Shown here one piece after another: positions 1 through 64,000 of a DNA stretch of 64,000 bases. Where the stretch lies: contig NZ_JANX01000002.1 in assembly GCF_000767795.1 (NCBI RefSeq), forward strand, positions 1 through 64,000, in the 5' to 3' direction. The stretch's first letter is position 1. Each line of letters starts with the position of its first letter. Origin of the DNA: Inquilinus limosus MP06 (GTDB lineage Bacteria > Pseudomonadota > Alphaproteobacteria > DSM-16000 > Inquilinaceae). The translations under genes were made by a program, and so were the position numbers. Below the pieces are notes generated by a model. That model was not told the origin of the DNA, did no database searches, and saw only the letters and a list, made by a program, of their open reading frames with translations.

Positions 1-42
1 GGCGGCGCGCGACTTCACGCTCTCGAGAACTCAGGAGACATC

Positions 43-1209
43 ATGAAGATAACGTCGATCGTCCCTTGGCTTGTCAAAGCCGACAGCAGTTCTTGGGCAG
101 AATATCTGTTCATCGAGATTCACACGGACGAAGGAATATCGGGCTGGGGCGAGGTGACGACGACCACCAAGGTGGCCAACCGGGTGGTCGCCGATGGGGT
201 CCGCCAGCTCAACGCGCTGCTGGTCGGCGACGATCCGGGCAAGATCGAGCTCATTTGGAACAAGGTCTTTCGCTCCTTCACCTACATGGGGACTCGCGGG
301 GCGGCATCGCACATCGTCAGCGCGATCGACATCGCGCTGTGGGACATCCGCGGCAAGCGTCTCGGCCTGCCGATCTACGAGCTACTGGGCGGCCCCGTCC
401 GTGAGGACATCCTGCTCTACACGCACCCGGACCAGAGGAACTTCACGGATGCGGAGGGGGTCAGGAAGGAGATCAGCGCCATCGTCGAATCCGGCCATTC
501 CGGCATCAAGTTCGACCCCTTCCCGGCCTATGACGGAACCGTAGGCCACCGGCACGGGTATCTCGATGGCCAGATGACGAAGCGGGGCGAGAAGGAAGCG
601 GCCGACCTGACCGCCCTGATCCGTCAGGTCGCAGGGCCTGACGTGGATATCCTCATCGACGCGCATGGCCGCTTCGATGTGCCGACCGCGATCCGCCTCT
701 GCCGATCGCTGGAGGAGGCCGGCCAGATCGACTGGTTCGAGGAACCCGTGCCGCCCGAGAGCTACGGCGCACTAGGCCAAGTCCGGGAAAGGGTAGGCGC
801 GGCGATCTCCGTCGGCGAAAGACTGCACACCCGATGGGACTTCATGCCGATCCTGCAGAACTCCCTGGCCGACTACATCATGCCGGACGTGACCTGGGCA
901 GGGGGCATCTCGGAGCTGAAGAAGATCGCCACGATGGCCGAGGCGCACTACATCCCGATCTCGCCTCATGACGCGAGCGGGCCGATCAACGTCGTCGCCG
1001 GGGCGCAGGTCATGATGACGGTCCCCAATTTCTATCGCCTCGAGACGAGCCGGCACGACCTCGGAAAATACAACGCGTTCCTCGACACACCGCTCGACAA
1101 TCGCGGCGGCCGGCTGCACCTCTCGGGGGATCCCGGCCTAGGGATCAGCATGAACGTACAGCACCTGCGCGCCACGGTCGTCGAGGGCTACGGCGACGGC
1201 GGGCAATGA
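43..1209 (+). CDS. Enolase-superfamily sugar-acid dehydratase (galactonate dehydratase-like)
   Basis: A 388-residue mandelate racemase/muconate lactonizing enzyme family protein. Such enzymes abstract the proton alpha to a carboxylate and eliminate water from an aldonic or aldaric acid. The barrel shows the expected residues: D206 in DAHGRF, E233/E234 in WFEEP, E259 in GERLH (metal ligands) and H309 in SPHD (likely catalytic base). The DAHGR and GERLHTRWDF signatures resemble D-galactonate dehydratase more than glucarate dehydratase, but the substrate cannot be fixed from sequence. The start is preceded by AGGAGA. A frame open from the window edge ends in TGA overlapping this ATG, so it may be the second gene of an operon that continues into the CUT1 transporter. 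Confidence 0.88.
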   Translation: MKITSIVPWLVKADSSSWAEYLFIEIHTDEGISGWGEVTTTTKVANRVVADGVRQLNALLVGDDPGKIELIWNKVFRSFTYMGTRGAASHIVSAIDIALWDIRGKRLGLPIYELLGGPVREDILLYTHPDQRNFTDAEGVRKEISAIVESGHSGIKFDPFPAYDGTVGHRHGYLDGQMTKRGEKEAADLTALIRQVAGPDVDILIDAHGRFDVPTAIRLCRSLEEAGQIDWFEEPVPPESYGALGQVRERVGAAISVGERLHTRWDFMPILQNSLADYIMPDVTWAGGISELKKIATMAEAHYIPISPHDASGPINVVAGAQVMMTVPNFYRLETSRHDLGKYNAFLDTPLDNRGGRLHLSGDPGLGISMNVQHLRATVVEGYGDGGQ

Positions 1210-1299
1210 CCCTTCCGACATGGGAGAGCGTCGGACCAGGGCAGACGGGAGACCGGCTCTGACGGCGGAATTCCATCTTCGTGAACGGAGGATCTCGTC

Positions 1300-2262
1300 G
1301 TGACGATCATGGAACGTGGGAACCGGCCGGCGGTGGTGCCGATGGGCCCGACGGAGCGCTCCGGACTGGTCCGGAGGATCATCCGTCACCGCACGGACTA
1401 TCTCTATGTGCTGCCCGCAATGGCGGTGATGCTGCTGGTCATCGCCTACCCTGTCTATTACACGGTCTATCTCTCCTTCTTCGACACCCAGCCGAGCCTG
1501 TCGTTCGACCAGAAGGAGTTCGTAGGGCTCGATAACTATGCGGCCATCCTGCAGGCCGAGAGTTTTCGCGAGGCAACCTACAACACCATCATCTGGACCG
1601 GCTTCTCGACCGTTTTCGCCTTTGCGCTCGGCTTCGGCGCCGCGCTGGCCCTCAACCGGCATTTCACGGGCCGGGGTCCGCTGCGAGGCGCCCTGCTGGT
1701 TCCGTACGTGATCAGCGCGGTCGCGGCGTCCTACGTATGGCGGTGGCTGTTCCACAGCGATTTCGGCGTGATCGGCGCCATCTCCATGGCGCTCGGCCTG
1801 ACCGATCACCCGATCAATTTTCTCGACGACCGCAGCGCCGTCATGCCTTCGCTGATCCTGGTGAACATCTGGAAGGAGTTTCCCTTCGCCATGATCATGA
1901 TGCTGGCAGGTCTCCAGACCGTGCCGGATCAGTTGCTGCGGGCGGCACGGATCGATGGAGCAACCGCCTGGCAGCGCTTCTGGCACGTCACTGTACCCCA
2001 TGTGCACGGCGTGACATTGATCACCGTGCTGCTCCTCCTCGTGAACAACCTGAACAGCTTCACGATTCCCAACGTCATGACGGGCGGCGGGCCGGCCGGC
2101 GCATCGGAGATCTGGATCACCCACATCTATCAGCTTGCCTTCGGACGCATCCGCTTCGGCCTTGCTTCGGCGTATTCGGTCATCCTGTTCATCATCATGA
2201 TGGCGGCCGGCTACTTCTACGTGCGGGCGCTGACTCGCGGCGACGGGAGGGCCTCGACATGA
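1300..2262 (+). CDS. CUT1 sugar ABC transporter permease (MalF/UgpA-type)
   Basis: A 320-residue inner-membrane permease of a carbohydrate-uptake-1 ABC importer. It has six predicted hydrophobic spans after a charged cytoplasmic N-terminus and the EAA loop that contacts the ATPase (RAARIDGATAWQRF, about residues 212-225). The start is GTG with GGAGG upstream. Its stop overlaps the start of the next permease (ATGA), so the two are translationally coupled. With the following permease and ATPase it would form the membrane complex; the binding protein is encoded convergently downstream. The neighbouring dehydratase suggests that sugar acids or their glycosides are imported. The substrate is inferred, not shown. 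Confidence 0.92.
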   Translation: MTIMERGNRPAVVPMGPTERSGLVRRIIRHRTDYLYVLPAMAVMLLVIAYPVYYTVYLSFFDTQPSLSFDQKEFVGLDNYAAILQAESFREATYNTIIWTGFSTVFAFALGFGAALALNRHFTGRGPLRGALLVPYVISAVAASYVWRWLFHSDFGVIGAISMALGLTDHPINFLDDRSAVMPSLILVNIWKEFPFAMIMMLAGLQTVPDQLLRAARIDGATAWQRFWHVTVPHVHGVTLITVLLLLVNNLNSFTIPNVMTGGGPAGASEIWITHIYQLAFGRIRFGLASAYSVILFIIMMAAGYFYVRALTRGDGRAST

Positions 2263-3140
2263 GCGCCGCCGAGATGGTCATACGCCCGATCCGGCGAAGG
2301 CCGCGGGAGCCATGGCGGCTCGTGGGCAACATGTTCCTCGTCGTCCTCACGGCGTTCTCGGCCCTCCCGATGCTGTGGATGCTGCTGACCTCGGTGAAGG
2401 GGCAGTTCGCCGCGCTGCAATATCCGCCGCAGTGGATTCCGACGAGCCCGACGCTTGAGCAGTATCGGCGGCTGCTATCGCCGAATAGCGATGTCGGTCG
2501 GGAATTCCTGACCTACATGCTGAACAGCCTCATCGTCTCGACGGCGACCACGGTCCTCGGACTGGTGGTGGCCGTGCCTGCCGCCTATGGCTTCTCGCGC
2601 TTCCGTTTCCCGGGCCGGAACCTGCTGTTCTATTCGGTTCTCCTGCGCAACATGTTTCCCGCGGTCGTATTTCTCATGCCGCTGTTCATCCTGATGCGCT
2701 GGCTCGGGCTGGTGAATACCCACGCATCCCTGATCCTGACCTACCTGACGTTCGGCCTGCCGCTCTCGATCTGGCTGCTGAAGGGCTTCTACGACAACAT
2801 TCCGGTTCAGCTCGAACAGGCCGCCCGCATCGACGGCGCCTCCCGGTTCCAGGCGTTTCTGTTCGTCGTGATGCCCCTGTCTTCGCCCGGCATCATCGCC
2901 ACGGCGATCTATTCCTTCATCATCGCCTGGAACGAGTACATCTATGCCCTGACGTTCCTCAACGATCAGTCCAAGATGACGCTGCCGGTCGGCCTGCAAT
3001 ATTTCTTTACGGAATACGCGACGAACTGGCCGGGCCTGATGGCGGCTTCGTTCATAATGAGCGTTCCCGTCGTCGCCATGTTCCTGGTTCTCCAGAAGTA
3101 CTTCGTGAGGGCATTGACGGAGGGAGCGGTCAAGTCCTGA
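2259..3140 (+). CDS. CUT1 sugar ABC transporter permease (MalG/UgpE-type)
   Basis: A 293-residue second permease of the importer. Six membrane spans are evident and the EAA loop reads EQAARIDGASRFQAF, the typical MalG-side form. The C-terminus is long and hydrophobic. The open frame extends much further upstream, but the ATG inside the ATGA overlap with the first permease is the natural start; it gives the usual length of about 290 residues and leaves the known N-terminal span intact. It pairs with the first permease as a heterodimer. Confidence 0.92.
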   Translation: MSAAEMVIRPIRRRPREPWRLVGNMFLVVLTAFSALPMLWMLLTSVKGQFAALQYPPQWIPTSPTLEQYRRLLSPNSDVGREFLTYMLNSLIVSTATTVLGLVVAVPAAYGFSRFRFPGRNLLFYSVLLRNMFPAVVFLMPLFILMRWLGLVNTHASLILTYLTFGLPLSIWLLKGFYDNIPVQLEQAARIDGASRFQAFLFVVMPLSSPGIIATAIYSFIIAWNEYIYALTFLNDQSKMTLPVGLQYFFTEYATNWPGLMAASFIMSVPVVAMFLVLQKYFVRALTEGAVKS

Positions 3141-3188
3141 CCGCAGCATCCCCGTCAACCCAGTGACCACACATCCGAGGAACCCGCG

Positions 3189-4286
3189 ATGGCCCAGGTG
3201 AAATTGCAGAACGTCGTCAAAAGCTACGGCAGCTACCAGGCTGTCCGGGACGTCTCACTGACCGTCGAGGACGGGGAATTCGTGGCACTCGTGGGGCCTT
3301 CCGGGTGCGGCAAGACCACGACGCTGAATCTCATCGCCGGCCTCATCGAGGTCTCTGGTGGTGGAATCTATATCGGCGATCGTCTCGTCACCGACCTCGA
3401 TCCCAAGGATCGGGACATCGCAATGGTGTTTCAGAACTATGCGCTGTACCCGAACAAGACCGTCTACAGGAACCTCGCCTTTCCCCTGAAGATGCGCAAA
3501 ACGCCGGCATCGGCGATCGATCCGAAGATCCGCTCGGCGGCCAGGATTCTCGATATCGAACACCTGCTGGAGCGCAAGCCGCGCGAGCTGTCGGGCGGGC
3601 AGCAGCAGCGCGTGGCCCTCGGCCGGGCCCTCGTGCGGGAGCCCAAGGTCTTCCTGATGGACGAACCCCTGTCCAACCTCGACGCGAAGCTGAGAGTGCA
3701 GATGCGCAGCGAGCTGAAGCGGTTCCATCAGGACCTGCGCGCCACAGTGATCTACGTGACGCACGACCAGCTAGAGGCCATGACGATGGCCGACAGGGTG
3801 GCCGTCATGAGCGATGGCGTGCTGCAGCAGTATGACAGCCCCGACCGCATCTTCGAGAACCCGGTGAACACTTTCGTCGCAGGCTTCGTCGGCAGCCCCG
3901 CCATGAACCTAGTCAGGGGGACGGTGTCGGCGACTCCGGACGGCGCGGTCGTCGAGGGGCCGGACGGCTGGCGCTGCCCGTTGTCCGCCGTCAACGCGCG
4001 CAAGACCGCAGCCGCCTCGTCGCGCGACGTCGTCATCGGCGCCCGGCACAGCGCGATCCGCCTGTCGGACGACAGCCAGCCCGGCTCCATTCCGGGCCGC
4101 ATCTACACCGTCGAGCCGACCGGCGACGTCACCTATGCCCACATCCATGTCGGCGCATCGACGATCATCGTGAGCTCGCCGCCCCATATCCATCTGCGGC
4201 CGAACGACAGCGTCTGGATGACGTTCGATCAGGAACGGCTGCATCTGTTCGACGCGGAAAGCGGTCGGGCGCTGCAGGCAGCCTGA
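3189..4286 (+). CDS. CUT1 ABC transporter ATP-binding protein (UgpC/MsmK-type)
   Basis: A 365-residue ATPase that energises the sugar importer. Walker A GPSGCGKT is at about residues 36-43, the Q-loop in VFQNYALYPN, the signature LSGGQQQR from about 134, Walker B VFLMDEP near 156 and the switch histidine in YVTHDQ. The roughly 130-residue C-terminal extension is the TOBE/OB regulatory region typical of the MalK/UgpC group. It lies about 50 bases after the second permease with a weak GAGG ribosome site. The UgpC-like group often serves several permease pairs, so this ATPase might be shared. Confidence 0.93.
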   Translation: MAQVKLQNVVKSYGSYQAVRDVSLTVEDGEFVALVGPSGCGKTTTLNLIAGLIEVSGGGIYIGDRLVTDLDPKDRDIAMVFQNYALYPNKTVYRNLAFPLKMRKTPASAIDPKIRSAARILDIEHLLERKPRELSGGQQQRVALGRALVREPKVFLMDEPLSNLDAKLRVQMRSELKRFHQDLRATVIYVTHDQLEAMTMADRVAVMSDGVLQQYDSPDRIFENPVNTFVAGFVGSPAMNLVRGTVSATPDGAVVEGPDGWRCPLSAVNARKTAAASSRDVVIGARHSAIRLSDDSQPGSIPGRIYTVEPTGDVTYAHIHVGASTIIVSSPPHIHLRPNDSVWMTFDQERLHLFDAESGRALQAA

Positions 4287-4388
4287 GGCGCGCCCCCAAG
4301 CCATCCCGAAAGCCGGGGCAGCGGGTGCCGGCGAGAACCGCTGGCCCCCCGGATGGCCTCCCGCGCGTCCCCGTGCGGCCGGGCCCCG

Positions 4389-5894
4389 CTAGAGCGGGCT
4401 GAAGATATCCTTGATCTTCTTGGCCGCATCCTCGGCGGCCTGCGCGACGGTCATCTTTTCCGTCAGCGCGTTCTGCATCATGTCCGGCACGATGATGTTC
4501 ATGATCTCCGTCGACTCCGGAATGACGGGGAAGGGTATGCCGCTCGGCAGCATCGAGGTGGTCACGTCGAGGAACTTGATCTGCTCGAGCCGCTGCTTCA
4601 TCCACTTCGTACGGAAGCCGCGCAAATTGCCCGGGTTGGACTGCTCCCAGTTGAGCTTCGTCGACCACTCCGGGCCGGTCGAGAACGCGATGAAGGCGCG
4701 CGCCGCGTCCGCATCGAAATCGCCATCGACCACATCGGGATTGAACATGTGCACGTTCCAGCCGCCGAAGACGACGGCGCGTCGGACCGGCCCTCGAGGG
4801 ATCAGGCCGTAGCGCATGTTCTGGACCACGGCATCGGCGATCTTCTTGTCGTCGCCGGTCGCCCGGGCCGCGCGGTCGAGCATGGTCGCGTATTCGGTTG
4901 GATGGCTGATCATCATCCCCAGGCGCCCGGCGATGAAGGGGTCCTGGTTCTCCGTCTGGGCGTTGGTCAGCGCGGAAACCGGCACGGACCGGTCACGGAC
5001 ATACATGTCGTAGACCGACTGCAGGGCCGCACGCGATCCGTCATTGTCGATCAGGATCCTTTGGTAGGTCGGGTCGGGCTCGGCCTCGTCCAGGGCGCCA
5101 CCGCCATACGCCCACATCTGCGGCATGAAGCGGTACGGCGTGTTGCCGGCGTTGCGGCGGGCGACCAGGCCGTAGCCCTGCTTGCCCGTCTTGTCCTTGA
5201 TCTGCTTGGAATAGGCGACCACGTCGTCCCAGGTCGCCGGCGGCTTCTCCGGGTCGAGACCGGCCTGGCGGAACAGGTCTGCGTTCCAGATGAAGGCCAT
5301 GGTCTCGTTGTTGGTCGGAATGCCGTAGGTCTTGCCCTTCCACATGGCCGACCGCAGGGCCCGGGGCCAGAACTCGCTGCTCGGATAGCCGACATCCTCC
5401 GGCTTGAGTTCCTGGAGAAAGCCCTTGGCTGCGAATTCGCAGCCCCACAGCAGCATCAGCCGGGCCACCATCGGCGCCGCCTTGCCGAGGGCCGCGGTCC
5501 GCAACTTGTTGGGGATCTCGTTATAGTCGATGCTCTGCTTTTCGACGGTGATATTGGGATAGGTCGTCGCGAAAGCGGCCCAGAATTCGGCCTCGAGCTT
5601 GTGCTGGAGCGGCGTCGATGCCTGGTTGGGACCGACGTACCAGTAGGTGAGCCTGCCCTTGTGGTCGAGCGGCACGACCTTAGCGCATTCCGCCGCCGTG
5701 TCGACCTCGATCGTCCCGGCGATGCTTTCGATGAATTCCGGCGTCCATTGCTCCTGCGTGACGGCGCCGAGATTCTCCGCGGCGGCAGCGCCCGGCACTC
5801 GACCGATGGCGGCAGCCAGAGCAGTGCCTGCGGAATAGCCGAGCAACCGGCGTCGGCTGATCCACAGCCGGGTCGGATCTCCCTGGATTGTCAT
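4389..5894 (-). CDS. Extracellular solute-binding protein, family 1 (Tat-exported)
   Basis: A 501-residue periplasmic binding protein for the adjacent CUT1 importer. The start at 5894 is preceded by GGGAGAG; a longer frame begins at 5960 but would put the signal peptide too far inside. The N-terminus carries a twin-arginine motif (SRRRLLGYSAG) and an Ala-rich hydrophobic stretch with a cleavage region near AAAAE. The family 1 fold is visible in motifs such as YGIPTNNETMAFIWN and in the C-terminal AFIAFSTGPEW. It is encoded convergently to the transporter and divergently from the GntR regulator at 6233, so it has its own promoter. At about 500 residues it is longer than typical sugar-binding proteins. 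Confidence 0.9.
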   Translation of the reverse strand: MTIQGDPTRLWISRRRLLGYSAGTALAAAIGRVPGAAAAENLGAVTQEQWTPEFIESIAGTIEVDTAAECAKVVPLDHKGRLTYWYVGPNQASTPLQHKLEAEFWAAFATTYPNITVEKQSIDYNEIPNKLRTAALGKAAPMVARLMLLWGCEFAAKGFLQELKPEDVGYPSSEFWPRALRSAMWKGKTYGIPTNNETMAFIWNADLFRQAGLDPEKPPATWDDVVAYSKQIKDKTGKQGYGLVARRNAGNTPYRFMPQMWAYGGGALDEAEPDPTYQRILIDNDGSRAALQSVYDMYVRDRSVPVSALTNAQTENQDPFIAGRLGMMISHPTEYATMLDRAARATGDDKKIADAVVQNMRYGLIPRGPVRRAVVFGGWNVHMFNPDVVDGDFDADAARAFIAFSTGPEWSTKLNWEQSNPGNLRGFRTKWMKQRLEQIKFLDVTTSMLPSGIPFPVIPESTEIMNIIVPDMMQNALTEKMTVAQAAEDAAKKIKDIFSPL

Positions 5895-5962
5895 GTTTCT
5901 CTCCCTTGGTTCTTGTCGTTGACCGGACCGCTGGCGGATCTGGCCCATTTTCATTTCCATTG

Positions 5963-5994
5963 CATATCATATTCTGAAAATCATATATTATATG
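5963..5994. promoter_or_regulatory. AT-rich palindromic operator candidate upstream of the family 1 binding protein gene
   Basis: Within GC-rich DNA a short AT-rich block holds the perfect palindrome CATATA-T-TATATG (5982-5994), next to TCATATTCTGA-type sequence. It lies about 70-100 bases before the binding-protein start and between it and the divergent GntR gene. FCD-type GntR proteins commonly bind such short AT-rich inverted repeats. On the minus strand it contains ATATAATATAT, also present upstream of the second binding-protein gene at 7956-7966. The -10/-35 elements may overlap it. Function is inferred. Confidence 0.5.
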
Positions 5995-6232
5995 TCAAGT
6001 CTTGGATATCGTCTCGCCCGCGGCCGACACCCGCCGAATTGCTGTAACTCCCCTCAATAGCGTTGGCATTCCGCCGGAATCCCGATTGCCGCCGAAATGC
6101 GGGGCATCGGCGGGGACTGAAGGCTAGAATGCCGCCCGGCGTGTCGCCTGGACCGTGATGCCCATGGCGCGGCACGGCGAGGCAATGCAGGCCGGCGCAC
6201 GGCGAAGTTGTTGAGGTCGCGAGAAACGAACC

Positions 6233-6970
6233 ATGGGGATGGACATCCTAGACCCGGAGATGAGAGGCGAGACTCCTACCCAGCCGAACTACAGCCGGCT
6301 GCGCGAGTTGATCCGCGCCGACATCATCGAGGGACGTCTGGCCTCGGGATCCAGGCTCAAGATCGCCGAGATCGCCAAGCGCTATGAGAGCAGCGCCATC
6401 CCGGTTCGCGAGGCGCTGCATCAGCTGCAGGGCGAGGGGATCGTCACCTTCGAGCCGAACCGGGGTGCCCGGGTGCGAGAGATCGATGACGCCTTCCTCC
6501 GCAACATCCACGAGGTGCGAGGCGTCCTGGAGCCCTATCTCATACGCTGGTTCGTCCGGCACCGAAGCGAGACGGAGCTCGAGGAACTCATCGCCGCACA
6601 GCGCGAGTACGATCGGGGCGCCGAGACGGAGGGGCCCGAGCAATGGCGCGGCTACAATCAGCGCTACCATGCCATCTGCTACGAGGGTCACTACAACCAC
6701 GAGGCCCTGGTCGTTGCCAAGCGACACAACGACCTGCTGCAGGCCTTGGCGATCAGGTTTCCGATGTCCCGCTCACGAGTCCTGCAGGTCTGCCGGGAAC
6801 ATTGGCAGATCATCGAATGCGTCCGCGCCCAGGATGAAGAGGCGGCCGCTGCTATCGTGGCCGAGCACGTCCGTCGGGCCGGTCAGGACCTGATCGAGCG
6901 GATGTTGGCCGCCAACCACAGCGGACTGCGCCGCGGCCACCGGCCCCGGACGGTAACGAAAGGTCCCTGA
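6233..6970 (+). CDS. GntR family transcriptional regulator (FadR/FCD subfamily)
   Basis: A 245-residue repressor-type regulator. The N-terminal winged helix-turn-helix contains LREL..DIIEGRLASGSRLKIAEIAKRY and IPVREALHQLQGEG, typical of GntR. The all-helical C-terminal part, with HEVRGVLEPYLIRW and later histidines (YNQRYHAICYEGHYN, REHWQIIECV), matches the metal-binding FCD effector domain. FCD regulators usually sense sugar acids or other carboxylates, which fits the dehydratase and transporter. It is divergent from the binding-protein gene, with the AT palindrome at 5982-5994 between them. The ribosome site is poor; a second in-frame ATG lies two codons downstream. Confidence 0.9.
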   Translation: MGMDILDPEMRGETPTQPNYSRLRELIRADIIEGRLASGSRLKIAEIAKRYESSAIPVREALHQLQGEGIVTFEPNRGARVREIDDAFLRNIHEVRGVLEPYLIRWFVRHRSETELEELIAAQREYDRGAETEGPEQWRGYNQRYHAICYEGHYNHEALVVAKRHNDLLQALAIRFPMSRSRVLQVCREHWQIIECVRAQDEEAAAAIVAEHVRRAGQDLIERMLAANHSGLRRGHRPRTVTKGP

Positions 6971-7124
6971 GCGAGCCCGGAATCATTGCGTAGGGCCGTC
7001 GAGCCCCCGGGGCGTCTGATCCCGGGCATTCATGGCGCGGCATGGTCGCCGCGCGGCTGCTTTCCCGAGCATCGACGAAGGCCGCCTGCATATCCTGTCG
7101 GTCCACACGGCCCCGCTCCCGACG

Positions 7125-7856
7125 TCAATCACTCGTGTCCTGGACTCGCCCGCCCGAAGCCCCGCCCGGTCCCCAGGCGGGGTTCCGGCCCTCCAGCTCC
7201 ATGCGCTCGAGAAGGTCGAGCTTCGCCGACTGGCAATGCTCCTGGGCGACAGCGACGGCGAGATCCTTGTCACGCGCCTTGATGGCGGCGACCAGCCGGC
7301 GGTGCTGATCGATGATCGCCGCGACCCGGTTCTCCCCGAAGCCATAGCGGTTCCGGATGCTGATGACGAGCTCCCACCCGCGCTCATGGATCTCCGCAGC
7401 TTCCGGATTGTCGGCGATCTTGGCGATGAAACGGTGCAGCCGGAGATTCGCCTCGACCATCCGATCGGCGTTCTTCGTTTCCGCCGCCTGCTCATAGGCG
7501 GCCGCAAGCGATTCCAGATGAGCGCTCTGCTCATCGGTCACGTTCTCGGTGGCCCGTCGGACGAGGAGGGTTTCGATCGCCTCCCGCGTGTCATGCATGT
7601 CCGCCACGAATTTCGGGCTCACGCCGCGCAGGATGGCACCCTTGTGTGACTCGATCACGACGAGGCGGTCGCCTTCCAACTGCCGGAGCGCCTCCCGCAC
7701 CGGGATGTGGCTGACGCCATAGCGGGTGCTGAGATCGGCGACCCGCAGCCGGGTGCCGGGGGCCAGCACCCCCCGCAGGATGTCCTGGCGGATCGCGCGT
7801 TCCACCCGCGCCGCCATTGTGCTGGCGATATCGCCCGCCGCCACGTCTTCCATCAT
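7125..7856 (-). CDS. GntR family transcriptional regulator (FCD subfamily), second copy
   Basis: A 243-residue GntR regulator paralogous to the one at 6233 and divergent from the Dpp/Opp-type transporter operon. The winged-helix DNA-binding domain spans roughly residues 14-80 (RQDILRGVLAPGTRLRVADL, SHIPVREALRQLEGDRL). It is followed by an FCD domain with the paired acidic/His pattern (DMHDTREAIETLL, NLRLHRFIAKIADNPE). About 100 bases separate its start from the AT-rich inverted repeat at 7953-7981, so it probably controls both itself and the 8056 operon. Two ATG codons lie at the start with GAAGGTGGG upstream. Confidence 0.9.
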   Translation of the reverse strand: MMEDVAAGDIASTMAARVERAIRQDILRGVLAPGTRLRVADLSTRYGVSHIPVREALRQLEGDRLVVIESHKGAILRGVSPKFVADMHDTREAIETLLVRRATENVTDEQSAHLESLAAAYEQAAETKNADRMVEANLRLHRFIAKIADNPEAAEIHERGWELVISIRNRYGFGENRVAAIIDQHRRLVAAIKARDKDLAVAVAQEHCQSAKLDLLERMELEGRNPAWGPGGASGGRVQDTSD

Positions 7857-7952
7857 CCCACCTTCCCGACCGCATCGGCCGTGCAGCCGCGCCGCATTCT
7901 ACATCCAGCGATCCCGTCCCGCGCCAGCGGAAGAGGCTTTACCGATCAAACT

Positions 7953-7981
7953 TCGATATAATATATAATAGAGAATATCGA
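7953..7981. promoter_or_regulatory. Inverted repeat and AT-rich operator candidate upstream of the Dpp/Opp-type operon
   Basis: TCGATAT (7953-7959) and ATATCGA (7975-7981) form a 7-bp inverted repeat around an AT-only centre that includes ATATAATATAT (7956-7966). The same 11-mer occurs on the minus strand in the operator candidate of the first binding-protein gene. It lies about 75 bases before the TTG start of the family 5 binding protein and between that gene and a divergent GntR regulator. It is a likely GntR site overlapping the promoter; this is inferred from position and symmetry. Confidence 0.5.
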
Positions 7982-8055
7982 CGCCAGCCGATTGTCGGCG
8001 CCGATCCGTTCCAAGCGGGCCCTGCAACCGCCCGCACATCAAAGGGAGGAGAAGG

Positions 8056-9630
8056 TTGACGATTCACTTCCAGCAAAGCCGCGGCTTCGGGCTGCTCCGG
8101 CGGAGAACGGTGCTTGGCCTTCTCGGCTCGGCCATGGCCGCCCCGCTCCTGCCGCTGACGGCCCGGGGGCAGACGGCCCCGCGCAAGGGCGGCGTCCTGA
8201 ACGTTGCCGCCGCCTTCAACCCCTCCACCCTGGACCCGGTCACCGGCGGCCTCGGCTCGGACCACATGCTGCTGTATCCGCTGTTCGACACGCTGGTGGA
8301 TTTCGAGCCGGCGACGCTGGCGGCCAAGCCGGGCCTGGCGACGAGCTGGACATTCCTGGATCCCAAGACCCTGGTGCTGGAGCTGCGCGAAGGGGTCCGC
8401 TTCCATGACGGCGAGCCGTTCGATGCGGCGGCGGTCAAGGCCAATCTCGACCGGGCCCGGACGGATCCACGGTCATCGGTGAAGGGCGACCTGCAATCCC
8501 TGGAGTCGGTCGAGGTGCTGGCGCCGAACAAGGTGGCATTGCATCTCAGCCGTCCCGACACGGCGCTGCCGCTGATCCTGGCCGACCGCGCCGGCATGAT
8601 GTGCTCGCCCGAGGCGGTGGCGGAGAAAGGCCGGCAGCATGATCGCGAGCCGGTCGGCACCGGCCCGTTCAAGTTCCAGAAATGGAACGACAACGACGTC
8701 GTCGTGCTGACCCGCAACGACGCCTACTGGCAGCCGGACCGCCCCCATCTCGACGGCATCACCTTCCGCATCATCACCGACCTGAACACCGGCCTGCGCT
8801 CGGTGATCGCCGGGGAGAACAACTTCGCCTACCGGCTCAACCCGCAGCAGCAGGTCGTCGCGAGCCGGATGAAGGGCAAGGTGATCGTCAGCAGCACGCC
8901 GACCATCGCCGACTACCATCTGGTCTTCAACTACGGCCGGGCGCCGCTCAACGACCTGCGCGTCCGGCAGGCGATCAATTACGCGATCGACCGCGACGCC
9001 TTCAACAAGGCCGCGCTGCTGGGCCTTGGCGTGCCGGCGCAGACCATGCTGCCCCCCGGCTATTGGGCGCATGATCCTTCGGTCGACGGCTTCTACAAGC
9101 ACGATCCGGACAAGGCCCGCAGCCTGCTGCGCGAGGCCGGCCATCCCGGCGGCATCGAGATCCAGTTCTACGGCTATTCGGACCAGGCCTCGCAGCAGCG
9201 GCACGAGATCATCATGGAGCAGCTGCGCCAGGCCGGGATCACGGCCAGGCTGACCACGGCCTCGAGCGCGGACATGTATCAGCGCTTCATGGTCCGCGGC
9301 GAGGGCGACATGATGCTGACGCTGTGGACCGGCCGGCCGGACCCGAGCCAGCCCTTCCTGCTGATCTATGGCGAGAACGGCTTCAACAACGCCGGCAAGG
9401 TGCCGCCGCCGCCCGCCATGGTCACGGCGCAGGACCTGTCCCAGTCCGCGGCCGACCAGGCGACCCGCAAGCAGGCGTTCGGCCAGCTCGAGCGCCTGGC
9501 CCTCGAGAACGCGCTGTCCTGCGAGCTCGCCTTCGTGCCGGGCATCGAGGTCTTCACGCCCAACGTCAAGGGCTATGTCCCCAACCTCCTGGGCAAGCCC
9601 AAGTTCAACGACATCTACCTCGAAGGCTGA
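8056..9630 (+). CDS. ABC transporter substrate-binding protein, family 5 (Dpp/Opp-type)
   Basis: A 524-residue periplasmic binding protein with a TTG start behind a strong GGGAGGAG ribosome site. The N-terminus has a Tat-like RRRTVLGLLGSAM motif and a cleavage site near ARGQTA. The family 5 core is clear: GGVLNVAAAFNPSTLDPV at the mature N-terminus, FHDGEPFDAAAVKANLDRA, GTGPFKFQKWND and NDLRVRQAINYAIDR. Members bind peptides, nickel, opines or glycosides. Co-transcription with an enolase-superfamily enzyme and hydroxyacid dehydrogenases suggests a sugar-acid or glycoside ligand rather than peptides; that is inference. First gene of the operon running to about 16.6 kb. Confidence 0.92.
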   Translation: MTIHFQQSRGFGLLRRRTVLGLLGSAMAAPLLPLTARGQTAPRKGGVLNVAAAFNPSTLDPVTGGLGSDHMLLYPLFDTLVDFEPATLAAKPGLATSWTFLDPKTLVLELREGVRFHDGEPFDAAAVKANLDRARTDPRSSVKGDLQSLESVEVLAPNKVALHLSRPDTALPLILADRAGMMCSPEAVAEKGRQHDREPVGTGPFKFQKWNDNDVVVLTRNDAYWQPDRPHLDGITFRIITDLNTGLRSVIAGENNFAYRLNPQQQVVASRMKGKVIVSSTPTIADYHLVFNYGRAPLNDLRVRQAINYAIDRDAFNKAALLGLGVPAQTMLPPGYWAHDPSVDGFYKHDPDKARSLLREAGHPGGIEIQFYGYSDQASQQRHEIIMEQLRQAGITARLTTASSADMYQRFMVRGEGDMMLTLWTGRPDPSQPFLLIYGENGFNNAGKVPPPPAMVTAQDLSQSAADQATRKQAFGQLERLALENALSCELAFVPGIEVFTPNVKGYVPNLLGKPKFNDIYLEG

Positions 9631-9658
9631 CCGCCCCGGGGCCCACAAGGAAGTCTCC

Positions 9659-10834
9659 ATGAAGATTGTCCGGGTCGAAGACCTGCACGGCGCGGCCGGC
9701 TGGCGCACGACGTCGTTCCTGAAGATCGCGACGGATGACGGCATCGTCGGCTGGTCGGAATACAGCGAGGACGTGGGCACGAAAGGGCTCACGGCCACGC
9801 TGCGGGCCCTCGGCGAGCGGCTGATCGGCCTCGACCCCACGCGGGTCGAGTGGATCATGGCCCTGCTCTACACCCAGACGGTGCCGGCCTGGTCCGGCAT
9901 CAACCAGCACGCGCTGGCGGCGATCTGCAATGCCCTCCTGGACATCAAGGGCAAGGCGCTGGGCCTGCCGGTCCACGCCCTGCTCGGCGGCGCCGTGCGC
10001 GATCGCCTGCCGGTCTACTGGTCGCATTGCGGCAGCTACCGTGTCCGCTTCCCGGAGATGGTGGGGGCGAAGCGGATCTCGGACTACGACGACGTGTTCC
10101 GCCTCGGCGAGGAGGTGCGCCAGCGCGGCTTCAAGGCGCTGAAGACCAACATCATGATGATGGAAGGCGGGCGGCTGGAGAATTTCCGGCCGGGCTTCGG
10201 CTCCATGCCGGGCTTCCCCGCCCTCAACCCGCAGCCGCAGGTCATGCAATCCCTGTCGCGCCAGCTGGAGGCGCTGCGGGCGGGGGCCGGCCCCGAGGTC
10301 GAGATCATGCTCGACGCCAATTTCCACTTCCGAACGGAGGGGTACCTCCAGCTGGTCCGCACCGTCGAGCCGCATGGGCTGACCTGGCTCGAGATCGACA
10401 TGTATGATCCCGAAAGCCTGGCCCTGCTGCGCCGGGAGGCGGGCTTTCCGATCGCCAGCGGCGAATCCCTGTACACCCGCCGCGGCTACCGGCCCTTTCT
10501 CGATGCCTATGCCTTCGACGTCGCCATCGTCGACGTCCTCTGGAACGGCTACCTGGAGGCCGTGAAGATCGCCGCGATGGCCGAGGCCTACGAGGTCAAC
10601 GTGGCCCCGCACAACTTCTACGGCCATCTCGCCGACCATATCAGCGCACATTTCGCGGCGGCGGTGCCCAACCTGCGGATCATGGAGATCGACATCGACG
10701 ACGTGCCCTGGAAGGGCGAGTTCGTGACCCATCAGCCGGTGATCGAGAACGGCGAGCTCGTCGTCCCGGACCGGCCGGGCTGGGGAACCGATGTGGACGA
10801 GGCGGCCGTGCGCCGCCGCCCCCCGGACCGGTGA
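9659..10834 (+). CDS. Mandelate racemase/muconate lactonizing enzyme family protein, second copy
   Basis: A 391-residue enolase-superfamily enzyme, distinct from the one at 43. The start is the ATG at 9659, since the open frame upstream runs through the binding-protein gene. Metal ligands D219 (LDANFHF), E245 (WLEIDMYD) and E269 (SGESLY) and the likely base H318 (APHNFYG) are visible. LEID and GES replace the more usual FEEP and GER. The substrate is therefore uncertain; an aldonate or racemisable acid is plausible. It lies between the binding protein and the ATPases of one operon, 28 bases after the binding protein. Confidence 0.87.
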   Translation: MKIVRVEDLHGAAGWRTTSFLKIATDDGIVGWSEYSEDVGTKGLTATLRALGERLIGLDPTRVEWIMALLYTQTVPAWSGINQHALAAICNALLDIKGKALGLPVHALLGGAVRDRLPVYWSHCGSYRVRFPEMVGAKRISDYDDVFRLGEEVRQRGFKALKTNIMMMEGGRLENFRPGFGSMPGFPALNPQPQVMQSLSRQLEALRAGAGPEVEIMLDANFHFRTEGYLQLVRTVEPHGLTWLEIDMYDPESLALLRREAGFPIASGESLYTRRGYRPFLDAYAFDVAIVDVLWNGYLEAVKIAAMAEAYEVNVAPHNFYGHLADHISAHFAAAVPNLRIMEIDIDDVPWKGEFVTHQPVIENGELVVPDRPGWGTDVDEAAVRRRPPDR

Positions 10835-10854
10835 AGCGAGCGGAGGCGAGGCCC

Positions 10855-11877
10855 ATGGATGGTTCGGTGCAGGAGCGCGCAGCCGCGCCCCTTCTCGACG
10901 TACATGACCTGAGCGTGTTCTTCGGGTCGGGACGCGGCGAGACGCAGGTGACGCGGAAGGTTTCGTTCTCGATCGCCCCGGGGGAGATCGTCGGCCTGGT
11001 CGGCGAGAGCGGATGCGGCAAGACGGTCACCGGCCTGGCCCTCATGGGCCTGCTGCCCCGGGGGCGCAGCCGCGTCGAGGGCAGTATCCTGCTCGAAGGC
11101 ATCGATCTTGCGGCCCTGTCGCAGCGGCAGCTGCGCCGGATCAGGGGCAGCAGGATCAGCATGATCTTCCAGGAGCCGATGAGTGCGCTCGACCCCGTCT
11201 TCACCATCGGCGAGCAGATCAGCGAGACCCTGCGGGCCCATTCCGATATCGGCAAGGCCGAGGCGCGCAACCGGGCCATCGAGGCGCTGGCCCGGGTCGG
11301 CATCCCCGAGCCGGCCCTGCGCTATCACGCCTATCCGCACCAGCTCTCCGGCGGCATGCGCCAGCGCGCCATGATCGCGATCGCCCTGATCTGCGAGCCG
11401 AAGCTGCTGATCGCCGACGAGCCGACGACCGCGCTGGACGTTACCGTTCAGGCGCAGATCGTGGATGTCCTGGCCGACCTGTGCGCGCGGCTGGGCATGG
11501 CGATGCTGTTCGTCACCCATGATCTCGGCCTGGTGGCCGAGAGCTGCTCGCGCCTGGTGACGATGTATGCGGGCGAGGTGGTGGAAGAGGGCCGGGTCGA
11601 CGACCTGCTGGTGCGTCCGCGCCACCCCTACACCTCCGGCCTGCTGCGGTCGCTGCCCGCCCTGGCCGAGCGCAAGACGGCGCTTCCGGCGATTCCCGGG
11701 CGCGTCCCGGTCCGCGGCGAGATGCCGGAGGGCTGCCGCTTCGGCCCGCGCTGCCGCCATTCCCGCGCGGAGTGCCTGCGGCCGCAGACCTTGCAGGATG
11801 CAGGCCCGGGCCGCGTCCGCTGCGGCCGGCACCGCGACATCGTCCTGCCCGGGGCGCTGCGGGAGGACGCAGCATGA
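10855..11877 (+). CDS. ABC transporter ATP-binding protein (DppD/OppD-type)
   Basis: About 340 residues. A GTG at 10831 overlaps the previous stop, but the ATG at 10855 has GGAGG eight bases upstream and is preferred. Walker A GESGCGKT, signature LSGGMRQR, Walker [13 protein letters not shown] and the switch histidine in FVTHDLG are intact. The C-terminal oligopeptide-transporter extension carries the cysteine-rich GCRFGPRC motif near the end, with further Cys residues (a possible Fe-S site in this group). It pairs with the following ATPase to drive the Dpp/Opp-type importer. Confidence 0.92.
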
Positions 11878-12884
11878 GCAGCCACAGCCCGATCGTCGCC
11901 GTCCGCAATGTCGGCGTCCATTTCCCCATCGCCCGTCACGAGGTGCTGAAAGCCGTCGACGGTGTCTCGCTCGAGGTCCATCGCGGCGAGACCTTCGGCA
12001 TCATCGGCGAATCCGGCTCGGGCAAGACGACGCTCGGCCGCGCGCTCGTCTGCCTCGAACGGCCGGCGGTGGGCGAAGTCCTCCATGAGGGGATGGACCC
12101 GCACCGTCTGAGCGCGCGCGCCCTGCGGCAGCACCGCCGCAACTATCAGGTCGTGTTCCAGGATCCGAACGCCGCCCTCGATCCGCGCATGACGATCCTG
12201 AGCTCGGTGCGTGAGCCGCTCGATGTCGCCGGCGGCCTGCCGAAGGCGGAGCGGCGGCGGCTGGCGGCCGGGATGCTGGAGCGGGTGGGGCTGGGCCCCG
12301 AGTTCCACGGCCGCTATCCGCACGAGCTTTCCGGCGGGCAGAAGCAGCGCGTCTGCATCGCGCGCGTTCTGACGCTCCGGCCCTCCCTCATCGTCTGCGA
12401 CGAGGCGGTGGCGGCGCTCGACGTCTCGATCCAGGCCGACATCCTGAACCTGCTGGCGGAGCTGCAGCGGGAATTCGGCCTGACCTATGTGTTCATCACC
12501 CACAATCTCAGCGTCGTCGCCCATGTCAGCGACAGGATCGCCGTGATGTATCTCGGCCGGGTGGTCGAGCTCGCTGAGGCCGGGCGGATCCAGGCCCATC
12601 CGCTTCATCCCTACACCCAGGCTCTCCTGTCGGCCGAGCCGGTCGCCCTGCCCTCCTCCCTGCGCTCGAACGACCGGATCATCCTGCAGGGCGATTTGCC
12701 GAGCCCGGTCTCGCCGCCGAGCGGATGCCGGTTTCGCACGCGCTGCCCCTGCGCGCAGCCGCGATGCGCCGAGGCGGAGCCGGAATGGCGGGAGATCGAG
12801 CCCGGCCATTTCGCCGCCTGCCACTTCGCCGGGACGGCGACGGTCCGCAGCCAGGCGGCAGCCTCGGGAGAGACCGCGCCATGA
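11874..12884 (+). CDS. ABC transporter ATP-binding protein (DppF/OppF-type)
   Basis: A 336-residue second ATPase, translationally coupled to the first (ATGA). Walker A GESGSGKTT, the Q-loop FQDPNAALDPRM, signature LSGGQKQR, Walker B LIVCDEAVAALDVS and FITHNLSVV are present. The Walker B segment reads CDEAVAALD where DEPTSALD is usual, a common variant in OppF. The C-terminus again has the GCRFRTRCPCAQPRC cysteine cluster. It forms a heterodimer with the DppD-type subunit. Confidence 0.92.
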   Translation: MSSHSPIVAVRNVGVHFPIARHEVLKAVDGVSLEVHRGETFGIIGESGSGKTTLGRALVCLERPAVGEVLHEGMDPHRLSARALRQHRRNYQVVFQDPNAALDPRMTILSSVREPLDVAGGLPKAERRRLAAGMLERVGLGPEFHGRYPHELSGGQKQRVCIARVLTLRPSLIVCDEAVAALDVSIQADILNLLAELQREFGLTYVFITHNLSVVAHVSDRIAVMYLGRVVELAEAGRIQAHPLHPYTQALLSAEPVALPSSLRSNDRIILQGDLPSPVSPPSGCRFRTRCPCAQPRCAEAEPEWREIEPGHFAACHFAGTATVRSQAAASGETAP

Positions 12885-13834
12885 ACCGCCCGCTTGCCGT
12901 CATCGGGTCGCGCCTGCTGCAGGTTCTTCCCGTTCTCGTCCTGGCCACGCTGGCCATCTTCGGGCTGCTCCAGCTGGTGCCGGGCGACCCTGCCGCGGTG
13001 ATCGCCGGCGAATATGCGACAGCGGAACGGATCGCCGAGATCCGCCACATGCTGGGCCTGGACCTGCCGCTGTGGCAGCAATACCTGCACTGGCTGGCCA
13101 ACGCCCTGCAGGGCGACCTCTCGACATCGCTGATCACCGGGCAGCCGGTGCTGGACGAGGTGCTGCGGCGGCTGCCCGACACGCTGCTGATCGTCTCGTG
13201 CGCCCTGCTGCTCTCGATCGCCGTCGGCGTTCCCCTCGGCCTTCTCGCCGCCACCCATGTCGACGGCCCGGTCGACCGGACCGTGACCAGCGTCGCCTCC
13301 CTCGGCGTCGCCGTGCCGAATTTCTGGCTGGGGATGATCCTGGTCGGCTTCTTCGCCCTGGGCCTCGGCTGGTTTCCCACCACCGGGGCGGTCCCGATCA
13401 CGCAGGATTTCGGCGCGGCCATCGCCCATGCCGTGCTGCCCTCCGTTGCCCTCGCCATGGGCGGCACGGCGGAGATCACCCGACAACTGAGAAGCGCGAT
13501 GATCGAGGTCCTGTCCTCGCAGTATGTCCGCACCCTTCATGCCAAGGGCCTGTCGCAGACCCGCATCCTCTGGCGGCACGGGCTGAAGAACGTGTCGCTG
13601 ACGCTGCTGACCGTCATCGGCCTGGTCTTCAACCGGGCGCTCGGCGCGACCGTGGCGATCGAGGCGGTGTTCGCCATTCCCGGTACCGGCTCGCTGATCG
13701 TGACATCGGCGACGAACAAGGATTTTCCTGTTGTGCAAGGCGTGATCTTCGTGCTGGTGATGATCGTCATCGCCTGCAACCTCGTCATCGACCTGCTCTA
13801 TTCGATCCTCGATCCGCGGGTGAACAAGCGATGA
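12881..13834 (+). CDS. ABC transporter permease (DppB/OppB-type)
   Basis: A 317-residue inner-membrane permease, overlapping the preceding ATPase gene by ATGA. The N-terminal span RLLQVLPVLVLATLAIFGL is followed by the conserved LVPGDPA motif and periplasmic region. The ATPase-contact segment is YVRTLHAKGLSQTRILWRHG. The C-terminus ends DLLYSILDPRVNKR, a hallmark of the DppB family (DxxYxxxDPR). The length is normal for the family. Confidence 0.93.
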   Translation: MNRPLAVIGSRLLQVLPVLVLATLAIFGLLQLVPGDPAAVIAGEYATAERIAEIRHMLGLDLPLWQQYLHWLANALQGDLSTSLITGQPVLDEVLRRLPDTLLIVSCALLLSIAVGVPLGLLAATHVDGPVDRTVTSVASLGVAVPNFWLGMILVGFFALGLGWFPTTGAVPITQDFGAAIAHAVLPSVALAMGGTAEITRQLRSAMIEVLSSQYVRTLHAKGLSQTRILWRHGLKNVSLTLLTVIGLVFNRALGATVAIEAVFAIPGTGSLIVTSATNKDFPVVQGVIFVLVMIVIACNLVIDLLYSILDPRVNKR

Positions 13835-14709
13835 GCGCCCTTGCGTCCGATCGCCCGGCGACGGCCCCGCGGCGAAAGGGCCGGATCCGGCGGTGGCTCC
13901 TCTCGGACCTGCGTGCGACGGTGGCCCTGCTGTATCTCGCCATCTTGGTGGCGGTGTCGCTGCTGTCCGGGATCGTCGCCCCGCACTCGCCGCTGGAGCA
14001 GAGCATGGACATCCTGGCCCCGCCCGGCGCCGACCATTGGCTCGGCACCGACGACCTCGGCCGCGATGTGTTCAGCCGCCTGATCACCGGCACGCCGATG
14101 AGCCTCTATGCGAGCTTCCTCGCCGTCGGGATCGGGGCCGCCATCGGCCTGCCCATCGGCATCGCTGCCGGCTATCTCGGCGGCTGGGTCGACGTCGTGA
14201 TCAGCCGCGTCATCGACACCCTGCTGTCCTTCCCCGGCATCGTCCTCGCGATCGCGGTCACGGGCGCGCTGGGCATCGGCCTGACCAACAGCATGATCTC
14301 CGTCGGCATCGTCTTCTCCCCCAGCATCGCTCGGCTGATCCGGGTCCAGACCATCATCGTCAAGAGGGAGTTGTTCATCGATGCGGCGCGGACCTTCGGC
14401 ATGCGGCCGGCCCGCCTGATCCTGCGCCACATCCTTCCGAACGCGATCCAGCCGGTCCTGGTCCAGGTGACGCTTCTGCTGGCGACGGCGCTGCTGGCGG
14501 AGGCGAGCCTGAGCTTCCTGGGCCTCGGCGTGCAGCCGCCGCAGCCCAGCTGGGGCCAGATGCTGGCCCGCGCCTACGGCTATATGGAGATCGCGCCGGA
14601 GCAGATGTACGCGCCTGGCTTCGCCATCCTGCTCACCGCCCTCGCCTTCAACGCGCTCGGCGAATCCCTGCGCTCGCTTCTCGACCCCACCCGGCGCCGC
14701 GGCGACTGA
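13831..14709 (+). CDS. ABC transporter permease (DppC/OppC-type)
   Basis: A 292-residue permease starting in the ATGA overlap with DppB. The conserved periplasmic motif LGTDDLGRDVFSRLITGTPM and the EAA-type loop FIDAARTFGMRPARLILRHI are present. The C-terminal NALGESLRSLLDPTRRR is diagnostic of DppC. It completes the membrane channel with the DppB-type subunit. The operon order binding protein, dehydratase, two ATPases, B permease, C permease, two dehydrogenases is unusual in placing the ATPases before the permeases. Confidence 0.93.
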   Translation: MSALASDRPATAPRRKGRIRRWLLSDLRATVALLYLAILVAVSLLSGIVAPHSPLEQSMDILAPPGADHWLGTDDLGRDVFSRLITGTPMSLYASFLAVGIGAAIGLPIGIAAGYLGGWVDVVISRVIDTLLSFPGIVLAIAVTGALGIGLTNSMISVGIVFSPSIARLIRVQTIIVKRELFIDAARTFGMRPARLILRHILPNAIQPVLVQVTLLLATALLAEASLSFLGLGVQPPQPSWGQMLARAYGYMEIAPEQMYAPGFAILLTALAFNALGESLRSLLDPTRRRGD

Positions 14710-14738
14710 GCGGCAGCCCGGCATTACCGGAGGATATC

Positions 14739-15608
14739 ATGAAGATCGCCTTTCTCGGCCTCGGTGTCATGGGCGGGCCGATGGCGCGCCACCTCGCCGC
14801 CAAGGGTCATGAGCTGACCGTCTACAACCGCACGGCGGCCAAGGCCCAGCGCTGGGTCTCGGCCCATGGCGGCCGCGCCGCGCCGACGCCGCGCGAGGCG
14901 GCCCTCGGCCAGGACATCGTCATGACCTGTGTCGGCAATGACGACGATCTGCGCGAGGTGACGCTGGGGGCCGAGGGCGCCCTCGCGGGGATGGAACGCG
15001 GCGCCGTGCTGGTCGACCACACGACAGCCTCCGCCGACGTGGCCCGCGCCTTGTATGCGGCGGCGGCCGACCGGGGACTGGGCTTCCTCGACGCGCCCGT
15101 CTCGGGCGGCCAGACGGGGGCGGAGAACGGCGCGCTCACGGTGATGTGCGGCGGCGACGCCGAGGTGTTCGCGAAGGCCGAGCCCGCCATCCGGGCCTTC
15201 GCCCGCTCGGTCCGGCTTCTCGGGCCGGCGGGATCGGGCCAGCTCGCCAAGATGGTGAACCAGATCTGCATCGCCGGCGTGGTGCAGGGCCTCGCCGAAG
15301 GCATCCATTTCGGCCAGGCCGCCGGCCTGGATGTCGACGCCGTGCTGGACGTCATCTCCAAGGGTGCGGCCGGGTCGTGGCAGATGGACAACCGCGGCAG
15401 GACGATGAACCAGGGCCGGTTCGACTTCGGCTTTGCCGTCGACTGGATGCGCAAGGACCTTGCCATCTGCCTGGCCGAAGCGCGCCGGAACCGGGCGTCG
15501 CTGCCGATGACGGCCTGCGTCGACCAGTTCTACGCCGACGTCCAGAAGGCCGGCGGCGGGCGCTGGGACACGTCGAGCCTGATCACGCGGCTGGCCCTGA
15601 GCCGCTGA
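14739..15608 (+). CDS. NAD(P)-dependent beta-hydroxyacid dehydrogenase (tartronate semialdehyde reductase-like)
   Basis: A 289-residue member of the 3-hydroxyisobutyrate dehydrogenase family, which interconverts beta-hydroxyacids and semialdehydes. The N-terminal Rossmann motif is FLGLGVMGGPMARHL. The substrate-binding motif DAPVSGGQTGAENGALTVM and the catalytic lysine in GSGQLAKMVNQ are intact. The start follows GGAGG by six bases; the longer open frame upstream lies inside the permease. It could reduce a semialdehyde made from the imported sugar acid, or be a 2-hydroxy-3-oxopropionate reductase. Same operon as the transporter, 29 bases downstream. Confidence 0.9.
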   Translation: MKIAFLGLGVMGGPMARHLAAKGHELTVYNRTAAKAQRWVSAHGGRAAPTPREAALGQDIVMTCVGNDDDLREVTLGAEGALAGMERGAVLVDHTTASADVARALYAAAADRGLGFLDAPVSGGQTGAENGALTVMCGGDAEVFAKAEPAIRAFARSVRLLGPAGSGQLAKMVNQICIAGVVQGLAEGIHFGQAAGLDVDAVLDVISKGAAGSWQMDNRGRTMNQGRFDFGFAVDWMRKDLAICLAEARRNRASLPMTACVDQFYADVQKAGGGRWDTSSLITRLALSR

Positions 15609-15638
15609 CGCCCCGGTACGAACAGCAGGACGACAAGC

Positions 15639-16625
15639 ATGCCCGGACGGCACCGCGTTCTCTCGACCAGCCGGCTGCACCCCGATGCCGAAGACCTGCT
15701 GCGGCAGACCTGTGACTACGAGGTCGCGCCGGACGAGCGCCCCGACACGCTGCGGCGGGCGGTGGTCGAGGCGGACGCGCTGATCGTCCGGACCAAGCTG
15801 CCGGCCGATATCTTCGATCATGCCCGGCGCCTGAGCGCCTGCGTGCGCCACGGCGTCGGCCTCGACTTCGTGCCGCTGGAGGCCGCGACGCGGGCAGGCA
15901 TCCCGGTGGCGAACCTGCCTTCCGCCAACACCCAGGCCGTGGTCGAGCATGTCGTGGGTTCGATCATCGTGGTCGCCCGAGGCCTTCATGCTCTGGCGAA
16001 CGCCTTCGCGGAAACGGGGTGGTCGTCGCGCATCGGGCATTCCGGCATGGAGCTGCAGGGCCGGACGCTCGGAGTCGTCGGGTGCGGCAGGATCGGCCGG
16101 GGCGTCGCTCGGGCCATGCAGGCAGCCTTCGGAATGAGGGTGCTGGGCTTCGGGCGCGAGCTCGATCCGGCCGGCGACATCGAGCCCACGCCGCTCGACC
16201 GTCTCTTCGCCGCCTCCGATGCCATCACGCTTCATCTTCCGGCGACGCCGGAAACACGGCACATCGTCGATGCGCGACTGCTGGGGTCGATGAAGCCCGG
16301 AGCGGTCTTCATCAACGCAAGCCGTGGCGAACTGGTCGACAGCACCGCTCTGGCTGCGGCGCTGCGCGAGGGCCGGATCCGCGGCGCCGCCGTCGATGTC
16401 TTCGACCGGGAGCCTCCGCCGGGCGACCATCCGCTGAGGACGGCGCCGAACGCCTTCCTCACCCCGCATGTGGCAGGACTGACGGATGACAGCGCGCGCC
16501 GCATGAGCGTCGGCGCAGCCGAGGAAAGCCTGCGCATCCTTCGCGGAGAGCGGCCCCTGTCGCTGGTCAATCCCGAGGTATGGCATGCGTTCCTCCGCCG
16601 CAGGCAGCATGAGCGGACGACCTGA
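15639..16625 (+). CDS. D-isomer-specific 2-hydroxyacid dehydrogenase
   Basis: A 328-residue NAD-dependent dehydrogenase of the phosphoglycerate/glyoxylate reductase family. The cofactor-binding motif is LGVVGCGRIGRGVARAM. The catalytic triad is recognisable as Arg in INASRGELVD, Glu in FDREPPP and His in TPHVAGLT. No ACT or other regulatory domain is present, so it is unlikely to be the biosynthetic SerA. It is the last intact gene of the operon, 30 bases after the beta-hydroxyacid dehydrogenase, and probably acts on a 2-keto or 2-hydroxy acid in the same pathway. Confidence 0.9.
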   Translation: MPGRHRVLSTSRLHPDAEDLLRQTCDYEVAPDERPDTLRRAVVEADALIVRTKLPADIFDHARRLSACVRHGVGLDFVPLEAATRAGIPVANLPSANTQAVVEHVVGSIIVVARGLHALANAFAETGWSSRIGHSGMELQGRTLGVVGCGRIGRGVARAMQAAFGMRVLGFGRELDPAGDIEPTPLDRLFAASDAITLHLPATPETRHIVDARLLGSMKPGAVFINASRGELVDSTALAAALREGRIRGAAVDVFDREPPPGDHPLRTAPNAFLTPHVAGLTDDSARRMSVGAAEESLRILRGERPLSLVNPEVWHAFLRRRQHERTT

Positions 16626-16777
16626 TCCCGTGCCCCGCGATCGTGACGGCCCGGCGGATGCGCCGGCCGCTGACGTCGGGCTGCCTGCCCGACGCGCGGC
16701 GCAGGGGCAGTCGATCCGCCGAGCTCCGCGCCGGGCGGTTCTTCGACGGCATCCGCTGCCGGTGATAGGCTCCGCGC

Positions 16778-17119
16778 ATGGAGATCGACATCGAGAAGAC
16801 AGGCGCGGCAGTGCCGGGATCGCGTGGCAGTGGGCTGGCGCTGGTCGCGGCCGCGGCGCAACGGCCGGAGCCGATCCCGGTCTATGCCGAGATGAGCAGC
16901 GTCAACCCGGTGTTCCTCCTGCCCGCCGCCCTCGACGCCCGGGCCGAGGGAATCGCGGCCGGCTTTGTCGACTCGCTGACGCTCGGCGCCGGCCAGTTCT
17001 GCACCAATCCGGGCTTGATCTTCGCGGTTGAAGGCGCCGGTCTCGACCGCTTCCTCGCGGCGGCCGGCGCCGGCGGCGCTCCACCAAAGGCAGCACCTCA
17101 GCTCGCGGCATCGTCATAG
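16778..17119 (+). pseudogene. Remnant of alpha-ketoglutarate semialdehyde (2,5-dioxovalerate) dehydrogenase
   Basis: The 113-residue frame contains an internal piece of the aldehyde dehydrogenase family: [39 protein letters not shown] and the catalytic-cysteine segment [10 protein letters not shown]. Full enzymes have about 500-530 residues; both ends are missing here, and the last 20 or so residues (after [10 protein letters not shown]) are unrelated. The piece matches the KGSADH subgroup, which oxidises the last semialdehyde of glucarate/galactarate catabolism to alpha-ketoglutarate. Its position at the end of a sugar-acid operon suggests the pathway once continued here. It is probably not functional. 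Confidence 0.75.
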
Positions 17120-17146
17120 GGCTACTCCTAGGATTATCCCTATGAC
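17113..17146. promoter_or_regulatory. Long near-perfect inverted repeat centred on CCTAGG
   Basis: GTCATAGGG (17113-17121) and CCCTATGAC (17138-17146) are perfect complements. The bases between continue the symmetry through TCCTAGGA with only two mismatched pairs, so the dyad covers 34 bases. It has no T-run and no unpaired loop, so it looks like a dimeric-regulator operator rather than a terminator. It lies about 145 bases before the secreted-protein gene at 17292 and just after the dehydrogenase remnant. Confidence 0.5.
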
Positions 17147-17291
17147 CTCCAATCTTCTCCGCGATCAAACAAGCGGCCTTCACCGGGTTGTTACATAGGA
17201 GTGCGCCAGCTGCATTGCCGATGTCGGACATCCACGCTGCCCCAAAAGGGCTCTAGTATGATCGCCAAGGTCACCTTCGTGAGCTTGACTT

Positions 17292-18173
17292 ATGCATGCT
17301 CGATCGACGTTCCTTGCCGCCTGCGCCTTCGTCGCGTTGCCGCTGTCCTGGTCCGCCGCGGCCCAGGTCGACGCAGCCGAAGGCCACGCGCCGACCACCC
17401 TGACCATCCGGGCGGCACCGGGCGTGACCGCGCGCGTCACGGGGATCGGCGGCCCCGAAGTGACCGTCCACCTGCCGCGCGGCGCCACTCAACGGCTCGC
17501 CGTCACGGCGGGCGACGAGGAAGGGCGGTACAACGCCGAAACGGCCGACTTCAATTTCGACGGATTTCTAGACGTAGCCTTCGCGGCGACGCTGGGCCAA
17601 GTCAATGATCAATACCAGGTCTTCCTCTTCGATCCGGCCGCGCAGCACTTCGTCGAGCTGTCCCCACCCAAGGACGCGCCGCCAGTCAGTTGCGACGGTT
17701 TCTGGAATCTCAAGCCCGATCCGAAGACCCGCACCTTGTTCAGTTCCTGCCGCAGCGGCCCCATCTGGTACACGGATGCGTACCGCTTCGACAGTGATGG
17801 ACACGCCTACGTCTACCGGTCGGCGAACGTGATCATGAACACTGCAGCGCAGGCCCTGCTGGACTCCGCCGATGGCGGCGGGCCGGCCTCGCTTGTCCTG
17901 ACCTTCAACCCGAAAGGGCGGGTCGTGGCGCGCAGCGTGTCCTCTTACGGCGACGGAAACGAGACCGCGACCGGGAGAGTGGAGGTCGGTCGGCTACCGC
18001 TGCATGAGGGGCCGGCCGACCGCCCGACGCGGCGCTATCTCGTCCAGGGTGACGCGTTCGAGGCGCTCGACATCAGCGACGACGAGAAGTGGCTGAAGGT
18101 CGCCTATCGCAGCCCCGCAAGGGGCCGGATCGAGGGATGGATCAAGGTCGACGACGCGACGCCGCCACAGTGA
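17292..18173 (+). CDS. Secreted protein with an FG-GAP/calcium-loop-like segment and C-terminal SH3-like tail
   Basis: A 293-residue protein with a clear Sec signal peptide (STFLAACAFVALPLSWSAAA, cleavage near AAAQVDA). The segment TADFNFDGFLDVAFAAT is a D-x-N-x-D-G-x-x-D calcium-type loop, followed by YQVFLFDPAAQHFVEL. The same layout recurs in the secreted protein at 29140-30374. The C-terminal about 60 residues (YLVQGDAFEALDISDDEKWLK then EGWIKVDD) resemble a bacterial SH3-like fold. Function unknown; it probably resides in the periplasm. It stands alone between an inverted repeat and an opposite-strand gene pair. Confidence 0.75.
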   Translation: MHARSTFLAACAFVALPLSWSAAAQVDAAEGHAPTTLTIRAAPGVTARVTGIGGPEVTVHLPRGATQRLAVTAGDEEGRYNAETADFNFDGFLDVAFAATLGQVNDQYQVFLFDPAAQHFVELSPPKDAPPVSCDGFWNLKPDPKTRTLFSSCRSGPIWYTDAYRFDSDGHAYVYRSANVIMNTAAQALLDSADGGGPASLVLTFNPKGRVVARSVSSYGDGNETATGRVEVGRLPLHEGPADRPTRRYLVQGDAFEALDISDDEKWLKVAYRSPARGRIEGWIKVDDATPPQ

Positions 18174-18289
18174 CGCCATCGAACTTCCAGCCGGTAATTC
18201 ATCGCCTTCGCCGGATTCTCCTGATGTTCGGAGCCGCCGACATTATCACACTCCCAGCCCCGGCCAGGAGCAGTTCCCGGCATCGCCCC

Positions 18290-18940
18290 TCAAACGCTAT
18301 AGACGCGAGGCGTAGGCTTCTCCGGAGAGCCGATTGACAGGGTCCCATAGACCCGCGAGAGCAAGCGCTGCCGCCGTGATGGCCAGCCTAGCCGGACGCG
18401 CCATCGCTGCCATATCAGCACAGCCGAAATTGCGGCGAACAGCCCCAGCATGCACAAGCCGGCAAACGACACAGCATCGTCATACTCGCCCACGGCCCAC
18501 AACGAGACGGCGATGCCTCCCCACGAGACCAGAAACACGAATGCGAGAAACCTCATGGCTCTCGTCTGCCGGCGCAGTGACATGCCCGGCAAGGAATACT
18601 CGGCTTCATGGCCGAACCCGTAGCCGGCGAGGAACTTCGCTTGGCTGACGTAGGCGCAGTCGTCCTCGAGGTTGCGCAGGGCATAGACCAGGGGCTCCCG
18701 CCGTTCGGACCTGTCTTCGAAGAGCTGCACCGCCAGTTCCACCCGGTCACCCTCGGCGAGGAACGGCGTGACGTCTCCGAAATCCGCGACGGCATGGAAG
18801 GCCAGCATATACCCACCGAGCTCGAACCGGTAGGCCCGGAACGTGCTGCGCCCCTCCTGTGCCCCCCTCCGAAGCGATTCCATCCGCAGGTTCCGCAACG
18901 TGCCGCGTAGACGATGCACAGCCGGAAGGTCGTCAGCCAT
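18290..18940 (-). CDS. Membrane protein of unknown function (two C-terminal spans)
   Basis: A 216-residue protein not assigned to a family. The N-terminal half is soluble and mixed-charge (residues 1-125). Two strong hydrophobic segments follow at about 130-150 (MRFLAFVFLVSWGGIAVSLW) and 158-175 (VSFAGLCMLGLFAAISAVLI), then a basic tail. It is the second gene of a pair whose upstream partner overlaps it by eight bases; both end in paired membrane spans, so they may form a complex. Confidence 0.65.
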   Translation of the reverse strand: MADDLPAVHRLRGTLRNLRMESLRRGAQEGRSTFRAYRFELGGYMLAFHAVADFGDVTPFLAEGDRVELAVQLFEDRSERREPLVYALRNLEDDCAYVSQAKFLAGYGFGHEAEYSLPGMSLRRQTRAMRFLAFVFLVSWGGIAVSLWAVGEYDDAVSFAGLCMLGLFAAISAVLIWQRWRVRLGWPSRRQRLLSRVYGTLSIGSPEKPTPRVYSV

Positions 18941-19592
18941 GCGAAGCCCCGCGGGGTGCCCGGCCCCAATGCTCCTGCAGCAGCCGCTTCGATTGCTCCA
19001 GCACCGGCCGCTGCCGGAACCCGCGACAGAGATTCATGATGCTGAATGTCGAAGCGGCCAGAGAAAGGAGCAATGCCGAGGCCGAGACCAACAAGGGCAG
19101 GAGCATCCAGGAACCGCTGGCGAAGAGACAGCGGATGCTGACAGCCAGAGCCAGGCCGGACAGGATAGCCGCCGGCCCCCATCGCCGGAGCGAGCGCCAA
19201 TCCCGCCCGCTTTGATCATAGGCTTTGGGTATGACGCTTCGGGCGTCTCTGGCCAGAAGCCAGCACAGATTGCCCCAACCGTCGTCTTCATCGCCCGCGA
19301 TGCAGGCGGTGGCCAGCGTCCCGCGAGACGCCAGGGACCGAAGGGTTGCCGGTGCCGAATCTAGCCCGTCGAGTGGAACCTGGACCAGGACGTCGCCAAG
19401 CCGGAAGCGGGCAGATTGGTCGGATGTGGGAATCGCGACCCGGACGTGGCTCACCTCCCCATCGATTACCCGAAGCCGAGCCGAACTGCCCAGGCGGAGG
19501 CGGACCGTCTCAGCGGCAAGCACTGTCGCGGCGGGCAACGCATCGGGCGAGCCGTTCCTGTCGGCATCTTCACCAGTCGGGGCGAGGGTCAT
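18933..19592 (-). CDS. Membrane protein of unknown function
   Basis: A 219-residue protein with an N-terminal soluble region and two hydrophobic segments near residues 140-155 and 160-178 (LLPLLVSASALLLSLAASTF). The C-terminus is basic. Its topology is the same as that of the downstream overlapping gene (18290-18940), suggesting related function or divergence from a common ancestor, although identity is not obvious. No catalytic motif is seen. Confidence 0.6.
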   Translation of the reverse strand: MTLAPTGEDADRNGSPDALPAATVLAAETVRLRLGSSARLRVIDGEVSHVRVAIPTSDQSARFRLGDVLVQVPLDGLDSAPATLRSLASRGTLATACIAGDEDDGWGNLCWLLARDARSVIPKAYDQSGRDWRSLRRWGPAAILSGLALAVSIRCLFASGSWMLLPLLVSASALLLSLAASTFSIMNLCRGFRQRPVLEQSKRLLQEHWGRAPRGASHG

Positions 19593-19613
19593 CTTGTGGC
19601 GTCACCGGTCGGA

Positions 19614-20114
19614 TCATAGGGTTCGAGGCATACGGGTGAGCTGCCGTCCTGCCTTATCATGGGCGCAGGGCGGGGGCGGCGGCTGCATCCCGTCGATCAG
19701 CCTGATGACGGGCAGGCCAATATATACCACCGCCATTCCCGCCATCGCGAGCAGCCGCAGCGCCATCAGCAACGCCCGCATCTGTCGGCTGGAAAGCCTC
19801 GGCACAGTGATCCGCCACTGCAGGATCACCCCAAGCGTGAGAAGAGTGCCGCCGAGCATCACCGCGAGGCCGATCTCCGATTTCCGAGGGCTGAAGATTA
19901 GATAGCCGCCGGGGTCGTGCGGATAATGCCACAGGGCGTGTGCGCCGATCGCGACCGGCAGGCCTCCGGCCGCGATCCATGCCAAGCGGAAGCCGGGCAG
20001 CCGCAGCAGTACTGACAGCGCGACGCCCACCATCGCGACGGTCCAGCCCGTGAAATCCTCCGCGAAGCTCATCGCGCCGCCGAACACCGCACCGCCGACA
20101 TCGACCGGCATCAA
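19614..20114 (-). CDS. Small multi-pass membrane protein, probably 5'-truncated by a frame change
   Basis: The 166-residue frame has about four hydrophobic segments (VAMVGVALSVLLRLPGF, LAWIAAGGLPVAIGA, GLAVMLGGTLLTLGVIL, LLAMAGMAVVYIGLPVI). No strong ribosome site precedes the start. A different minus-strand frame starting at 20233, behind AAGGAGA, reads MPASAVPRRFDMLWRSLYVA then TRFLIVTGNVV. It looks like the true N-terminus and stops near 20114; the present frame picks up as RFTDRLLMPVDVGG. The gene probably spans 19614-20233 with one frame break near 20135. Function unknown. Confidence 0.5.
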   Translation of the reverse strand: MMPVDVGGAVFGGAMSFAEDFTGWTVAMVGVALSVLLRLPGFRLAWIAAGGLPVAIGAHALWHYPHDPGGYLIFSPRKSEIGLAVMLGGTLLTLGVILQWRITVPRLSSRQMRALLMALRLLAMAGMAVVYIGLPVIRLIDGMQPPPPPCAHDKAGRQLTRMPRTL

Positions 20115-20505
20115 CAGCCGGTCCGTGAAACGGCTGTCTGCACGACGTTTCCAGTGACGATGAGGAATCTCGTCGCCACATAGAGCGATCGCCAGAGCAT
20201 GTCGAAGCGCCTCGGCACGGCCGAGGCCGGCATCTCAGCATCGTCTCCTTACCTTGGCCGGCAGGACATATGGCACTGACGCAGCTACCATCCAGGATAG
20301 GGAGTGGGAACGGCCAAGTGGGCTCCTGGGATCCATAGCACCAAAAACGGGACGGACAGGCACTTGGCCGTCCGAGCCAAGCCGGCGAATCCGAATTAAA
20401 GATGGCTCGCCATGCTGACATATGCCTGCAGAAGCCGGGGAGCGCCGTGACAACGCGACTCGCTCCCTTCGACAGTCCCGATGGGAAACATCATCCGAGC
20501 CCTTC

Positions 20506-21354
20506 ATGAAGCGGTCCGTTGGTCTCCTGGCTGCCTCATACTACGTCGCGGTCTTCGCCTACTCCCTCTATGGCTGGTACAGCTACACAGGGCTGTTCCG
20601 GCTGTTCGCCGAATGGCAGATGGAGCGGTTCGGCGCCTACGACGTGAAGCTGACCGTCCTCCTGCCTCTTCTGGCGCTGGGCCTTGTGGGCCTGGCGATG
20701 TTCCGCCTGCTCGGAAGAGGACGGACGGCTCCCACGAAGCCGATGGTCGCACGGGTCGACGCGTCCCCGCGGATCGTCGCGCTGCTTGGTCTCGGCCTTT
20801 CGGTGATTGCCGCCGGCTCCGCCTGGTACGGCTATCGCAATTCTGGGCAGGGGGCGCCTGCCGAGCCGGTCGACCTGTCGGCAGGCCGGACGCCGGCATC
20901 GTCCCGCGCCGTGCTGACCGCGATCGCACGTACCGACTACATGCTGGCGATCGAGATCAAGACGAGCACCCGCTCATCGATCGATCGCTACATCCCACTC
21001 ACCTCGTCGGACTGGCAGCCGGGGCAGCCGCTCGTCTACTTCCTCAAGACCAACCAGGACGTCTACATCGCGCCCGCGGGTGTGCAGGTCGATGGCAGCG
21101 GAATGCATGACCTGTCGCCGAAGACGCCACCCTTCGAAATGACGACGGATCCCGGCCTGCTGGTCGCCGATGATCTTCCCGGCCCGGTCGCCGAGACCTA
21201 CCGGAAGGCGAATGTCGCCCTCGCCGACAAAATCTATGTGCTGGAATACGGCGCCGACGACAATGAGGTGTTCTACGCCGTGGCGCTCGGCAGCGGCATT
21301 TTCGCCATTGGTTTCCTCGCCGCGGCTGGTGGCAGTGCCCTGAGGAAGGCATGA
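20506..21354 (+). CDS. Membrane protein of unknown function
   Basis: A 282-residue protein starting at the ATG at 20506. Hydrophobic segments occur near residues 5-25 (VGLLAASYYVAVFAYSLYGW), 48-68, 87-105 and at the C-terminus (VFYAVALGSGIFAIGFLAAA). The central 120 residues are probably periplasmic. The stop overlaps the start of the following secreted protein (ATGA), so they are coupled and probably act together. No family recognised. The 390 bases upstream (20115-20505) contain only the suspected N-terminal piece of the opposite-strand membrane gene. Confidence 0.6.
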   Translation: MKRSVGLLAASYYVAVFAYSLYGWYSYTGLFRLFAEWQMERFGAYDVKLTVLLPLLALGLVGLAMFRLLGRGRTAPTKPMVARVDASPRIVALLGLGLSVIAAGSAWYGYRNSGQGAPAEPVDLSAGRTPASSRAVLTAIARTDYMLAIEIKTSTRSSIDRYIPLTSSDWQPGQPLVYFLKTNQDVYIAPAGVQVDGSGMHDLSPKTPPFEMTTDPGLLVADDLPGPVAETYRKANVALADKIYVLEYGADDNEVFYAVALGSGIFAIGFLAAAGGSALRKA

Positions 21355-22328
21355 ACCGGCGGGCACTCCTTCTGGCCGCAAGCGCCGCGACCGCCTTCGC
21401 CGCAGCCTCGGCACGCGCCGAAACCGCCGTCGAGATCCCGGCCTGGTCCCCGGTGATCGGCCAGCGCATCGCGTACCAAATCCAAATGTCCTCCGGTGTC
21501 GGCGAAACTGCGGCCGCGAACCTGCCGCCTGCGGAGTTCGGCGACTACATCGAGCACGCCACGGTCCTGGCGCACACCGACACGGGCTACACTATCCTCT
21601 GGGAGCTCAGTTCCGAGATTTCACCAGGCGCAGATCCCTTCAACGCCGCATTAGGGATAGATAAATACTATGGCATAAACAAAAATCACAAAGACGCCTT
21701 GTCATATTTCGGCATTGATCAAATCGAAATCAAGACAGATCTCGCAGGCGTTCCCGAAATGATGGCCCTCACCCCCGATGAGAGCTATGTCAGTGGAGAA
21801 AACCGCTTCGACTCTATGGCCCTGCAACAGCAACAGCTTCGGAAGAGCGGGCGCAATCCGCTCGAAAGCATCGTGCCGCAGGCGTTCCTCCTGGGCCACA
21901 TGCAGGCCCGCGTCGCCGGGCCGAGAATCGTCGGCTCCCATTGGAGCAGCGACACCACCACGACGGTCGGCGGATCCAAGGTCCCAGTCCAGATCGACTG
22001 GGCGCTGAAGGGCATCGACGAAAGGGCGCAAACCGCCAAGATCGTCTGGTCGGGCCAAGCGGATCCGGCGGCGCTGGCCGCAGCCTGGGAGGCCGGCCGG
22101 TCTGCCCGCGCCATTCAGCAGGCCATCCTCGACGGCCTCGTGAGGGACATGGGTGCCGAACCGGCCGATCCCTTCCCGGAAAAGGGCAGGCCCGCCGCAT
22201 CCTTCTCGGGCTCGGCCTCTGTGTCGCTGCGCGACGGCTCCGCCATCACCGTCCGGGAGACCGTCATCAGCGACGATGGCCGGATGCGAAGAGCGACGAC
22301 GACGGTCGTGACCAGGCTGGACCCCTGA
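21351..22328 (+). CDS. Secreted protein of unknown function
   Basis: A 325-residue protein with a Sec/Tat-like signal peptide (MNRRALLLAASAATAFAAAS then ARAE). The mature part is rich in beta-type segments and has no recognised motif. Bases around 21650-21720 (GIDKYYGINKNHKDALSYFG region) are markedly more AT-rich than the rest, as if that stretch has a different history. It is coupled to the membrane protein upstream through an ATGA overlap. Confidence 0.6.
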   Translation: MNRRALLLAASAATAFAAASARAETAVEIPAWSPVIGQRIAYQIQMSSGVGETAAANLPPAEFGDYIEHATVLAHTDTGYTILWELSSEISPGADPFNAALGIDKYYGINKNHKDALSYFGIDQIEIKTDLAGVPEMMALTPDESYVSGENRFDSMALQQQQLRKSGRNPLESIVPQAFLLGHMQARVAGPRIVGSHWSSDTTTTVGGSKVPVQIDWALKGIDERAQTAKIVWSGQADPAALAAAWEAGRSARAIQQAILDGLVRDMGAEPADPFPEKGRPAASFSGSASVSLRDGSAITVRETVISDDGRMRRATTTVVTRLDP

Positions 22329-22385
22329 GCCTCAGCAGAACGCCGGAGCAGAATTCACATGCTCCGCGGTTTCTTTGAACCGGCA

Positions 22386-22398
22386 TTCACGATGTGAA
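22386..22398. promoter_or_regulatory. Palindrome TTCAC-GAT-GTGAA upstream of the ketoacyl-synthase operon
   Basis: A perfect 5+3+5 inverted repeat in the 237-base gap before the KAS III-fusion gene, about 170 bases before its start. Position and symmetry suit an operator for the operon. No regulator gene lies next to it, so this is only a candidate. Confidence 0.3.
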
Positions 22399-22565
22399 CA
22401 TGTCTCGCATTGTGCCCTCATCGGGGCGACTCATCGTCCACGGCCCTCCTGTCGGCGCTTTCCGGCCGCAAAGCCGCTGTCCGATCGGCGACGAGCCGGG
22501 CTCCGACACCGAACCGGAGTCCGCTCCCCGACCCGTCTCCATCGGCTGAATTGGATCCACCCCTC

Positions 22566-24425
22566 ATGACCTTCCTCACCGGTTTTGGCCGTTTCCTCCC
22601 GGGAGAGCCCGTCCACAACGACGAGCTGGAGGACCTGCTCGGCCCGCTGTCGCCGCGCCAGCGCCGGGTGCAGGAGGAGGCGCTGGCCCATAACGGCATT
22701 CGCAGCCGGCACTACTCGCTCGACCGCAGCGGCGCCTTCCGCGTCGACAATGCCGGCATGGCGGCCGAGGCGGCCCGCGCGGCGCTGGAGAATGCGGAAC
22801 TGCCGCCGGGCGACCTGGCCTTCCTGGCCGCAGGCACCTCGGGCGGCGACGTGCTGGCGCCCGGCTTCGCCAGCATGGTGCATGGCCGGCTGGGCTTGCC
22901 GCCGCTAGGCCTCGCCAGCCTGCAGTCCTTCTGCGCGAGCGGCATGATGGCGCTGCAGGCCGGCCATCACGCCATCGCCGCCGACGGACGGCCCAACGCG
23001 CTGGTGGTGGCCTCGGAATTCGCCAGTCGCTTCTTCCGCGCCGGCTTCTTCGAGGCCGGGCGTTTCGACCTCGACGCCGAGTTCCTGCGCTGGATGCTGT
23101 CCGACGGCGCCGGCGCGGTGCTGCTGGAGGATCGGCCGGCCCGCCGCGGCCGCAGCCTGCGGCTCGACTGGGTCGACATCGTCTCCCATGCCGGCCACCA
23201 CGACACCTGCATGGTCGGCGGCGCCCGGCCGTCGCGCGAGGCCGAGGACGGGCTGGCCGCCTGGGGCACCTATCCGACGCTGCAGCAGGCGGTTGACGAT
23301 GGCGCGTTCCGGCTGCGCCAGGACCTCAAGCAGCTCGATGCCATCGTGCCGATGTGCATCGCGCGGTATTTCGAACTGACCGAGGCCGGCCGGATCGACC
23401 CGGACCGCATCGACCACGCCCTGTGCCACATCTCCTCCGCCGCCTTCCGCAGCAAGATGCTGGCGGGGCTGGAGGCCGCGGGCCGGCCGCTGGACCCGGC
23501 GAAACTGTTCTCCAACCTCGCCACCTGCGGCAACACAGGCGCCGCCTCGATCTACATCATGCTGGAGGAACTGGTGCGGACGCGGGAGCTGTTTCCCGGC
23601 CAGCGCATCGTGTTGATGGTGCCGGAAAGCGGCCGCTTCATCGCCGCCTACGCCCATCTCACCGTGGTCGGCCCGGACGGCGAGGCGGGCAAGGTTCCGG
23701 CGCGGCCCATCCGGACCACGCCGCCCAAGGACGCGCCGCCCGAAGCCCCGGCGGCGGGATCCGACGCCATCCGCCGGCTGCAGCAGCGCCTGACCGCGGT
23801 TTGGGCCGCCTTCGAATCAGACCTCGAGACGGTGCCGGTGGTGGCCCGGCTGCAGCACGGCCGGCTGACCTTCGACGACTACCGCGAGTTCCTGTTCGAC
23901 CTGCGCCAACAGGTGGTGGAGGGTGCACGCTGGATCGCCCGCGCCGCCTCCTCGATCGGGCCCGAACTGGTGGCAGTGCGACCGCTGTTCATCGGCCATT
24001 CGCGGGCGGAGCAGAATGACTTCCGGCTGCTTGAGGAGGATTATGTCGCGCTGGGCGGGTCGCTCGACCACATTCGCCGCGGCCGCAAGAACATCGGGTC
24101 CGAGGCGCTGTCGGCCTGGATGTTCCAGAAGGCCAGCGAGCCAAACCCGATCGACCTCCTGGGCGCGATGGTGATCATCGAGGGATTGGGCGAGCGCATC
24201 GCCGGCCGCTGGGGCGCCGCGATCCAGGACCAGCTGCGCCTGCGCGACGACCAGGTGCGGTTCCTGCGCCATCATGCGGCGGAGGACGAGGACCACATCG
24301 CCAAGCTGTGGTCGCTGCTGGAGCAGCTGGACCTGACCGAGGCTCGGATCGACGGCATCGTCGCCTGCGCCAAGGTCACCGCTCGGCTGTACCGGCTTCA
24401 GTTGGAGGAGCTGGGCAACCGATGA
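22566..24425 (+). CDS. Ketoacyl-ACP synthase III fused to a heme-oxygenase-like diiron domain
   Basis: A 619-residue two-domain protein. Residues 1-380 form a KAS III (FabH-like) thiolase fold with the complete triad: C123 in SFCASGMMAL, H288 in LCHISSAAF and N323 in CGNTGAASI. After a Pro/Ala-rich linker (about 385-400), residues 405-619 form an all-helical domain with E/H pairs typical of heme-oxygenase-like iron oxidases: VEGARW, IGHSRAEQNDF, IIEGLGER and AAEDEDHIAKLW. KAS III enzymes condense acyl-CoA or acyl-ACP; the helical domain could oxidise or decarboxylate the product. The start is at the ATG at 22566; the frame upstream lacks protein-like sequence. Coupled by ATGA to the next gene. 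Confidence 0.82.
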   Translation: MTFLTGFGRFLPGEPVHNDELEDLLGPLSPRQRRVQEEALAHNGIRSRHYSLDRSGAFRVDNAGMAAEAARAALENAELPPGDLAFLAAGTSGGDVLAPGFASMVHGRLGLPPLGLASLQSFCASGMMALQAGHHAIAADGRPNALVVASEFASRFFRAGFFEAGRFDLDAEFLRWMLSDGAGAVLLEDRPARRGRSLRLDWVDIVSHAGHHDTCMVGGARPSREAEDGLAAWGTYPTLQQAVDDGAFRLRQDLKQLDAIVPMCIARYFELTEAGRIDPDRIDHALCHISSAAFRSKMLAGLEAAGRPLDPAKLFSNLATCGNTGAASIYIMLEELVRTRELFPGQRIVLMVPESGRFIAAYAHLTVVGPDGEAGKVPARPIRTTPPKDAPPEAPAAGSDAIRRLQQRLTAVWAAFESDLETVPVVARLQHGRLTFDDYREFLFDLRQQVVEGARWIARAASSIGPELVAVRPLFIGHSRAEQNDFRLLEEDYVALGGSLDHIRRGRKNIGSEALSAWMFQKASEPNPIDLLGAMVIIEGLGERIAGRWGAAIQDQLRLRDDQVRFLRHHAAEDEDHIAKLWSLLEQLDLTEARIDGIVACAKVTARLYRLQLEELGNR

Positions 24426-25384
24426 GCGTGCAGCCGACTGAAGGGCTCGCCCCTCCCGGCGCCGAGGCGACAGTCTGGCCCGCGGATTTCGATCCGGCCC
24501 GGTCGCCGCCGGACGACCCGGATCCCTGGACCGCGCTCTACGTCGACCAGGGGCTGTGGATCGATCCCGAGGCGAAGGCGGCCCTGGTCCGCAACATGCG
24601 CTCGTGGTCGCGCCGAGCGGTACTGCCGATCCTGCGCCCCGTCGCTCGCACTTTCGTCGTAGTCAACACCCTGATCCGGCTAGCCCTTCCCAGCACGCTG
24701 GCGCGACCGGTGCTGCTGCATCGAATCCTGGTCTGGGGCCTGCGCAACTTCGTGCGCCGCGACGCCAACTTCCTGGTCCTGCGCCACTTCCATCTAGGGT
24801 CGGAGATACTGGCCTTCATCGCTGCCAACGTGCCCGGCTTCAAGCCCACGACCAGGCCGCTACGCCCGTCCAATGTCGGCCAGTTGATGCCGGACGTGTT
24901 CCTGCGCCACGACATCAACATCTACAGGTTCATCCTCGAGCTGAACGCCTATCTCGCCGCCACCGGGCGCGAGCTGACGCCGCCCGAGCGGCTCGACCTG
25001 TCGTCGATCACGGATGGGCCGATGCCAATCGATGCCGCACTGGACGGCACCGACAATGGCATCGACGTGCACAGCGCGGTCGAGGCCTATACGCCGATCT
25101 ATCAGCTGCTGCTCAGCGACCGCGACTTCTGGCGCGCCAGCAACTCGCTGCAGTTGGACGAGATCATAGGCGTCTATGTCGCCCGCATCCTCGGCAACCC
25201 TTACAACCTGGCCTTCATGCTGAACCGTCATCCCTTGATCCCGCAATCCACCCTGAAGGCGGGCTTCCGGCTGATGCTGCACGGACTGGTGACCGAGCAA
25301 CTGCATGGCTATCTACGCCAGCTCAAGCGCGCCCAGGCGACCGGGGCGGCGATCGCGGGCACCCGCACTACGATGGATGGCTGA
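24422..25384 (+). CDS. Uncharacterised protein of the KAS III/P450 operon
   Basis: A 320-residue protein without a signal peptide. It is helical and rich in Trp, Arg and His, with conserved-looking blocks LVLRHFHLGSEILAFIAANV, DVFLRHDINIYRFILELNAY and the C-terminal LMLHGLVTEQLHGYL. Repeated H/E/D residues in these helices could bind metal, but no known active-site signature is recognised. A weakly hydrophobic stretch near residues 70-90 may associate with membrane. It is coupled to the upstream synthase by ATGA and sits five bases before the P450, so a role in the same pathway is likely. I recall similar proteins beside KAS III genes elsewhere but cannot verify a family name. Confidence 0.7.
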   Translation: MSVQPTEGLAPPGAEATVWPADFDPARSPPDDPDPWTALYVDQGLWIDPEAKAALVRNMRSWSRRAVLPILRPVARTFVVVNTLIRLALPSTLARPVLLHRILVWGLRNFVRRDANFLVLRHFHLGSEILAFIAANVPGFKPTTRPLRPSNVGQLMPDVFLRHDINIYRFILELNAYLAATGRELTPPERLDLSSITDGPMPIDAALDGTDNGIDVHSAVEAYTPIYQLLLSDRDFWRASNSLQLDEIIGVYVARILGNPYNLAFMLNRHPLIPQSTLKAGFRLMLHGLVTEQLHGYLRQLKRAQATGAAIAGTRTTMDG

Positions 25385-25389
25385 CCGGC

Positions 25390-26721
25390 ATGGCATCGAC
25401 CGTGCGGAAGGGCCTGTTCGCCTCGCTCGCCCACGCCGTCGCCGCACGGCGCAACGGCCTTTGCGGCATCCCGGATGAAGCCTACGCCGCGGCCTGGACC
25501 GAGCAGGCGGTGCTGGGCTGGCGCTTCCTGCTGGCCAACGATCCCGAGGCGATCCGCGCCATCCTGACCGCGGACGAGGAGGCGACTGGAAAGGCCCGCT
25601 GGGTGCAACGGACGATCGGCCCGGCGCTGGGTGACGGACTGCTGTCGACCGAGGGTGAGGATTGGCGCCGCAGCCGGGTGGTGGTCCAGCCGATGTTCCA
25701 TCCCACGCGCATCACCGCACGGCACGGCGTGATCGTTCAGGCGGCCGAGGATCTCGGCGCGCACTGGCGGGCGGCTGTCGCCGGCGGGGTGCGCGATGTC
25801 ACGCCCGATCTCAGCCGGGCGACCCGCGAGATCCTGCTGGGGCTGTTCTTCGACCCGGATTTCTCCGGCATTCTCGCCCGGCTGGGCGACCTGATCCCGA
25901 TCCTGCAGGAAACGGCAGGGCGGGCGCGGTTCAAGACGCTGCTGGGGCTGCCGCGCTGGTGGCCGGACCGGTTAGGCCCCGAGTTCAGGCGCGCGCGTCT
26001 CGCGCTGCAGGCGGCGCTGGACGAGGCCCTCGCCTGCCGACGCGCCGATCCGGTCCAGCATGACGACCTGCCCGGCCGGCTGCTCGCCGCCGGGCTTGAC
26101 GATGCCCGCATCCGGGCAGAGATCACGACCTTGTTCTTCGCCGGCTACGAGACGACGGCGAACGGCATGGCCTGGGCGGTGTGGGAATTGGCGCACCACC
26201 CTGATCTCGCCGATGCCATCCGCGACGAACTCCTGGCCGTGACCGGCGGCGCCCTGCCCATTCCCGATCAGCTTTCCGCCCTCGACCTTACCAACCGCAT
26301 GATCCATGAGGTGCTGCGTCTCTATCCACCCGGGTGGATCGTGGGCCGTAGGGCGCGGCGGCCGCTGGAGGTTCCCGGCAGCGACGGGCGTCGGCGGATC
26401 CGCCGCGGCACGACCATCAATATCGCCGCGTGGGTCACCCATCGCAGTCCGCGTCACTGGCCGGACCCGGAGCGGTTCGATCCAGAGCGATTTCTCGAGG
26501 CCACTGCCGCGCAGCGGCCACGCGGCGTCTATCTCCCTTTCGGTCACGGGCCGCGGGCCTGTCCCGGCCGGGGCCTCGCCCTAGCGGAAATGTCGGTGCT
26601 GGTCGCGCTGATCGCCAGAGACTTCCGTATCGAGCCCGCCGGCCTACCGCCGAAGCCGCTCGGCCGGGTAACGCTGCGCCCGGGAGGGCCGGTGACGATC
26701 CGCATCACTCCGCGCAGCTAA
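25390..26721 (+). CDS. Cytochrome P450
   Basis: A 443-residue heme monooxygenase. The oxygen-binding I-helix motif is FFAGYETTANGMAW, the K-helix ExxR is EVLRLYPP and the heme-thiolate loop is FGHGPRACPGRGLALAEM with proximal C391. Length and motifs resemble bacterial fatty-acid or terpene hydroxylases of the CYP102/CYP110/CYP4-like type. The start is placed at 25390, since the long frame upstream lies within the preceding gene. No ferredoxin or reductase is encoded nearby, so electron partners must come from elsewhere. It probably oxidises the acyl product of the upstream synthase. Confidence 0.93.
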   Translation: MASTVRKGLFASLAHAVAARRNGLCGIPDEAYAAAWTEQAVLGWRFLLANDPEAIRAILTADEEATGKARWVQRTIGPALGDGLLSTEGEDWRRSRVVVQPMFHPTRITARHGVIVQAAEDLGAHWRAAVAGGVRDVTPDLSRATREILLGLFFDPDFSGILARLGDLIPILQETAGRARFKTLLGLPRWWPDRLGPEFRRARLALQAALDEALACRRADPVQHDDLPGRLLAAGLDDARIRAEITTLFFAGYETTANGMAWAVWELAHHPDLADAIRDELLAVTGGALPIPDQLSALDLTNRMIHEVLRLYPPGWIVGRRARRPLEVPGSDGRRRIRRGTTINIAAWVTHRSPRHWPDPERFDPERFLEATAAQRPRGVYLPFGHGPRACPGRGLALAEMSVLVALIARDFRIEPAGLPPKPLGRVTLRPGGPVTIRITPRS

Positions 26722-26783
26722 CACAACCCGCATCTCCGCGTCGCATGAACGGAAACCACAGCACTCAGGACACCGAAGCTGCC

Positions 26784-27005
26784 ATGAATCCCCTGCTCGC
26801 GAAACTCAGGACGAACGTCACCCGCCGCCGTGCCGGCGGCCGCGGTCATCCTAGTCATGTCGTCCTACTTCATGGTCAACCAGAACGAGATCGGCGCGGT
26901 GCCGCGCTTTCGGCCGCCCGGTCGGCGACCAGCCGGTGCAGCCGGGCCCGCACTCCAAACTGCCCGTTGTAGTGCTGCCGCCGGACGCGCTGGAGCCGTC
27001 GCCGC
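26784..27005 (+). pseudogene. Remnant of an SPFH/band-7 (HflK/HflC or stomatin-like) gene, two frame breaks
   Basis: Three successive reading frames give one coherent N-terminus: MNPLLAKLRTNVT (from 26784), then AAVILVMSSYFMVNQNEIGA with VPRF, then GRPVGDQPVQPGPHSKLPV. Together they match the start of SPFH membrane proteins: an N-terminal span, the VNQ-E motif, RFG-P, and PG-H-K-P. Everything after about residue 70 is absent and the secreted-protein gene at 27083 follows. The remnant is not translatable as a whole. Confidence 0.6.
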
Positions 27006-27082
27006 CCAGCCGTGGGAATAGGATGGAGCCGTTGGGAACGGCGCGGCGGCACGAACCGGCGAGCACCCCACGGATCCGAGGA

Positions 27083-27886
27083 ATGGATACGGGCATGAAG
27101 ATTTGGATCGCTCTCGCCGCCGGATGGCTCGCCGTGGTCGGCTGCGCCACCGCCACCGCCGCGGGCAAGACGGCGTCGCTCGATACGCAGGTAGTCGCCG
27201 TCAACGCCGATGCGGCAAACACCGTGACACTGGTGCTGATGGTAACCGGGGAAGGGCTCGCCCCCTATGATCTCCCGGAGGATCTGGGCGGCGCGCCGGA
27301 CGGTTGCGACGGAACCGGCTACAATCCGATCGGCGGCCGGTTCACCGGGGGCTGCTACAAAATCGCCGCCACCGAGAATTTCCAGCCCGTCTCCGACCTG
27401 TCCTACCGGGTGCTGTTCAAGCACGGCACCACCGGCTTCGTGCAGTTGCGCTATCGCAGCCCGATCGACCCCCGCTACGCAAGGGAGTTCAGGATCGACA
27501 TCGGCTTCAAGCTCGGCAACGGCGTCGTGGAAAACCGGCACTCCGAGATCTTGACAGCGCTGCTGGCGTTTCCACCGGATGCCTTCCCCGATCCGGCGAA
27601 CCCCTGGGCGCCGATCTATGCTTTCGAGGACCGGCGCCTGAACGCGCTGTACCACACCCTCGCCGCCGCCCCGCAGATCATCGACGGCGCCCCGGCGCTG
27701 CACGCGCTGCTCGGCAAGGCGGAGCGGGACTGGGTGGCATTCAAGGAGGCCGACTGCTCCGCCGTTCTGGTGCCGGATCCCGCCCAAGCAGACCGCTGTC
27801 GTGTCCTGCGCACGGTCAACCGGATCGACCAGTTGGATGCACTGCGCCGGAGCCAGACCGGCACGCCAAGGACGATATCCCCATGA
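27083..27886 (+). CDS. Secreted protein with C-terminal LprI-like (DUF1311-type) pattern
   Basis: About 267 residues. Starts at 27083 (GAGGA adjacent) or 27095 are possible; both give a signal peptide (IWIALAAGWLAVVGCATATA). The Cys in VVGCAT could be a lipobox but the context is not convincing. The mature protein has four cysteines, a beta-rich N-terminal half and a C-terminal helical part with ERDWVAFKEADCSAV and RCRVLRTVNRIDQL, the W-x(2)-F-x(4)-C pattern of LprI-type lysozyme inhibitors. The next gene is a paralogue coupled by ATGA. Probably periplasmic; role unproven. Confidence 0.65.
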   Translation: MDTGMKIWIALAAGWLAVVGCATATAAGKTASLDTQVVAVNADAANTVTLVLMVTGEGLAPYDLPEDLGGAPDGCDGTGYNPIGGRFTGGCYKIAATENFQPVSDLSYRVLFKHGTTGFVQLRYRSPIDPRYAREFRIDIGFKLGNGVVENRHSEILTALLAFPPDAFPDPANPWAPIYAFEDRRLNALYHTLAAAPQIIDGAPALHALLGKAERDWVAFKEADCSAVLVPDPAQADRCRVLRTVNRIDQLDALRRSQTGTPRTISP

Positions 27887-28590
27887 GCCGGACCAAGATC
27901 GCGGGATGGGTTTTGACGCTGGTCCTCTCTGTCCTCGCGCCAGCCCATCCGGTCCGTGCGGAGCAGCTTCTCAGGATGGAGATCCTGGCCGCTGACATCG
28001 CCGCGTCCCGGGCCACGCTGCTGCTCCGCCTGACCGGCAAGGACGGCTTCCAACTGCTGCCGGAAGGCGAATGCGACAGTAGCCTGCCCGATATCGGCGA
28101 GACAGCAACCAATTGCTACAAGCTCGATATCGTCGAGAACGGTGCGCCGATCGGACGCTATTCATACCGGATCTTGGACACTCGTGGCTCGACCAGCTTC
28201 CTGCTGGTCACCTATTCCTCGATGGCGGCCGACGACCGGCGTCTCAGCCTGACCATCGACTGGGACGGTTATTACAACGAGGATCCGCATGCCGTGCATG
28301 TGCTGTTCGACTATGACAACGGCATGCTGGATCCAGAGGATCCGTTCAACGTCATCCGCCGCCTGTACGAGCGCCAAGCAAACGCTCTGGCAAAGGTGAT
28401 GGCCGAGTCCGCGTCATCCGGACGGGAAGGCCGCGCCGTTGCCGCTGCGCAGAAGGCGTGGGCGCAGTTCGCCGAAAGCGACTGCGTCCTGGCCGAACGC
28501 CTGTCGGGCGCGGCGGCGCGCAACCGCTGCCTCGCCGACCGCGCGATGGAGCGGATCGACCAGTTGAACGACAAGTTCGGACCGGACTGA
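27883..28590 (+). CDS. Secreted paralogue of the preceding gene with LprI-like C-terminus
   Basis: A 235-residue protein with a signal peptide (IAGWVLTLVLSVLAPAHPVR, cleavage near VRAEQ). It shares its layout with the upstream protein: NCYKLDIVENGAPIGRYSYR matches CYKIAATENFQPVSDLSYRV, and the C-terminus repeats KAWAQFAESDCVLAERL then RCLADRAMERIDQLND. This is a tandem duplication followed by divergence. The ATGA overlap links translation of the pair. Confidence 0.68.
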   Translation: MSRTKIAGWVLTLVLSVLAPAHPVRAEQLLRMEILAADIAASRATLLLRLTGKDGFQLLPEGECDSSLPDIGETATNCYKLDIVENGAPIGRYSYRILDTRGSTSFLLVTYSSMAADDRRLSLTIDWDGYYNEDPHAVHVLFDYDNGMLDPEDPFNVIRRLYERQANALAKVMAESASSGREGRAVAAAQKAWAQFAESDCVLAERLSGAAARNRCLADRAMERIDQLNDKFGPD

Positions 28591-28641
28591 GACACCCGGA
28601 AGAATTCCCGTCGCGGCACGTCCCTGTCCGCCCTGATCCGC

Positions 28642-29076
28642 TCAGTCCGGCCCCAGATAGGCCCGCAGGGTCATCACCCGCCGTCGGATCGTCTCGACAT
28701 TGTCGGAAGCCAGCGTGACGCCGGCGAGCGTGCCGTATTTGCCGTTGCCGGCGACGAATTCCTGGCGCTGGAAGGCCATGTCCGCGTCGCGGAACACCAG
28801 CCATTGCCGCTGCGCAGCACGCAGCTTGTCGCGCGATGCCTGATCGAGCGACCGCATCAGCTGGTCATACGTCCGGTTCAATTCGCGATCCCAGGCCTCG
28901 TAGGCAATACCCAGGCATTCGACCATGCCGGCCGTGCTCTGCCCCCGATCGGCGGCGAGGCAGGCCCGCAGTGCCTTGTCGATCGGGTCCGCCGTATCCT
29001 CCGACTGAGCTGGGACACCTTGCAGCGAGAGCACGGCCAGCAAGGCGACGGCGAGTGGGAGCCGGACAAAGCGCAT
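28642..29076 (-). CDS. LprI-family (DUF1311) secreted protein, putative lysozyme inhibitor
   Basis: A 144-residue protein with a signal peptide (LPLAVALLAVLSLQGVPAQS). The mature domain has the family pattern: CLAADRGQSTAGMVECLGIA, then YEAWDRELNRTYDQLM, then LRAAQRQWLVFRDADMAFQR. LprI of Mycobacterium inhibits lysozyme; most homologues are uncharacterised. The last Cys of the family is not seen at the usual place (RDADMAF instead of RDAxC). It is convergent with the preceding pair and just downstream of a frameshifted secreted-protein gene on the same strand. Confidence 0.78.
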   Translation of the reverse strand: MRFVRLPLAVALLAVLSLQGVPAQSEDTADPIDKALRACLAADRGQSTAGMVECLGIAYEAWDRELNRTYDQLMRSLDQASRDKLRAAQRQWLVFRDADMAFQRQEFVAGNGKYGTLAGVTLASDNVETIRRRVMTLRAYLGPD

Positions 29077-29139
29077 GATCGGTTTCCATCGTGGCCGTCG
29101 GGATCATCGGGCAACGTCTCCGCGGCGGTTTCGGGCGGC

Positions 29140-30374
29140 CTACTGTCCGGACGGCGGCGCATTCGGATCCGCGTCGAGACAATCGCCGTCGCCGCGCAAC
29201 ACCGTCCGCTCGATCCGGCCGTCATCGAAGAACGGGATGTCCGGGCACCATCGCTCGCCCTGCGCCGTGTCGACCTTGGCCCAGCGCGATTCCTCCGAGC
29301 GCAGCAGGGCGCCGGTGGCGGAATAGACGTCGACCCGGAGGCGCCCGTCGATCGCCCCCCCCCCGCAGGAACCTCGCAATCGCCGCAGTTCAGATCCAGC
29401 GTCAGCCGGCCCTTGGCCTCGACCGGGACGGGGGCATATCCGATCCGCCCCTTGTCGTAGGCCGGCATGACGTAGCAGTAGCTGATCTCCCCCTTCCGGC
29501 GTACCGCCGTGAAATAGCTCTCGCCGCTGTCGATCTGCGCCACCTCGCCATCCTTCCAGGCGAAGATGTCCACGCCGTGGTCGGCCGCGCCGTTTCGCCA
29601 ATAGCTGACGATGCGCTTCTCAGCCGGCAGGAACTCGGCCGAGGCGATGTCCTGCAGCGATTGCGGGGCGTCCACCATCCGGTGCCCGGCCGGGTCGTAG
29701 AGCCAATATTGCGATGGGATATTGGGGCCGGCCGGCATGGAGAGATCGATGCGGAGGTCGGGCCAGCCGTCGAAATTCGCGTCCAAGATTTCCGGGAGGA
29801 AAAGACGGCAGGCCCCAGATGAATCCGTGTCCAGCGTCTGCTCGCTGCCATCCGGGCCGCGCAGCAGGATTGTGGTGACCCTGGCATCCACGCCGCACGC
29901 GTCGGTGCCGGGCGGGTCAGAGGCCCGGATCCGGATGTCGAACGGGAAGTCGTGGACGGTGTCGGAGCGCAGCGAAATCGGCAGCCGGCGCGACCCGTCC
30001 GAGGACCGCCATTCACCGGTGAGCGGCCCCATGCCGCCATGCAGCCGCCAACGGCCGGTCACCGGGCCGGTGCCGCCCAAGGCCCGCTCCTCCAGCAGCA
30101 TCCCGCCGTCCTCGGTCTCGCCGGACAACGATATGCCTCCGGCCTTGCAGTCGCCGTAGCAGTAGCTGCCGGAGAGCTTATCCCCCTCGCGCCAGAGCGA
30201 CATGGTGATCCGATGCGTGCCGATGCTGCCCTGAAGGCCGCGCAACCAGGCCGGGAACTCCAGCATGCCCGCCGCATCAGACGTATCTGCCGGCTGCGCC
30301 CGCAGCGGACCTGCGGCCAGCGGGGCGAGGAGCAGGCAGACGACGAATGGGTGTGGATGGCGCATGGCGTTCAT
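29140..30374 (-). CDS. Secreted protein of unknown function, frameshifted at a C10 tract
   Basis: From the start near 30374 (signal peptide FVVCLLLAPLAAGPLRAQ) the frame runs about 340 residues to CGDCEVPAG. There a run of ten C (29355-29364, plus strand) shifts reading. The protein-like continuation, GRLRVDVYSATGALLRSEES and IPFFDDGRIERTVLRGDGDC, is in another frame ending at 29140. Without the shift the protein would have about 410 residues and would stop cleanly before the LprI gene; in the present frame it runs through that gene. It contains DANFDGWPDLRIDLSMPAG, the same calcium-loop-like motif as the protein at 17292. The tract could be a sequencing error or a phase-variable switch. Confidence 0.65.
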
Positions 30375-30400
30375 TCGGGCTGAAGTCCTGGCCAAGCTCG

Positions 30401-31645
30401 TCAATCGAAACCGAGCCAATCCCACATTGCGGTGCCCCTGCCGCTGAACTGCAGGGTCTTCGGCACGTCGTATCTCGATCCGTCAAACACCAATGAAGCC
30501 TTCTCCCCGTTCCGCGACGTCTCTTCGATGGCATCGCAGAGGTCGGGACGGTCATCCTCCGGGACCGTCCGTTCGTCCGTCTGCGTTTCGTCCAGCAGGA
30601 GATCCGCAAGGCCGTTGTGGCGCGACGGGCCGATCGTCAGCCTCCGTTCGATCCTCTGGCCGATATGGCCGCAGGGCATCTGTCTGCCGGTGTTAGCCGC
30701 GCTCGTGACGAGCCCCTCAAGCACCGGCGCCAACCCATCGCGATCCAGCCCGTAGAGGCTCAGATCCGTCACGGAGAATCCGTCCCAATCGCCCGTGCCG
30801 GCATGGTGAGCGCGGATCGCGAAAGCCGGCACCTCCGGCGCGAGCGGCCACGGCTCCGGGTCGATCTCGAACGAATCCATGCGGTTCCCGGTCCCGACGG
30901 AGCCCGGGGCAAAGGCATGTGCGACAACATCGCCGCTTCTGCTGTCGGCCACCACCAGATCGAGATCGAACGACGGCGAGGCGCCGGACGCCGCATCCTC
31001 GAGGATCAGCAGGATAATGGCCTTGTCCGGCCGGCCCGGCCACGATCCGCACTTGGTCTGGTCTCCCACCAGCGTCTTGTCCGGGTGAAGAGAGGCGGCC
31101 AGCCGGGACGGCAGCGTGTCGCAAAGTGCAGCGGCCTCAGCGGAGGCGTCAGCCGCCGGCTTTCCCCGGATCGGCCGGCTTGCCAGGAGCGTGAACTGGT
31201 GGCCGTCGAAGACGTAGAACCGGGCGGTGGGTCTATCGCCGGGTTCGTCCCTTGCGCCCGACAGCACGATCAGGCGGCTGTCGGAGCGGAATTCGATCGG
31301 GTGGAATCCGCTGTCGGCGGCCCCCCAGCAGCAGATCGAGCCGGGCAGCCAGGCGACCTCGCCGGTGTTGCTGTTGATCGCGGCACCCATCAGGCATTCC
31401 GCGCCGCACCCCCAGGCGGTCAGCACGAAATCGCCCGCGAAATTCGCCGGCTGGCGGGCGCCGTCCCGCAGCCGGGTGCGGAACATCCGTTCGGTCGGCG
31501 AGGCCAGCACGACCGGGGCGTTCGGGCCACGATGGGTGGCAGCCGCGGGATAGTCGCGGAACTGCGGCACATCGGCCGCGAGCGCCGCGGCGGGGCCGCG
31601 GCCGGCGAACAGGGCCAAGGCGCAGAGAAGCAGCACCATCCGCAT
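30401..31645 (-). CDS. Secreted protein of unknown function
   Basis: About 414 residues from the ATG at 31645, which has GGGAG upstream (an ATG eight codons earlier also exists). The signal peptide is MRMVLLLCALALFAGRGPAA. The N-terminal mature region reads RMFRTRLRDGARQPANFAGD then TAWGCGAECLMGAAINSNTG, with a CCWG cluster. Such segments are found in uncharacterised periplasmic proteins. Six or more cysteines suggest disulfides. First gene of a short run with the following frameshifted gene. Confidence 0.68.
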   Translation of the reverse strand: MRMVLLLCALALFAGRGPAAALAADVPQFRDYPAAATHRGPNAPVVLASPTERMFRTRLRDGARQPANFAGDFVLTAWGCGAECLMGAAINSNTGEVAWLPGSICCWGAADSGFHPIEFRSDSRLIVLSGARDEPGDRPTARFYVFDGHQFTLLASRPIRGKPAADASAEAAALCDTLPSRLAASLHPDKTLVGDQTKCGSWPGRPDKAIILLILEDAASGASPSFDLDLVVADSRSGDVVAHAFAPGSVGTGNRMDSFEIDPEPWPLAPEVPAFAIRAHHAGTGDWDGFSVTDLSLYGLDRDGLAPVLEGLVTSAANTGRQMPCGHIGQRIERRLTIGPSRHNGLADLLLDETQTDERTVPEDDRPDLCDAIEETSRNGEKASLVFDGSRYDVPKTLQFSGRGTAMWDWLGFD

Positions 31646-31703
31646 CAAGGTCGCTCCCGGGATCCTCAAGGTCGCTGCGTTCCGCCTCTTTCCAGTCCGC
31701 CCG

Positions 31704-32075
31704 CTACTTGATCATCCCCGCGGCCAGGTCGGAGCTGGCGGCAATGCTGCCGCACATCCGTGCGATGTCGAGGTTCGAACGCTGAGCAAGCTCGGCCAGC
31801 GTGTGCTGTTCGCCGGCGGCGAGGACGGTCCCTTGCCGCCCGAGCGCCTCGGCCTTGTCCAACTCCGCCTGCGCCGGCATCTGCGGACGGTTGTTCAGCA
31901 CCCGGCGGGCATGCTCGATGTTGTCGGCCGTGGCGAACTGCTTCGATCGGCAATACTCCAGCACACCGACCCGGTTGGCGGCCTCGATGGCATAGACATC
32001 CATCGGGCCGGCAGCCCGGGCCGGGGCAGCCGTAACGGCGAGAAGGCCCAGGCAGAGCGCGTAACGCAGGATCAT
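31704..32075 (-). CDS. Small secreted protein of unknown function
   Basis: A 123-residue protein from the ATG at 32075 with GGAG eight bases upstream. It has a signal peptide (ILRYALCLGLLAVTAAPARA) and a helical mature part with two cysteines (EYCRSKQF, ARMCGSI). No family assigned. It follows the 32104-33051 gene by 28 bases on the same strand and is probably co-transcribed with the WG-repeat genes. Confidence 0.65.
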   Translation of the reverse strand: MILRYALCLGLLAVTAAPARAAGPMDVYAIEAANRVGVLEYCRSKQFATADNIEHARRVLNNRPQMPAQAELDKAEALGRQGTVLAAGEQHTLAELAQRSNLDIARMCGSIAASSDLAAGMIK

Positions 32076-32103
32076 GGCGATGCTCCGTTCGGATGATGGC
32101 GGC

Positions 32104-33051
32104 TCAGGGGGCCGGCGCATAGGTGACGGTGGGATTCAGCCGCTTCAGGATCGCCGACTTGGCGGCGTCATCCCCCATCGCGGCGTCTGCGATGTCCGAC
32201 AGGCGCACCGGCGCCGCCGGCGCGATGGTCACAGCCAGGGGGCGCCTGGGCTTCGGCAGGTCCTGGATCAGGTCGGTCAGCGCCGTCATCGTGTCCGGCG
32301 GCAGGACCGACTCGCCGACGATGCGCAGCCGCGCCAGGGCTCCGGCCTTCGCGGCCGCTACGGCGCCCTCGGGATCGGTCGTGCCGTTCGGCAGAGCGGC
32401 GAGCATCGGCATCACCGTGAACGCCTCGAACAGCCCCTGATTCTGGAGCCGGAACGAAAACCGGTTCAGCGCGATCCTGGCCAGCGACGCCGCGTCGGGC
32501 AGCCGGCGCCAGGGCTCCAGCAGATCCGGGGAGACCCCGGAGAACGTCCCCGTCGCCGAGATGGAGCCGTTGATCTCGTGGCGCAGCGAAAGGTCCGAAA
32601 CCGTCAGCAGGCCGGTGTCGGGGGCGAGGGCGTAGTCCAGGGTGAAGACGAACGGCCTCACCACCAGCTTGGAATAGTATGCCGTCACCGGGTTCCCACC
32701 GGAGATCATGCGGATGCCTTCGGCCTTCACGGACAGCGTCAGGGGCGGCTGTCCTGCGAAGACACGCTGGAAATCGAGCCGGTCCAGGCTCAACGCCTCG
32801 ACATCCAGGCTGCTGTAGCCGGCCGAGATCCGCAGATTGCCGTAGCGGCAGCCTGCCTTCCCCGCCGGCTCGACGGTGCCGACCGAGAGGGGGGTCTCGG
32901 ACGCGTCCGGGGCCTTGGCGAGGAGGTCCAGCACCCCGCGGCAGCGCTTGACCGGGTCGGTGGGGACCGAGGCCGCCTCGGCAGGCCGGGCCAGGATGCC
33001 GAGGAGCAGCGCGGCCAGCGCCGCCCCGGCGACCGAAGTGATACGAACCAT
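32104..33051 (-). CDS. Secreted protein of unknown function
   Basis: A 315-residue protein. The start at 33051 has AGAGGA about ten bases upstream and lies two bases after the stop of the large WG-repeat gene, so it is co-translated; the long upstream frame overlaps that gene and is spurious. Signal peptide VAGAALAALLLGILARPAEA. The mature region looks beta-rich (LRISAGYSSLDVEALSLDRL, YSKLVVRPFVFTLDYALAPD), similar in feel to AsmA/DUF2125-type outer-layer proteins, but this is not secure. Confidence 0.65.
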   Translation of the reverse strand: MVRITSVAGAALAALLLGILARPAEAASVPTDPVKRCRGVLDLLAKAPDASETPLSVGTVEPAGKAGCRYGNLRISAGYSSLDVEALSLDRLDFQRVFAGQPPLTLSVKAEGIRMISGGNPVTAYYSKLVVRPFVFTLDYALAPDTGLLTVSDLSLRHEINGSISATGTFSGVSPDLLEPWRRLPDAASLARIALNRFSFRLQNQGLFEAFTVMPMLAALPNGTTDPEGAVAAAKAGALARLRIVGESVLPPDTMTALTDLIQDLPKPRRPLAVTIAPAAPVRLSDIADAAMGDDAAKSAILKRLNPTVTYAPAP

Positions 33052-33053
33052 CG

Positions 33054-35957
33054 TCAGATTCCTCTGCATCGGCTGGGCATCTGCTCGGGCCAGATGCGTG
33101 TGTTGCCCGCCCCGTACAGCACCCGGACGCCGCACCGCATGGTGACGCGCGCCAGGGGCCGGCCGGTCGTGTCGATCACCATCGAGGCGTCGGCGGTCGA
33201 GGCCACGGCGCGATCGTCCGCGAATGACGAGACCGCGCCGTAGACAGGTGGGATGGCGAAGCGGCCATCCGCCTCGACATAGCCGTAATGCTCCCCGTCG
33301 GCGGCGGCATAGGCCAACCCGCCCGCCGGCAGCCCGAGATCGGCGAAGGCCAGCCCCTCGGCCGGCCGGCCCTGCTCGTCGATCCAGGTTGCCTGACCGT
33401 CCTCGCGAATCAGAACGGCCCGCCGGTCCCGGAACAGTCCCGCCGAGCCTGGCACCGACAGGGTCGGCCGGCCCCTGGCGTCGGCATAGCGCGTCACCGG
33501 CTTGCCATCGGCCGAATCGCGCGCGAGCAGCCATGGCGAGGCCGGAGGCCAGCTCCACTGGCCGGCCGGCAACTCGGCAACCGGCCTGCCTGTCCTGTCG
33601 ATCAGCCGGTTCGTCCTACCCGTCCGTTGCAGCGCGAGTCCCGACATGGCATCGAAGGTCGAGCCGGACGCGGTTGCCGGAGGGATGCTCCAAATCCCCG
33701 CGGCATCGACGTAGCCCTGCTGCGGCGGCTTGACGATCTCCCAACTCCGGCCGATCTGCGAGATCTCGGCACGGGGGTCGTCGTTGACCGGCGTACCGTC
33801 GGGCAGCAGCAGCCAGTTCTCCCGGTCGTCGCCGTAGCCGACCGAGGCCAGGATCTTCCCGTCCTCGGCGGCGGTGACGTCCAGCCCCCGCCGGAACGGC
33901 ACGATCTCGCGGCCGGACGAGTCGACCACCTCGGCCGGGGTCTCGTCGTCATCCGCGCCCGCCGTCGCCGACGCCTCGACACGCCAGAGATGGTCGTTGA
34001 GCCGGTGCACCGCGCCGAAGCGGGCCGGCAGCGCCCAGCGGCCCTGGCCGTCGATGACGCCGACCTGACCGGGGCCGAGGGAAGCGACAGCCAGGCCATC
34101 GGCGAAATCGCCGATGGCCCGGAACCGCGGCGGCACGACGACCCGGCGGGAGGCGATGTCGTAAAGCCCCCATGGCGCGTCCTCGGCGGCGGTCTCGTGG
34201 AAGCGCACGACGCCCGGCCCGGCGACCTCCGCCTCGAACACGTCCGGCAGGGGCGAGAGCTTGCCGCGGCGATCGAGCAGCCGCGACACGCCGTCCCGGT
34301 AGGCCAGCGCATAGCCGAACCGGAAGGGGCCGATGTGATCCTGGTCCGGGGCGAGCAGCGGCTTGCCGGCCTGGTCGAGCAGGCCGGTCCCTTCGGCCGT
34401 CTCGACGGCGAAGCGCAGCCCATCGGCCGGCACATCCCGGGTCTCGTCGTCGAGCGGCACGACCTTCTGCCAATGCGGCTTGAGCACGAGGTCGCCGTTC
34501 GAGAGCAGCAGCCCGGCGCCCTCGGCGCATTGGCAGTGGTTCTGCCCGATCACGGCGATCGCGGTCGGCGGAACGCTGCGGCCGGGCGAGTTGCGAAGGG
34601 GCTCGACCGCGTAGTTCGCGAGCGTTGCCGCCGCCTTATCGCCGAGGACGGCCCGACCTTCGGGGTCGATGATCGCGACGGGCGTGCCGTAGTCGCCCCA
34701 CAGCCACAGCCGGCCCTGGACGGCTTCGGCCTTCGCGACACGGGCCAGCCAGGCCGGAGGGTGCGCCCCGCCGATCCACTGGCCCCGCGGGGCCAGGATA
34801 CCGGCGATCCGGTCCTCGCCGCCGTCGCCCGGCTCCGGCGGCGCCGCCCGGAAGAAGAGGAAGCCGGTATCGTCGTAGGAGGATACCGGCTCCAGCCCTT
34901 TCGGCACGACGACCGGCTTGGCCAGCCCCGGCACGTAGACCTCCAGCCCGGCCGCCGTCGTCAGCAGCAGATAGCTTCCCTCTTGCCTGAGATCGTCGGC
35001 AGCGGACCGGTCCAGCTTGCGCAGCACCTCCCCGGCGGCGCCCAGCAGGTCGAAGCCGGCGTCCTCCTGGCCGTCGGCGGCCAGCCAGAAGCCGGGGCCG
35101 AGGGGCTGGACGCGCCAATAGTCCCGCGCGATGACCGATCCATCGGGGCGGATCAGCACGGTGCCGTTGGCCACGCCGAGCCGGCCCGCCGCCATCGGAG
35201 CGTCGATCTCGTCATATTCCGGCTCCAGACGCCACCGTCCGGCGCCATCCGCCAGCCCGTAGCGGCCGTCTGCGGCGGCGGCGATGAACAGGTCCTCGCC
35301 GAAGCTCTGCACCGGCTTGACACCGTCGACGGCATAGCGGCGCTCGCCGGTCGGCAGCAGATAGGCCGGCTTGTACTGGATCTGGACCAGACCGGGATCG
35401 CCGTCCTGGAGGAAGATCCGGGCGACGTCGTCGCCGAAGGCCGGACCGACCGGCTTGCCGGACCGATCGATCAGCCGGAAGCGGCCGTCCTGCATCACGG
35501 CCGCGAGCCCCAGCGTGGTGAAGGGGCCGGCCCAGTCGAAGCGAGGCGGCAGGGCCCATTGGCCCTGCGGGTCGAGATAGCCCCACTTGCCGCCGTCGCG
35601 GGCAGCGGCGCGGCCGCCATGGAAATCGTCGACGCTCTCGAAGCGCGGCGGGATGGCCAGGCGACCGTCCCGGTCCAGGAAGCCCCAGCGATGCGCGCCC
35701 AGGGCCGGATCCGCGGCGACGTCGTCGATGTCCTGTCCGGGCGGCGGCAGGAGGACCGCCGCCCGCCCCTCCCGCAGGTCGTGGATGCAGAGATTGGCGG
35801 CCAGGGGGCGGTCGGCGTCGAGGGACATCTTCGTCGCCAGGTCGTAGTAGGGCGCCTCGAAGCAGGGCGCCTCCTGCGCCGCGGCGGCGGCCGTCGCCGC
35901 GGCCAGGGCGGCCGCGCAGAGAATGATGGCGGCCGGGAGGCGGCGAAAGTGGATCAT
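33054..35957 (-). CDS. Giant secreted WG-repeat protein
   Basis: A 967-residue protein beginning in an ATGA overlap with the upstream WG-repeat gene. Signal peptide LPAAIILCAAALAAATAAAA. The body is a long array of WG (KWG) repeats of about 30-45 residues, e.g. WGFLDRDGRLAIPPRFESVD, KWGYLDPQGQWALPPRFDWA and GYVEADGRFAIPPVYGAVSS, interspersed with more degenerate copies. The final segment has two cysteines. WG repeats are thought to form beta-propeller or solenoid binding surfaces; roles are mostly unknown. It is probably periplasmic or surface-exposed and made together with its neighbour. Confidence 0.82.
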   Translation of the reverse strand: MIHFRRLPAAIILCAAALAAATAAAAAQEAPCFEAPYYDLATKMSLDADRPLAANLCIHDLREGRAAVLLPPPGQDIDDVAADPALGAHRWGFLDRDGRLAIPPRFESVDDFHGGRAAARDGGKWGYLDPQGQWALPPRFDWAGPFTTLGLAAVMQDGRFRLIDRSGKPVGPAFGDDVARIFLQDGDPGLVQIQYKPAYLLPTGERRYAVDGVKPVQSFGEDLFIAAAADGRYGLADGAGRWRLEPEYDEIDAPMAAGRLGVANGTVLIRPDGSVIARDYWRVQPLGPGFWLAADGQEDAGFDLLGAAGEVLRKLDRSAADDLRQEGSYLLLTTAAGLEVYVPGLAKPVVVPKGLEPVSSYDDTGFLFFRAAPPEPGDGGEDRIAGILAPRGQWIGGAHPPAWLARVAKAEAVQGRLWLWGDYGTPVAIIDPEGRAVLGDKAAATLANYAVEPLRNSPGRSVPPTAIAVIGQNHCQCAEGAGLLLSNGDLVLKPHWQKVVPLDDETRDVPADGLRFAVETAEGTGLLDQAGKPLLAPDQDHIGPFRFGYALAYRDGVSRLLDRRGKLSPLPDVFEAEVAGPGVVRFHETAAEDAPWGLYDIASRRVVVPPRFRAIGDFADGLAVASLGPGQVGVIDGQGRWALPARFGAVHRLNDHLWRVEASATAGADDDETPAEVVDSSGREIVPFRRGLDVTAAEDGKILASVGYGDDRENWLLLPDGTPVNDDPRAEISQIGRSWEIVKPPQQGYVDAAGIWSIPPATASGSTFDAMSGLALQRTGRTNRLIDRTGRPVAELPAGQWSWPPASPWLLARDSADGKPVTRYADARGRPTLSVPGSAGLFRDRRAVLIREDGQATWIDEQGRPAEGLAFADLGLPAGGLAYAAADGEHYGYVEADGRFAIPPVYGAVSSFADDRAVASTADASMVIDTTGRPLARVTMRCGVRVLYGAGNTRIWPEQMPSRCRGI

Positions 35958-38695
35958 CGCGTGGGGCATGACCGCTTCTGCTTGGGCCAGATCTGGGCGC
36001 TCTTGCCGTCGGCCACCACCGGACGGCCGCAATGCAGCAGGAACCGTGCGACCACGCGGCCCGAGGCGTCGATGAACTGTGGCACGCCCTTCTCGGAGAC
36101 GAGGGCGCGGCCGTCGCTGAAACTGGTCGCCCATTCGTACCGGGGACGGATGACGAAGCGGCCGGTCCGGTCGATATAGCCGTAGGCCTGGCCCGACCGG
36201 CTGGACTGCATGGCGAAGGCGCGGTCGCCTTCCATCGGGCCCAGCCTGTCGAAATAGGCGCCGATCACGCGTTTGCCGCCGGCGTCGAGGAACCCGTATT
36301 TCTCCTCCGGGCTCTTGAACGGCACCAGCCCGCCGCGGGCATCGCTCGTCTCCACGGCGTATCGCCCCGGCAGGCGCAGGATCTCGGCGCCGTCGAGCGC
36401 CATCAGCACGGTTTCGTCCTTGTCCTCGTCGTTGCGGACCAGTCGCCCCATGCCGGCCAAGGGCGACGCGTCGGCCAGTCCCGCCGGGCCGGCCTTGCCG
36501 TCCTGGTCCAGCAGGACGCTGCCGCCATCGACGGAGGCGCTGGCGAGACCCTCGGGCTGCACGAAATCGATGGCGCTGACATAGCGCGGCGGGACGCGCC
36601 ATTCGCCCCGGCTGTCGATCGCGCCGTAGCGGTCGTCGAAGCGGAGGACGATCCAATCCCCCGCCATCTCCGTCCGGTCGGGCGCGGCATCGCTCCGCAG
36701 CAGGACCTTGCCGGCCCCGTCGACCAGCGCGGCCCCGCCCGACGCCGGCTTGATCAGGAAGCGGTTCGCCGCCAGGCGCTCCGGCTTGTCGCGCAGATCC
36801 TCGCCGATCTCCCCGCCCGCGGCGACCGAGGCCAGGCGGTACACGCTCTCGGGCCCCCCTCCCGGCCTCAGCGGCTTGCTGCTCTGGGCCACGTAGACGC
36901 CGTCGTCCAGCCGTTCCGGCTCGCCGTAGCCGGCGATGCGGGGCGGGATCACCCACCGGCCCTGCCGGTCGAGCACGCCCCAGGCCTCCGCCTGCCGCGC
37001 CAGGGCGTAGCCGCCATCGAAAGGCTTGATCTCTTCCAGCGTCGGCTCGACCAGCACCTTCCCGGCCTCGATGTCCCACAGGCCCCAGCCCACCGAACCG
37101 CCCTCGGCCCGCCGCGAATAGAGGAGGCAGCCCGACGAGATGTCCTGCGCCTCCTCGATCACGCTGCGCGGCACGTCCCGCCGCCGGCCGTGTCCGTCGA
37201 TCAGGACCGGGCGGACGGCCTCGCCGCCCTGGTCCCTGGCCACGGCGTATCCGCCGCCGAAGCCGCTGAGCCGCTCCAGTGTCGGCGGGACCACCCAGCC
37301 GCCGTCGCCGTCGATCGCGCCATAGGACCCCTTGACCGTCTGGACCCGGAGAAGCAGGTCGCCCCGGCCGCCTGGTCCGATGTCATCCCAGTCGGGGTTG
37401 GTGACGATCCTGCCCTTGGCCGTCAGGATTCCTCCGGGCGCGCGGTAGTCCTTCGGCAGCAGCGTCGCAAACGGCAGCGGCAGGGCGTCGGCCGCACCCG
37501 CCGCGTCGCCATCGGAGACGGGATAGGCGCTATAGCCGTTCAGCGCCTTGACCGTCGCGTCGTCGAGCAGCGGCCGGCCGTCGCGGTCCAGGATCTGCAC
37601 CAGGGTGGGCCCGCCGTCGGACGCATCGGACGGCTCGCTTATCCAGAGCACGTCGCCATGCGCCTCGATCTCGGGATGATCGGCCGGGACGGCCCTGATC
37701 TCCGCCTTCGCCCCGATCAGCAGCACGGCGTCGTCGGCCGCCAGCGCGCTCCAGCGGCCGAACGACACCAGGCTCGGATACTGCCCGAGGTCACGGACGA
37801 CCGCCGCCTTGTCGTCGAGGATCTGCTGGGTGCCGTCCTTCGTCGTCGCCAGCCACGTGCCGGGCATCAGCAGTTCCACCGAGCGATAGCCGGTCCCGGA
37901 CAGCGGCTTGCCGGCAGCATCGACGAACCACCAGCCATCGTCGTGGTAGATCGCGACCGTGCCGCCGTCGGACCGCGGGGCCATTGTGCTGCCGAGAACC
38001 TCCGGGGCGATCGCCCACCGGCCGGACTCGTCCAGATACCCCCAGCGCCCGCCGTATTTCGTCTCGCGCCGCTGGGCCGGGACCAGCCCGCCCTGGGGCA
38101 ACCCTACATCCATCACGTCCTCCGGCAGGTCCCGGGCCAGGCCCGTCGCGGCGTTCCACAGGAGCGGCGCGACGGGTACCAGGATGCTGGCCAGCGGCTG
38201 CCCGGGCTCGAAGCCGTAGCGGCCCAGGCGCCAGCCCGGGGGCAGGGTCCTGACCGTCCGGCCCTGGCGGTCGATCAGCAGATGCCGGCCGTCGGATTCG
38301 ACGATCGCGGTGCCGTCGCCGTTGAAGGACGTCGCCCCCTGGAACCTCGGCTCGATCACCCAGGCACCCTTCGGGTCGATATAGCCCCAGAGCCCCTTCA
38401 CCTGCACCGCCGCCAGACCGTTGGAGAACCCCTCGGCGTCGTCGAAGGCCGGCTCGACGACCATCCGGCCCGAGGCGTCGAGATAGCCCCATCGGGGCGG
38501 GCCGTCCTCCCGCTCCGGCCCGATCTGCACCGCGGCCAGCCCTTCGCTGTAGGCCCAGTTACAGGCCGACCTGCCGAGGGCGTCGGTGCAGTCGTACCCT
38601 GGCCCGGCGGAGCGCGCCGGGGCGGGGCCAATCACAAGCAGGATGGCGGCCAGCGCCACGGCCGCGCCGTCCCGGCTCCTCCGTCCAGGGGTCAT
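35954..38695 (-). CDS. Giant secreted WG-repeat protein, first of a tandem pair
   Basis: A 913-residue protein; the start at 38695 has AGAGGA upstream and leaves a normal signal peptide (AVALAAILLVIGPAPARSAG). Early repeats are canonical: RWGYLDASGRMVVEPAFDDA, LWGYIDPKGAWVIEPRFQGA and RWGYLDESGRWAIAPEVLGS. Later repeats include WGVLDRQGRWVIPPRIAGYG and YGYIDRTGRFVIRPRYEWAT. It ends with a Cys-containing LLHCGRPVVADGKSAQIWPK segment closely matching the end of the downstream paralogue, so the pair arose by duplication. First gene of the run reaching to 31704. Confidence 0.83.
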   Translation of the reverse strand: MTPGRRSRDGAAVALAAILLVIGPAPARSAGPGYDCTDALGRSACNWAYSEGLAAVQIGPEREDGPPRWGYLDASGRMVVEPAFDDAEGFSNGLAAVQVKGLWGYIDPKGAWVIEPRFQGATSFNGDGTAIVESDGRHLLIDRQGRTVRTLPPGWRLGRYGFEPGQPLASILVPVAPLLWNAATGLARDLPEDVMDVGLPQGGLVPAQRRETKYGGRWGYLDESGRWAIAPEVLGSTMAPRSDGGTVAIYHDDGWWFVDAAGKPLSGTGYRSVELLMPGTWLATTKDGTQQILDDKAAVVRDLGQYPSLVSFGRWSALAADDAVLLIGAKAEIRAVPADHPEIEAHGDVLWISEPSDASDGGPTLVQILDRDGRPLLDDATVKALNGYSAYPVSDGDAAGAADALPLPFATLLPKDYRAPGGILTAKGRIVTNPDWDDIGPGGRGDLLLRVQTVKGSYGAIDGDGGWVVPPTLERLSGFGGGYAVARDQGGEAVRPVLIDGHGRRRDVPRSVIEEAQDISSGCLLYSRRAEGGSVGWGLWDIEAGKVLVEPTLEEIKPFDGGYALARQAEAWGVLDRQGRWVIPPRIAGYGEPERLDDGVYVAQSSKPLRPGGGPESVYRLASVAAGGEIGEDLRDKPERLAANRFLIKPASGGAALVDGAGKVLLRSDAAPDRTEMAGDWIVLRFDDRYGAIDSRGEWRVPPRYVSAIDFVQPEGLASASVDGGSVLLDQDGKAGPAGLADASPLAGMGRLVRNDEDKDETVLMALDGAEILRLPGRYAVETSDARGGLVPFKSPEEKYGFLDAGGKRVIGAYFDRLGPMEGDRAFAMQSSRSGQAYGYIDRTGRFVIRPRYEWATSFSDGRALVSEKGVPQFIDASGRVVARFLLHCGRPVVADGKSAQIWPKQKRSCPTR

Positions 38696-38871
38696 CCGTC
38701 CTCTTCCCGATGTCAACAGGACCCGCGCCGGGGCGGGCACCCGCGCCAGCCCACCAGATCTAGCCCAACAGGCACAGGCCCCAGGAAGGAAAAGGTGCCT
38801 GTCCATCCCATTTCGGGCACAGGCCGTCCCAGACCCTTCCCGCCCGCGCCTCCGGGCGCTATGGCAGCGGC

Positions 38872-39651
38872 ATGTCTGTGATTGTCGATCGGCTGCCGCT
38901 GCCGGCCCGGACCGGATCGGCGACGCGCCGACACGCCGCCGTCGTCCTGGCCACCGCCCTCATGCTCGTCGGAGGCGCGACCCCGGCCTTCTGCTCCCCT
39001 CTCGACGACGCGCAGGCTGCCCTCGATGCCGGCGACTACGAGAAGGCCCGGTCGCTGTGGCTGCGCCTGGCCGAACAGGGCGACGCACGGGCGAGCTACG
39101 GCATGGGCCTCCTCTACGAGGGTGGCGACGGTGTCGACATCGACGCCGCCGAAGCAGCGCGCTGGTACCGCAAGGCCGCGGATCAGGGCTATGCCCCCGC
39201 CCAGGAGAGGTTGGGGGGCTTCTATCATTTCGGACTGGCCGCGACGCAGGACGACGCCGAAGCCGCCGCCTGGTATCGCAAGGCGGCCGACCAGGGCCTC
39301 GCCGAAGCCCAGTACGACCTGGGCATCCTGTATGAGCAGGGACAGGGTGTACCCCAGGATCCGGCCGAGGCCGCCCGCTGGTACCGCCGTGCCGCCGATC
39401 AGGGGTACCCCAAGGCCATGGGCGGCCTGGGCCTCCTGTATCTCGACGGGACCGGCGTGCCGAAGGACGCCGTCGCGGGCCTGACGCTGATCCTCCTCGA
39501 ACGCAGGCTCGGCGACGAGATCGAGCGCGATGTCACCGATGAACTGCTGGCGCAGATCGAACGCCAGCATCCGCTTTCGCAGCAGCAGCGTGACCGGGCG
39601 GCGGCCGCCGCCCGCCAGTGGCATCCGGGCAGCCCGCTTCCCCTGCCCTGA
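38872..39651 (+). CDS. Secreted Sel1-repeat (TPR-like) protein
   Basis: A 259-residue protein. A hydrophobic signal-like segment (AAVVLATALMLVGGATPAFC) follows an Arg-rich N-terminus. Four Sel1 repeats follow: YEKARSLWLRLAEQGDARAS, AARWYRKAADQGYAPAQERL, AAAWYRKAADQGLAEAQYDL and AARWYRRAADQGYPKAMGGL. The C-terminal 60 residues are helical and charged. Sel1 proteins usually scaffold periplasmic or signalling complexes. It is divergent from the WG-repeat genes. Confidence 0.8.
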   Translation: MSVIVDRLPLPARTGSATRRHAAVVLATALMLVGGATPAFCSPLDDAQAALDAGDYEKARSLWLRLAEQGDARASYGMGLLYEGGDGVDIDAAEAARWYRKAADQGYAPAQERLGGFYHFGLAATQDDAEAAAWYRKAADQGLAEAQYDLGILYEQGQGVPQDPAEAARWYRRAADQGYPKAMGGLGLLYLDGTGVPKDAVAGLTLILLERRLGDEIERDVTDELLAQIERQHPLSQQQRDRAAAAARQWHPGSPLPLP

Positions 39652-39738
39652 CCTCCGGAGACGACTGCCATGCGCGCGTCGCCTTTCTAATTATTCTCAT
39701 ATTGAGATTAAATGAGATCACCGGTTCCGGAGGATCGC

Positions 39739-40617
39739 ATGCGCGACGTCACCGTCCTGACCGCCGAAGACATCCTTGGCATCGCCGAGGACACCCCGGG
39801 GCGGCTGTTCACCGGCGACCCGGATGCTGCGAGGCGGGAGTATCACGCCCTCGCCATACGCTGGCATCCGGACCGTTGCGGGGAGATCGAGGCGGGCCGC
39901 GTGTTCCGGCATGTCGCCGCCCTCTATCGCGCGGCCGGTCGCAGGCTGCGCGACCGCGCCTGGCGGACGCCTGGCGTCGTCGAGTTCGAGGACGAGGAAG
40001 GCCGGCGCTTCCGGCTGCGTTTCCTCCGGCAGAAGGGCTTCGAGCTGGGCGAGATGTACATCGGCCGCCGGACCATCGCCTTCGCGGTCGCGCATCAGCA
40101 CCGGGATCTCTTCGACAACGCCCTCGGGGCGATCGGCTCCTTCACCTTCGGCTCGGACCGGATGCGCGACGAGATCGCGCGCTGCCAGCCGGAGACCGTC
40201 CGGCACCTGCGGACGGCGGACCGCCTGGTCCTGGTGGTCCGGAATCCTCCCGACATGGTCCTGCTCGAGGATCTCGTCGCCCATCTCGGCGGCACGATCG
40301 ACCCCAGGCACGCGGCCTGGATCGTCAGCTCGCTGGAAAACCTCGCCTGCTATCTCGGTTACGCCGGCATCGTCCACAACGCGATCGGCCCCGCGACCTG
40401 CTTCGTCTCGTCGGCGGCCCATGTCTGTGCCCTCCTCGGCGGCTGGTGGTACGCCGCGCGGGTCGGACGGCCGCTCGTGGCAGTCCCCGCGCGCACGATC
40501 GACCAGGGACCGGCCGACCTCGCCCGGACCGGGATCGGGGATCCGCGCACGGACCTCTACCTGATCCGGCCACCGGCCGCGAGATCCTGGACGATCCGGG
40601 CGGTGCCCGCCTGTTGA
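39739..40617 (+). CDS. J-domain protein with degenerate protein-kinase fold (module gene 1), frameshifted near its end
   Basis: Start at 39739 behind GGAGG. Residues 1-75 form a J-domain with the Hsp70-stimulating HPD at 43-45 (AIRWHPDRC). Residues about 85-290 resemble a protein kinase: a GEMYIGRRTIAFAV strand region, hinge-like VLLEDLVAHLGG, and a catalytic-loop equivalent YAGIVHNAIGPATCFV where HRD is replaced by H213-N-A. DFG is replaced by LLGGWW, so it is a predicted pseudokinase. The frame ends at 40617, but protein-like sequence continues in another frame to 40787. It could recruit DnaK to partner proteins; the vWA and PurA-like genes follow immediately. Confidence 0.72.
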   Translation: MRDVTVLTAEDILGIAEDTPGRLFTGDPDAARREYHALAIRWHPDRCGEIEAGRVFRHVAALYRAAGRRLRDRAWRTPGVVEFEDEEGRRFRLRFLRQKGFELGEMYIGRRTIAFAVAHQHRDLFDNALGAIGSFTFGSDRMRDEIARCQPETVRHLRTADRLVLVVRNPPDMVLLEDLVAHLGGTIDPRHAAWIVSSLENLACYLGYAGIVHNAIGPATCFVSSAAHVCALLGGWWYAARVGRPLVAVPARTIDQGPADLARTGIGDPRTDLYLIRPPAARSWTIRAVPAC

Positions 40618-40787
40618 GATCCCCCGAAGTCCCGAAGCCTTTCGCGGATTTCCTCGTCGATCCGCCGGCCGGGACGGCCGTCGCCGACTACGAGCGCTGG
40701 CAGTCCGCTTTGACGGCGGCCTTCGGCGCACGCCGCTTCGTCCCGCTCGCGATCGAGCCGGACGCGATCTATCCCGCAACGGAATGA
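40563..40787 (+). pseudogene. Out-of-frame C-terminal part of the J-domain/pseudokinase protein
   Basis: This frame reads DPATGREILDDPGGARLLRS then PEVPKPFADFLVDPPAGTAV and YERWQSALTAAFGARRFVPL, a plausible C-terminal tail of the preceding protein. Its stop (40785-40787) lies just before the vWA gene. The frame break is between about 40555 and 40575. With one base gained or lost the protein would be about 350 residues long. This may be a sequencing error or a recent mutation. Confidence 0.6.
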
Positions 40788-40801
40788 AAGGAGACATCAT
40801 C

Positions 40802-41708
40802 ATGGGTGCTGGCCGCTGGGACGGAGTGGGCATCCTTCTCATCCGCGACCGCTGGCAGGCCGACATCGGCCATCTTCAGCCGCAGCCGGATCGCCGACGA
40901 CCTCGACCCACGGCGGATCACCGTGCGCGAATCCCGCGACTCGCCGGACAACCCGAACTCCACCGCCATCATTGTCGGCCTTGATGTCACCGGCTCGATG
41001 GGCGTCATCGCCGACAACCTGGCCCGTACCGGGCTCGGCACGCTGGTCGGCGAGATCCTCGACCGCAAGCCGGTGCCGGATCCCCATATTGCTTTCATGG
41101 GCATCGGCGACGCCTGGTGCGACCGCTACCCGCTCCAGGTTACGCAGTTTGAGGCGGATATCCGCATCGCCGCCACGCTCAAGGACCTGTATCTGGAGAA
41201 GGGCGGCGGAGGGAACAGCTATAAATCCTACAACCTGCCCTGGTACTTCGCAGCCAGGCACACCTCGATCGACTGCTTCGAGAGGCGCGGCCGAAAGGGC
41301 TACCTGTTCACGGTCGGCGACGAGGAGGCCCCGCCGGTCCTGCTGGCGAGCCACATCCGCGAGGTCATCGGCGACGAAGCGGCCCGCGACATCTCCACCC
41401 CCGACCTCCTGGCAATGGCGTCGCGGACCTACAACGTCTTCCACTGCGTCATCGAGCAGGGCAGCTACGCCAGCGCCTGCCTCGACAAGGTGCTCGACAG
41501 CTGGCACGCCGTCCTCGGCCAGAGAGTGCTCCGCGTCGGCGACTACGACCGGCTGCCCGAGGTGATCGTCTCGGCGATCGAGGTCACCGAGGGCCGCGAC
41601 CACAGGGACGTCGCCAGGAGCTGGCCGGGCTCGACCACCCGTGTGGTCGGCCGGGCGATCGCCAACCTGCCGGCCGCCTCGCCGGGAACCGGCATCGTCC
41701 GGTTCTGA
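40802..41708 (+). CDS. vWA (von Willebrand factor A) domain protein (module gene 2), frame break near its start
   Basis: About 300 residues. The ATG at 40802 follows AAAGGAGA and encodes MGAGRWD. The body is in another frame, joining near 40820 as TEWASFSSATAG and continuing RIADDLDPRRITVRESRDSP. The metal-ion-dependent adhesion site DxxGS is intact as DVTGSM at about residue 61, with a later T/D pattern (GIGDAWCDRYP, FTVGDEEAPP). vWA proteins of this kind are intracellular scaffolds binding partners through Mg2+. It lies 14 bases after the J-domain gene and 50 bases before the PurA-like gene. Confidence 0.72.
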
Positions 41709-41715
41709 CCCCCAT

Positions 41716-41740
41716 GGCCGCCGCCGCTCCGGCGGCGGCC
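41716..41740. repeat. Strong hairpin between the vWA and PurA-like genes
   Basis: GGCCGCCGCCG (41716-41726) pairs perfectly with CGGCGGCGGCC (41730-41740) around a three-base loop. It starts seven bases after the vWA stop and ends 18 bases before the PurA-like start. There is no T-run. It could protect or attenuate the operon mRNA and set different expression of the third gene; this is inferred. Confidence 0.5.
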
Positions 41741-41758
41741 CCTTCCTCGGAAAGACCG

Positions 41759-42976
41759 ATGAAAGCCTATGCCGTGATCGGCGCGGGGTTCGGGGACGAG
41801 GGCAAGGGCCTCGTCACCGACCATCTCGTGGCCAGGCTCGGAGCCGACACCCTGGTCGTCCGCTTCAACGGCGGCGCCCAGGCCGGGCATACCGTCACCC
41901 TGCCGGACGGCCGCCGGCACGTGTTTAGCCATTTCGGGAGCGGCAGCCTGCTCGGCGCGCCGACATTCCTCAGCCGCTTCTTCATAGCCAACCCCACCCT
42001 CTTCGCCGCGGAGCGCCAGAGGCTCACGGCGCTCTCGATCGCGCCGGCGGTCCTCATCGACCCTCGATGCGTCGTCACCACGCCCTACGACATGGTCCTG
42101 AACCAAGCGATGGAGCGGCCGCGGTCGGGATCGCGCCACGGGAGCTGCGGCGTGGGGATCGGCGAGACGGTCGAGCGCAGCCTGCACCCCGGATTCCGGC
42201 TGACCGTCGCCGACCTGGCCGACGAGGCCCGGGTCCGGAACCGCCTGGAGGCCATCCGCCGGAACTGGGTCCCCGCGCGGCTCGCCACCCTGCGGCAGGT
42301 GATGCCGGCGGCGGACCTCGGCGCCGACCGCGAGGTCGCGGCCTTCCTGGCCTCCGACCTGGTGGTCGAGCGGACAATGGCGGATATCGCAGAGTTCCTG
42401 CGCCACGTCTCGGTCGCGGCGGAGCCGCCGGGCCTGTCCGGCCGGCCCCTGGTCCTGGAAGGCGCCCAGGGCCTGCTGCTGGACCAGGATCTCGGCTGGT
42501 TCCCGCATGTCACCCGGTCGCACACGGGACTGCGCAACGTGGCCGCCCTGGCCCGGGACTGGCGCCTCCGGTCCATCGAGCCGATCTATGTCAGCCGGGT
42601 CTATGCCACCCGCCACGGCGCCGGCCCCCTGCCCCACGAGACGGCCGGAATCCCGGGCCTCCGCTTCGAGGACCGGACCAACGTCCCGCACCCCTATCAG
42701 GGCGCGATCCGGCTTGCCCCCCTCGACCTTGACCTCGTTGCCGACGTCGTCCGCCGCGACCGCCTGCTGGCCTCGCTTCCGTCCGGCGTCGCGGTGACGC
42801 CCCGGCTCGTCGTCACCTGTGTCGACCAGCTCGACCGGCCGATCCCGCATGTGGACCGGGGCGAGATCGTCGAGGCCGGCCCGGAGACGGTGGCCCGCCG
42901 GCTGGCCGACCGGGTTGGGACCGGCCTCCTGGCGATCGGCGCCGGCCCGACCTGGGCCACGATGACCCTCGCCTGA
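41759..42976 (+). CDS. Divergent adenylosuccinate synthetase-like enzyme (module gene 3)
   Basis: A 405-residue PurA-family protein (housekeeping PurA is about 430). The GTP loop GFGDEGKG carries the catalytic Asp at 13, and AQAGHT supplies the catalytic His at 44, both as in PurA. LEGAQGLLLDQDLGWFPHVT and YATRHGAGPLP match the IMP/GTP-binding regions. The segment where PurA has the aspartate-binding T-T-G-R-x-R loop instead reads TNVPHPYQGAIR (about 307-318). The second substrate probably differs from aspartate. Start chosen at 41759 with GGAAAG upstream. It is unlikely to be the purine-pathway enzyme. Confidence 0.8.
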   Translation: MKAYAVIGAGFGDEGKGLVTDHLVARLGADTLVVRFNGGAQAGHTVTLPDGRRHVFSHFGSGSLLGAPTFLSRFFIANPTLFAAERQRLTALSIAPAVLIDPRCVVTTPYDMVLNQAMERPRSGSRHGSCGVGIGETVERSLHPGFRLTVADLADEARVRNRLEAIRRNWVPARLATLRQVMPAADLGADREVAAFLASDLVVERTMADIAEFLRHVSVAAEPPGLSGRPLVLEGAQGLLLDQDLGWFPHVTRSHTGLRNVAALARDWRLRSIEPIYVSRVYATRHGAGPLPHETAGIPGLRFEDRTNVPHPYQGAIRLAPLDLDLVADVVRRDRLLASLPSGVAVTPRLVVTCVDQLDRPIPHVDRGEIVEAGPETVARRLADRVGTGLLAIGAGPTWATMTLA

Positions 42977-43095
42977 CGCATGGCAGGGCCACGCGACGGC
43001 GGGGCCGGATCTGGGATCAGATACCTAGACACCGCGATGCATATCCTTTTAGAAACATTGCTCGGAAGGGGCGCTCGATCAAGGAAGGCTGCCGC

Positions 43096-44148
43096 ATGGA
43101 CGAGCCCTTCGAAGGTCTGACCTATCGGTTCACCACGAAGATCGCGAAGCCCCGGGAGCGGTTCGATGCGTGGCGATCCGACGTCGGCGCCCTGTTCGAC
43201 ATCTCCGATCTCGACGGCGAGGACGTGTCCTACGACTCGCAATTCGGGTTCACGCTGCTGGACCAGATGATGTTCGGCGGCCGCGACTGGCTTCGCCCCG
43301 CCTCCCCCGTCACCCATGCGATGAGCCGGGACCCGCGGAAGATCCGCACGGACGGGCTGGACCACTACTATCTCCAACTGCAGATCAGCGAAACCCTGCG
43401 CGGGCAGGCGGGGGACGCCTCCGTCCATGTCGGGCCGGGCGACTTGTGCCTGCTGGATCTGGCAGCGCCCTTCGCGCTCGAGGTCACCACCGGCAACACC
43501 ATCTGCATGGTGATCCCGCGCGACATGCTGCCGGCCGGCGTCGCCAGCCTGCACGGCCGATCCCTGCGGGGCGGGCTGGGAGGGCTGCTGGCCGACCATC
43601 TCCACTCGCTGCGGCGGCACCTGCCGGGTCTGACGCGGGCGGAGGCGCCCTATGCGATCCAGGCCACCAAGACCATGCTCCTGGCCTGCCTGATGCCCAC
43701 ATCGGACACCCTGGCGCAGGCCGGGAGCGAACTCGACGCCGCGCTTGTCGGCCGGATCAGGCGGTACATCGACGAGACCCTCATGTCCCCAGACCTCAGC
43801 CCGGACCGGATCTGCAGGGAGGTTGGGATCTCCCGGTCGAAGCTGTACCGTCTGTTCGAGCCGACCGGCGGCGTCATGCGGCTGATCCAGCGCAAACGCC
43901 TGCGCCGAGCCCGCCAGGCGCTGGCGAACCCGCTGGAACCGAGAGCCCGTATCGGAGATGTTGCTTGGCGCCACGGCTTCGCCAACGAGAAACATTTCAG
44001 CCGGCTCTTCAAGACGGAGTTCGGCCACTCGCCCAGCGAGATCCCGGCTCTCGACCAGGAGGCGGACGGCCCTTCCGCGGTGGAAGATCGGGGAACGGAC
44101 GAAGGGCATCGCAGCTTCGGCGACTGGCTGCAGGTCTTCATGTCATAA
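43096..44148 (+). CDS. AraC family transcriptional regulator
   Basis: A 350-residue regulator. The N-terminal 200 residues resemble the AraC-binding-like domain (cupin) found in regulators of oxygenases and stress genes (HYYLQLQISETLRGQAGDAS, VHVGPGDLCLLDL). The C-terminal double helix-turn-helix includes DLSPDRICREVGISRSKLYR and IGDVAWRHGFANEKHFSRLF then KTEFGHSPSEI. It follows the PurA-like gene by 119 bases on the same strand but has its own ribosome site. Its target is unknown. Confidence 0.9.
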   Translation: MDEPFEGLTYRFTTKIAKPRERFDAWRSDVGALFDISDLDGEDVSYDSQFGFTLLDQMMFGGRDWLRPASPVTHAMSRDPRKIRTDGLDHYYLQLQISETLRGQAGDASVHVGPGDLCLLDLAAPFALEVTTGNTICMVIPRDMLPAGVASLHGRSLRGGLGGLLADHLHSLRRHLPGLTRAEAPYAIQATKTMLLACLMPTSDTLAQAGSELDAALVGRIRRYIDETLMSPDLSPDRICREVGISRSKLYRLFEPTGGVMRLIQRKRLRRARQALANPLEPRARIGDVAWRHGFANEKHFSRLFKTEFGHSPSEIPALDQEADGPSAVEDRGTDEGHRSFGDWLQVFMS

Positions 44149-44162
44149 ATGCGGCATCGGGC

Positions 44163-44267
44163 ATGCTCCGGATGCGCCTCGTCCTTCTTCTGATCCTGGC
44201 CGCCTTGGGCACGGCCTCCGCGGCGCCCTCGGCTGCCCTCTCCTTCCATTGTGCCGGGCTGCGTTCG
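44163..44267 (+). pseudogene. Truncated secreted-protein gene, 5' end only
   Basis: A clear signal peptide, MRLVLLLILAALGTASAAPS, and about 13 further residues (LSFHCAG) run directly into transposase-derived sequence. The SFHCA start resembles the mature N-terminus of LprI-like proteins, but the fragment is too short to assign. It appears cut off by an insertion-sequence event. Confidence 0.4.
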
Positions 44268-44995
44268 GCGGCCGACAGTGTCCATGGTGTGGCCGCACTC
44301 GAGATGACGCTGCGCCGGGCCGGCAAGGGCTATGTGCTTGGCGTCAATGCCAACCATCGGTTCAGCCCTGGACTTTGGAGATCTCGGTTACCGGTGAGGC
44401 CAAGGACATTGCCGCGACGTTGTCCGCCGACCTTTGGCAACGCCTCTCCGCGGCCCCCGGAACCAGGGGAGAAAGGCTCTACGACTGGGCCTACTGCCCG
44501 CTGGCCGACCTCGATGCCGAGGAATACGACGCGCCGGCACCCGGGCTCTGGACCCGCGCCCTGTTGATCCATCGCAGCATCGACGGCGAACTCGCCTATT
44601 TCACCACTTGGTGCCCCAAGGACACGCCAGTCGAGACCCTGGTGCAGGTCGAAGGCACGCGCTGGCGCATCGAGGAAGGCTTCGAGACCACCAAGAACGA
44701 GTTCGGCCTCGGCCACAACGAAACCAGATCCTGGCATGGATGGCACCGGCATGTGTCCCTGGTCATGCTCGCCTACGTTCTCATGGCTGTCGTTCGATTC
44801 AAGGCGAACACCATGACGCCGAAAACACCGCCAGCGTCGCGGCAAAGCTCATCCGCTGGTCGATCCAGGAGATCCGACGCCTCACCCTCAGCTGGCTCAA
44901 CGCCGCATTCCGATCCCCATGTCCTCGCATGGTCTAGCTTCCGCCGTACCCACCAAGCCGCTGCCCGAGAGGCTCATCTCAAGCGATCCCTTCCC
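44268..44995 (+). mobile_element. Decayed IS701-type transposase, C-terminal part in several frames
   Basis: Three frames together give the C-terminal half of an IS701/DDE transposase: ADSVHGVAALEMTLRRAGKG and YVLGVNANH; then DIAATLSADLWQRLSA, ERLYDWAYCPL, ALLIHRSIDGELAYFTTWCP and RWRIEEGFETTKNEFGLGHN; then AAKLIRWSIQEIRRLTLS and LAWSSFRRTHQAAAREAHLK. At least three frame changes are needed. The N-terminal part and terminal repeats are not visible. This is an inactive relic. Confidence 0.7.
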
Positions 44996-45059
44996 CTCCT
45001 CTCCGGGCCCACCAGTCTCGCAACAAAGCCCCTGATCGCGGCGCTGGATCCCCGCCGGC

Positions 45060-45399
45060 GATGACGCACCGATGACGGCGACGCCCAGCGCCGCGCCGAT
45101 CTGGACGGTCGAGATGATGCCCCCCAGGCCAGCCCGGCATGGCGGGGGTCGACGCCGCCGATCACCGCCTTGATCACCGATGGCATCACGATCCCGAAGC
45201 CGATCCCGGCGCAGGCCAAGCCTGGCCCGCCGGCCCCGGGCAGGAGCCCCGCGACGGCCACGATCACCGCGCCGAACCCCAGCACCTGGAGCGCAAAGCC
45301 CAGGGTCAGCGTGCGGGGCCCGAAATGGCGCGTCACCTGCGACGACGCCAGAGAGACGGCGAAGAACCCGCCGGCGAAGGGCAGCGTGGGATATCCGGG
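45060..45399 (-). pseudogene. Fragment of an MFS transporter gene
   Basis: The minus strand reads LPFAGGFFAVSLASSQVTRH, FGPRTLTLGFALQVLGFGAV, LACAGIGFGIVMPSVIKAVI and GGVDPRHAGLA. After one frame change it continues GGIISTVQIGAALGVAVIGA. This matches transmembrane helices of a drug:proton antiporter-type MFS protein (the 14-span DHA2 group is likely). Both ends are missing; the fragment abuts the IS701 remnant. Confidence 0.55.
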
Positions 45400-45582
45400 T
45401 TGACGCGGGTGCTGACAGGTCTCCGTTGACGCGATGTGCGTGCCAGCCGTACGGCTGCGCACATGCCAGCACGGCGCCGGCCGTCTTGGCCGAACAAGAC
45501 CGAAGATGGCGGTCGCGCCCCTGCCCGGCCGAGCGGATAACCGGCGGTTAGCGACATCGCGCTGCTTACAGAGGATGCTTCG

Positions 45583-46833
45583 ATGATGGCTTCGTTCGAG
45601 ACCTGCACCGGTCCAGTGCGGCGCCGGGTGCGGGCTGCGGCCGTGCTCGGCGGCGCGCTGGCCCTCCTGGGCGCAAGCCCGGCCTGGACCGCCGAGCGCA
45701 TGGTCTACAGCGGCACGCTGGGCACGGCGCAGGTGGTGATGGAGCTGTCCTCCTCCGAAGACAGCCAGCGCGTCACCGGCCGCTACTTCTACCTGCGATA
45801 CGGGATCGATATCCCGCTGTCCGGCACGCCCGGCGCGCTGGCGGAGGCGATCCCCCTCGCCGACGAGTCCGAGGGGGGCAACGCTCCCGTGTTCGAGGAT
45901 GCCGGAACCGGCAAGCCCGCCGTGGTCTGGGATGGCCGGCTACATGGCGCCCGGCGCGATCGATACGAGGGGCAGTGGCGGGATGCGCGCAGCGGCAGGA
46001 CCCTGCCCTTCGCGCTGCGGCGGGTCGCGGCCTACGACCCGGACGCGGCGGCGCCGGACAGCGTCGAAGCGGCGACGATCAGCATGGCCTCGGCGCCCTA
46101 CGATTTCCTGCGGATGCAGGTGCCGATGACCGCGGGGGCGGAGGTCCGGCTGGGGCCCGTCGCTTACCGCATGGTCGTCGATCCGCGGACGCAGTTCGCC
46201 TATCCCCGCCTGACCCGGCACCCTGACCCGGCAGTCATGGCCCGTGCCAACGCCATCCTGGAACAGCGGCACTGGCACATGAGCGTGGAGGCCCTGGCCT
46301 GCAAGGGGACTCTCTACACCTCGACCGGTCCCGCCGCCGGCACGCTCGGCGGCTTCGACAACGAGTCCATCTCGGTCGAGTTCCTGTCGCCCACCCTGAT
46401 GAGTGTGGCCGAATCGGGCAGTACCGATTGTGGCGGCGCCTATCCCAACAACCACTTCGACCCGTTCACGCTAGACCTGCGGCACGGCGGATATCTCGAC
46501 TTCAACCGCCTGCTGGATGCCGGGGTACGCGACGAGTACGGCAAACTCGATCCCAGCCCTGCCCTCGCCGCCTTCATAGACCGGCACCCGGCGTCCAGAC
46601 AGGGCGATCTCGATGACAACTGCGGCGGAGAGACCCTGAAGGACTACCTAGCCCTCTATTTCCAATCCAGTGACAAGCTGGCCCTCGCCGTCTCCGACAT
46701 CCCCCACGTCATGGGGGCTTGCCTCGGCCCGCAGATCGCGGTCCCGGTGAAGGATCTCGGCACGCTGCTGAAGCCGGAAGCGGCGCGGTACTTCCCGGAC
46801 CTCGCGCTCCCGGCGATGAAGGCGGACGGCTAA
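45583..46833 (+). CDS. Secreted protein of unknown function
   Basis: A 416-residue protein; ATG-ATG start behind AGAGGA. Signal peptide AAAVLGGALALLGASPAWTA. The N-terminal mature part (VYSGTLGTAQVVMELSSSED and GRYFYLRYGIDIPLSG) resembles the opening of other secreted proteins here, notably the SGSYCYG region of the protein at 29140-30374. The middle has DPRTQFAYPRLTRHPDPAVM typical of DUF3298/RsiV-like or PdaC-like periplasmic domains, and ends with CGGAYPNNHFDPFTLDL and DLGTLLKPEAA. Four cysteines. Periplasmic; function unproven. Confidence 0.72.
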   Translation: MMASFETCTGPVRRRVRAAAVLGGALALLGASPAWTAERMVYSGTLGTAQVVMELSSSEDSQRVTGRYFYLRYGIDIPLSGTPGALAEAIPLADESEGGNAPVFEDAGTGKPAVVWDGRLHGARRDRYEGQWRDARSGRTLPFALRRVAAYDPDAAAPDSVEAATISMASAPYDFLRMQVPMTAGAEVRLGPVAYRMVVDPRTQFAYPRLTRHPDPAVMARANAILEQRHWHMSVEALACKGTLYTSTGPAAGTLGGFDNESISVEFLSPTLMSVAESGSTDCGGAYPNNHFDPFTLDLRHGGYLDFNRLLDAGVRDEYGKLDPSPALAAFIDRHPASRQGDLDDNCGGETLKDYLALYFQSSDKLALAVSDIPHVMGACLGPQIAVPVKDLGTLLKPEAARYFPDLALPAMKADG

Positions 46834-46934
46834 GCAGCCTCCGGCAGACCGAACGCCTGCGCCACCAGCTCATAGGAGAGGATCCGGACGGCGTGGTCGT
46901 GAAGCGTGCTGGCAATCATCTCCTCGCTGGCCAT
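46830..46934 (-). pseudogene. 3' remnant of an unrecognised gene
   Basis: The minus frame, open from just after a stop near 46952, reads VMASEEMIASTLHDHAVRIL then SYELVAQAFGLPEAA and a stop at 46832-46830. The sequence is protein-like but has no proper start. It looks like the C-terminal end of a larger lost gene. Confidence 0.35.
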
Positions 46935-46984
46935 GACTTCGCCAGGAACGGATGCGCCCTAAGCGGCCATCGCATTAGCGCCTC

Positions 46985-47068
46985 GATACCGGACAATGTT
47001 CGAAGCCGCAGGATCCGACCCTTCCCGGCTAGCCCGGCCCGACGAGGATGCCCGAAACCGGCCATCGC
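46985..47068. repeat. Intergenic repeat, copy A
   Basis: Contains GATACCGGACA (46985-46995) and, 69 bases further, GAAACCGGCCATCGC (47054-47068). Both words recur with almost the same spacing in copy B at 49623-49707. The intervening sequence is degenerate. No conserved reading frame. The rest of the 46935-47292 gap shows nothing else. Confidence 0.5.
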
Positions 47069-47292
47069 AATCCGCTCCCCGAAGCGGATCTGGCGGCTTC
47101 GACCCTTGATGGACAACCCAGCCTGCTGCGGCTATCCGGCCATCGACAGATCGCGCCCGCACCGCGCCGGATACTGCTCCCATCCGCGATGTCGGACTGC
47201 CGACGACACGGTATGTGCGCGAGCAGACGGATCCGGCGATGCTTGCAGCCTCGACACTTCGCGGCAGTCGCGCCGGCCGCTCGGAGCACTGA

Positions 47293-48125
47293 TCATATCC
47301 CCTCGCCTCCTGGCGTCGAGCCGATCTGCGATCTGATCTTCTCCGCATCCGCCGGCGTCGCCCGATTGTAGACCACCATGCTGAGATCCGTCCGGCCGTC
47401 GACCGAAAAGGCCGAGTATTCAAAGGCCAGGGGGCCGAGAACCGGGTGGCGTATATGCTTGACGGCTTCGCCATCAGCACTGCGAACATCGTTGTCGCGC
47501 CACATCGTCCAGAACTCGGGACTGAGCCGGCAGAGCTCATCGACGAGAGGCCCCACCTCCGCCGCGGCCCCTGCACGCGCTGCGCCGACACGGAACGCGC
47601 CCACCACGTGGCGCGCCACGCTCTCCCAGTCGCACTGCACGGCGCGGGCACGCGGGTCGAGGAAGATGATGCGCAGGACATTGCGCTGATGCGGCGGCAG
47701 GGAGCCATAGTCGCCCAGCATCACGGTGGCCGCCCGATTCCAGGCGAGCACGTTCCAGATCGCCGTCCGAATGAGCGCCGGGCTCGGGTCCAACGCGTCG
47801 AGGACGCGTTGCAGCCGGGGCGTGACGCCTTGGTTCTCCTGGTAACGGACCTCGGGCAGGCGCCCGAGGCCGAGCAGGAAAAGATGTTCGCGCTCCACCG
47901 CCGTCAGCATCAGGGCGCGGGCGATCCGATCGAGCACATCGGCCGAAGGGACGCCGCCGCGGCCCTGTTCGAGCCACGTGTACCAGGTCGGGCTGATGTT
48001 GGCGCGCTGTGCCACCTCCTCGCGGCGCAGGCCCAGAGTGCGGCGGCGCTCCGACGGAAAGCCGAGAGCGGCCGGGTCGAGCCTGGTGCGGCGGTCGCCG
48101 GGTGCTCGCTCGTCCTGTTAGTCAT
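47293..48125 (-). pseudogene. Helix-turn-helix regulator with MmyB-like ligand domain, frame break near the N-terminus
   Basis: The main frame (240 residues from a GTG at 48015) begins inside the HTH: AQRANISPTWYTWLEQGRGG. It continues with the MmyB-like ligand domain (IRTAIWNVLAWNRAATVMLG, NVLRIIFLDPRARAV, HPVLGPLAFEYSAFSVDGRT). Upstream in the same frame LDPAALGFPSERRRTLGLRR is clearly the HTH N-terminus but runs into a stop without a start. The ATG at 48125 (MTNRTSE) is in another frame. A short deletion near 48100 probably destroyed the gene. Intact homologues usually repress a divergent oxidoreductase, as is present here at 48206. Confidence 0.7.
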
Positions 48126-48205
48126 CTTACTATGATAAAGACACTACTTTACCAGAATAGACCCTGCACCGAGATTTGTCTCCAGCGAAGCCTGGAGACC
48201 TTCTC

Positions 48206-49090
48206 ATGCGTGTTTTCGTTACCGGTGCAACCGGATTCATCGGTATGCCCGTCGTCAAGGAACTCATCGCCGCCGGACATGAAGTTCTTGGCCTGGCGCG
48301 TTCGGAGAAAGGGCAAAAATCCCTGGCCGCCATTGGCGCGGATGTTCTTCGCGGTTCACTTGAAGACCTCGACGGCTTGCGTCAGGGCGCAAGCGCTTCT
48401 GATGCCGTCATCCACCTGGCCTTCATCCACGACTGGTCGAACTTCGCGGAGAGCTGCGAGATCGACCGCCGCGCCATTGAAGCCTTGGGTTCCGTTCTGG
48501 CTGGCTCCGACAGGCCCCTCATCGTTACAGGGGGGTTGGCGGGATTGGCCAGGCCCGGTCAGGTTGCGACCGAAGATGGCGTGATACCGCCGGATTTCCC
48601 ATTCCCCCGTGTTTCGGAACAGACGGCTCTATCGCTGCAAGGCGTCCGCGCCTCGGTCATGCGCCTTCCCCAGGTCCACGACCCGCTCAAACAGGGTCTC
48701 ATCACCCCGGCGATCGAGGTGTACCGCGAAAAGGGTGTCTGCGCCTATGTCGGCGACGGGCTCAATCGCTGGCCGGCGGCGCATGTTCTCGATGTCGCGC
48801 GTCTTTACAGGCTGGCGATCGAAAAGGCTGAGCCGAACGCAAAATATCACGCCGTCGCGGAAGAGGGTGTCTCGATGCGCGATATCGCCGAAGCCATCGG
48901 CCGGCGCCTGAAGCTGCCGGTCAAATCCATCGCCCCGGAAGAGGCCCAGGCATTCTTTGGCTGGCTCGGCCGGTTTGCGTCATACGATATGCCGGCGTCC
49001 AGCACGCAGACGCGGAAGCGACTCGGGTGGGAACCGACGGGACCCGGGTTGATCGCCGATCTCGAACAACTGCGCGTCTCCGATAGCTGA
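48206..49090 (+). CDS. SDR family NAD(P)-dependent oxidoreductase (extended/atypical)
   Basis: A 294-residue Rossmann protein. The nucleotide motif is VTGATGFIGMPVVKEL at residues 4-19. The start is the ATG at 48206 after CTGGAG. It resembles NAD-dependent epimerase/dehydratase-type proteins that lack a canonical YxxxK (the region reads VSEQTALSLQGVRASVMRLP). The C-terminus has AEEGVSMRDIAEAIGRRLKL and STQTRKRLGWEPTGPGLIAD. The GC content is lower than its surroundings. It is divergent from the broken HTH regulator that probably once controlled it. Confidence 0.87.
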   Translation: MRVFVTGATGFIGMPVVKELIAAGHEVLGLARSEKGQKSLAAIGADVLRGSLEDLDGLRQGASASDAVIHLAFIHDWSNFAESCEIDRRAIEALGSVLAGSDRPLIVTGGLAGLARPGQVATEDGVIPPDFPFPRVSEQTALSLQGVRASVMRLPQVHDPLKQGLITPAIEVYREKGVCAYVGDGLNRWPAAHVLDVARLYRLAIEKAEPNAKYHAVAEEGVSMRDIAEAIGRRLKLPVKSIAPEEAQAFFGWLGRFASYDMPASSTQTRKRLGWEPTGPGLIADLEQLRVSDS

Positions 49091-49122
49091 CGATCGCAGG
49101 AACGATGCGCATGTTTCTGGCT

Positions 49123-49188
49123 TAGGACGAATCCACATTCAGCGCAGCCAGAGCATGATAGCGGCGAGATGAATGTCGATTCGTCCTA
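49123..49188. mobile_element. 66-bp IS5-derived miniature element with terminal inverted repeats
   Basis: TAGGACGAATC-C-ACATTC (49123-49140) and the complement of 49171-49188 (TAGGACGAATC-G-ACATTC) match at 17 of 18 positions. TA flanks both ends, as for IS427-group target duplications. On the minus strand it encodes IDIHLAAIMLWLR and a stop, the typical C-terminus of IS5-type transposases. It is therefore an internally deleted IS end. It lies exactly at the 5' break of the MFS fragment that follows. Confidence 0.65.
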
Positions 49189-49189
49189 G

Positions 49190-49494
49190 TCTTCGCCACC
49201 CTGGCGATGGGCGGGTTCGCCTCGGGTTTCCTCAACCCGATCCTGTTCGCCGTGATGTTCGAGCGCATCCCCAAGCCCTTGATCGGCCGCGTCACGTCGA
49301 TGAGCACCGCGCTCTGCTGGACGCTGATCCCGTTCGGTGGGCTCTTCGGCGGCGCCTTGACCAGCGGCATCGGTCTGCCCGCTGCGCTGCTGCTGACTGG
49401 GTCGGCCTATCTCGCGGTGACGCTGTTCCCGCTGGCACGCAAGAGCTTCCGCGGCTTAGAAAAGCGACCGATCGCGGGCGCCAGCTCATCGTGA
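49190..49494 (+). pseudogene. C-terminal fragment of an MFS transporter
   Basis: About 100 residues: VFATLAMGGFASGFLNPILF, AVMFERIPKPLIGRVTSMST, ALCWTLIPFGGLFGGALTSG and AALLLTGSAYLAVTLFPLAR. This covers the last three to four helices of an EntS/MFS_3-like exporter. The 5' part is missing where the IS5-derived element sits. It is a different MFS group from the fragment at 45060. Confidence 0.65.
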
Positions 49495-49622
49495 GCTAGC
49501 GTCTGGATCTTCGCTCCTGATCAGCAGCATCGTTTAAATAGGCCGGGCCGCACGGCAGGTTCCACTGTTGCTGATTGGACCCGACTGGACGGCGCCATCT
49601 GCGGCCATCGTGCCCTCGCCCC

Positions 49623-49707
49623 GATACCGGACATCGACCGAACCCGTGGGATTGGCTTCGCTCGCGGCCTACCGGGCCGGACCAACACGCCGGAAACCGG
49701 CCATCGC
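49623..49707. repeat. Intergenic repeat, copy B
   Basis: GATACCGGACA (49623-49633) and GAAACCGGCCATCGC (49693-49707), 70 bases apart, repeat copy A at 46985-47068. Neither copy is within a credible gene. The pair flanks the regulator/SDR segment in direct orientation. The rest of 49495-49726 shows nothing else. Confidence 0.5.
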
Positions 49708-49726
49708 CAGTGGGTACCCGAACCGG

Positions 49727-50190
49727 TCATGACCGCACGCGAACCCAAAGCGGTCCCCTGTCGCGAGACGCTTTCGATGATCCCTCTGAGCAATGCAGCC
49801 GTTCAGCAGCTGCCCTCAAAAATCGAGTATAATGCTCAACTTCCCGTTCTTTCATGAACTCGTTCAAGGCATCAACCACAGCCTCCCAGTCTCCGTCCTC
49901 AATCCGGCCGCGCTTGGCGAGATACCCGCTGAAGACGAGCTTCTGCTCAGGGGCCCACTCAAGCGTCTTCTTGAATATCTTGTTGAATCTGGAAAAGGCG
50001 TCGGCGTGTCCCTCTCATCGTTGCCGTCCATGGCGGCCAGCGCCTGCAAGATCGCGGCCTCGCACTCTTCGGCGTCCGACCGGAGTGCATCGACGCGGCT
50101 CCCGTCCGTCGCATCCTCGCTATCGAGTGGTCGCAACGGCCGACGGCAATGCGTGATCCAATGCCGGTCGGTTGCGCGGCAGCCCTGCTC
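49727..50190 (-). pseudogene. Broken gene of unknown function
   Basis: On the minus strand one frame reads VDALRSDAEECEAAILQALA then AMDGNDERD. Near 50015 a shift leads to HADAFSRFNKIFKKTLEWAP, EQKLVFSGYLAKRGRIEDGD and WEAVVDALNEFMKEREVEHY, ending at 49727. The second part is strongly protein-like but has no start and follows a stop in its own frame. The two parts probably belong to one decayed gene. No family recognised. 50191-50452 shows nothing convincing. Confidence 0.4.
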
Positions 50191-50452
50191 CTGCCGCAGC
50201 ATAGGCCGAGAGCCCTCACCGGCTCGTGCGTTAAAGCAAAATCTCCCAATGCGCCCTGCCGAGGGGCGTCAAAGGCCCGAGAGCTACCGGCGAGCTGCTG
50301 ACGCCCCTTCGCGACAGCGAGTTGCATCTCTCGCGCATCGGCGTACACTCATCAGCATCGTCAGCAGCGACCCTTCGGGCGTTGGCGACTGAGAGATTCG
50401 TTCGCAATATGGGTGAACGCGCGCTCCCGCCTGAGCGGCAGAGGAGTGGGCG

Positions 50453-50644
50453 ATGTTCGCCTCCATCATATACTGGCGCGAGAAGGTTGAAGAGACCGCG
50501 TTCGAATCCGCGCTCAGACTTAAGCAGTCGGCCGAAATTGAGGCGATCAGCAGAGATCTGATAGCTCGCAGTCAAGAACGGATTGCAGCCAGCCGTGACC
50601 TTCTGGTAAGGATCTCAGATCGCATAAAATACCAGTTTGATTGA
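50453..50644 (+). CDS. Small protein of unknown function (63 residues)
   Basis: It starts behind GAGGAG with good spacing. The sequence is helical and amphipathic with an A/E/R-rich body (YWREKVEETAFESALRL, EAISRDLIARSQERIAASRD), suggesting a coiled coil. Its end overlaps the start of the receiver-domain gene by eight bases, so they may be co-translated. Confidence 0.5.
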   Translation: MFASIIYWREKVEETAFESALRLKQSAEIEAISRDLIARSQERIAASRDLLVRISDRIKYQFD

Positions 50645-51164
50645 TCCGCGGCGCTCAACCGAGCGAGACCAGGCGCTAGTCAGGATTTTACTGAATATTA
50701 GGTGCTTATTGGCGAACTACTGGTGCCGATCCTCCGTTCTCTGGTGGACGGGAAGAGGCGGAGAACGGACAGTCATAGATCAGCGAACATCGGGCGCTCA
50801 TATCCTCCTCGTCGAGGACAGTTGGATCGTAGCCTGTCAAATTGAAGCAATCGTCCTCGAAGCCGGGTACACCGTGGTTGGGCCGACCGGCTACCTGGCC
50901 GAGGCTATCGAAATAGCCTCGACAGAGCAGATTGCGGCCGCGCTGCTCGACATCGAGATTAGCGGAGGTGACCACACATATCCTGTCGCGGAGGCATTGA
51001 TGGCCCGAGGCATCCCGTTCGCATTCATAAGCTCTCGCCCTCGACGGGAGATTGACCCGGTGTACCGGGACCTGCCAAGCATCGGTAAACCCTTCCGTCC
51101 CGCGGCGCTCCTAGCAACGCTCTCCGAGCTGGTCGGCGACCACGGGATCAACATAGGTCGATAA
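50637..51164 (+). CDS. Single-domain response regulator (receiver domain)
   Basis: A 175-residue protein whose last 125 residues form a receiver domain: HILLVEDSWIVACQIEAIVL (acidic pocket D), phospho-acceptor Asp in ALLDIEISGG, Ser in FAFISSRP and Lys in IGKPFRP. There is no output domain. The first 45 residues look non-native (Trp/Cys-rich) and the true start may be further downstream, just before VIDQRTSGAHILLVED, but no good start codon is present there. Single-domain receivers of this type act in phosphorelays such as the alphaproteobacterial general stress response. No histidine kinase is nearby. Confidence 0.75.
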   Translation: MIDPRRSTERDQALVRILLNIRCLLANYWCRSSVLWWTGRGGERTVIDQRTSGAHILLVEDSWIVACQIEAIVLEAGYTVVGPTGYLAEAIEIASTEQIAAALLDIEISGGDHTYPVAEALMARGIPFAFISSRPRREIDPVYRDLPSIGKPFRPAALLATLSELVGDHGINIGR

Positions 51165-51340
51165 GTCCTGCAGCAGTTTCCCGAGCATGCCTGAGATTCG
51201 GCCGGTCCTGATTGCTTGGCTCGGCCGAAGGGCCCCAAAGCTGCCTCACCTCAAACTCCGGATATTGGGTGAGGCCCCGATCACTCGCTGTGATCGGATT
51301 GACCCTCGGCACCAGAGCTTTCGGATATCCTGCCGGTGAA

Positions 51341-51934
51341 ATGACGCCCCGGATCCCGACCTCCGCCCTCCTCGATGGCCTGCTGCGCGAGGCCGATGCC
51401 GAGCGCGTGACGCTGCGCTGGCTGGTGGACCAGTTGGGCGATCGCTCCTTCGGCCTAGTGATGCTGCTGCTGGCTCTGCTCGGGGCGATGCCGGGCGCAT
51501 CCGCCATCGTCGCCCCGCTGCTCGCCATCCTGGCGGTGCAGATGATGTTGGGCCATGCCGGACCGGCCTTCCCCCAGCGCGTCGCCGAGCGCAGCGTGCG
51601 GACCGAGGGGCTGGCGCGCACCCTCCGCCGCGCCGTGCCGGTTTTGCGTGCCATCGAGGCTTTCATCCATCCGCGCTGGCCGACGCCGTTCGAGACGACC
51701 AAGCGCGGGGTCGGGCTGGTGGTGCTGCTGCTCGGCGTCCTGCTGCTGGCGCCGATCCCCCTGAGCAACATTCCGCCCGCCCTGGTGACCGCCCTGCTCG
51801 CCATCGCCTATCTGGAGGAGGACGGGATTCTGCTCTCCGTTGCCCTCGCGGCCTCCGCCCTGCTGCTCGCCATCGCCGCCGGCGTCGTCTGGCAGACGAT
51901 GGGTGAGCTGGGCTGGGTGCGGGGATTTTTCTAG
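51341..51934 (+). CDS. ExoD family membrane protein
   Basis: A 197-residue protein from the ATG at 51341. It matches the exopolysaccharide synthesis ExoD family: LRWLVDQLGDRSFGLVMLLL, ALLGAMPGASAIVAPLLAIL and AVQMMLGHAGPAFPQRVAER, then RAVPVLRAIEAFIHPRWPTP with membrane spans GLVVLLLGVLLLAPIPLSNI and ILLSVALAASALLLAIAAGV. ExoD affects exopolysaccharide production and alkali tolerance in Sinorhizobium. Single gene with a weak ribosome site; an upstream in-frame extension is probably not coding. Confidence 0.85.
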   Translation: MTPRIPTSALLDGLLREADAERVTLRWLVDQLGDRSFGLVMLLLALLGAMPGASAIVAPLLAILAVQMMLGHAGPAFPQRVAERSVRTEGLARTLRRAVPVLRAIEAFIHPRWPTPFETTKRGVGLVVLLLGVLLLAPIPLSNIPPALVTALLAIAYLEEDGILLSVALAASALLLAIAAGVVWQTMGELGWVRGFF

Positions 51935-52489
51935 AAGCGGCCACAAGCTCGCTCCACACTCACCGCAGTGAAGCAGCCAGAGATGCTCGAGCTCATTCGA
52001 GCCTGGATTCAACCGTTCCGGACAGCGCCGCCAGACAGGGGTGCGCAAATGGTCATAGAGCCGGCGTTCCGAGATGGCGTATCGCGGCGGCTGCGGCTCG
52101 ACTGATGGCGAGAGCGTGCGGGCCCCGCGCATTCGATGCAGAGGAGATCGGGTCGACCTCGGTCATCGGGCATCTTAGACCGGAATCTCAAGCCCGACAG
52201 AAAACATCCTGCAGCCCTCGCCCGAGCCGCGCGCCAACTTCCCAGTCCAGCCCCGCTGCAACTCTGCAGCCATCGACAGCCCGCCCATTTGACCTACGCC
52301 GCGCAGCGGACATTGTCCGAACCGGCTATCGTCGGCGCTGCTCAACCGGCTTGGCGTACCGACGGGCGCCACATCCGGACATTGCCGTGACTCCTTCAAG
52401 CCGGACCTGGCTCGGCGACCTTGCGCAGATCTCGCGACATATCTGTCGGGAAGGGCCGGCGGTCGGGCAGAACTGTGCGAGCGAAGGCA
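51935..52489. other. Gene-poor stretch
   Basis: About 555 bases without a convincing gene. Short frames on both strands lack ribosome sites and protein-like composition. GGACATTGTCCGAACCGGCTAT (split as GGACATTGTCC and GAACCGGCTATCG, around 52310-52335) is distantly reminiscent of the repeats at 46985 and 49623. I see no promoter or terminator. Confidence 0.4.
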
Positions 52490-52912
52490 CTATAGGAGGC
52501 CGACCACTCTCAACAGGAGCGCCGCCGCAACCGCCGCAAGCACCAGAACGGCCAGTGCACCCCCGCTCCACCGGCCGGGGGCGGGCGACTGAGTTCCGGG
52601 CAGCGGGGCACGACGGGCCGTCCTCGGCTCCACACTGGGCAGGAGCGAAGCTAGGCGAGCCGCGATGGCCATGATCTCGCCGCTCGACCGATCGGCTTGT
52701 GCCGTGCCGGTGATGATCTCGGCCAGCTCAAGCACGGCTGCGTCCCGTGGCTGCCCGGCCAGCCGGCCTGCCGTGACCCAGGGATCGCCACCCAGGCGGC
52801 CCAGCATGGAGACCACGCTCAAGGGCATGCCGTTGGATTCCGCCCCGACATCGGCGAACAGAAACGCATTCAGATTCGACTGGCGCAAGCGAAAGACGTC
52901 GGTGTCGGGCAT
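52490..52912 (-). CDS. Small protein with C-terminal membrane anchor
   Basis: A 140-residue protein from the ATG at 52912, with GAGGTG upstream; the 94 residues before it in the open frame are not credible. The N-terminal 80 residues are soluble (RLRQSNLNAFLFADVGAESN, LSVVSMLGRLGGDPWVTAGR). After a Pro/Arg linker a single tail anchor follows: GGALAVLVLAAVAAALLLRV. Unknown function. It is divergent from the small membrane protein at 53193. Confidence 0.62.
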   Translation of the reverse strand: MPDTDVFRLRQSNLNAFLFADVGAESNGMPLSVVSMLGRLGGDPWVTAGRLAGQPRDAAVLELAEIITGTAQADRSSGEIMAIAARLASLLPSVEPRTARRAPLPGTQSPAPGRWSGGALAVLVLAAVAAALLLRVVGLL

Positions 52913-53192
52913 GTCCAAGTCGCACCTCGTGGGGATATATGACGTGATGGCCACACGCCAAAAATCAAGAGCAAGACACGTCAGAAGCATCGAAATATCG
53001 ACCTCTGCGCCATTTTGGCCAAGATGAGAATTAAGGCCGAATTTTGATTGAGAAGGCCGTCGGATGATCGGATCAGATCGATCGAAATTTGGCGATCGAC
53101 GGCGCCGAAAAAATAAATCCCGGACAACATCTAGGACATGATAGTTTGGCGAGTGAGGGAGATTTGCCTCTCTCCGAACGAAAGCACAATCC

Positions 53193-53537
53193 ATGAAAAC
53201 CCCCGAATGGCTTAAACCGGCGCTCTACGGCGCCGTGTGCGGTGCTGTCGTGCTCGCCGTCATCGGTTTCGGCTGGGGTGGCTGGGTCACCGGCTCCTCG
53301 GCCCAGCGCATGGCCCAGGACCGGTCCAAGACGGATGTCGTGGCCGCATTGTCGCTGATCTGCATCGACCAGTCGAAGCGCGACCCGCAGCTGACGGAAC
53401 GGATCGCGGAGCTCAAGGCGGCATCGACCTACAGCCGCGGCGACCTCGTGGTCAAAGCCGGCTGGGCGACGATGCCGGGCGGAACGACCGCCGACGCCCA
53501 GGTCGCCAAGGCCTGCGCCGCCCAACTCGCCAGCTAG
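53193..53537 (+). CDS. Small membrane-anchored protein of unknown function
   Basis: A 114-residue protein with an N-terminal transmembrane segment (LYGAVCGAVVLAVIGFGWGG) followed by GWVTGSSAQRMA and a soluble helical region with two cysteines (LICIDQSKRDPQ, AKACAAQLAS). Proteins of this shape (WxKPALYGAxxGA) are common in alphaproteobacteria and uncharacterised. Standalone gene. Confidence 0.75.
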   Translation: MKTPEWLKPALYGAVCGAVVLAVIGFGWGGWVTGSSAQRMAQDRSKTDVVAALSLICIDQSKRDPQLTERIAELKAASTYSRGDLVVKAGWATMPGGTTADAQVAKACAAQLAS

Positions 53538-53658
53538 GCCGGATGCAAGATCGGCCGCAACGCGGGTCGCGGACCCGGAGCCCGTCCATCGCCGGCCAGG
53601 CGCCGGCGATGGGCGAGATGGGCAGCCGCGTGCCGGTCGGTGTAGGCCCCAGGCCGGA

Positions 53659-53895
53659 TCAGCGGCCGTCTGATCGGCGCGGGGCGCCGGAATCGCGCTC
53701 GGCCGAACGCGACAGCTCATGCTCCGGCACCATCCGCTCCTCGCTTCCGCGCACGCTGCGGACCCGGTAGAGCGGACCGGACGTGTCGCTGGGATAATGG
53801 GCGAGCACCTTGAACGCCCCGTCCCCGGAGTGTCCGGACAGCGATCGGCGGGAGACCTGCACGACGCTGCCGATGGCGAATTTGTAGTCCTTCAT
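53659..53895 (-). CDS. Small protein of unknown function (78 residues)
   Basis: Start at 53895 with AGGAG eight bases upstream. The sequence MKDYKFAIGSVVQVSRRSLS, GAFKVLAHYPSDTSGPLYRV then RSVRGSEERMVPEHELSR looks like a compact beta-barrel of the kind found in small stress-associated proteins. The upstream in-frame extension to 54027 is not protein-like. It lies between a membrane protein and groEL. Confidence 0.72.
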   Translation of the reverse strand: MKDYKFAIGSVVQVSRRSLSGHSGDGAFKVLAHYPSDTSGPLYRVRSVRGSEERMVPEHELSRSAERDSGAPRRSDGR

Positions 53896-54118
53896 GGGTG
53901 ATGCTCCTGGCTGTTGGGATGGCTGGCGGCGAATGCCGCTATCGCGGATGGGACCGGGCCGGACCCGGCCCGCCGCATGCCTGCGCGGAATTGTCGGAGT
54001 GAGCGGGGCGGGTCGCGAACTCACCACCGCCCATCAATGTCGGGAAGATATTGCTCAAATAAACAGAATTCGAATATAAAATCAAACCATAATATTATTC
54101 TGATAACCAATATAATTT

Positions 54119-54147
54119 ATTGAATTTGTCGATGCTGATTCCCATAT
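54119..54147 (+). promoter_or_regulatory. RpoH (sigma-32)-type promoter upstream of groEL
   Basis: ATTGAAT (54119-54125), 15 bases, then CCCATAT (54141-54147) matches the heat-shock consensus CTTGAAA-N(11-15)-CCCATNT. It sits about 110 bases before the groEL start in an AT-rich island (54040-54165) that is otherwise free of genes. No CIRCE inverted repeat (TTAGCACTC type) was seen, so control by HrcA is not indicated. Confidence 0.6.
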
Positions 54148-54167
54148 CTGCGAGATATAGAATTTAG

Positions 54168-55883
<1,716 letters not shown>

Positions 55884-55917
55884 ACCCCGCCGCCCCGGGA
55901 CTGGCGTCGAAGCAGCG

Positions 55918-56232
55918 TCAGGGCAGGACGCCGACGAACACCCGCCGGTAGCCGCTGATCAGATCCACGGCGGAAGTCGCCGCGGCCCGGCTGAGCTGCT
56001 CCGCCCCGGCGTCGCGCTCGCGCTCGACAAGCTGCACCAGCTCCTGGAACCGGCGATGCGCGATCGTCGCCGGGTCGATCCCGGCCCTGTCGTGCAGCAT
56101 AACGAAACCGGGCTGTGGCAACTCTTGGGCCAGGACCCGAAGCAGGTCGAGCAGCTTGGCACCAGTGTCGACGCGGTGCCACCGGTCTCCGTCCCAGACC
56201 GAGATCGTCGGCCGGATTTCCATCTGCATCAT
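55918..56232 (-). CDS. Small protein of unknown function
   Basis: A 104-residue protein from the ATG-ATG at 56232, with GGAG upstream; the longer open frame overlaps the GH130 gene and is spurious. It reads MEIRPTISVWDGDRWHRVDT then GAKLLDLLRVLAQELPQPGF. It is a small soluble protein with no recognised motif. It sits 34 bases downstream of the phosphorylase gene on the same strand, so it is likely in the same transcript. Confidence 0.62.
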   Translation of the reverse strand: MMQMEIRPTISVWDGDRWHRVDTGAKLLDLLRVLAQELPQPGFVMLHDRAGIDPATIAHRRFQELVQLVERERDAGAEQLSRAAATSAVDLISGYRRVFVGVLP

Positions 56233-56266
56233 GCATCTCCGTGTCTTGTCATGAGCGGCCGCGGCG

Positions 56267-57565
56267 TCAGCCCTCCATCGCCGCCAACAACGCCGCGATC
56301 TCGGTCGTCGCGAGGGTAGAGAAGGTGTCGGAGACCGCGTAGGGCAGGACGATCTGATCACCGTGCCGCATCGCCCCGCAGGTGTAGACGACGTTGGGCA
56401 CATAGCCTTCGCGTTCCGACGGCTCGGGCCTGACCAGCGGCTCGCGCGACCGGGCGAGAACCCTGGAGGGATCCTGCTTGTCGAGCAGAACCGCCCCGAT
56501 CGAATACCGCCGGACCGGCCCGACGCCATGGGTCAGCAGCAGCCAGCCCTCGTCGAGCTCAATCGGCGATCCGCAATTACCAATCTGCACGAACTCCCAC
56601 GGAAACCGCGGCTTAAGGATGAGCCGGCCGCCTTCCCAGACATGCAGGTCGTCGGACCGGATCAGATACAGGTTCTCGTTGTCCTGCCGCCCAATCATGG
56701 CATAGCGGCCGTCGAGCCGGCGGGGAAACAGGGCCATGCCCTTGTTGCCGGCGGCGTCGCCTCGCAGTGGGACCATTCGGAACGAGACGAAGTCGGTGGT
56801 CTCGAGCATCTCGGACCGGATCCCAAGGCCGCTATAGGCAGTGTAGGTGGCGCGGAAGACCGTGCGGTCGCCCTCGTCGAATGCCACGAACCGGGCATCC
56901 TCGATGCCATGCGCCTGGGAGTCCGTGACGGGAAAGATCACCCGCTCGCTGATGTCCTCGTCGGGCGCGAACACCAGCTCGACCTCGTCGCCGCGCTGGC
57001 CGGACACCCGCCGCTGCACTCCGGGAACGGAGGCGAGGCGGGCCGACGGGTCGATGGCCAGGCCGCCGTCCACCGCGATCGTGCCCGACCGGAACGTCAG
57101 TGACGAGATGTGCCCTTCCCCGACGGCGCGGAGGCTGAGGATGAAGCGGCGCCCACCCTCCGGCGCGCCAGACTGGTCGGGATGCGGCACGATGCTGGGA
57201 TTGAACAGCGCTGCCGCCTCGAAGGCGTATTCCAGCAGGAAATAGGCGCCGACCAACTGGCGCTGCGTCTCGGTGAAGCGGGCATGGGGCGCGAAAGCGC
57301 CCTCCATGTCGTCCGCCCGGGCCTCGAACCGCTCCAGCAGGCGGCGGTGGCGGCCTTCGAAATTCGTCAGCACCTCGGCCAGATGGTCGGCCGCCGCCTC
57401 GGGCTCCAGCGCCAGCACCCGGTCGACGATGTGGTTGGCGCGGGACTTGTCGCCGGGATTGAGGTCGCGAGGCTCGACCGCCGGCTTGAACGGGCGAACG
57501 ACCACGCGGGAGGGATCCGGGCGCAGATGCAGGGCCGCCCGGTTCAGGAAAGTGATTTGCGACAA
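56267..57565 (-). CDS. Glycoside hydrolase family 130 protein (beta-mannoside phosphorylase-like)
   Basis: 432 residues, TTG start with GAGG upstream. GH130 enzymes phosphorolyse beta-mannosides (beta-1,2- or beta-1,4-linked), releasing mannose 1-phosphate. The five-bladed fold is supported by LFNPSIVPHPDQ near the N-terminus, GIEDARFVAFDEGDRTVFRA (family GxEDPR-like signature), KGMALFPRRLDGRYAMIGRQ, WEFVQIGNCGSPIELDEGWL and LPYAVSDTFSTLATTEIAAL. The expected acid Asp is in EDAR. The adjacent gene is a glycosyltransferase with an extra toroid domain, so the pair may build or recycle a mannan or a mannosyl-storage oligosaccharide. Sub-family specificity is not assignable. Confidence 0.87.
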   Translation of the reverse strand: MSQITFLNRAALHLRPDPSRVVVRPFKPAVEPRDLNPGDKSRANHIVDRVLALEPEAAADHLAEVLTNFEGRHRRLLERFEARADDMEGAFAPHARFTETQRQLVGAYFLLEYAFEAAALFNPSIVPHPDQSGAPEGGRRFILSLRAVGEGHISSLTFRSGTIAVDGGLAIDPSARLASVPGVQRRVSGQRGDEVELVFAPDEDISERVIFPVTDSQAHGIEDARFVAFDEGDRTVFRATYTAYSGLGIRSEMLETTDFVSFRMVPLRGDAAGNKGMALFPRRLDGRYAMIGRQDNENLYLIRSDDLHVWEGGRLILKPRFPWEFVQIGNCGSPIELDEGWLLLTHGVGPVRRYSIGAVLLDKQDPSRVLARSREPLVRPEPSEREGYVPNVVYTCGAMRHGDQIVLPYAVSDTFSTLATTEIAALLAAMEG

Positions 57566-57600
57566 GATGTCCTCGGGCAGGTCAAGGGAAGGTCACGCAC

Positions 57601-59883
57601 TCACGTCTCGGCCAGGCGCGGCACGAATTTCGCTCGGCCGTCCATGACATGCGCGATGCGGCGCATCTCCAGCTGGCTGAGGAGATAGGAGACGACGGAT
57701 TCGCCGCCCTGGTTCTCGTTCACCCGGTCGGGATGCAGGCCGTCGCGGCAACCGCCGGTCTCGGGATCGACCAGGGGCAGCCCCAGGTCGTTGGCGCCGA
57801 GAAACCAGCCGAAGGCGCGCTCCGCGTTGGCTTTCCATTCAGGGTCACCCTCGACGCGCCACGCCGCCAGGCAGGCGGAGACGGCGGCCGTGACCTCCAG
57901 GGGCTGCTGGTCGAAGGGCCGTGGCGCCGTCCGCCGGTCGCTGAAGCTGCTCGACCCGACCGGCCGGAACACGCCGGCCGGCGTCGTCTGATGCGACATC
58001 AGCCAGTGCAGGGTACGCAGACCCGCATCGACAAACTCGACTGATCGGACGCCCATGCCGGTGACGATCAGGGCCTGCGGCAGCCGCGCATTGTCATAGG
58101 CCAGCCCGTCCTCGAACCAGGCCCAGCCTCCGGTCTCGACGGCCGCCAGTATCGACATCAGCCTCGTGGCCAGGGCGTGCCGGACACGTTCGGCAAGGGT
58201 GTCGTCGGCCGTCACGGCGCAGTAGGCGTCGAGCCCGAGCAGGGTGAAGGCCCAGGCGCGAGGCGAGCCGAAGGCCTCCACCGCCGGCAGCGCCTCGGCG
58301 AACAGCGCGGTGGCCCAGCGCCGGCGCGATGCGCTGGCGTCGCTGCGCGCGCATTCTCCCAGAGCCCAGAGCGTTCGGCCGTGGCTGTCCTCCGAACCGC
58401 TCTCCTCCAGCCAGCGCCGGTCGAAGCCCATGAAGTTGCGGAATCGCCGCGTGTCGGGATTCCAGGCATGCTGGACGAAGGCCGCCAGCCGGGCGGTCAG
58501 GGGCTCGGGCAGTGCCACCTCGCCGGGATGGTTGAGGGCGCAGGCCACCAGCAGTGCACGGGCGTTGTCGTCGACGCAGTAGCCATGGGACCGATCGGGC
58601 ACCGAATGCACGGCATGCTGGAACAACCCGGTGTCGTCGCACATCGACAGGAAATGGCCGAGCTGCATCGCCAGCGGCGCGAAGCGGGGACTGGCCGGCT
58701 CACGCCCATCGGGTCGCTCGACCACCCGGAACCGGTGCCCCTGCCGCGCCTGCTCGAAGACGCTCCGGTACTGCTCCGCCGTGCGCGCCCAGGTCATCGA
58801 CCGGCTGCCGGCATAGGCGCGACGGCGCATCGCCTCACGCCGGATGTCGTCGGTCAGCAGTCCTGCGACCGCGGCGCCGGTGGCTGCGGCGTCGCTGGAC
58901 GGGACCAGGATGCCGCGCCCGTCGGCCAGCAGCTCGCGGGCGTGCCAATAGGGCGTCGAGACCACCGCCTTGCCGAGGCCGAAGCTGTAGGCCAGGGTCC
59001 CCGACGTCATCTGCGCCTCGTCGAGATAGGGCGTGACGTAGACGTCGCACATCGAGATGAACTCGAGCAGCGTGGCCAGATCGACGAACTGGTCGAGCAG
59101 CACGACATGCCCTTCAACCCCGCGATCCCGTGCCCGGGCGGCCAGGCTTTCGCGGTAGGTCTCACCCTGGTCGCGGACCAGGTTGGGATGCGTCGCGCCG
59201 AGCACGACATACACCGCGTCGGGCTGGCTGCGCAGGATCTCGGGCATGGCGTCGATCATGACCTCGATGCCCTTGTTCGGGGACAGGAGGCCGAAGGTCA
59301 GGATGACCGGCCGCCCGGCGAAGCCCAGCCTGGCCTTCGCCGCGGTGGGCTCGGTGAAAGCGACGTCGGGGATGCCGTGCAGGACGATGTCGATCTTGTC
59401 CGCCGGAACACCATAGACCGTCCGCAGCAGGTCGCGGCCCTTCCGGGCCATGACGACGACCCGCACCGACGCGCCAATGATCCTGCCCAGCACGTCCCGC
59501 TGCGCCGCCGTTGGCTCGGTCAGGACGGTGTGGAGCGTGGTGACCACCGGCATGGTCAGGCGCGACAGCAGCGCCATGACATGGCAGCCGGCCTCGCCGC
59601 CGAAGATGCCGAATTCGTGCTGCAGCGAGACCACGTCGAACCGGCCGGCGTTGAGGATATCGGCCGCCCGGACATACTCCTCGATCCGGTCGTCGGCGAT
59701 CTCGATGCGGACGGCGGGCGGGTAGTCATAGGCCTGGCCGTGATCGGTCATCGCCGCGATGCAGGTCTCGGCGACCGCCTCCGACGCCGCCACCGCCTGC
59801 TGCAGGTCGGTCGTGAAGGTCGCGATCCCGCAGCGGCGCGGGAGCGAATTGCCGATGAAGGCCACGCGAATCGGCTGGGTCAC
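57601..59883 (-). CDS. GT4 glycosyltransferase fused to an alpha/alpha-toroid domain
   Basis: 760 residues, GTG start behind GGAGG. Residues 1-370 are a GT-B glycosyltransferase: AFIGNSLPRRCGIATFTTDL, SLQHEFGIFGGEAG, TFGLLSPNKGIEVMIDAMPE and the donor-binding end VYVTPYLDEAQMTSGTLAYS. Residues about 400-750 are all-helical and resemble glycosidase-type toroids: CDDTGLFQHAVHSVPDRSHG, YCVDDNARALLVACAL and TLWALGECARSD. The fusion suggests synthesis and trimming or sensing of a polysaccharide by one polypeptide. The phosphorylase gene begins 35 bases downstream. Mannosyl transfer is inferred from the neighbour. Confidence 0.87.
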   Translation of the reverse strand: MTQPIRVAFIGNSLPRRCGIATFTTDLQQAVAASEAVAETCIAAMTDHGQAYDYPPAVRIEIADDRIEEYVRAADILNAGRFDVVSLQHEFGIFGGEAGCHVMALLSRLTMPVVTTLHTVLTEPTAAQRDVLGRIIGASVRVVVMARKGRDLLRTVYGVPADKIDIVLHGIPDVAFTEPTAAKARLGFAGRPVILTFGLLSPNKGIEVMIDAMPEILRSQPDAVYVVLGATHPNLVRDQGETYRESLAARARDRGVEGHVVLLDQFVDLATLLEFISMCDVYVTPYLDEAQMTSGTLAYSFGLGKAVVSTPYWHARELLADGRGILVPSSDAAATGAAVAGLLTDDIRREAMRRRAYAGSRSMTWARTAEQYRSVFEQARQGHRFRVVERPDGREPASPRFAPLAMQLGHFLSMCDDTGLFQHAVHSVPDRSHGYCVDDNARALLVACALNHPGEVALPEPLTARLAAFVQHAWNPDTRRFRNFMGFDRRWLEESGSEDSHGRTLWALGECARSDASASRRRWATALFAEALPAVEAFGSPRAWAFTLLGLDAYCAVTADDTLAERVRHALATRLMSILAAVETGGWAWFEDGLAYDNARLPQALIVTGMGVRSVEFVDAGLRTLHWLMSHQTTPAGVFRPVGSSSFSDRRTAPRPFDQQPLEVTAAVSACLAAWRVEGDPEWKANAERAFGWFLGANDLGLPLVDPETGGCRDGLHPDRVNENQGGESVVSYLLSQLEMRRIAHVMDGRAKFVPRLAET

Positions 59884-59971
59884 GGCAGCGCCTCCATCGG
59901 AACGGCCGCCGGCCCGTCGCGGCGCGGCGACGGTCCGGCGGCATGGAAAGGGTCGGTCGATGCGCCGGGCC

Positions 59972-60112
59972 TCAGCTCTTCTTCTTGCTCTGGCCCGCGC
60001 CCGGGGCCGCCGCCCGGCTCAGCGCGCTCATGGTCGCGCCATGAATCACCGGCTTCGCAGCCTGCTTGGGTTTCCGGATTTCCCGATTGCTACGCTTCTG
60101 CCCTTTGGCCAT
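59972..60112 (-). CDS. Very small basic protein (46 residues)
   Basis: Too short for most gene callers. The start at 60112 follows GAGGAG by six bases. It reads MAKGQKRSNREIRKPKQAAK then PVIHGATMSALSRAAAPGAG and a lysine-rich end. The composition is like that of small conserved nucleic-acid-associated proteins of alphaproteobacteria. It sits between the glycosyltransferase and the cold-shock gene, all on the minus strand. Confidence 0.68.
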   Translation of the reverse strand: MAKGQKRSNREIRKPKQAAKPVIHGATMSALSRAAAPGAGQSKKKS

Positions 60113-60188
60113 GAAATCTCCTCTGCGCCCGATGGGGACGGCGCGCTGTGTGTGATGACGGAATGCTGCGGCGGTCGCGCTGGCGCGG

Positions 60189-60401
60189 TCACTCCACGGC
60201 CTTTAGATTGTCCGCGGAGGGCTTCCCGCTCCGCTGGTCGGGGACCAGATCGAAGCCCAGCCGCTGACCCTGGGTCAGCTGGCCGAGGCCGGAGCGCTCG
60301 ACGGCGGTGATGTGGACGAAGGTGTCCTTGCCTCCTTCATCCGGCGTGATGAAGCCGAAGCCCCTCTGGGCGTCGAACCATTTGACGGTTCCCGCTGCCA
60401 T
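60189..60401 (-). CDS. Cold-shock protein (CspA family)
   Basis: 70 residues, start behind AGAGGA. A single OB-fold cold-shock domain with intact RNP-1 (KWFDAQRGFGFITPDE) and RNP-2 (DTFVHITAV). These proteins bind single-stranded RNA and DNA as chaperones at low temperature or stress. The length is standard. Encoded upstream of the 46-residue basic protein. Confidence 0.94.
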   Translation of the reverse strand: MAAGTVKWFDAQRGFGFITPDEGGKDTFVHITAVERSGLGQLTQGQRLGFDLVPDQRSGKPSADNLKAVE

Positions 60402-60848
60402 GAATTCCTCTTTTCGCAGGCACTGGCCCGGCCGGGCCGCGACATTCGCGGGGACGACCGAACTGGCATTCAGATGAGAACCTGGGTTTCCGTTGCGCCT
60501 ATGGGCACAAGGACGGATCTCTATATCCGGAATTGATCCAGTGATCCTGGACCAGAATCATCGAAATCCCCAGAAAATACGACCGTCGATTCGAAAAAAA
60601 ATACGTCACCGAAATTGACCCCGAATAGGCGATATATTTCAATCGCATATAGATACCAGCGGGATCTGGAAATATAATTCTGAAATGAGTCGTGACTTTT
60701 TCGGTCGCAATACCTGATGGTCGACACCATATTGGTTGGCACAGAATGGGAAATCCTGTCCGGAGCTGAGTTCTCTCGCGTTCCTGGATTTCGGTGCCGC
60801 CATCGAGGGCTGCCGTGCGGCTCCATACGCCGGCACAAGGAGACATCA
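60402..60848. other. AT-rich intergenic region between divergent genes
   Basis: About 450 bases between the cold-shock gene (minus) and the Sel1-like gene (plus). 60510-60720 is distinctly AT-rich (runs such as CGAAAAAAAATACG and GGCGATATATTTCAATCG), as expected for promoter and 5' leader DNA of both genes; cold-shock mRNAs often have long leaders. I could not define convincing promoter boxes. Frames here have no ribosome sites. Confidence 0.5.
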
Positions 60849-61295
60849 TTGAAGATCGACAGCATGAGACGACTGCAGCGGGACGCCGAGCTCGGCGATG
60901 CCGTGGCGCAGTTCAATCTCGGCATCGTCTATGGCAATCGGAGCGGCGAACCCGGCCATGCCGTCGAGGACAGACGGATGGATGCCATCCGGTGGCTGTT
61001 GCGCTCGGCGAACCAGGGGCTGCCGCGGGCGCAGAACCGGCTGGCCGAAATCTATGTCGAAGGTCCGGACGCGTCGAAGGACGCGGTCAAGGCGTGTGCC
61101 TGGTTTCTCCTGGCGGCTGCGGGGGAACTCGGTGCCCGGGGGCAGACCGCCCGATCGGGCTACGAGCGTGCCGCAGCGCTTCTGAGCGCGACGCAGATCG
61201 CGCAGGCGCATCGCCGGGCGGCGCGCTGGAAGCCGAAGATCGAAGCGGAGAACGCCCAGGCGGAGGCGCCGATCCTGGCGACGGTGCTGCCATGA
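60849..61295 (+). CDS. Small Sel1-repeat protein
   Basis: 148 residues from a TTG at 60849, chosen because AAGGAGA lies just upstream; an in-frame ATG follows at 60864. Two Sel1 repeats are visible: MRRLQRDAELGDAVAQFNLG then IRWLLRSANQGLPRAQNRLA and a partial third, ACAWFLLAAAGELGARGQTA. No signal peptide, so it is probably cytoplasmic. It is coupled by ATGA to a 29-residue membrane peptide gene. Confidence 0.72.
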   Translation: MKIDSMRRLQRDAELGDAVAQFNLGIVYGNRSGEPGHAVEDRRMDAIRWLLRSANQGLPRAQNRLAEIYVEGPDASKDAVKACAWFLLAAAGELGARGQTARSGYERAAALLSATQIAQAHRRAARWKPKIEAENAQAEAPILATVLP

Positions 61296-61381
61296 AAGGT
61301 TGGTTCGTCCCGCCGGTCGTGATCCCGATCGGCCTTGTGGTGCTGATCGTCATCTACGCCGCCGCCCGGGCCCTCGCATAG
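61292..61381 (+). CDS. Tiny single-span membrane peptide (29 residues)
   Basis: It starts in an ATGA overlap with the Sel1-like gene. It reads MKGWFVPPVVIPIGLVVLIV then IYAAARALA: one transmembrane helix with a short Pro-containing N-terminus. Translational coupling and composition support a real gene. Such peptides often modulate a membrane partner; none is identified. Confidence 0.6.
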   Translation: MKGWFVPPVVIPIGLVVLIVIYAAARALA

Positions 61382-61411
61382 CCGCAGGCCCGGTCGAGCA
61401 GAGGGAGCCGA

Positions 61412-61879
61412 ATGACCCTGCGGACAAGTAGCGGGACCGTCTGCTTCACCCGGCCGTTCACCCTGAGCGGCATCGACGGGCCGCAGCCGCCCGGAACCTA
61501 CACGGTGGAGACGGACGAGAAATCGCTCGATGGCTCGTCGCCCCCGATCTACCGGCGGGTCGCGACGATGATTCGCCTGCCCGGCCGGCCCGGGAGCGGC
61601 GAGCTGGTCCAGGTCGTCACCGTGGATCCGGACGAGCTGGCCGCGGCCCTGCTGCGGGACGCCGCGGCGCCGGCAGGCCCCGCCCCAGACGCCCCCATGG
61701 CGGAAGCACGGGCTGAAGCACCTCTGCGAGACCCGGGAGGGCCGCCCGCGCCGCGCCCGTCCGACCGCCGGCTGCTGGACGGCTGGCGATACTGGGCGGC
61801 GATCAATCCCCGCGCGCCGGGCTGGATCGTGGCCATCGTCGCCGGCGTCCTGTTCGCCACGCTGATCGTCGCCTGGTGA
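61412..61879 (+). CDS. Protein of unknown function with C-terminal membrane anchor
   Basis: 155 residues, start behind GAGGGAG. The N-terminal domain is compact: TVCFTRPFTLSGIDGPQPPG and TYTVETDEKSLDG, then YRRVATMIRL. After a Pro/Ala-rich linker a single tail span follows, GWIVAIVAGVLFATLIVAW. This N-terminal domain (PF-L-G-x-xPPGTY-VE-DEE) recurs in many uncharacterised alphaproteobacterial proteins. It lies 30 bases after the tiny membrane peptide and is probably in the same operon. Confidence 0.7.
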   Translation: MTLRTSSGTVCFTRPFTLSGIDGPQPPGTYTVETDEKSLDGSSPPIYRRVATMIRLPGRPGSGELVQVVTVDPDELAAALLRDAAAPAGPAPDAPMAEARAEAPLRDPGGPPAPRPSDRRLLDGWRYWAAINPRAPGWIVAIVAGVLFATLIVAW

Positions 61880-61900
61880 TCGGGCCGGCTCGGGCCGCGA

Positions 61901-62961
61901 TCAGGCCCGGCCGACGGCTGCGGCCGGGAAGCCGACCATCTGCTGCCGCTTTTCGTCCCACAGCGCGAAGAACGGCGCACGCAGGGCATCCCACAGGCTC
62001 AGGCTCGGCACCGCCTGCAGCTGTTGGATCGCGGCGTGACAGGCGGACAGGCGGTAATTGGGGATGCGCGGATTGAGGTGGTGGATGTGGTGGAAGCCGA
62101 TGTTGCCGGTGAACCATTGCAGGATCCGCGGCAGCTTCAGATAGGACGAGCCCTGCAGCGACGCGGCGCCGAACCGCCATTCCGCGTCCCGCTGCCACAG
62201 CGTTTCCTCGAAGCGATGCTGCACCGCGAATAACCAGACGCCAATGATCGAGGCGATCACCATGATCGGCAGCTGGACCTGCAGCACGCGCTCGAAGCCC
62301 AGGACGAGCCCGAGGCCAAGGAAAAGGGCGGCGATGCCAGCATTGGTGGCATGGACCGACAGCCGCTCCCGCCGCCAGTCCTTCGGCGTGTCGAACGGAA
62401 TCCGGTAGAGCAGCAGGAAAACCAGCGGCGGCAGCAGCAGCCCGGTGATCGCCGGATGGCGGCTTAGCCGATACAGCAGGCGGCGGCGCGGCGCCAGGGT
62501 TTGGTATTCCGACACGGTTAGGCAAGTCGAATAGATGTCCGCCCCGCTGCCGCGTCGGTCGGGATTGTTCCAGACCGCGTGATGCCCGGCATGCTGGCGG
62601 CGCCAATTCGCGAAGGGGGCGTGAAGGTGATCAGGCCGCACAGGCGGCCGAGCGCGACGTTGGCACGGCGAGAGCCGAAGAACGACGAGTGCCCGCAATC
62701 ATGCTGGATGATGAAGAGGCGCACGATCAGGCCGGCGGCGACCACGGCCAGGCCGAGCGTCAGCCCGTAGGACAGCTCAAGGCTGGCATACATCGCCGCG
62801 CAGACCCCGACGAAGCCTCCCAATGTCGATGCCAGCTGCCACACTGCCCGCGGCAGGCTCGGCGTCCGGAAGCGGGCGACCGCGGCCCGCAACGCCGCAT
62901 CGGCATCGAGTGGCAGGCGCGGCTGCGCCGTCGCGGGCGTCGGATAGGGAGTGTCTTGCAT
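61901..62961 (-). CDS. Membrane fatty-acid desaturase, frameshifted at a homopolymer
   Basis: From the ATG at 62961 the protein begins MQDTPYPTPATAQ and holds membrane spans and the first His box HDCGHSSFF. The frame breaks at a run of five G (plus strand 62615-62619) and continues in another frame with FANWRRQHAGHH (second box), then GFHHIHHLNPRIPNY (third box), ending at 61901. All three boxes of a diiron acyl-lipid desaturase are therefore present, total about 350 residues. One base gained in the run would restore the frame. Sequencing error is a serious possibility; otherwise it is a recent pseudogene. Confidence 0.72.
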
Positions 62962-63187
62962 ATCTGTCTCCGAACTGCCCGGCGGAGCCGGGCCATGGTG
63001 GTCGTGGGATGTTCGAAGGCAGACGGCAAGAGCGCTCCACAACGGCAGCGGTCGAACTTCGAAACAGGCAGAAAGCCACGGCGGGCGCTCGATTGCGAGC
63101 GGTGAACGCCGACACTATCAATCTAGGTCAGCCTCAATGATATGGGAGTGACCGCGGGCGAATTTAACCGGCCGTACCCGGATGGCG

Positions 63188-63979
63188 TCACGGCGTGGCG
63201 GTCCGGCCCCGGCCGCGCCTGGATCCGGCCGTCCCCGCGGCGGCAACCCTGGCCGGCGGTACTGGCCGCGGCCTGATCCGCAAGGCCCGGCCCTCCGGCT
63301 GGTCGAGATCGAACGCCTCGGTCTTCCGCACCAGATCGCTGAGCTTGCGATAGCCGTATGTGCGCGGGTCGAAGTCCGAGGCGATGTTCGCGAGGCGCTG
63401 CCCCACGGCGCCCAGGGCCACCCAGCCATCCTCCGTCTCCATCTGTGCGATGGCCTTGTTCAGGATCGGGACGGCCGCAGCGGGAGGCTGGAGCGGGCCG
63501 AGGGACGCCCCTTCCCCCGGCGTGGCGACCTGGGCCTCCGGCAGCAGGTTCTCGGTGTAGATGAACCGGCGGCACGCCTGCCGGAAGCTTTCAGGCGTCT
63601 TCTGTTCGCCGAAACCGTAGACGTCCGCCCCCTGTTCGCGAAGTCGCGACGCCAGACGCGTGAAATCGCTGTCGGACGAGACCAGACAGAAGCCGTCGAA
63701 CCGGCCGCTATGCAGCAGGTCCATGGCATCAATCACGAGGGCGATGTCTGAGGCATTCTTGCCCGTCGTGTAGGCGAATTGCTGGTACGGGTCGATCGCG
63801 AATTTCTGAAGGATTTCGGCCCAGGACTTCAGGCGCTGGCCCGAGAAGTCGCCATAGATCCGCCGGACACTGGCCTCGCCAAACTTGGCGACCTCCTCGA
63901 ACAGCCCGGCGGCAATGCGCGGCGAGGTGTTGTCGGCATCGATCAGGATGGCAAATCTGGGCAGCCGCTCTTCCGCCAT
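63188..63979 (-). CDS. NYN-domain RNase-like protein (LabA/DUF88 family) with C-terminal LOTUS-like domain
   Basis: About 263 residues; the ATG at 63979 has GGAG at good distance (another ATG lies three codons earlier). The NYN/PIN-like nuclease domain has its conserved acidic residues: AILIDADNTSP, NASDIALVIDAMDLL and CLVSSDSDFTRLASRL. Residues about 165-240 (ILNKAIAQMETEDGWVALGA, FDPRTYGYRKLSDLVRKTEA) match an OST-HTH/LOTUS RNA-binding domain. The tail is Arg/Gly-rich. Members are thought to cleave or bind RNA; the substrate is unknown. It reads toward the desaturase gene, about 230 bases away. Confidence 0.88.
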   Translation of the reverse strand: MAEERLPRFAILIDADNTSPRIAAGLFEEVAKFGEASVRRIYGDFSGQRLKSWAEILQKFAIDPYQQFAYTTGKNASDIALVIDAMDLLHSGRFDGFCLVSSDSDFTRLASRLREQGADVYGFGEQKTPESFRQACRRFIYTENLLPEAQVATPGEGASLGPLQPPAAAVPILNKAIAQMETEDGWVALGAVGQRLANIASDFDPRTYGYRKLSDLVRKTEAFDLDQPEGRALRIRPRPVPPARVAAAGTAGSRRGRGRTATP

Positions 63980-64000
63980 GGTGTGCATCTCCGTTTGATA

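Follow-up and report, generated by a model that had tools for sequence, protein, structure and literature searches.

Three genes lying close together on one strand (39739..42976) of a 64,000-nucleotide stretch of Inquilinus limosus MP06 (the window, contig NZ_JANX01000002.1, positions 1 to 64,000) raise the question of whether they form a system and, if so, what that system does. The original prediction, made from the letters of the DNA, described a J-domain joined to a kinase-like fold, a vWA protein and a PurA-family enzyme, and proposed a chaperone-assisted nucleotide-modifying complex, perhaps a stress or phage-response system. All the features it described are present (Table 1); what had been overlooked is that the J-kinase and vWA-like genes are frame-broken in this copy. 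The first part of the J-kinase gene covers positions 2-271 of 341 of its family profile (E=6.5e-98), with an own-genome profile match at 39739-40569, and the part in the second frame covers positions 272-340 of 341 (E=1.2e-19), in agreement with the own-genome search. The natural start of the vWA gene is the ATG at 40802 following AAAGGAG, and homology to the body of the protein begins near 40818-40821 in another frame (profile positions 9-303 of 303). The PurA-like protein spans positions 2-392 of 393 of its profile, and its gene is the sole intact member of the trio.

Table 1. Features of the module in the window of Inquilinus limosus MP06.
Feature	Coordinates	Strand	Remarks
Imperfect palindrome TATTCTCATATTGAGATTA	39692..39710	.	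Weak candidate operator preceding the J gene
J-domain + kinase-like gene, first open part	39739..40617	+	Homology ends near 40569
J-kinase C-terminal part, different frame	40569..40787	+	Break near 40569; last ~70 residues
vWA-like (MIDAS) gene	40802..41708	+	Conserved MGxGRW start at 40802 out of frame with the body
PurA-like enzyme gene	41759..42976	+	Intact; GDEGKG and catalytic His kept, TGRxR loop absent

Recurrence was assessed on 168 mutually related loci gathered via the vWA gene (the best 80 of 552 and the best 80 of 317 matches). Among the matches listed, 163 of these loci carry the PurA-like gene, in every case downstream of vWA with the strand shared, at a distance within 1 kb in 153 of them; 97 carry the J-kinase, always upstream, and it was not found in the other 71, some of which are truncated. 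Plasmids, large phages and members of several bacterial phyla have the gene set. Starting reciprocally from the PurA-like gene, a vWA gene on the same strand was recovered in 72 of 76 newly collected viral loci, many of whose contigs had already been found through vWA, and in a phylum sample of 398 genomes PurA-like follows vWA in all five other vWA-positive genomes, three of which are equal in length to contigs of the earlier recurrence search. The two reading frames overlap by one base in viral loci such as L099 and L117; a search for natural fusions found none, each open frame matching at most one of the three profiles at E 1e-5. The module is sporadic, being present in none of 60 relatives, in 5 of the 397 remaining phylum-sample genomes and in 21 plasmid records. 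Matches to vWA occur in 206 phage records (188 of them Mycobacterium phages) and to PurA-like in 224, some of the latter being other PurA homologues, and the core is present in cultured phages. The genes are thus found together in distant genomes, and their proximity is not a chance neighbourhood; the trio itself is not fixed: vWA and PurA-like constitute the core and the J-pseudokinase is a common accessory.

The HPD motif of the J-domain and the HNA triplet in place of the expected HRD are both found in the window gene, as predicted. Its product matches the DnaJ Pfam model at E=0.0011, under the gathering score, and the kinase-like family phrog_3043 at E=9.1e-6. A PDB search with a profile built from 54 relatives, without the window copy, recovered DnaJ structures (best E=3.7e-7) as well as protein kinases (best E=2.2e-5). 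L038, an unbroken relative, has a confident AlphaFold model (pLDDT 94.9). The DnaJ model matches 43 of the 54 members at E 0.01, the window protein and L038 falling below the gathering cut-off, and HPD is kept in 86 of 97 J-kinases among the matches listed, so that the hallmark of a J-domain, an HPD motif in a DnaJ fold, is there. The hallmarks of an active kinase, HRD and DFG at their positions, are absent from the family: among the matches listed, DFG occurs in 0 of 97 (GGW in 82) and HRD likewise in 0 (HNA in 21, HNG in 15, WNC in 14), with the Asp of the third HRD position retained in 16. A tblastn search of phages with the J-kinase gave no match. Involvement of Hsp70 chaperones is plausible on the strength of the conserved HPD.

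In the window vWA-like gene the DVTGSM motif is intact, as had been claimed, and the protein belongs to phrog_2971 (E=2.9e-46). The MIDAS of vWA domains is defined by DxSxS or DxTxS together with a distal Asp. The D, T and S of DxTGS are conserved at 98-99% and the aspartate of a GD motif at 100% among the 168 listed relatives, which is the motif expected of a vWA domain. Pfam vWA models match 0 of 48 members at E 0.01 (window included) and the family profile retrieves nothing from the PDB at E 10. We retain the label vWA because of the MIDAS motif, the predicted alpha/beta fold (model pLDDT 90.7) and a short profile alignment with E. coli YegL (54% over 43 columns); matches to YfbK and to a Ro60-like protein are weak (6% each, for 0.2% with an unrelated control). 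Of the 168 relatives aligned among the matches listed, 163 have Met-Gly at the N-terminus and the other five are gapped there. As a separate observation, a Met-rich phage protein lies upstream of vWA in 12 of the 168 listed loci; its representative in L159 has no Pfam match, and those of L159 and L004 have no PHROG match.

Assignment of the third gene to the PurA family was borne out (PF00709, E=8e-41, 140.6 bits for a cut-off of 27; phrog_1211, E=1.1e-57), and in an hhalign comparison the family and the E. coli enzyme align across 370 columns (E=3.1e-35). The window protein misses the cut-offs of the NCBIfam PurA equivalogs (121.5 bits for a cut-off of 402, 105.3 bits for one of 395.55) and of the PurZ model NF038379 (35 of 300 bits); all 55 proteins of the family set match the PurA models, the scores given being those of the window protein only. 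Among the 161 PurA-like proteins listed, the catalytic residues are kept (D13 in 160, H41 in 159, Q224 in 161, T239 in 160). In PurZ the catalytic Asp is replaced by Ser, or by Ser/Gly in four archaeal sequences (PMC12884076); at this diagnostic position our family has Asp in 160 of 161 and one gap. The aspartate-binding TGRxR loop, present in E. coli PurA and in the window genome's own purA, is found in 0 of the 161 listed, in which V273 of the E. coli enzyme has become H in all 161, N38 has become Q in 157 and T129 has mostly become C. R303 of PurA contacts free aspartate (PMC8342488); the next arginine at the loop end, E. coli R306, is retained in 158 of the 161 listed and its equivalent could replace the lost arginines. 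The PurA-family assignment of the original prediction stands, and aspartate ligation to IMP is doubtful because the aspartate-binding loop is replaced family-wide. As membership claims, plain PurA and plain PurZ were rejected on the residue counts and score cut-offs. A separate canonical housekeeping purA lies on another contig (C643). Since the genes recur together and a second purA exists, the prediction survived on both points where it was vulnerable, namely that homologues might almost never co-occur or that the PurA-like gene might be the only purA of the genome.

In bacteria, the module has a further companion. Among the matches listed, 52 of the 80 bacterial loci have an NrtR-like gene beside it, mostly in divergent orientation, whereas NrtR-like hits in viral loci (9 of 80) are never adjacent; in neighbour clustering the NrtR-like gene is the sole family recurring widely in bacteria. 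PF21906 (NrtR_WHD) is above cut-off in two of three neighbours tested (L029 and L006, which also pass for Nudix; L008 passes for Nudix alone), two of these three additionally match AraR_C, and the Nudix box is intact in 5 of 56; ligands other than ADP-ribose or NAD are possible for regulators with such a fold. Across 42 shared intergenic regions, palindromes recur, the TTGCAAAAT type being seen in 12 (scored by eye, without shuffle control). An operator pattern derived from module loci and searched in eight genomes gave matches in six, with exact sites at the module only and three one-mismatch places outside it; the regulator therefore looks dedicated, and these sites do not place the module in an NAD regulon. 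From the regulator we infer an indirect link of the module to ADP-ribose/NAD sensing. In the window, CTCANNNTGAG occurs twice for 0.84 expected, and the extended palindrome patterns match nowhere in the genome except at 39692-39710 (reversed control 0 per strand, 3 per strand in another run), which may be due to chance. This palindrome resembles the NadQ consensus quoted in PMC5343134; as a NadQ operator it was dropped, TATRCTCANNNTGAGYATA at three mismatches being unique in the genome with 3 per strand in the reversed control.

The observations to be explained are that the genes co-occur in a set order, that a regulator gene adjoins them, that the catalytic residues are kept and that the aspartate loop and the kinase motifs are lost. 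We tentatively favour, short of calling it probable, a conserved phage and bacterial module made of a GTP-using PurA-like ligase with a non-aspartate acceptor, a vWA partner and an accessory J-pseudokinase. For GTP use, substrate, complex, signal and role, we infer the following: (i), the PurA-like enzyme would activate a purine nucleotide at its 6-oxo group with the help of GTP; (ii), the activated purine would be joined to an amine other than free aspartate; (iii), the vWA partner would bind or present this acceptor amine; (iv), the J-domain pseudokinase would link the vWA/PurA-like pair to Hsp70; and (v), the bacterial module would probably respond to ADP-ribose- or NAD-type nucleotides because it usually adjoins its own NrtR-like regulator. 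A specific version, which we consider very unlikely, has the PurA-like enzyme conjugating the purine nucleotide to a protein amine held at the vWA MIDAS, perhaps the N-terminal glycine of vWA itself; were it true, phages and bacteria would share a new protein-nucleotide conjugation machine to which a J-domain pseudokinase recruits Hsp70.

On one competing view the enzyme is simply a supernumerary PurA, or resembles PurZ in serving modified DNA; it would ligate aspartate to a purine nucleotide, boosting purine supply or making 2-aminoadenine, with neighbours that do no more than stabilise it. Membership in PF00709, the kept catalytic Asp, His, Gln and Thr, the loop-end arginine (158 of 161 listed) and the name adenylosuccinate synthetase given by PHROG and phage annotators all speak for it; we nevertheless consider it unlikely, as the window protein scores far under the PurA cut-offs (121 and 105 bits against 402 and 395) and the PurZ cut-off (35 against 300), 160 of 161 retain the catalytic Asp, unlike PurZ (PMC12884076), TGRxR is absent from all 161 and a housekeeping purA is present. 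Direct service in NAD/ADP-ribose metabolism, e.g. remaking or altering NAD-type dinucleotides as a phage counter to NAD-depleting defences or as bacterial repair, would fit the NrtR-like gene beside 52 of 80 listed bacterial modules and the NAD genes in the flanks of the 168 loci (raw counts among the matches listed: NAMPT 10, NADAR 4, pncB 3, pncA-like 1; one example of each is supported by Pfam). Exact operators at the module only in eight genomes, the absence of NAD genes near most loci and the frequency of NadV in large phages anyway (PMC9503650) make it rather unlikely.

An anti-phage or stress defence role, as originally suggested, would agree with the sporadic spread (0 of 60 relatives, 5 of 397 phylum-sample genomes, 21 plasmid records) and with a regulator-plus-chaperone layout resembling predicted conflict systems (PMC9503650 section 3.8). 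However, the suggestion found no support: phages themselves carry the core (vWA matches in 206 records, 188 from Mycobacterium phages, and PurA-like matches in 224, some being other PurA homologues). No effector was seen, PADLOC returned nothing credible for the three window proteins (its single match was PD-T4-6, hit by the kinase part with E=0.011), and no defence gene was recognised among the 15 neighbour clusters found in at least 5 loci (named by eye); we regard defence as very unlikely. Compatible with any of these readings, the module of the window strain may be a recent acquisition decaying without function, which is quite possible without being probable. It has two frame breaks in two genes, it is absent from 60 of 60 relatives searched, a transposase fragment lies ~1.5 kb downstream, and no NrtR-like gene was found in the window nor any NrtR_WHD match in its genome. 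This copy may thus be inactive, the NrtR-like gene not being found and two genes being broken. Against decay, the PurA-like gene is intact across its whole profile and the breaks may be sequencing errors because the assembly is a draft of 1186 contigs.

A PurA relative with its catalytic residues but a replaced aspartate loop would imply an as yet undescribed purine product or conjugate in many phages and bacteria; the enzyme is encoded beside a constant partner from a family matched here by no Pfam vWA model, often with a J-domain pseudokinase and, in bacteria, mostly with its own Nudix-type regulator; nucleotide chemistry at the phage-host boundary thereby becomes directly testable. The claim of novelty withstood a search of full-text literature, mostly without subscription papers, in which the gene set was not found described as one system, nor is it described in the portions available of PMC9503650, PMC7824862, PMC7159879, PMC12884076, PMC5343134, PMC8342488, PMC6136348 and PMC10892097.

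The individual parts have known relatives. PurA (PF00709, TIGR00184) shares the fold and catalytic residues over the 370-column alignment to the E. coli enzyme, whereas our family lacks the TGRxR aspartate loop and carries V273H, N38Q and mostly C at T129. PurZ/PurZ0 of Z-genome phages is likewise a phage-borne PurA relative of altered specificity, but it lacks the catalytic Asp (PMC12884076), which our family keeps with a vWA gene alongside. The three families are catalogued singly as phrog_3043, phrog_2971 (without assigned function) and phrog_1211, and correspond to genes 270, 271 and 273 of phage I3; the 'PurA-like adenylosuccinate synthetase' of mycobacteriophages is the same family. The ARG-centred systems (PMC9503650 section 3.8) combine Nudix/WYL regulators, in some cases with vWA, beside a nucleotide-related enzyme, whereas the recurring neighbours of our module include no ARG, phosphatase or REase by eye and its enzyme is PurA-like. 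Finally, the E. coli yegD-yegI-pphC-yegL genes (Hsp70, kinase, PP2C and vWA by annotation) share the chaperone/kinase-fold/vWA theme; unlike our module they have an annotated kinase and phosphatase and no PurA-like gene, the J-kinase profile gives no alignment with YegI (0.2%), and the likeness of the vWA proteins is local only.

The data best support a two-protein enzyme system of a vWA-like and a PurA-like protein with changed acceptor specificity, often accompanied by a J-domain pseudokinase (J-kinase); in bacteria, it lies mostly beside a regulator of putative ADP-ribose-sensor type. From at least 552 vWA relatives in genome contigs and 317 in viral contigs, the best 80 of each were taken, which with eight phage or plasmid records gave 168 loci (L003-L170). 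Among these, a PurA-like gene was found in 163 (8/8 phage/plasmid and, within the best 80 of each list, 79/80 bacterial and 76/80 viral loci), invariably downstream of the vWA gene on the same strand and within 1 kb in 153. Three of the five negative loci (L034, L126 and L148) stop 0.5 kb or less from the vWA gene; L108 and L168 lack the PurA-like gene although 2.0 and 3.3 kb remain beyond it. The J-kinase was present in 97/168 loci (54/80 bacterial, 39/80 viral, 4/8 others, some of the negative loci being incomplete), invariably upstream. The vWA and PurA-like genes thus constitute the core and the J-kinase is accessory: the joint recurrence that the original prediction set as a check holds for the pair and not for a fixed trio. 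A search of viral contigs started from the PurA-like protein gave a vWA gene on the same strand in 72/76 new loci, a count that is not independent because the vWA scan had already found many of the same contigs. By tblastn, the vWA protein matched 206 phage records (188 from Mycobacterium phages) and 21 plasmid records, and the PurA-like protein 224 phage records, other PurA homologues among them. The J-kinase had no tblastn match in phage records; despite this, gene 270 of phage I3 belongs to the same PHROG family as the window J-kinase. A Met/Gly-rich protein lies upstream of the vWA gene in 12 phage/viral loci, all devoid of J-kinase (e.g. L159:7264-7971), and had no match in Pfam (L159) or PHROG (L159, L004). 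The vWA open frame on the Methylorubrum extorquens AM1 megaplasmid (L009:8025-8729) is short, 234 aa, and possibly broken.

In I. limosus, the parts of the module are those originally described from the sequence, motifs and common strand included. Two of the three genes are broken in the window: family profiles track the J-kinase in one frame up to 40569 and in another beyond, and the vWA body in a different frame from its conserved start. Frames were taken as they stand; in a draft assembly split over 1186 contigs, sequencing error and decay are inseparable.

Features of the module and its surroundings in the window
Feature	Position	Strand	Marks
Two overlapping frames	33054-38806	-	WG repeats
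J-domain + kinase-like gene	39739 onward	+	HPD; HNA at kinase HRD place; phrog_3043 (kinase)
vWA-like gene	conserved start 40802	+	MIDAS motif DVTGSM; phrog_2971 (unknown)
PurA-family gene	ends 42976	+	PF00709 E=8e-41; phrog_1211 (adenylosuccinate synthetase-like)
Transposase frame	43958-45064		DDE_Tnp_1, 31.3 bits against 23

That the PurA-like gene might be the sole purA of this genome is ruled out by a second, canonical homologue on another contig (C643), which is 34% identical over the matched stretch and carries TGRxR, the L-Asp-binding loop motif. The vWA gene was found in 0/60 related genomes searched, five of the same genus among them, and in 5/397 other genomes of the phylum sample; these five, three of which match contigs of the genome-contig scan by length, hold the PurA-like gene in five cases, an NrtR-like gene in four and the J-kinase in one. 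This sparse occurrence, together with the transposase match ~1.5 kb downstream, fits horizontal gain. In a quick tree, the window PurA-like protein falls among bacterial rows, its exact position lacking strong support, and the two housekeeping PurAs share a branch of length 1.83 next to the Rhodococcus/phage I3 pair. Bacterial and viral PurA-like rows are intermixed (13-14 changes of label, of which starred branches force at least 7), suggesting that phages and bacteria have exchanged the gene repeatedly, though some contigs may be mislabelled. The original prediction also envisaged a chaperone-assisted nucleotide system, perhaps for stress or phage response. An anti-phage role is without support because the core is carried by phages themselves, Mycobacterium I3, Rhizobium TM30 and a Vibrio phage among them. 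We found no description of the gene set as one system in the openly available full-text literature searched.

In the vWA-like family, DxTGS is conserved at 98-99% and the distal Asp in 100% of 168 relatives, and 163 begin with Met-Gly, the remaining five being gapped there. None of 48 members tested is recognised by a Pfam vWA model, and the family has no sequence match in the PDB; its AlphaFold model is confident (pLDDT 90.7, pTM 0.90). Profile comparison gave a local match to YegL (54%), whereas similarity to YfbK and to a Ro60-like protein was weak (6% in both cases; PurA control 0.2%). The vWA and PurA-like proteins may act as a complex, presumably in response to a signal. Among the J-kinases, HPD is retained in 86/97, HRD in none, and the DFG position reads GGW in 82/97 and DFG in 0/97. 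Judged by these motifs, kinase catalysis is unlikely, though perhaps not in all members, since 16/97 have Asp at the third HRD position. The model of an unbroken relative (L038) is confident (pLDDT 94.9). At L039:6415-7626, a protein kinase with a full Pkinase match (E=8e-37) occupies the usual J-pseudokinase place, and in a viral contig the module is preceded upstream by a gene for a TROVE/Ro60-like protein that has a vWA of its own (L127:5437-6774).

In 52/80 bacterial loci the module adjoins a gene, mostly divergent, for a Nudix protein whose winged helix is of NrtR type (PF21906 exceeded its cut-off in 2/3 tested); the gene is non-adjacent in one further locus. Matches also occur in 9/80 viral loci, adjacent in none, and in 13/76 viral loci from the PurA-like-started search; NrtR_WHD has no match in the I. 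limosus MP06 genome. Only 5/56 of these proteins have an intact Nudix box, which suits a ligand sensor. Among 42 shared intergenic regions, recurring palindromes were of the TTGCAAAAT type in 12, judged by eye, and of other types in others. A TTGCAAA-type pattern matched in 6/8 genomes, with exact matches at the module only, as expected there because the pattern derives from these loci, and three one-mismatch places elsewhere; the regulator thus looks dedicated rather than a general NAD regulator. The flanks examined at the 168 loci contain pncB (3), pncA-like (1), NAMPT (10) and NADAR (4) genes, a Pfam check of one example each supporting the pncA-like one as an isochorismatase-family protein only. 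A nicotinate phosphoribosyltransferase (L074:10276-11598) and an isochorismatase-family, nicotinamidase-like protein (L064:9941-10684) directly follow the module. NadV is in any case described as common in large phages (PMC9503650); the link of the module to NAD is thus suggestive.

We aligned 161 PurA-like proteins, the window's among them, with E. coli and own-genome PurA, having left out fragments of less than 300 residues. In E. coli PurA numbering, the catalytic residues D13 (160), H41 (159), Q224 (161) and T239 (160) are retained, as is D333 (152), and the recurrent substitutions are N38 to Q (157), T129 to C or V (155), V273 to H (161) and T301 to Q (160). TGRxR occurs in 0/161; some acid-binding ability may remain, because Arg306 is kept in 158/161. 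R303, described as contacting free aspartate in PurA (PMC8342488), is mostly replaced by T, S, A, K or N and is R in 11/161. The enzyme would use GTP and probably has a changed acceptor. In a Paenibacillus member (L051:8983-11289), the active-site motif is interrupted after GGAQAGH by an intein-like insertion, which matches Intein_splicing at E=4.5e-7, under the curated cut-off. As a standard PurA or PurZ, the window protein scores far under both NCBIfam cut-offs. PurZ is described as having lost the catalytic Asp (PMC12884076), whereas the PurA-like family keeps D13 in 160/161.
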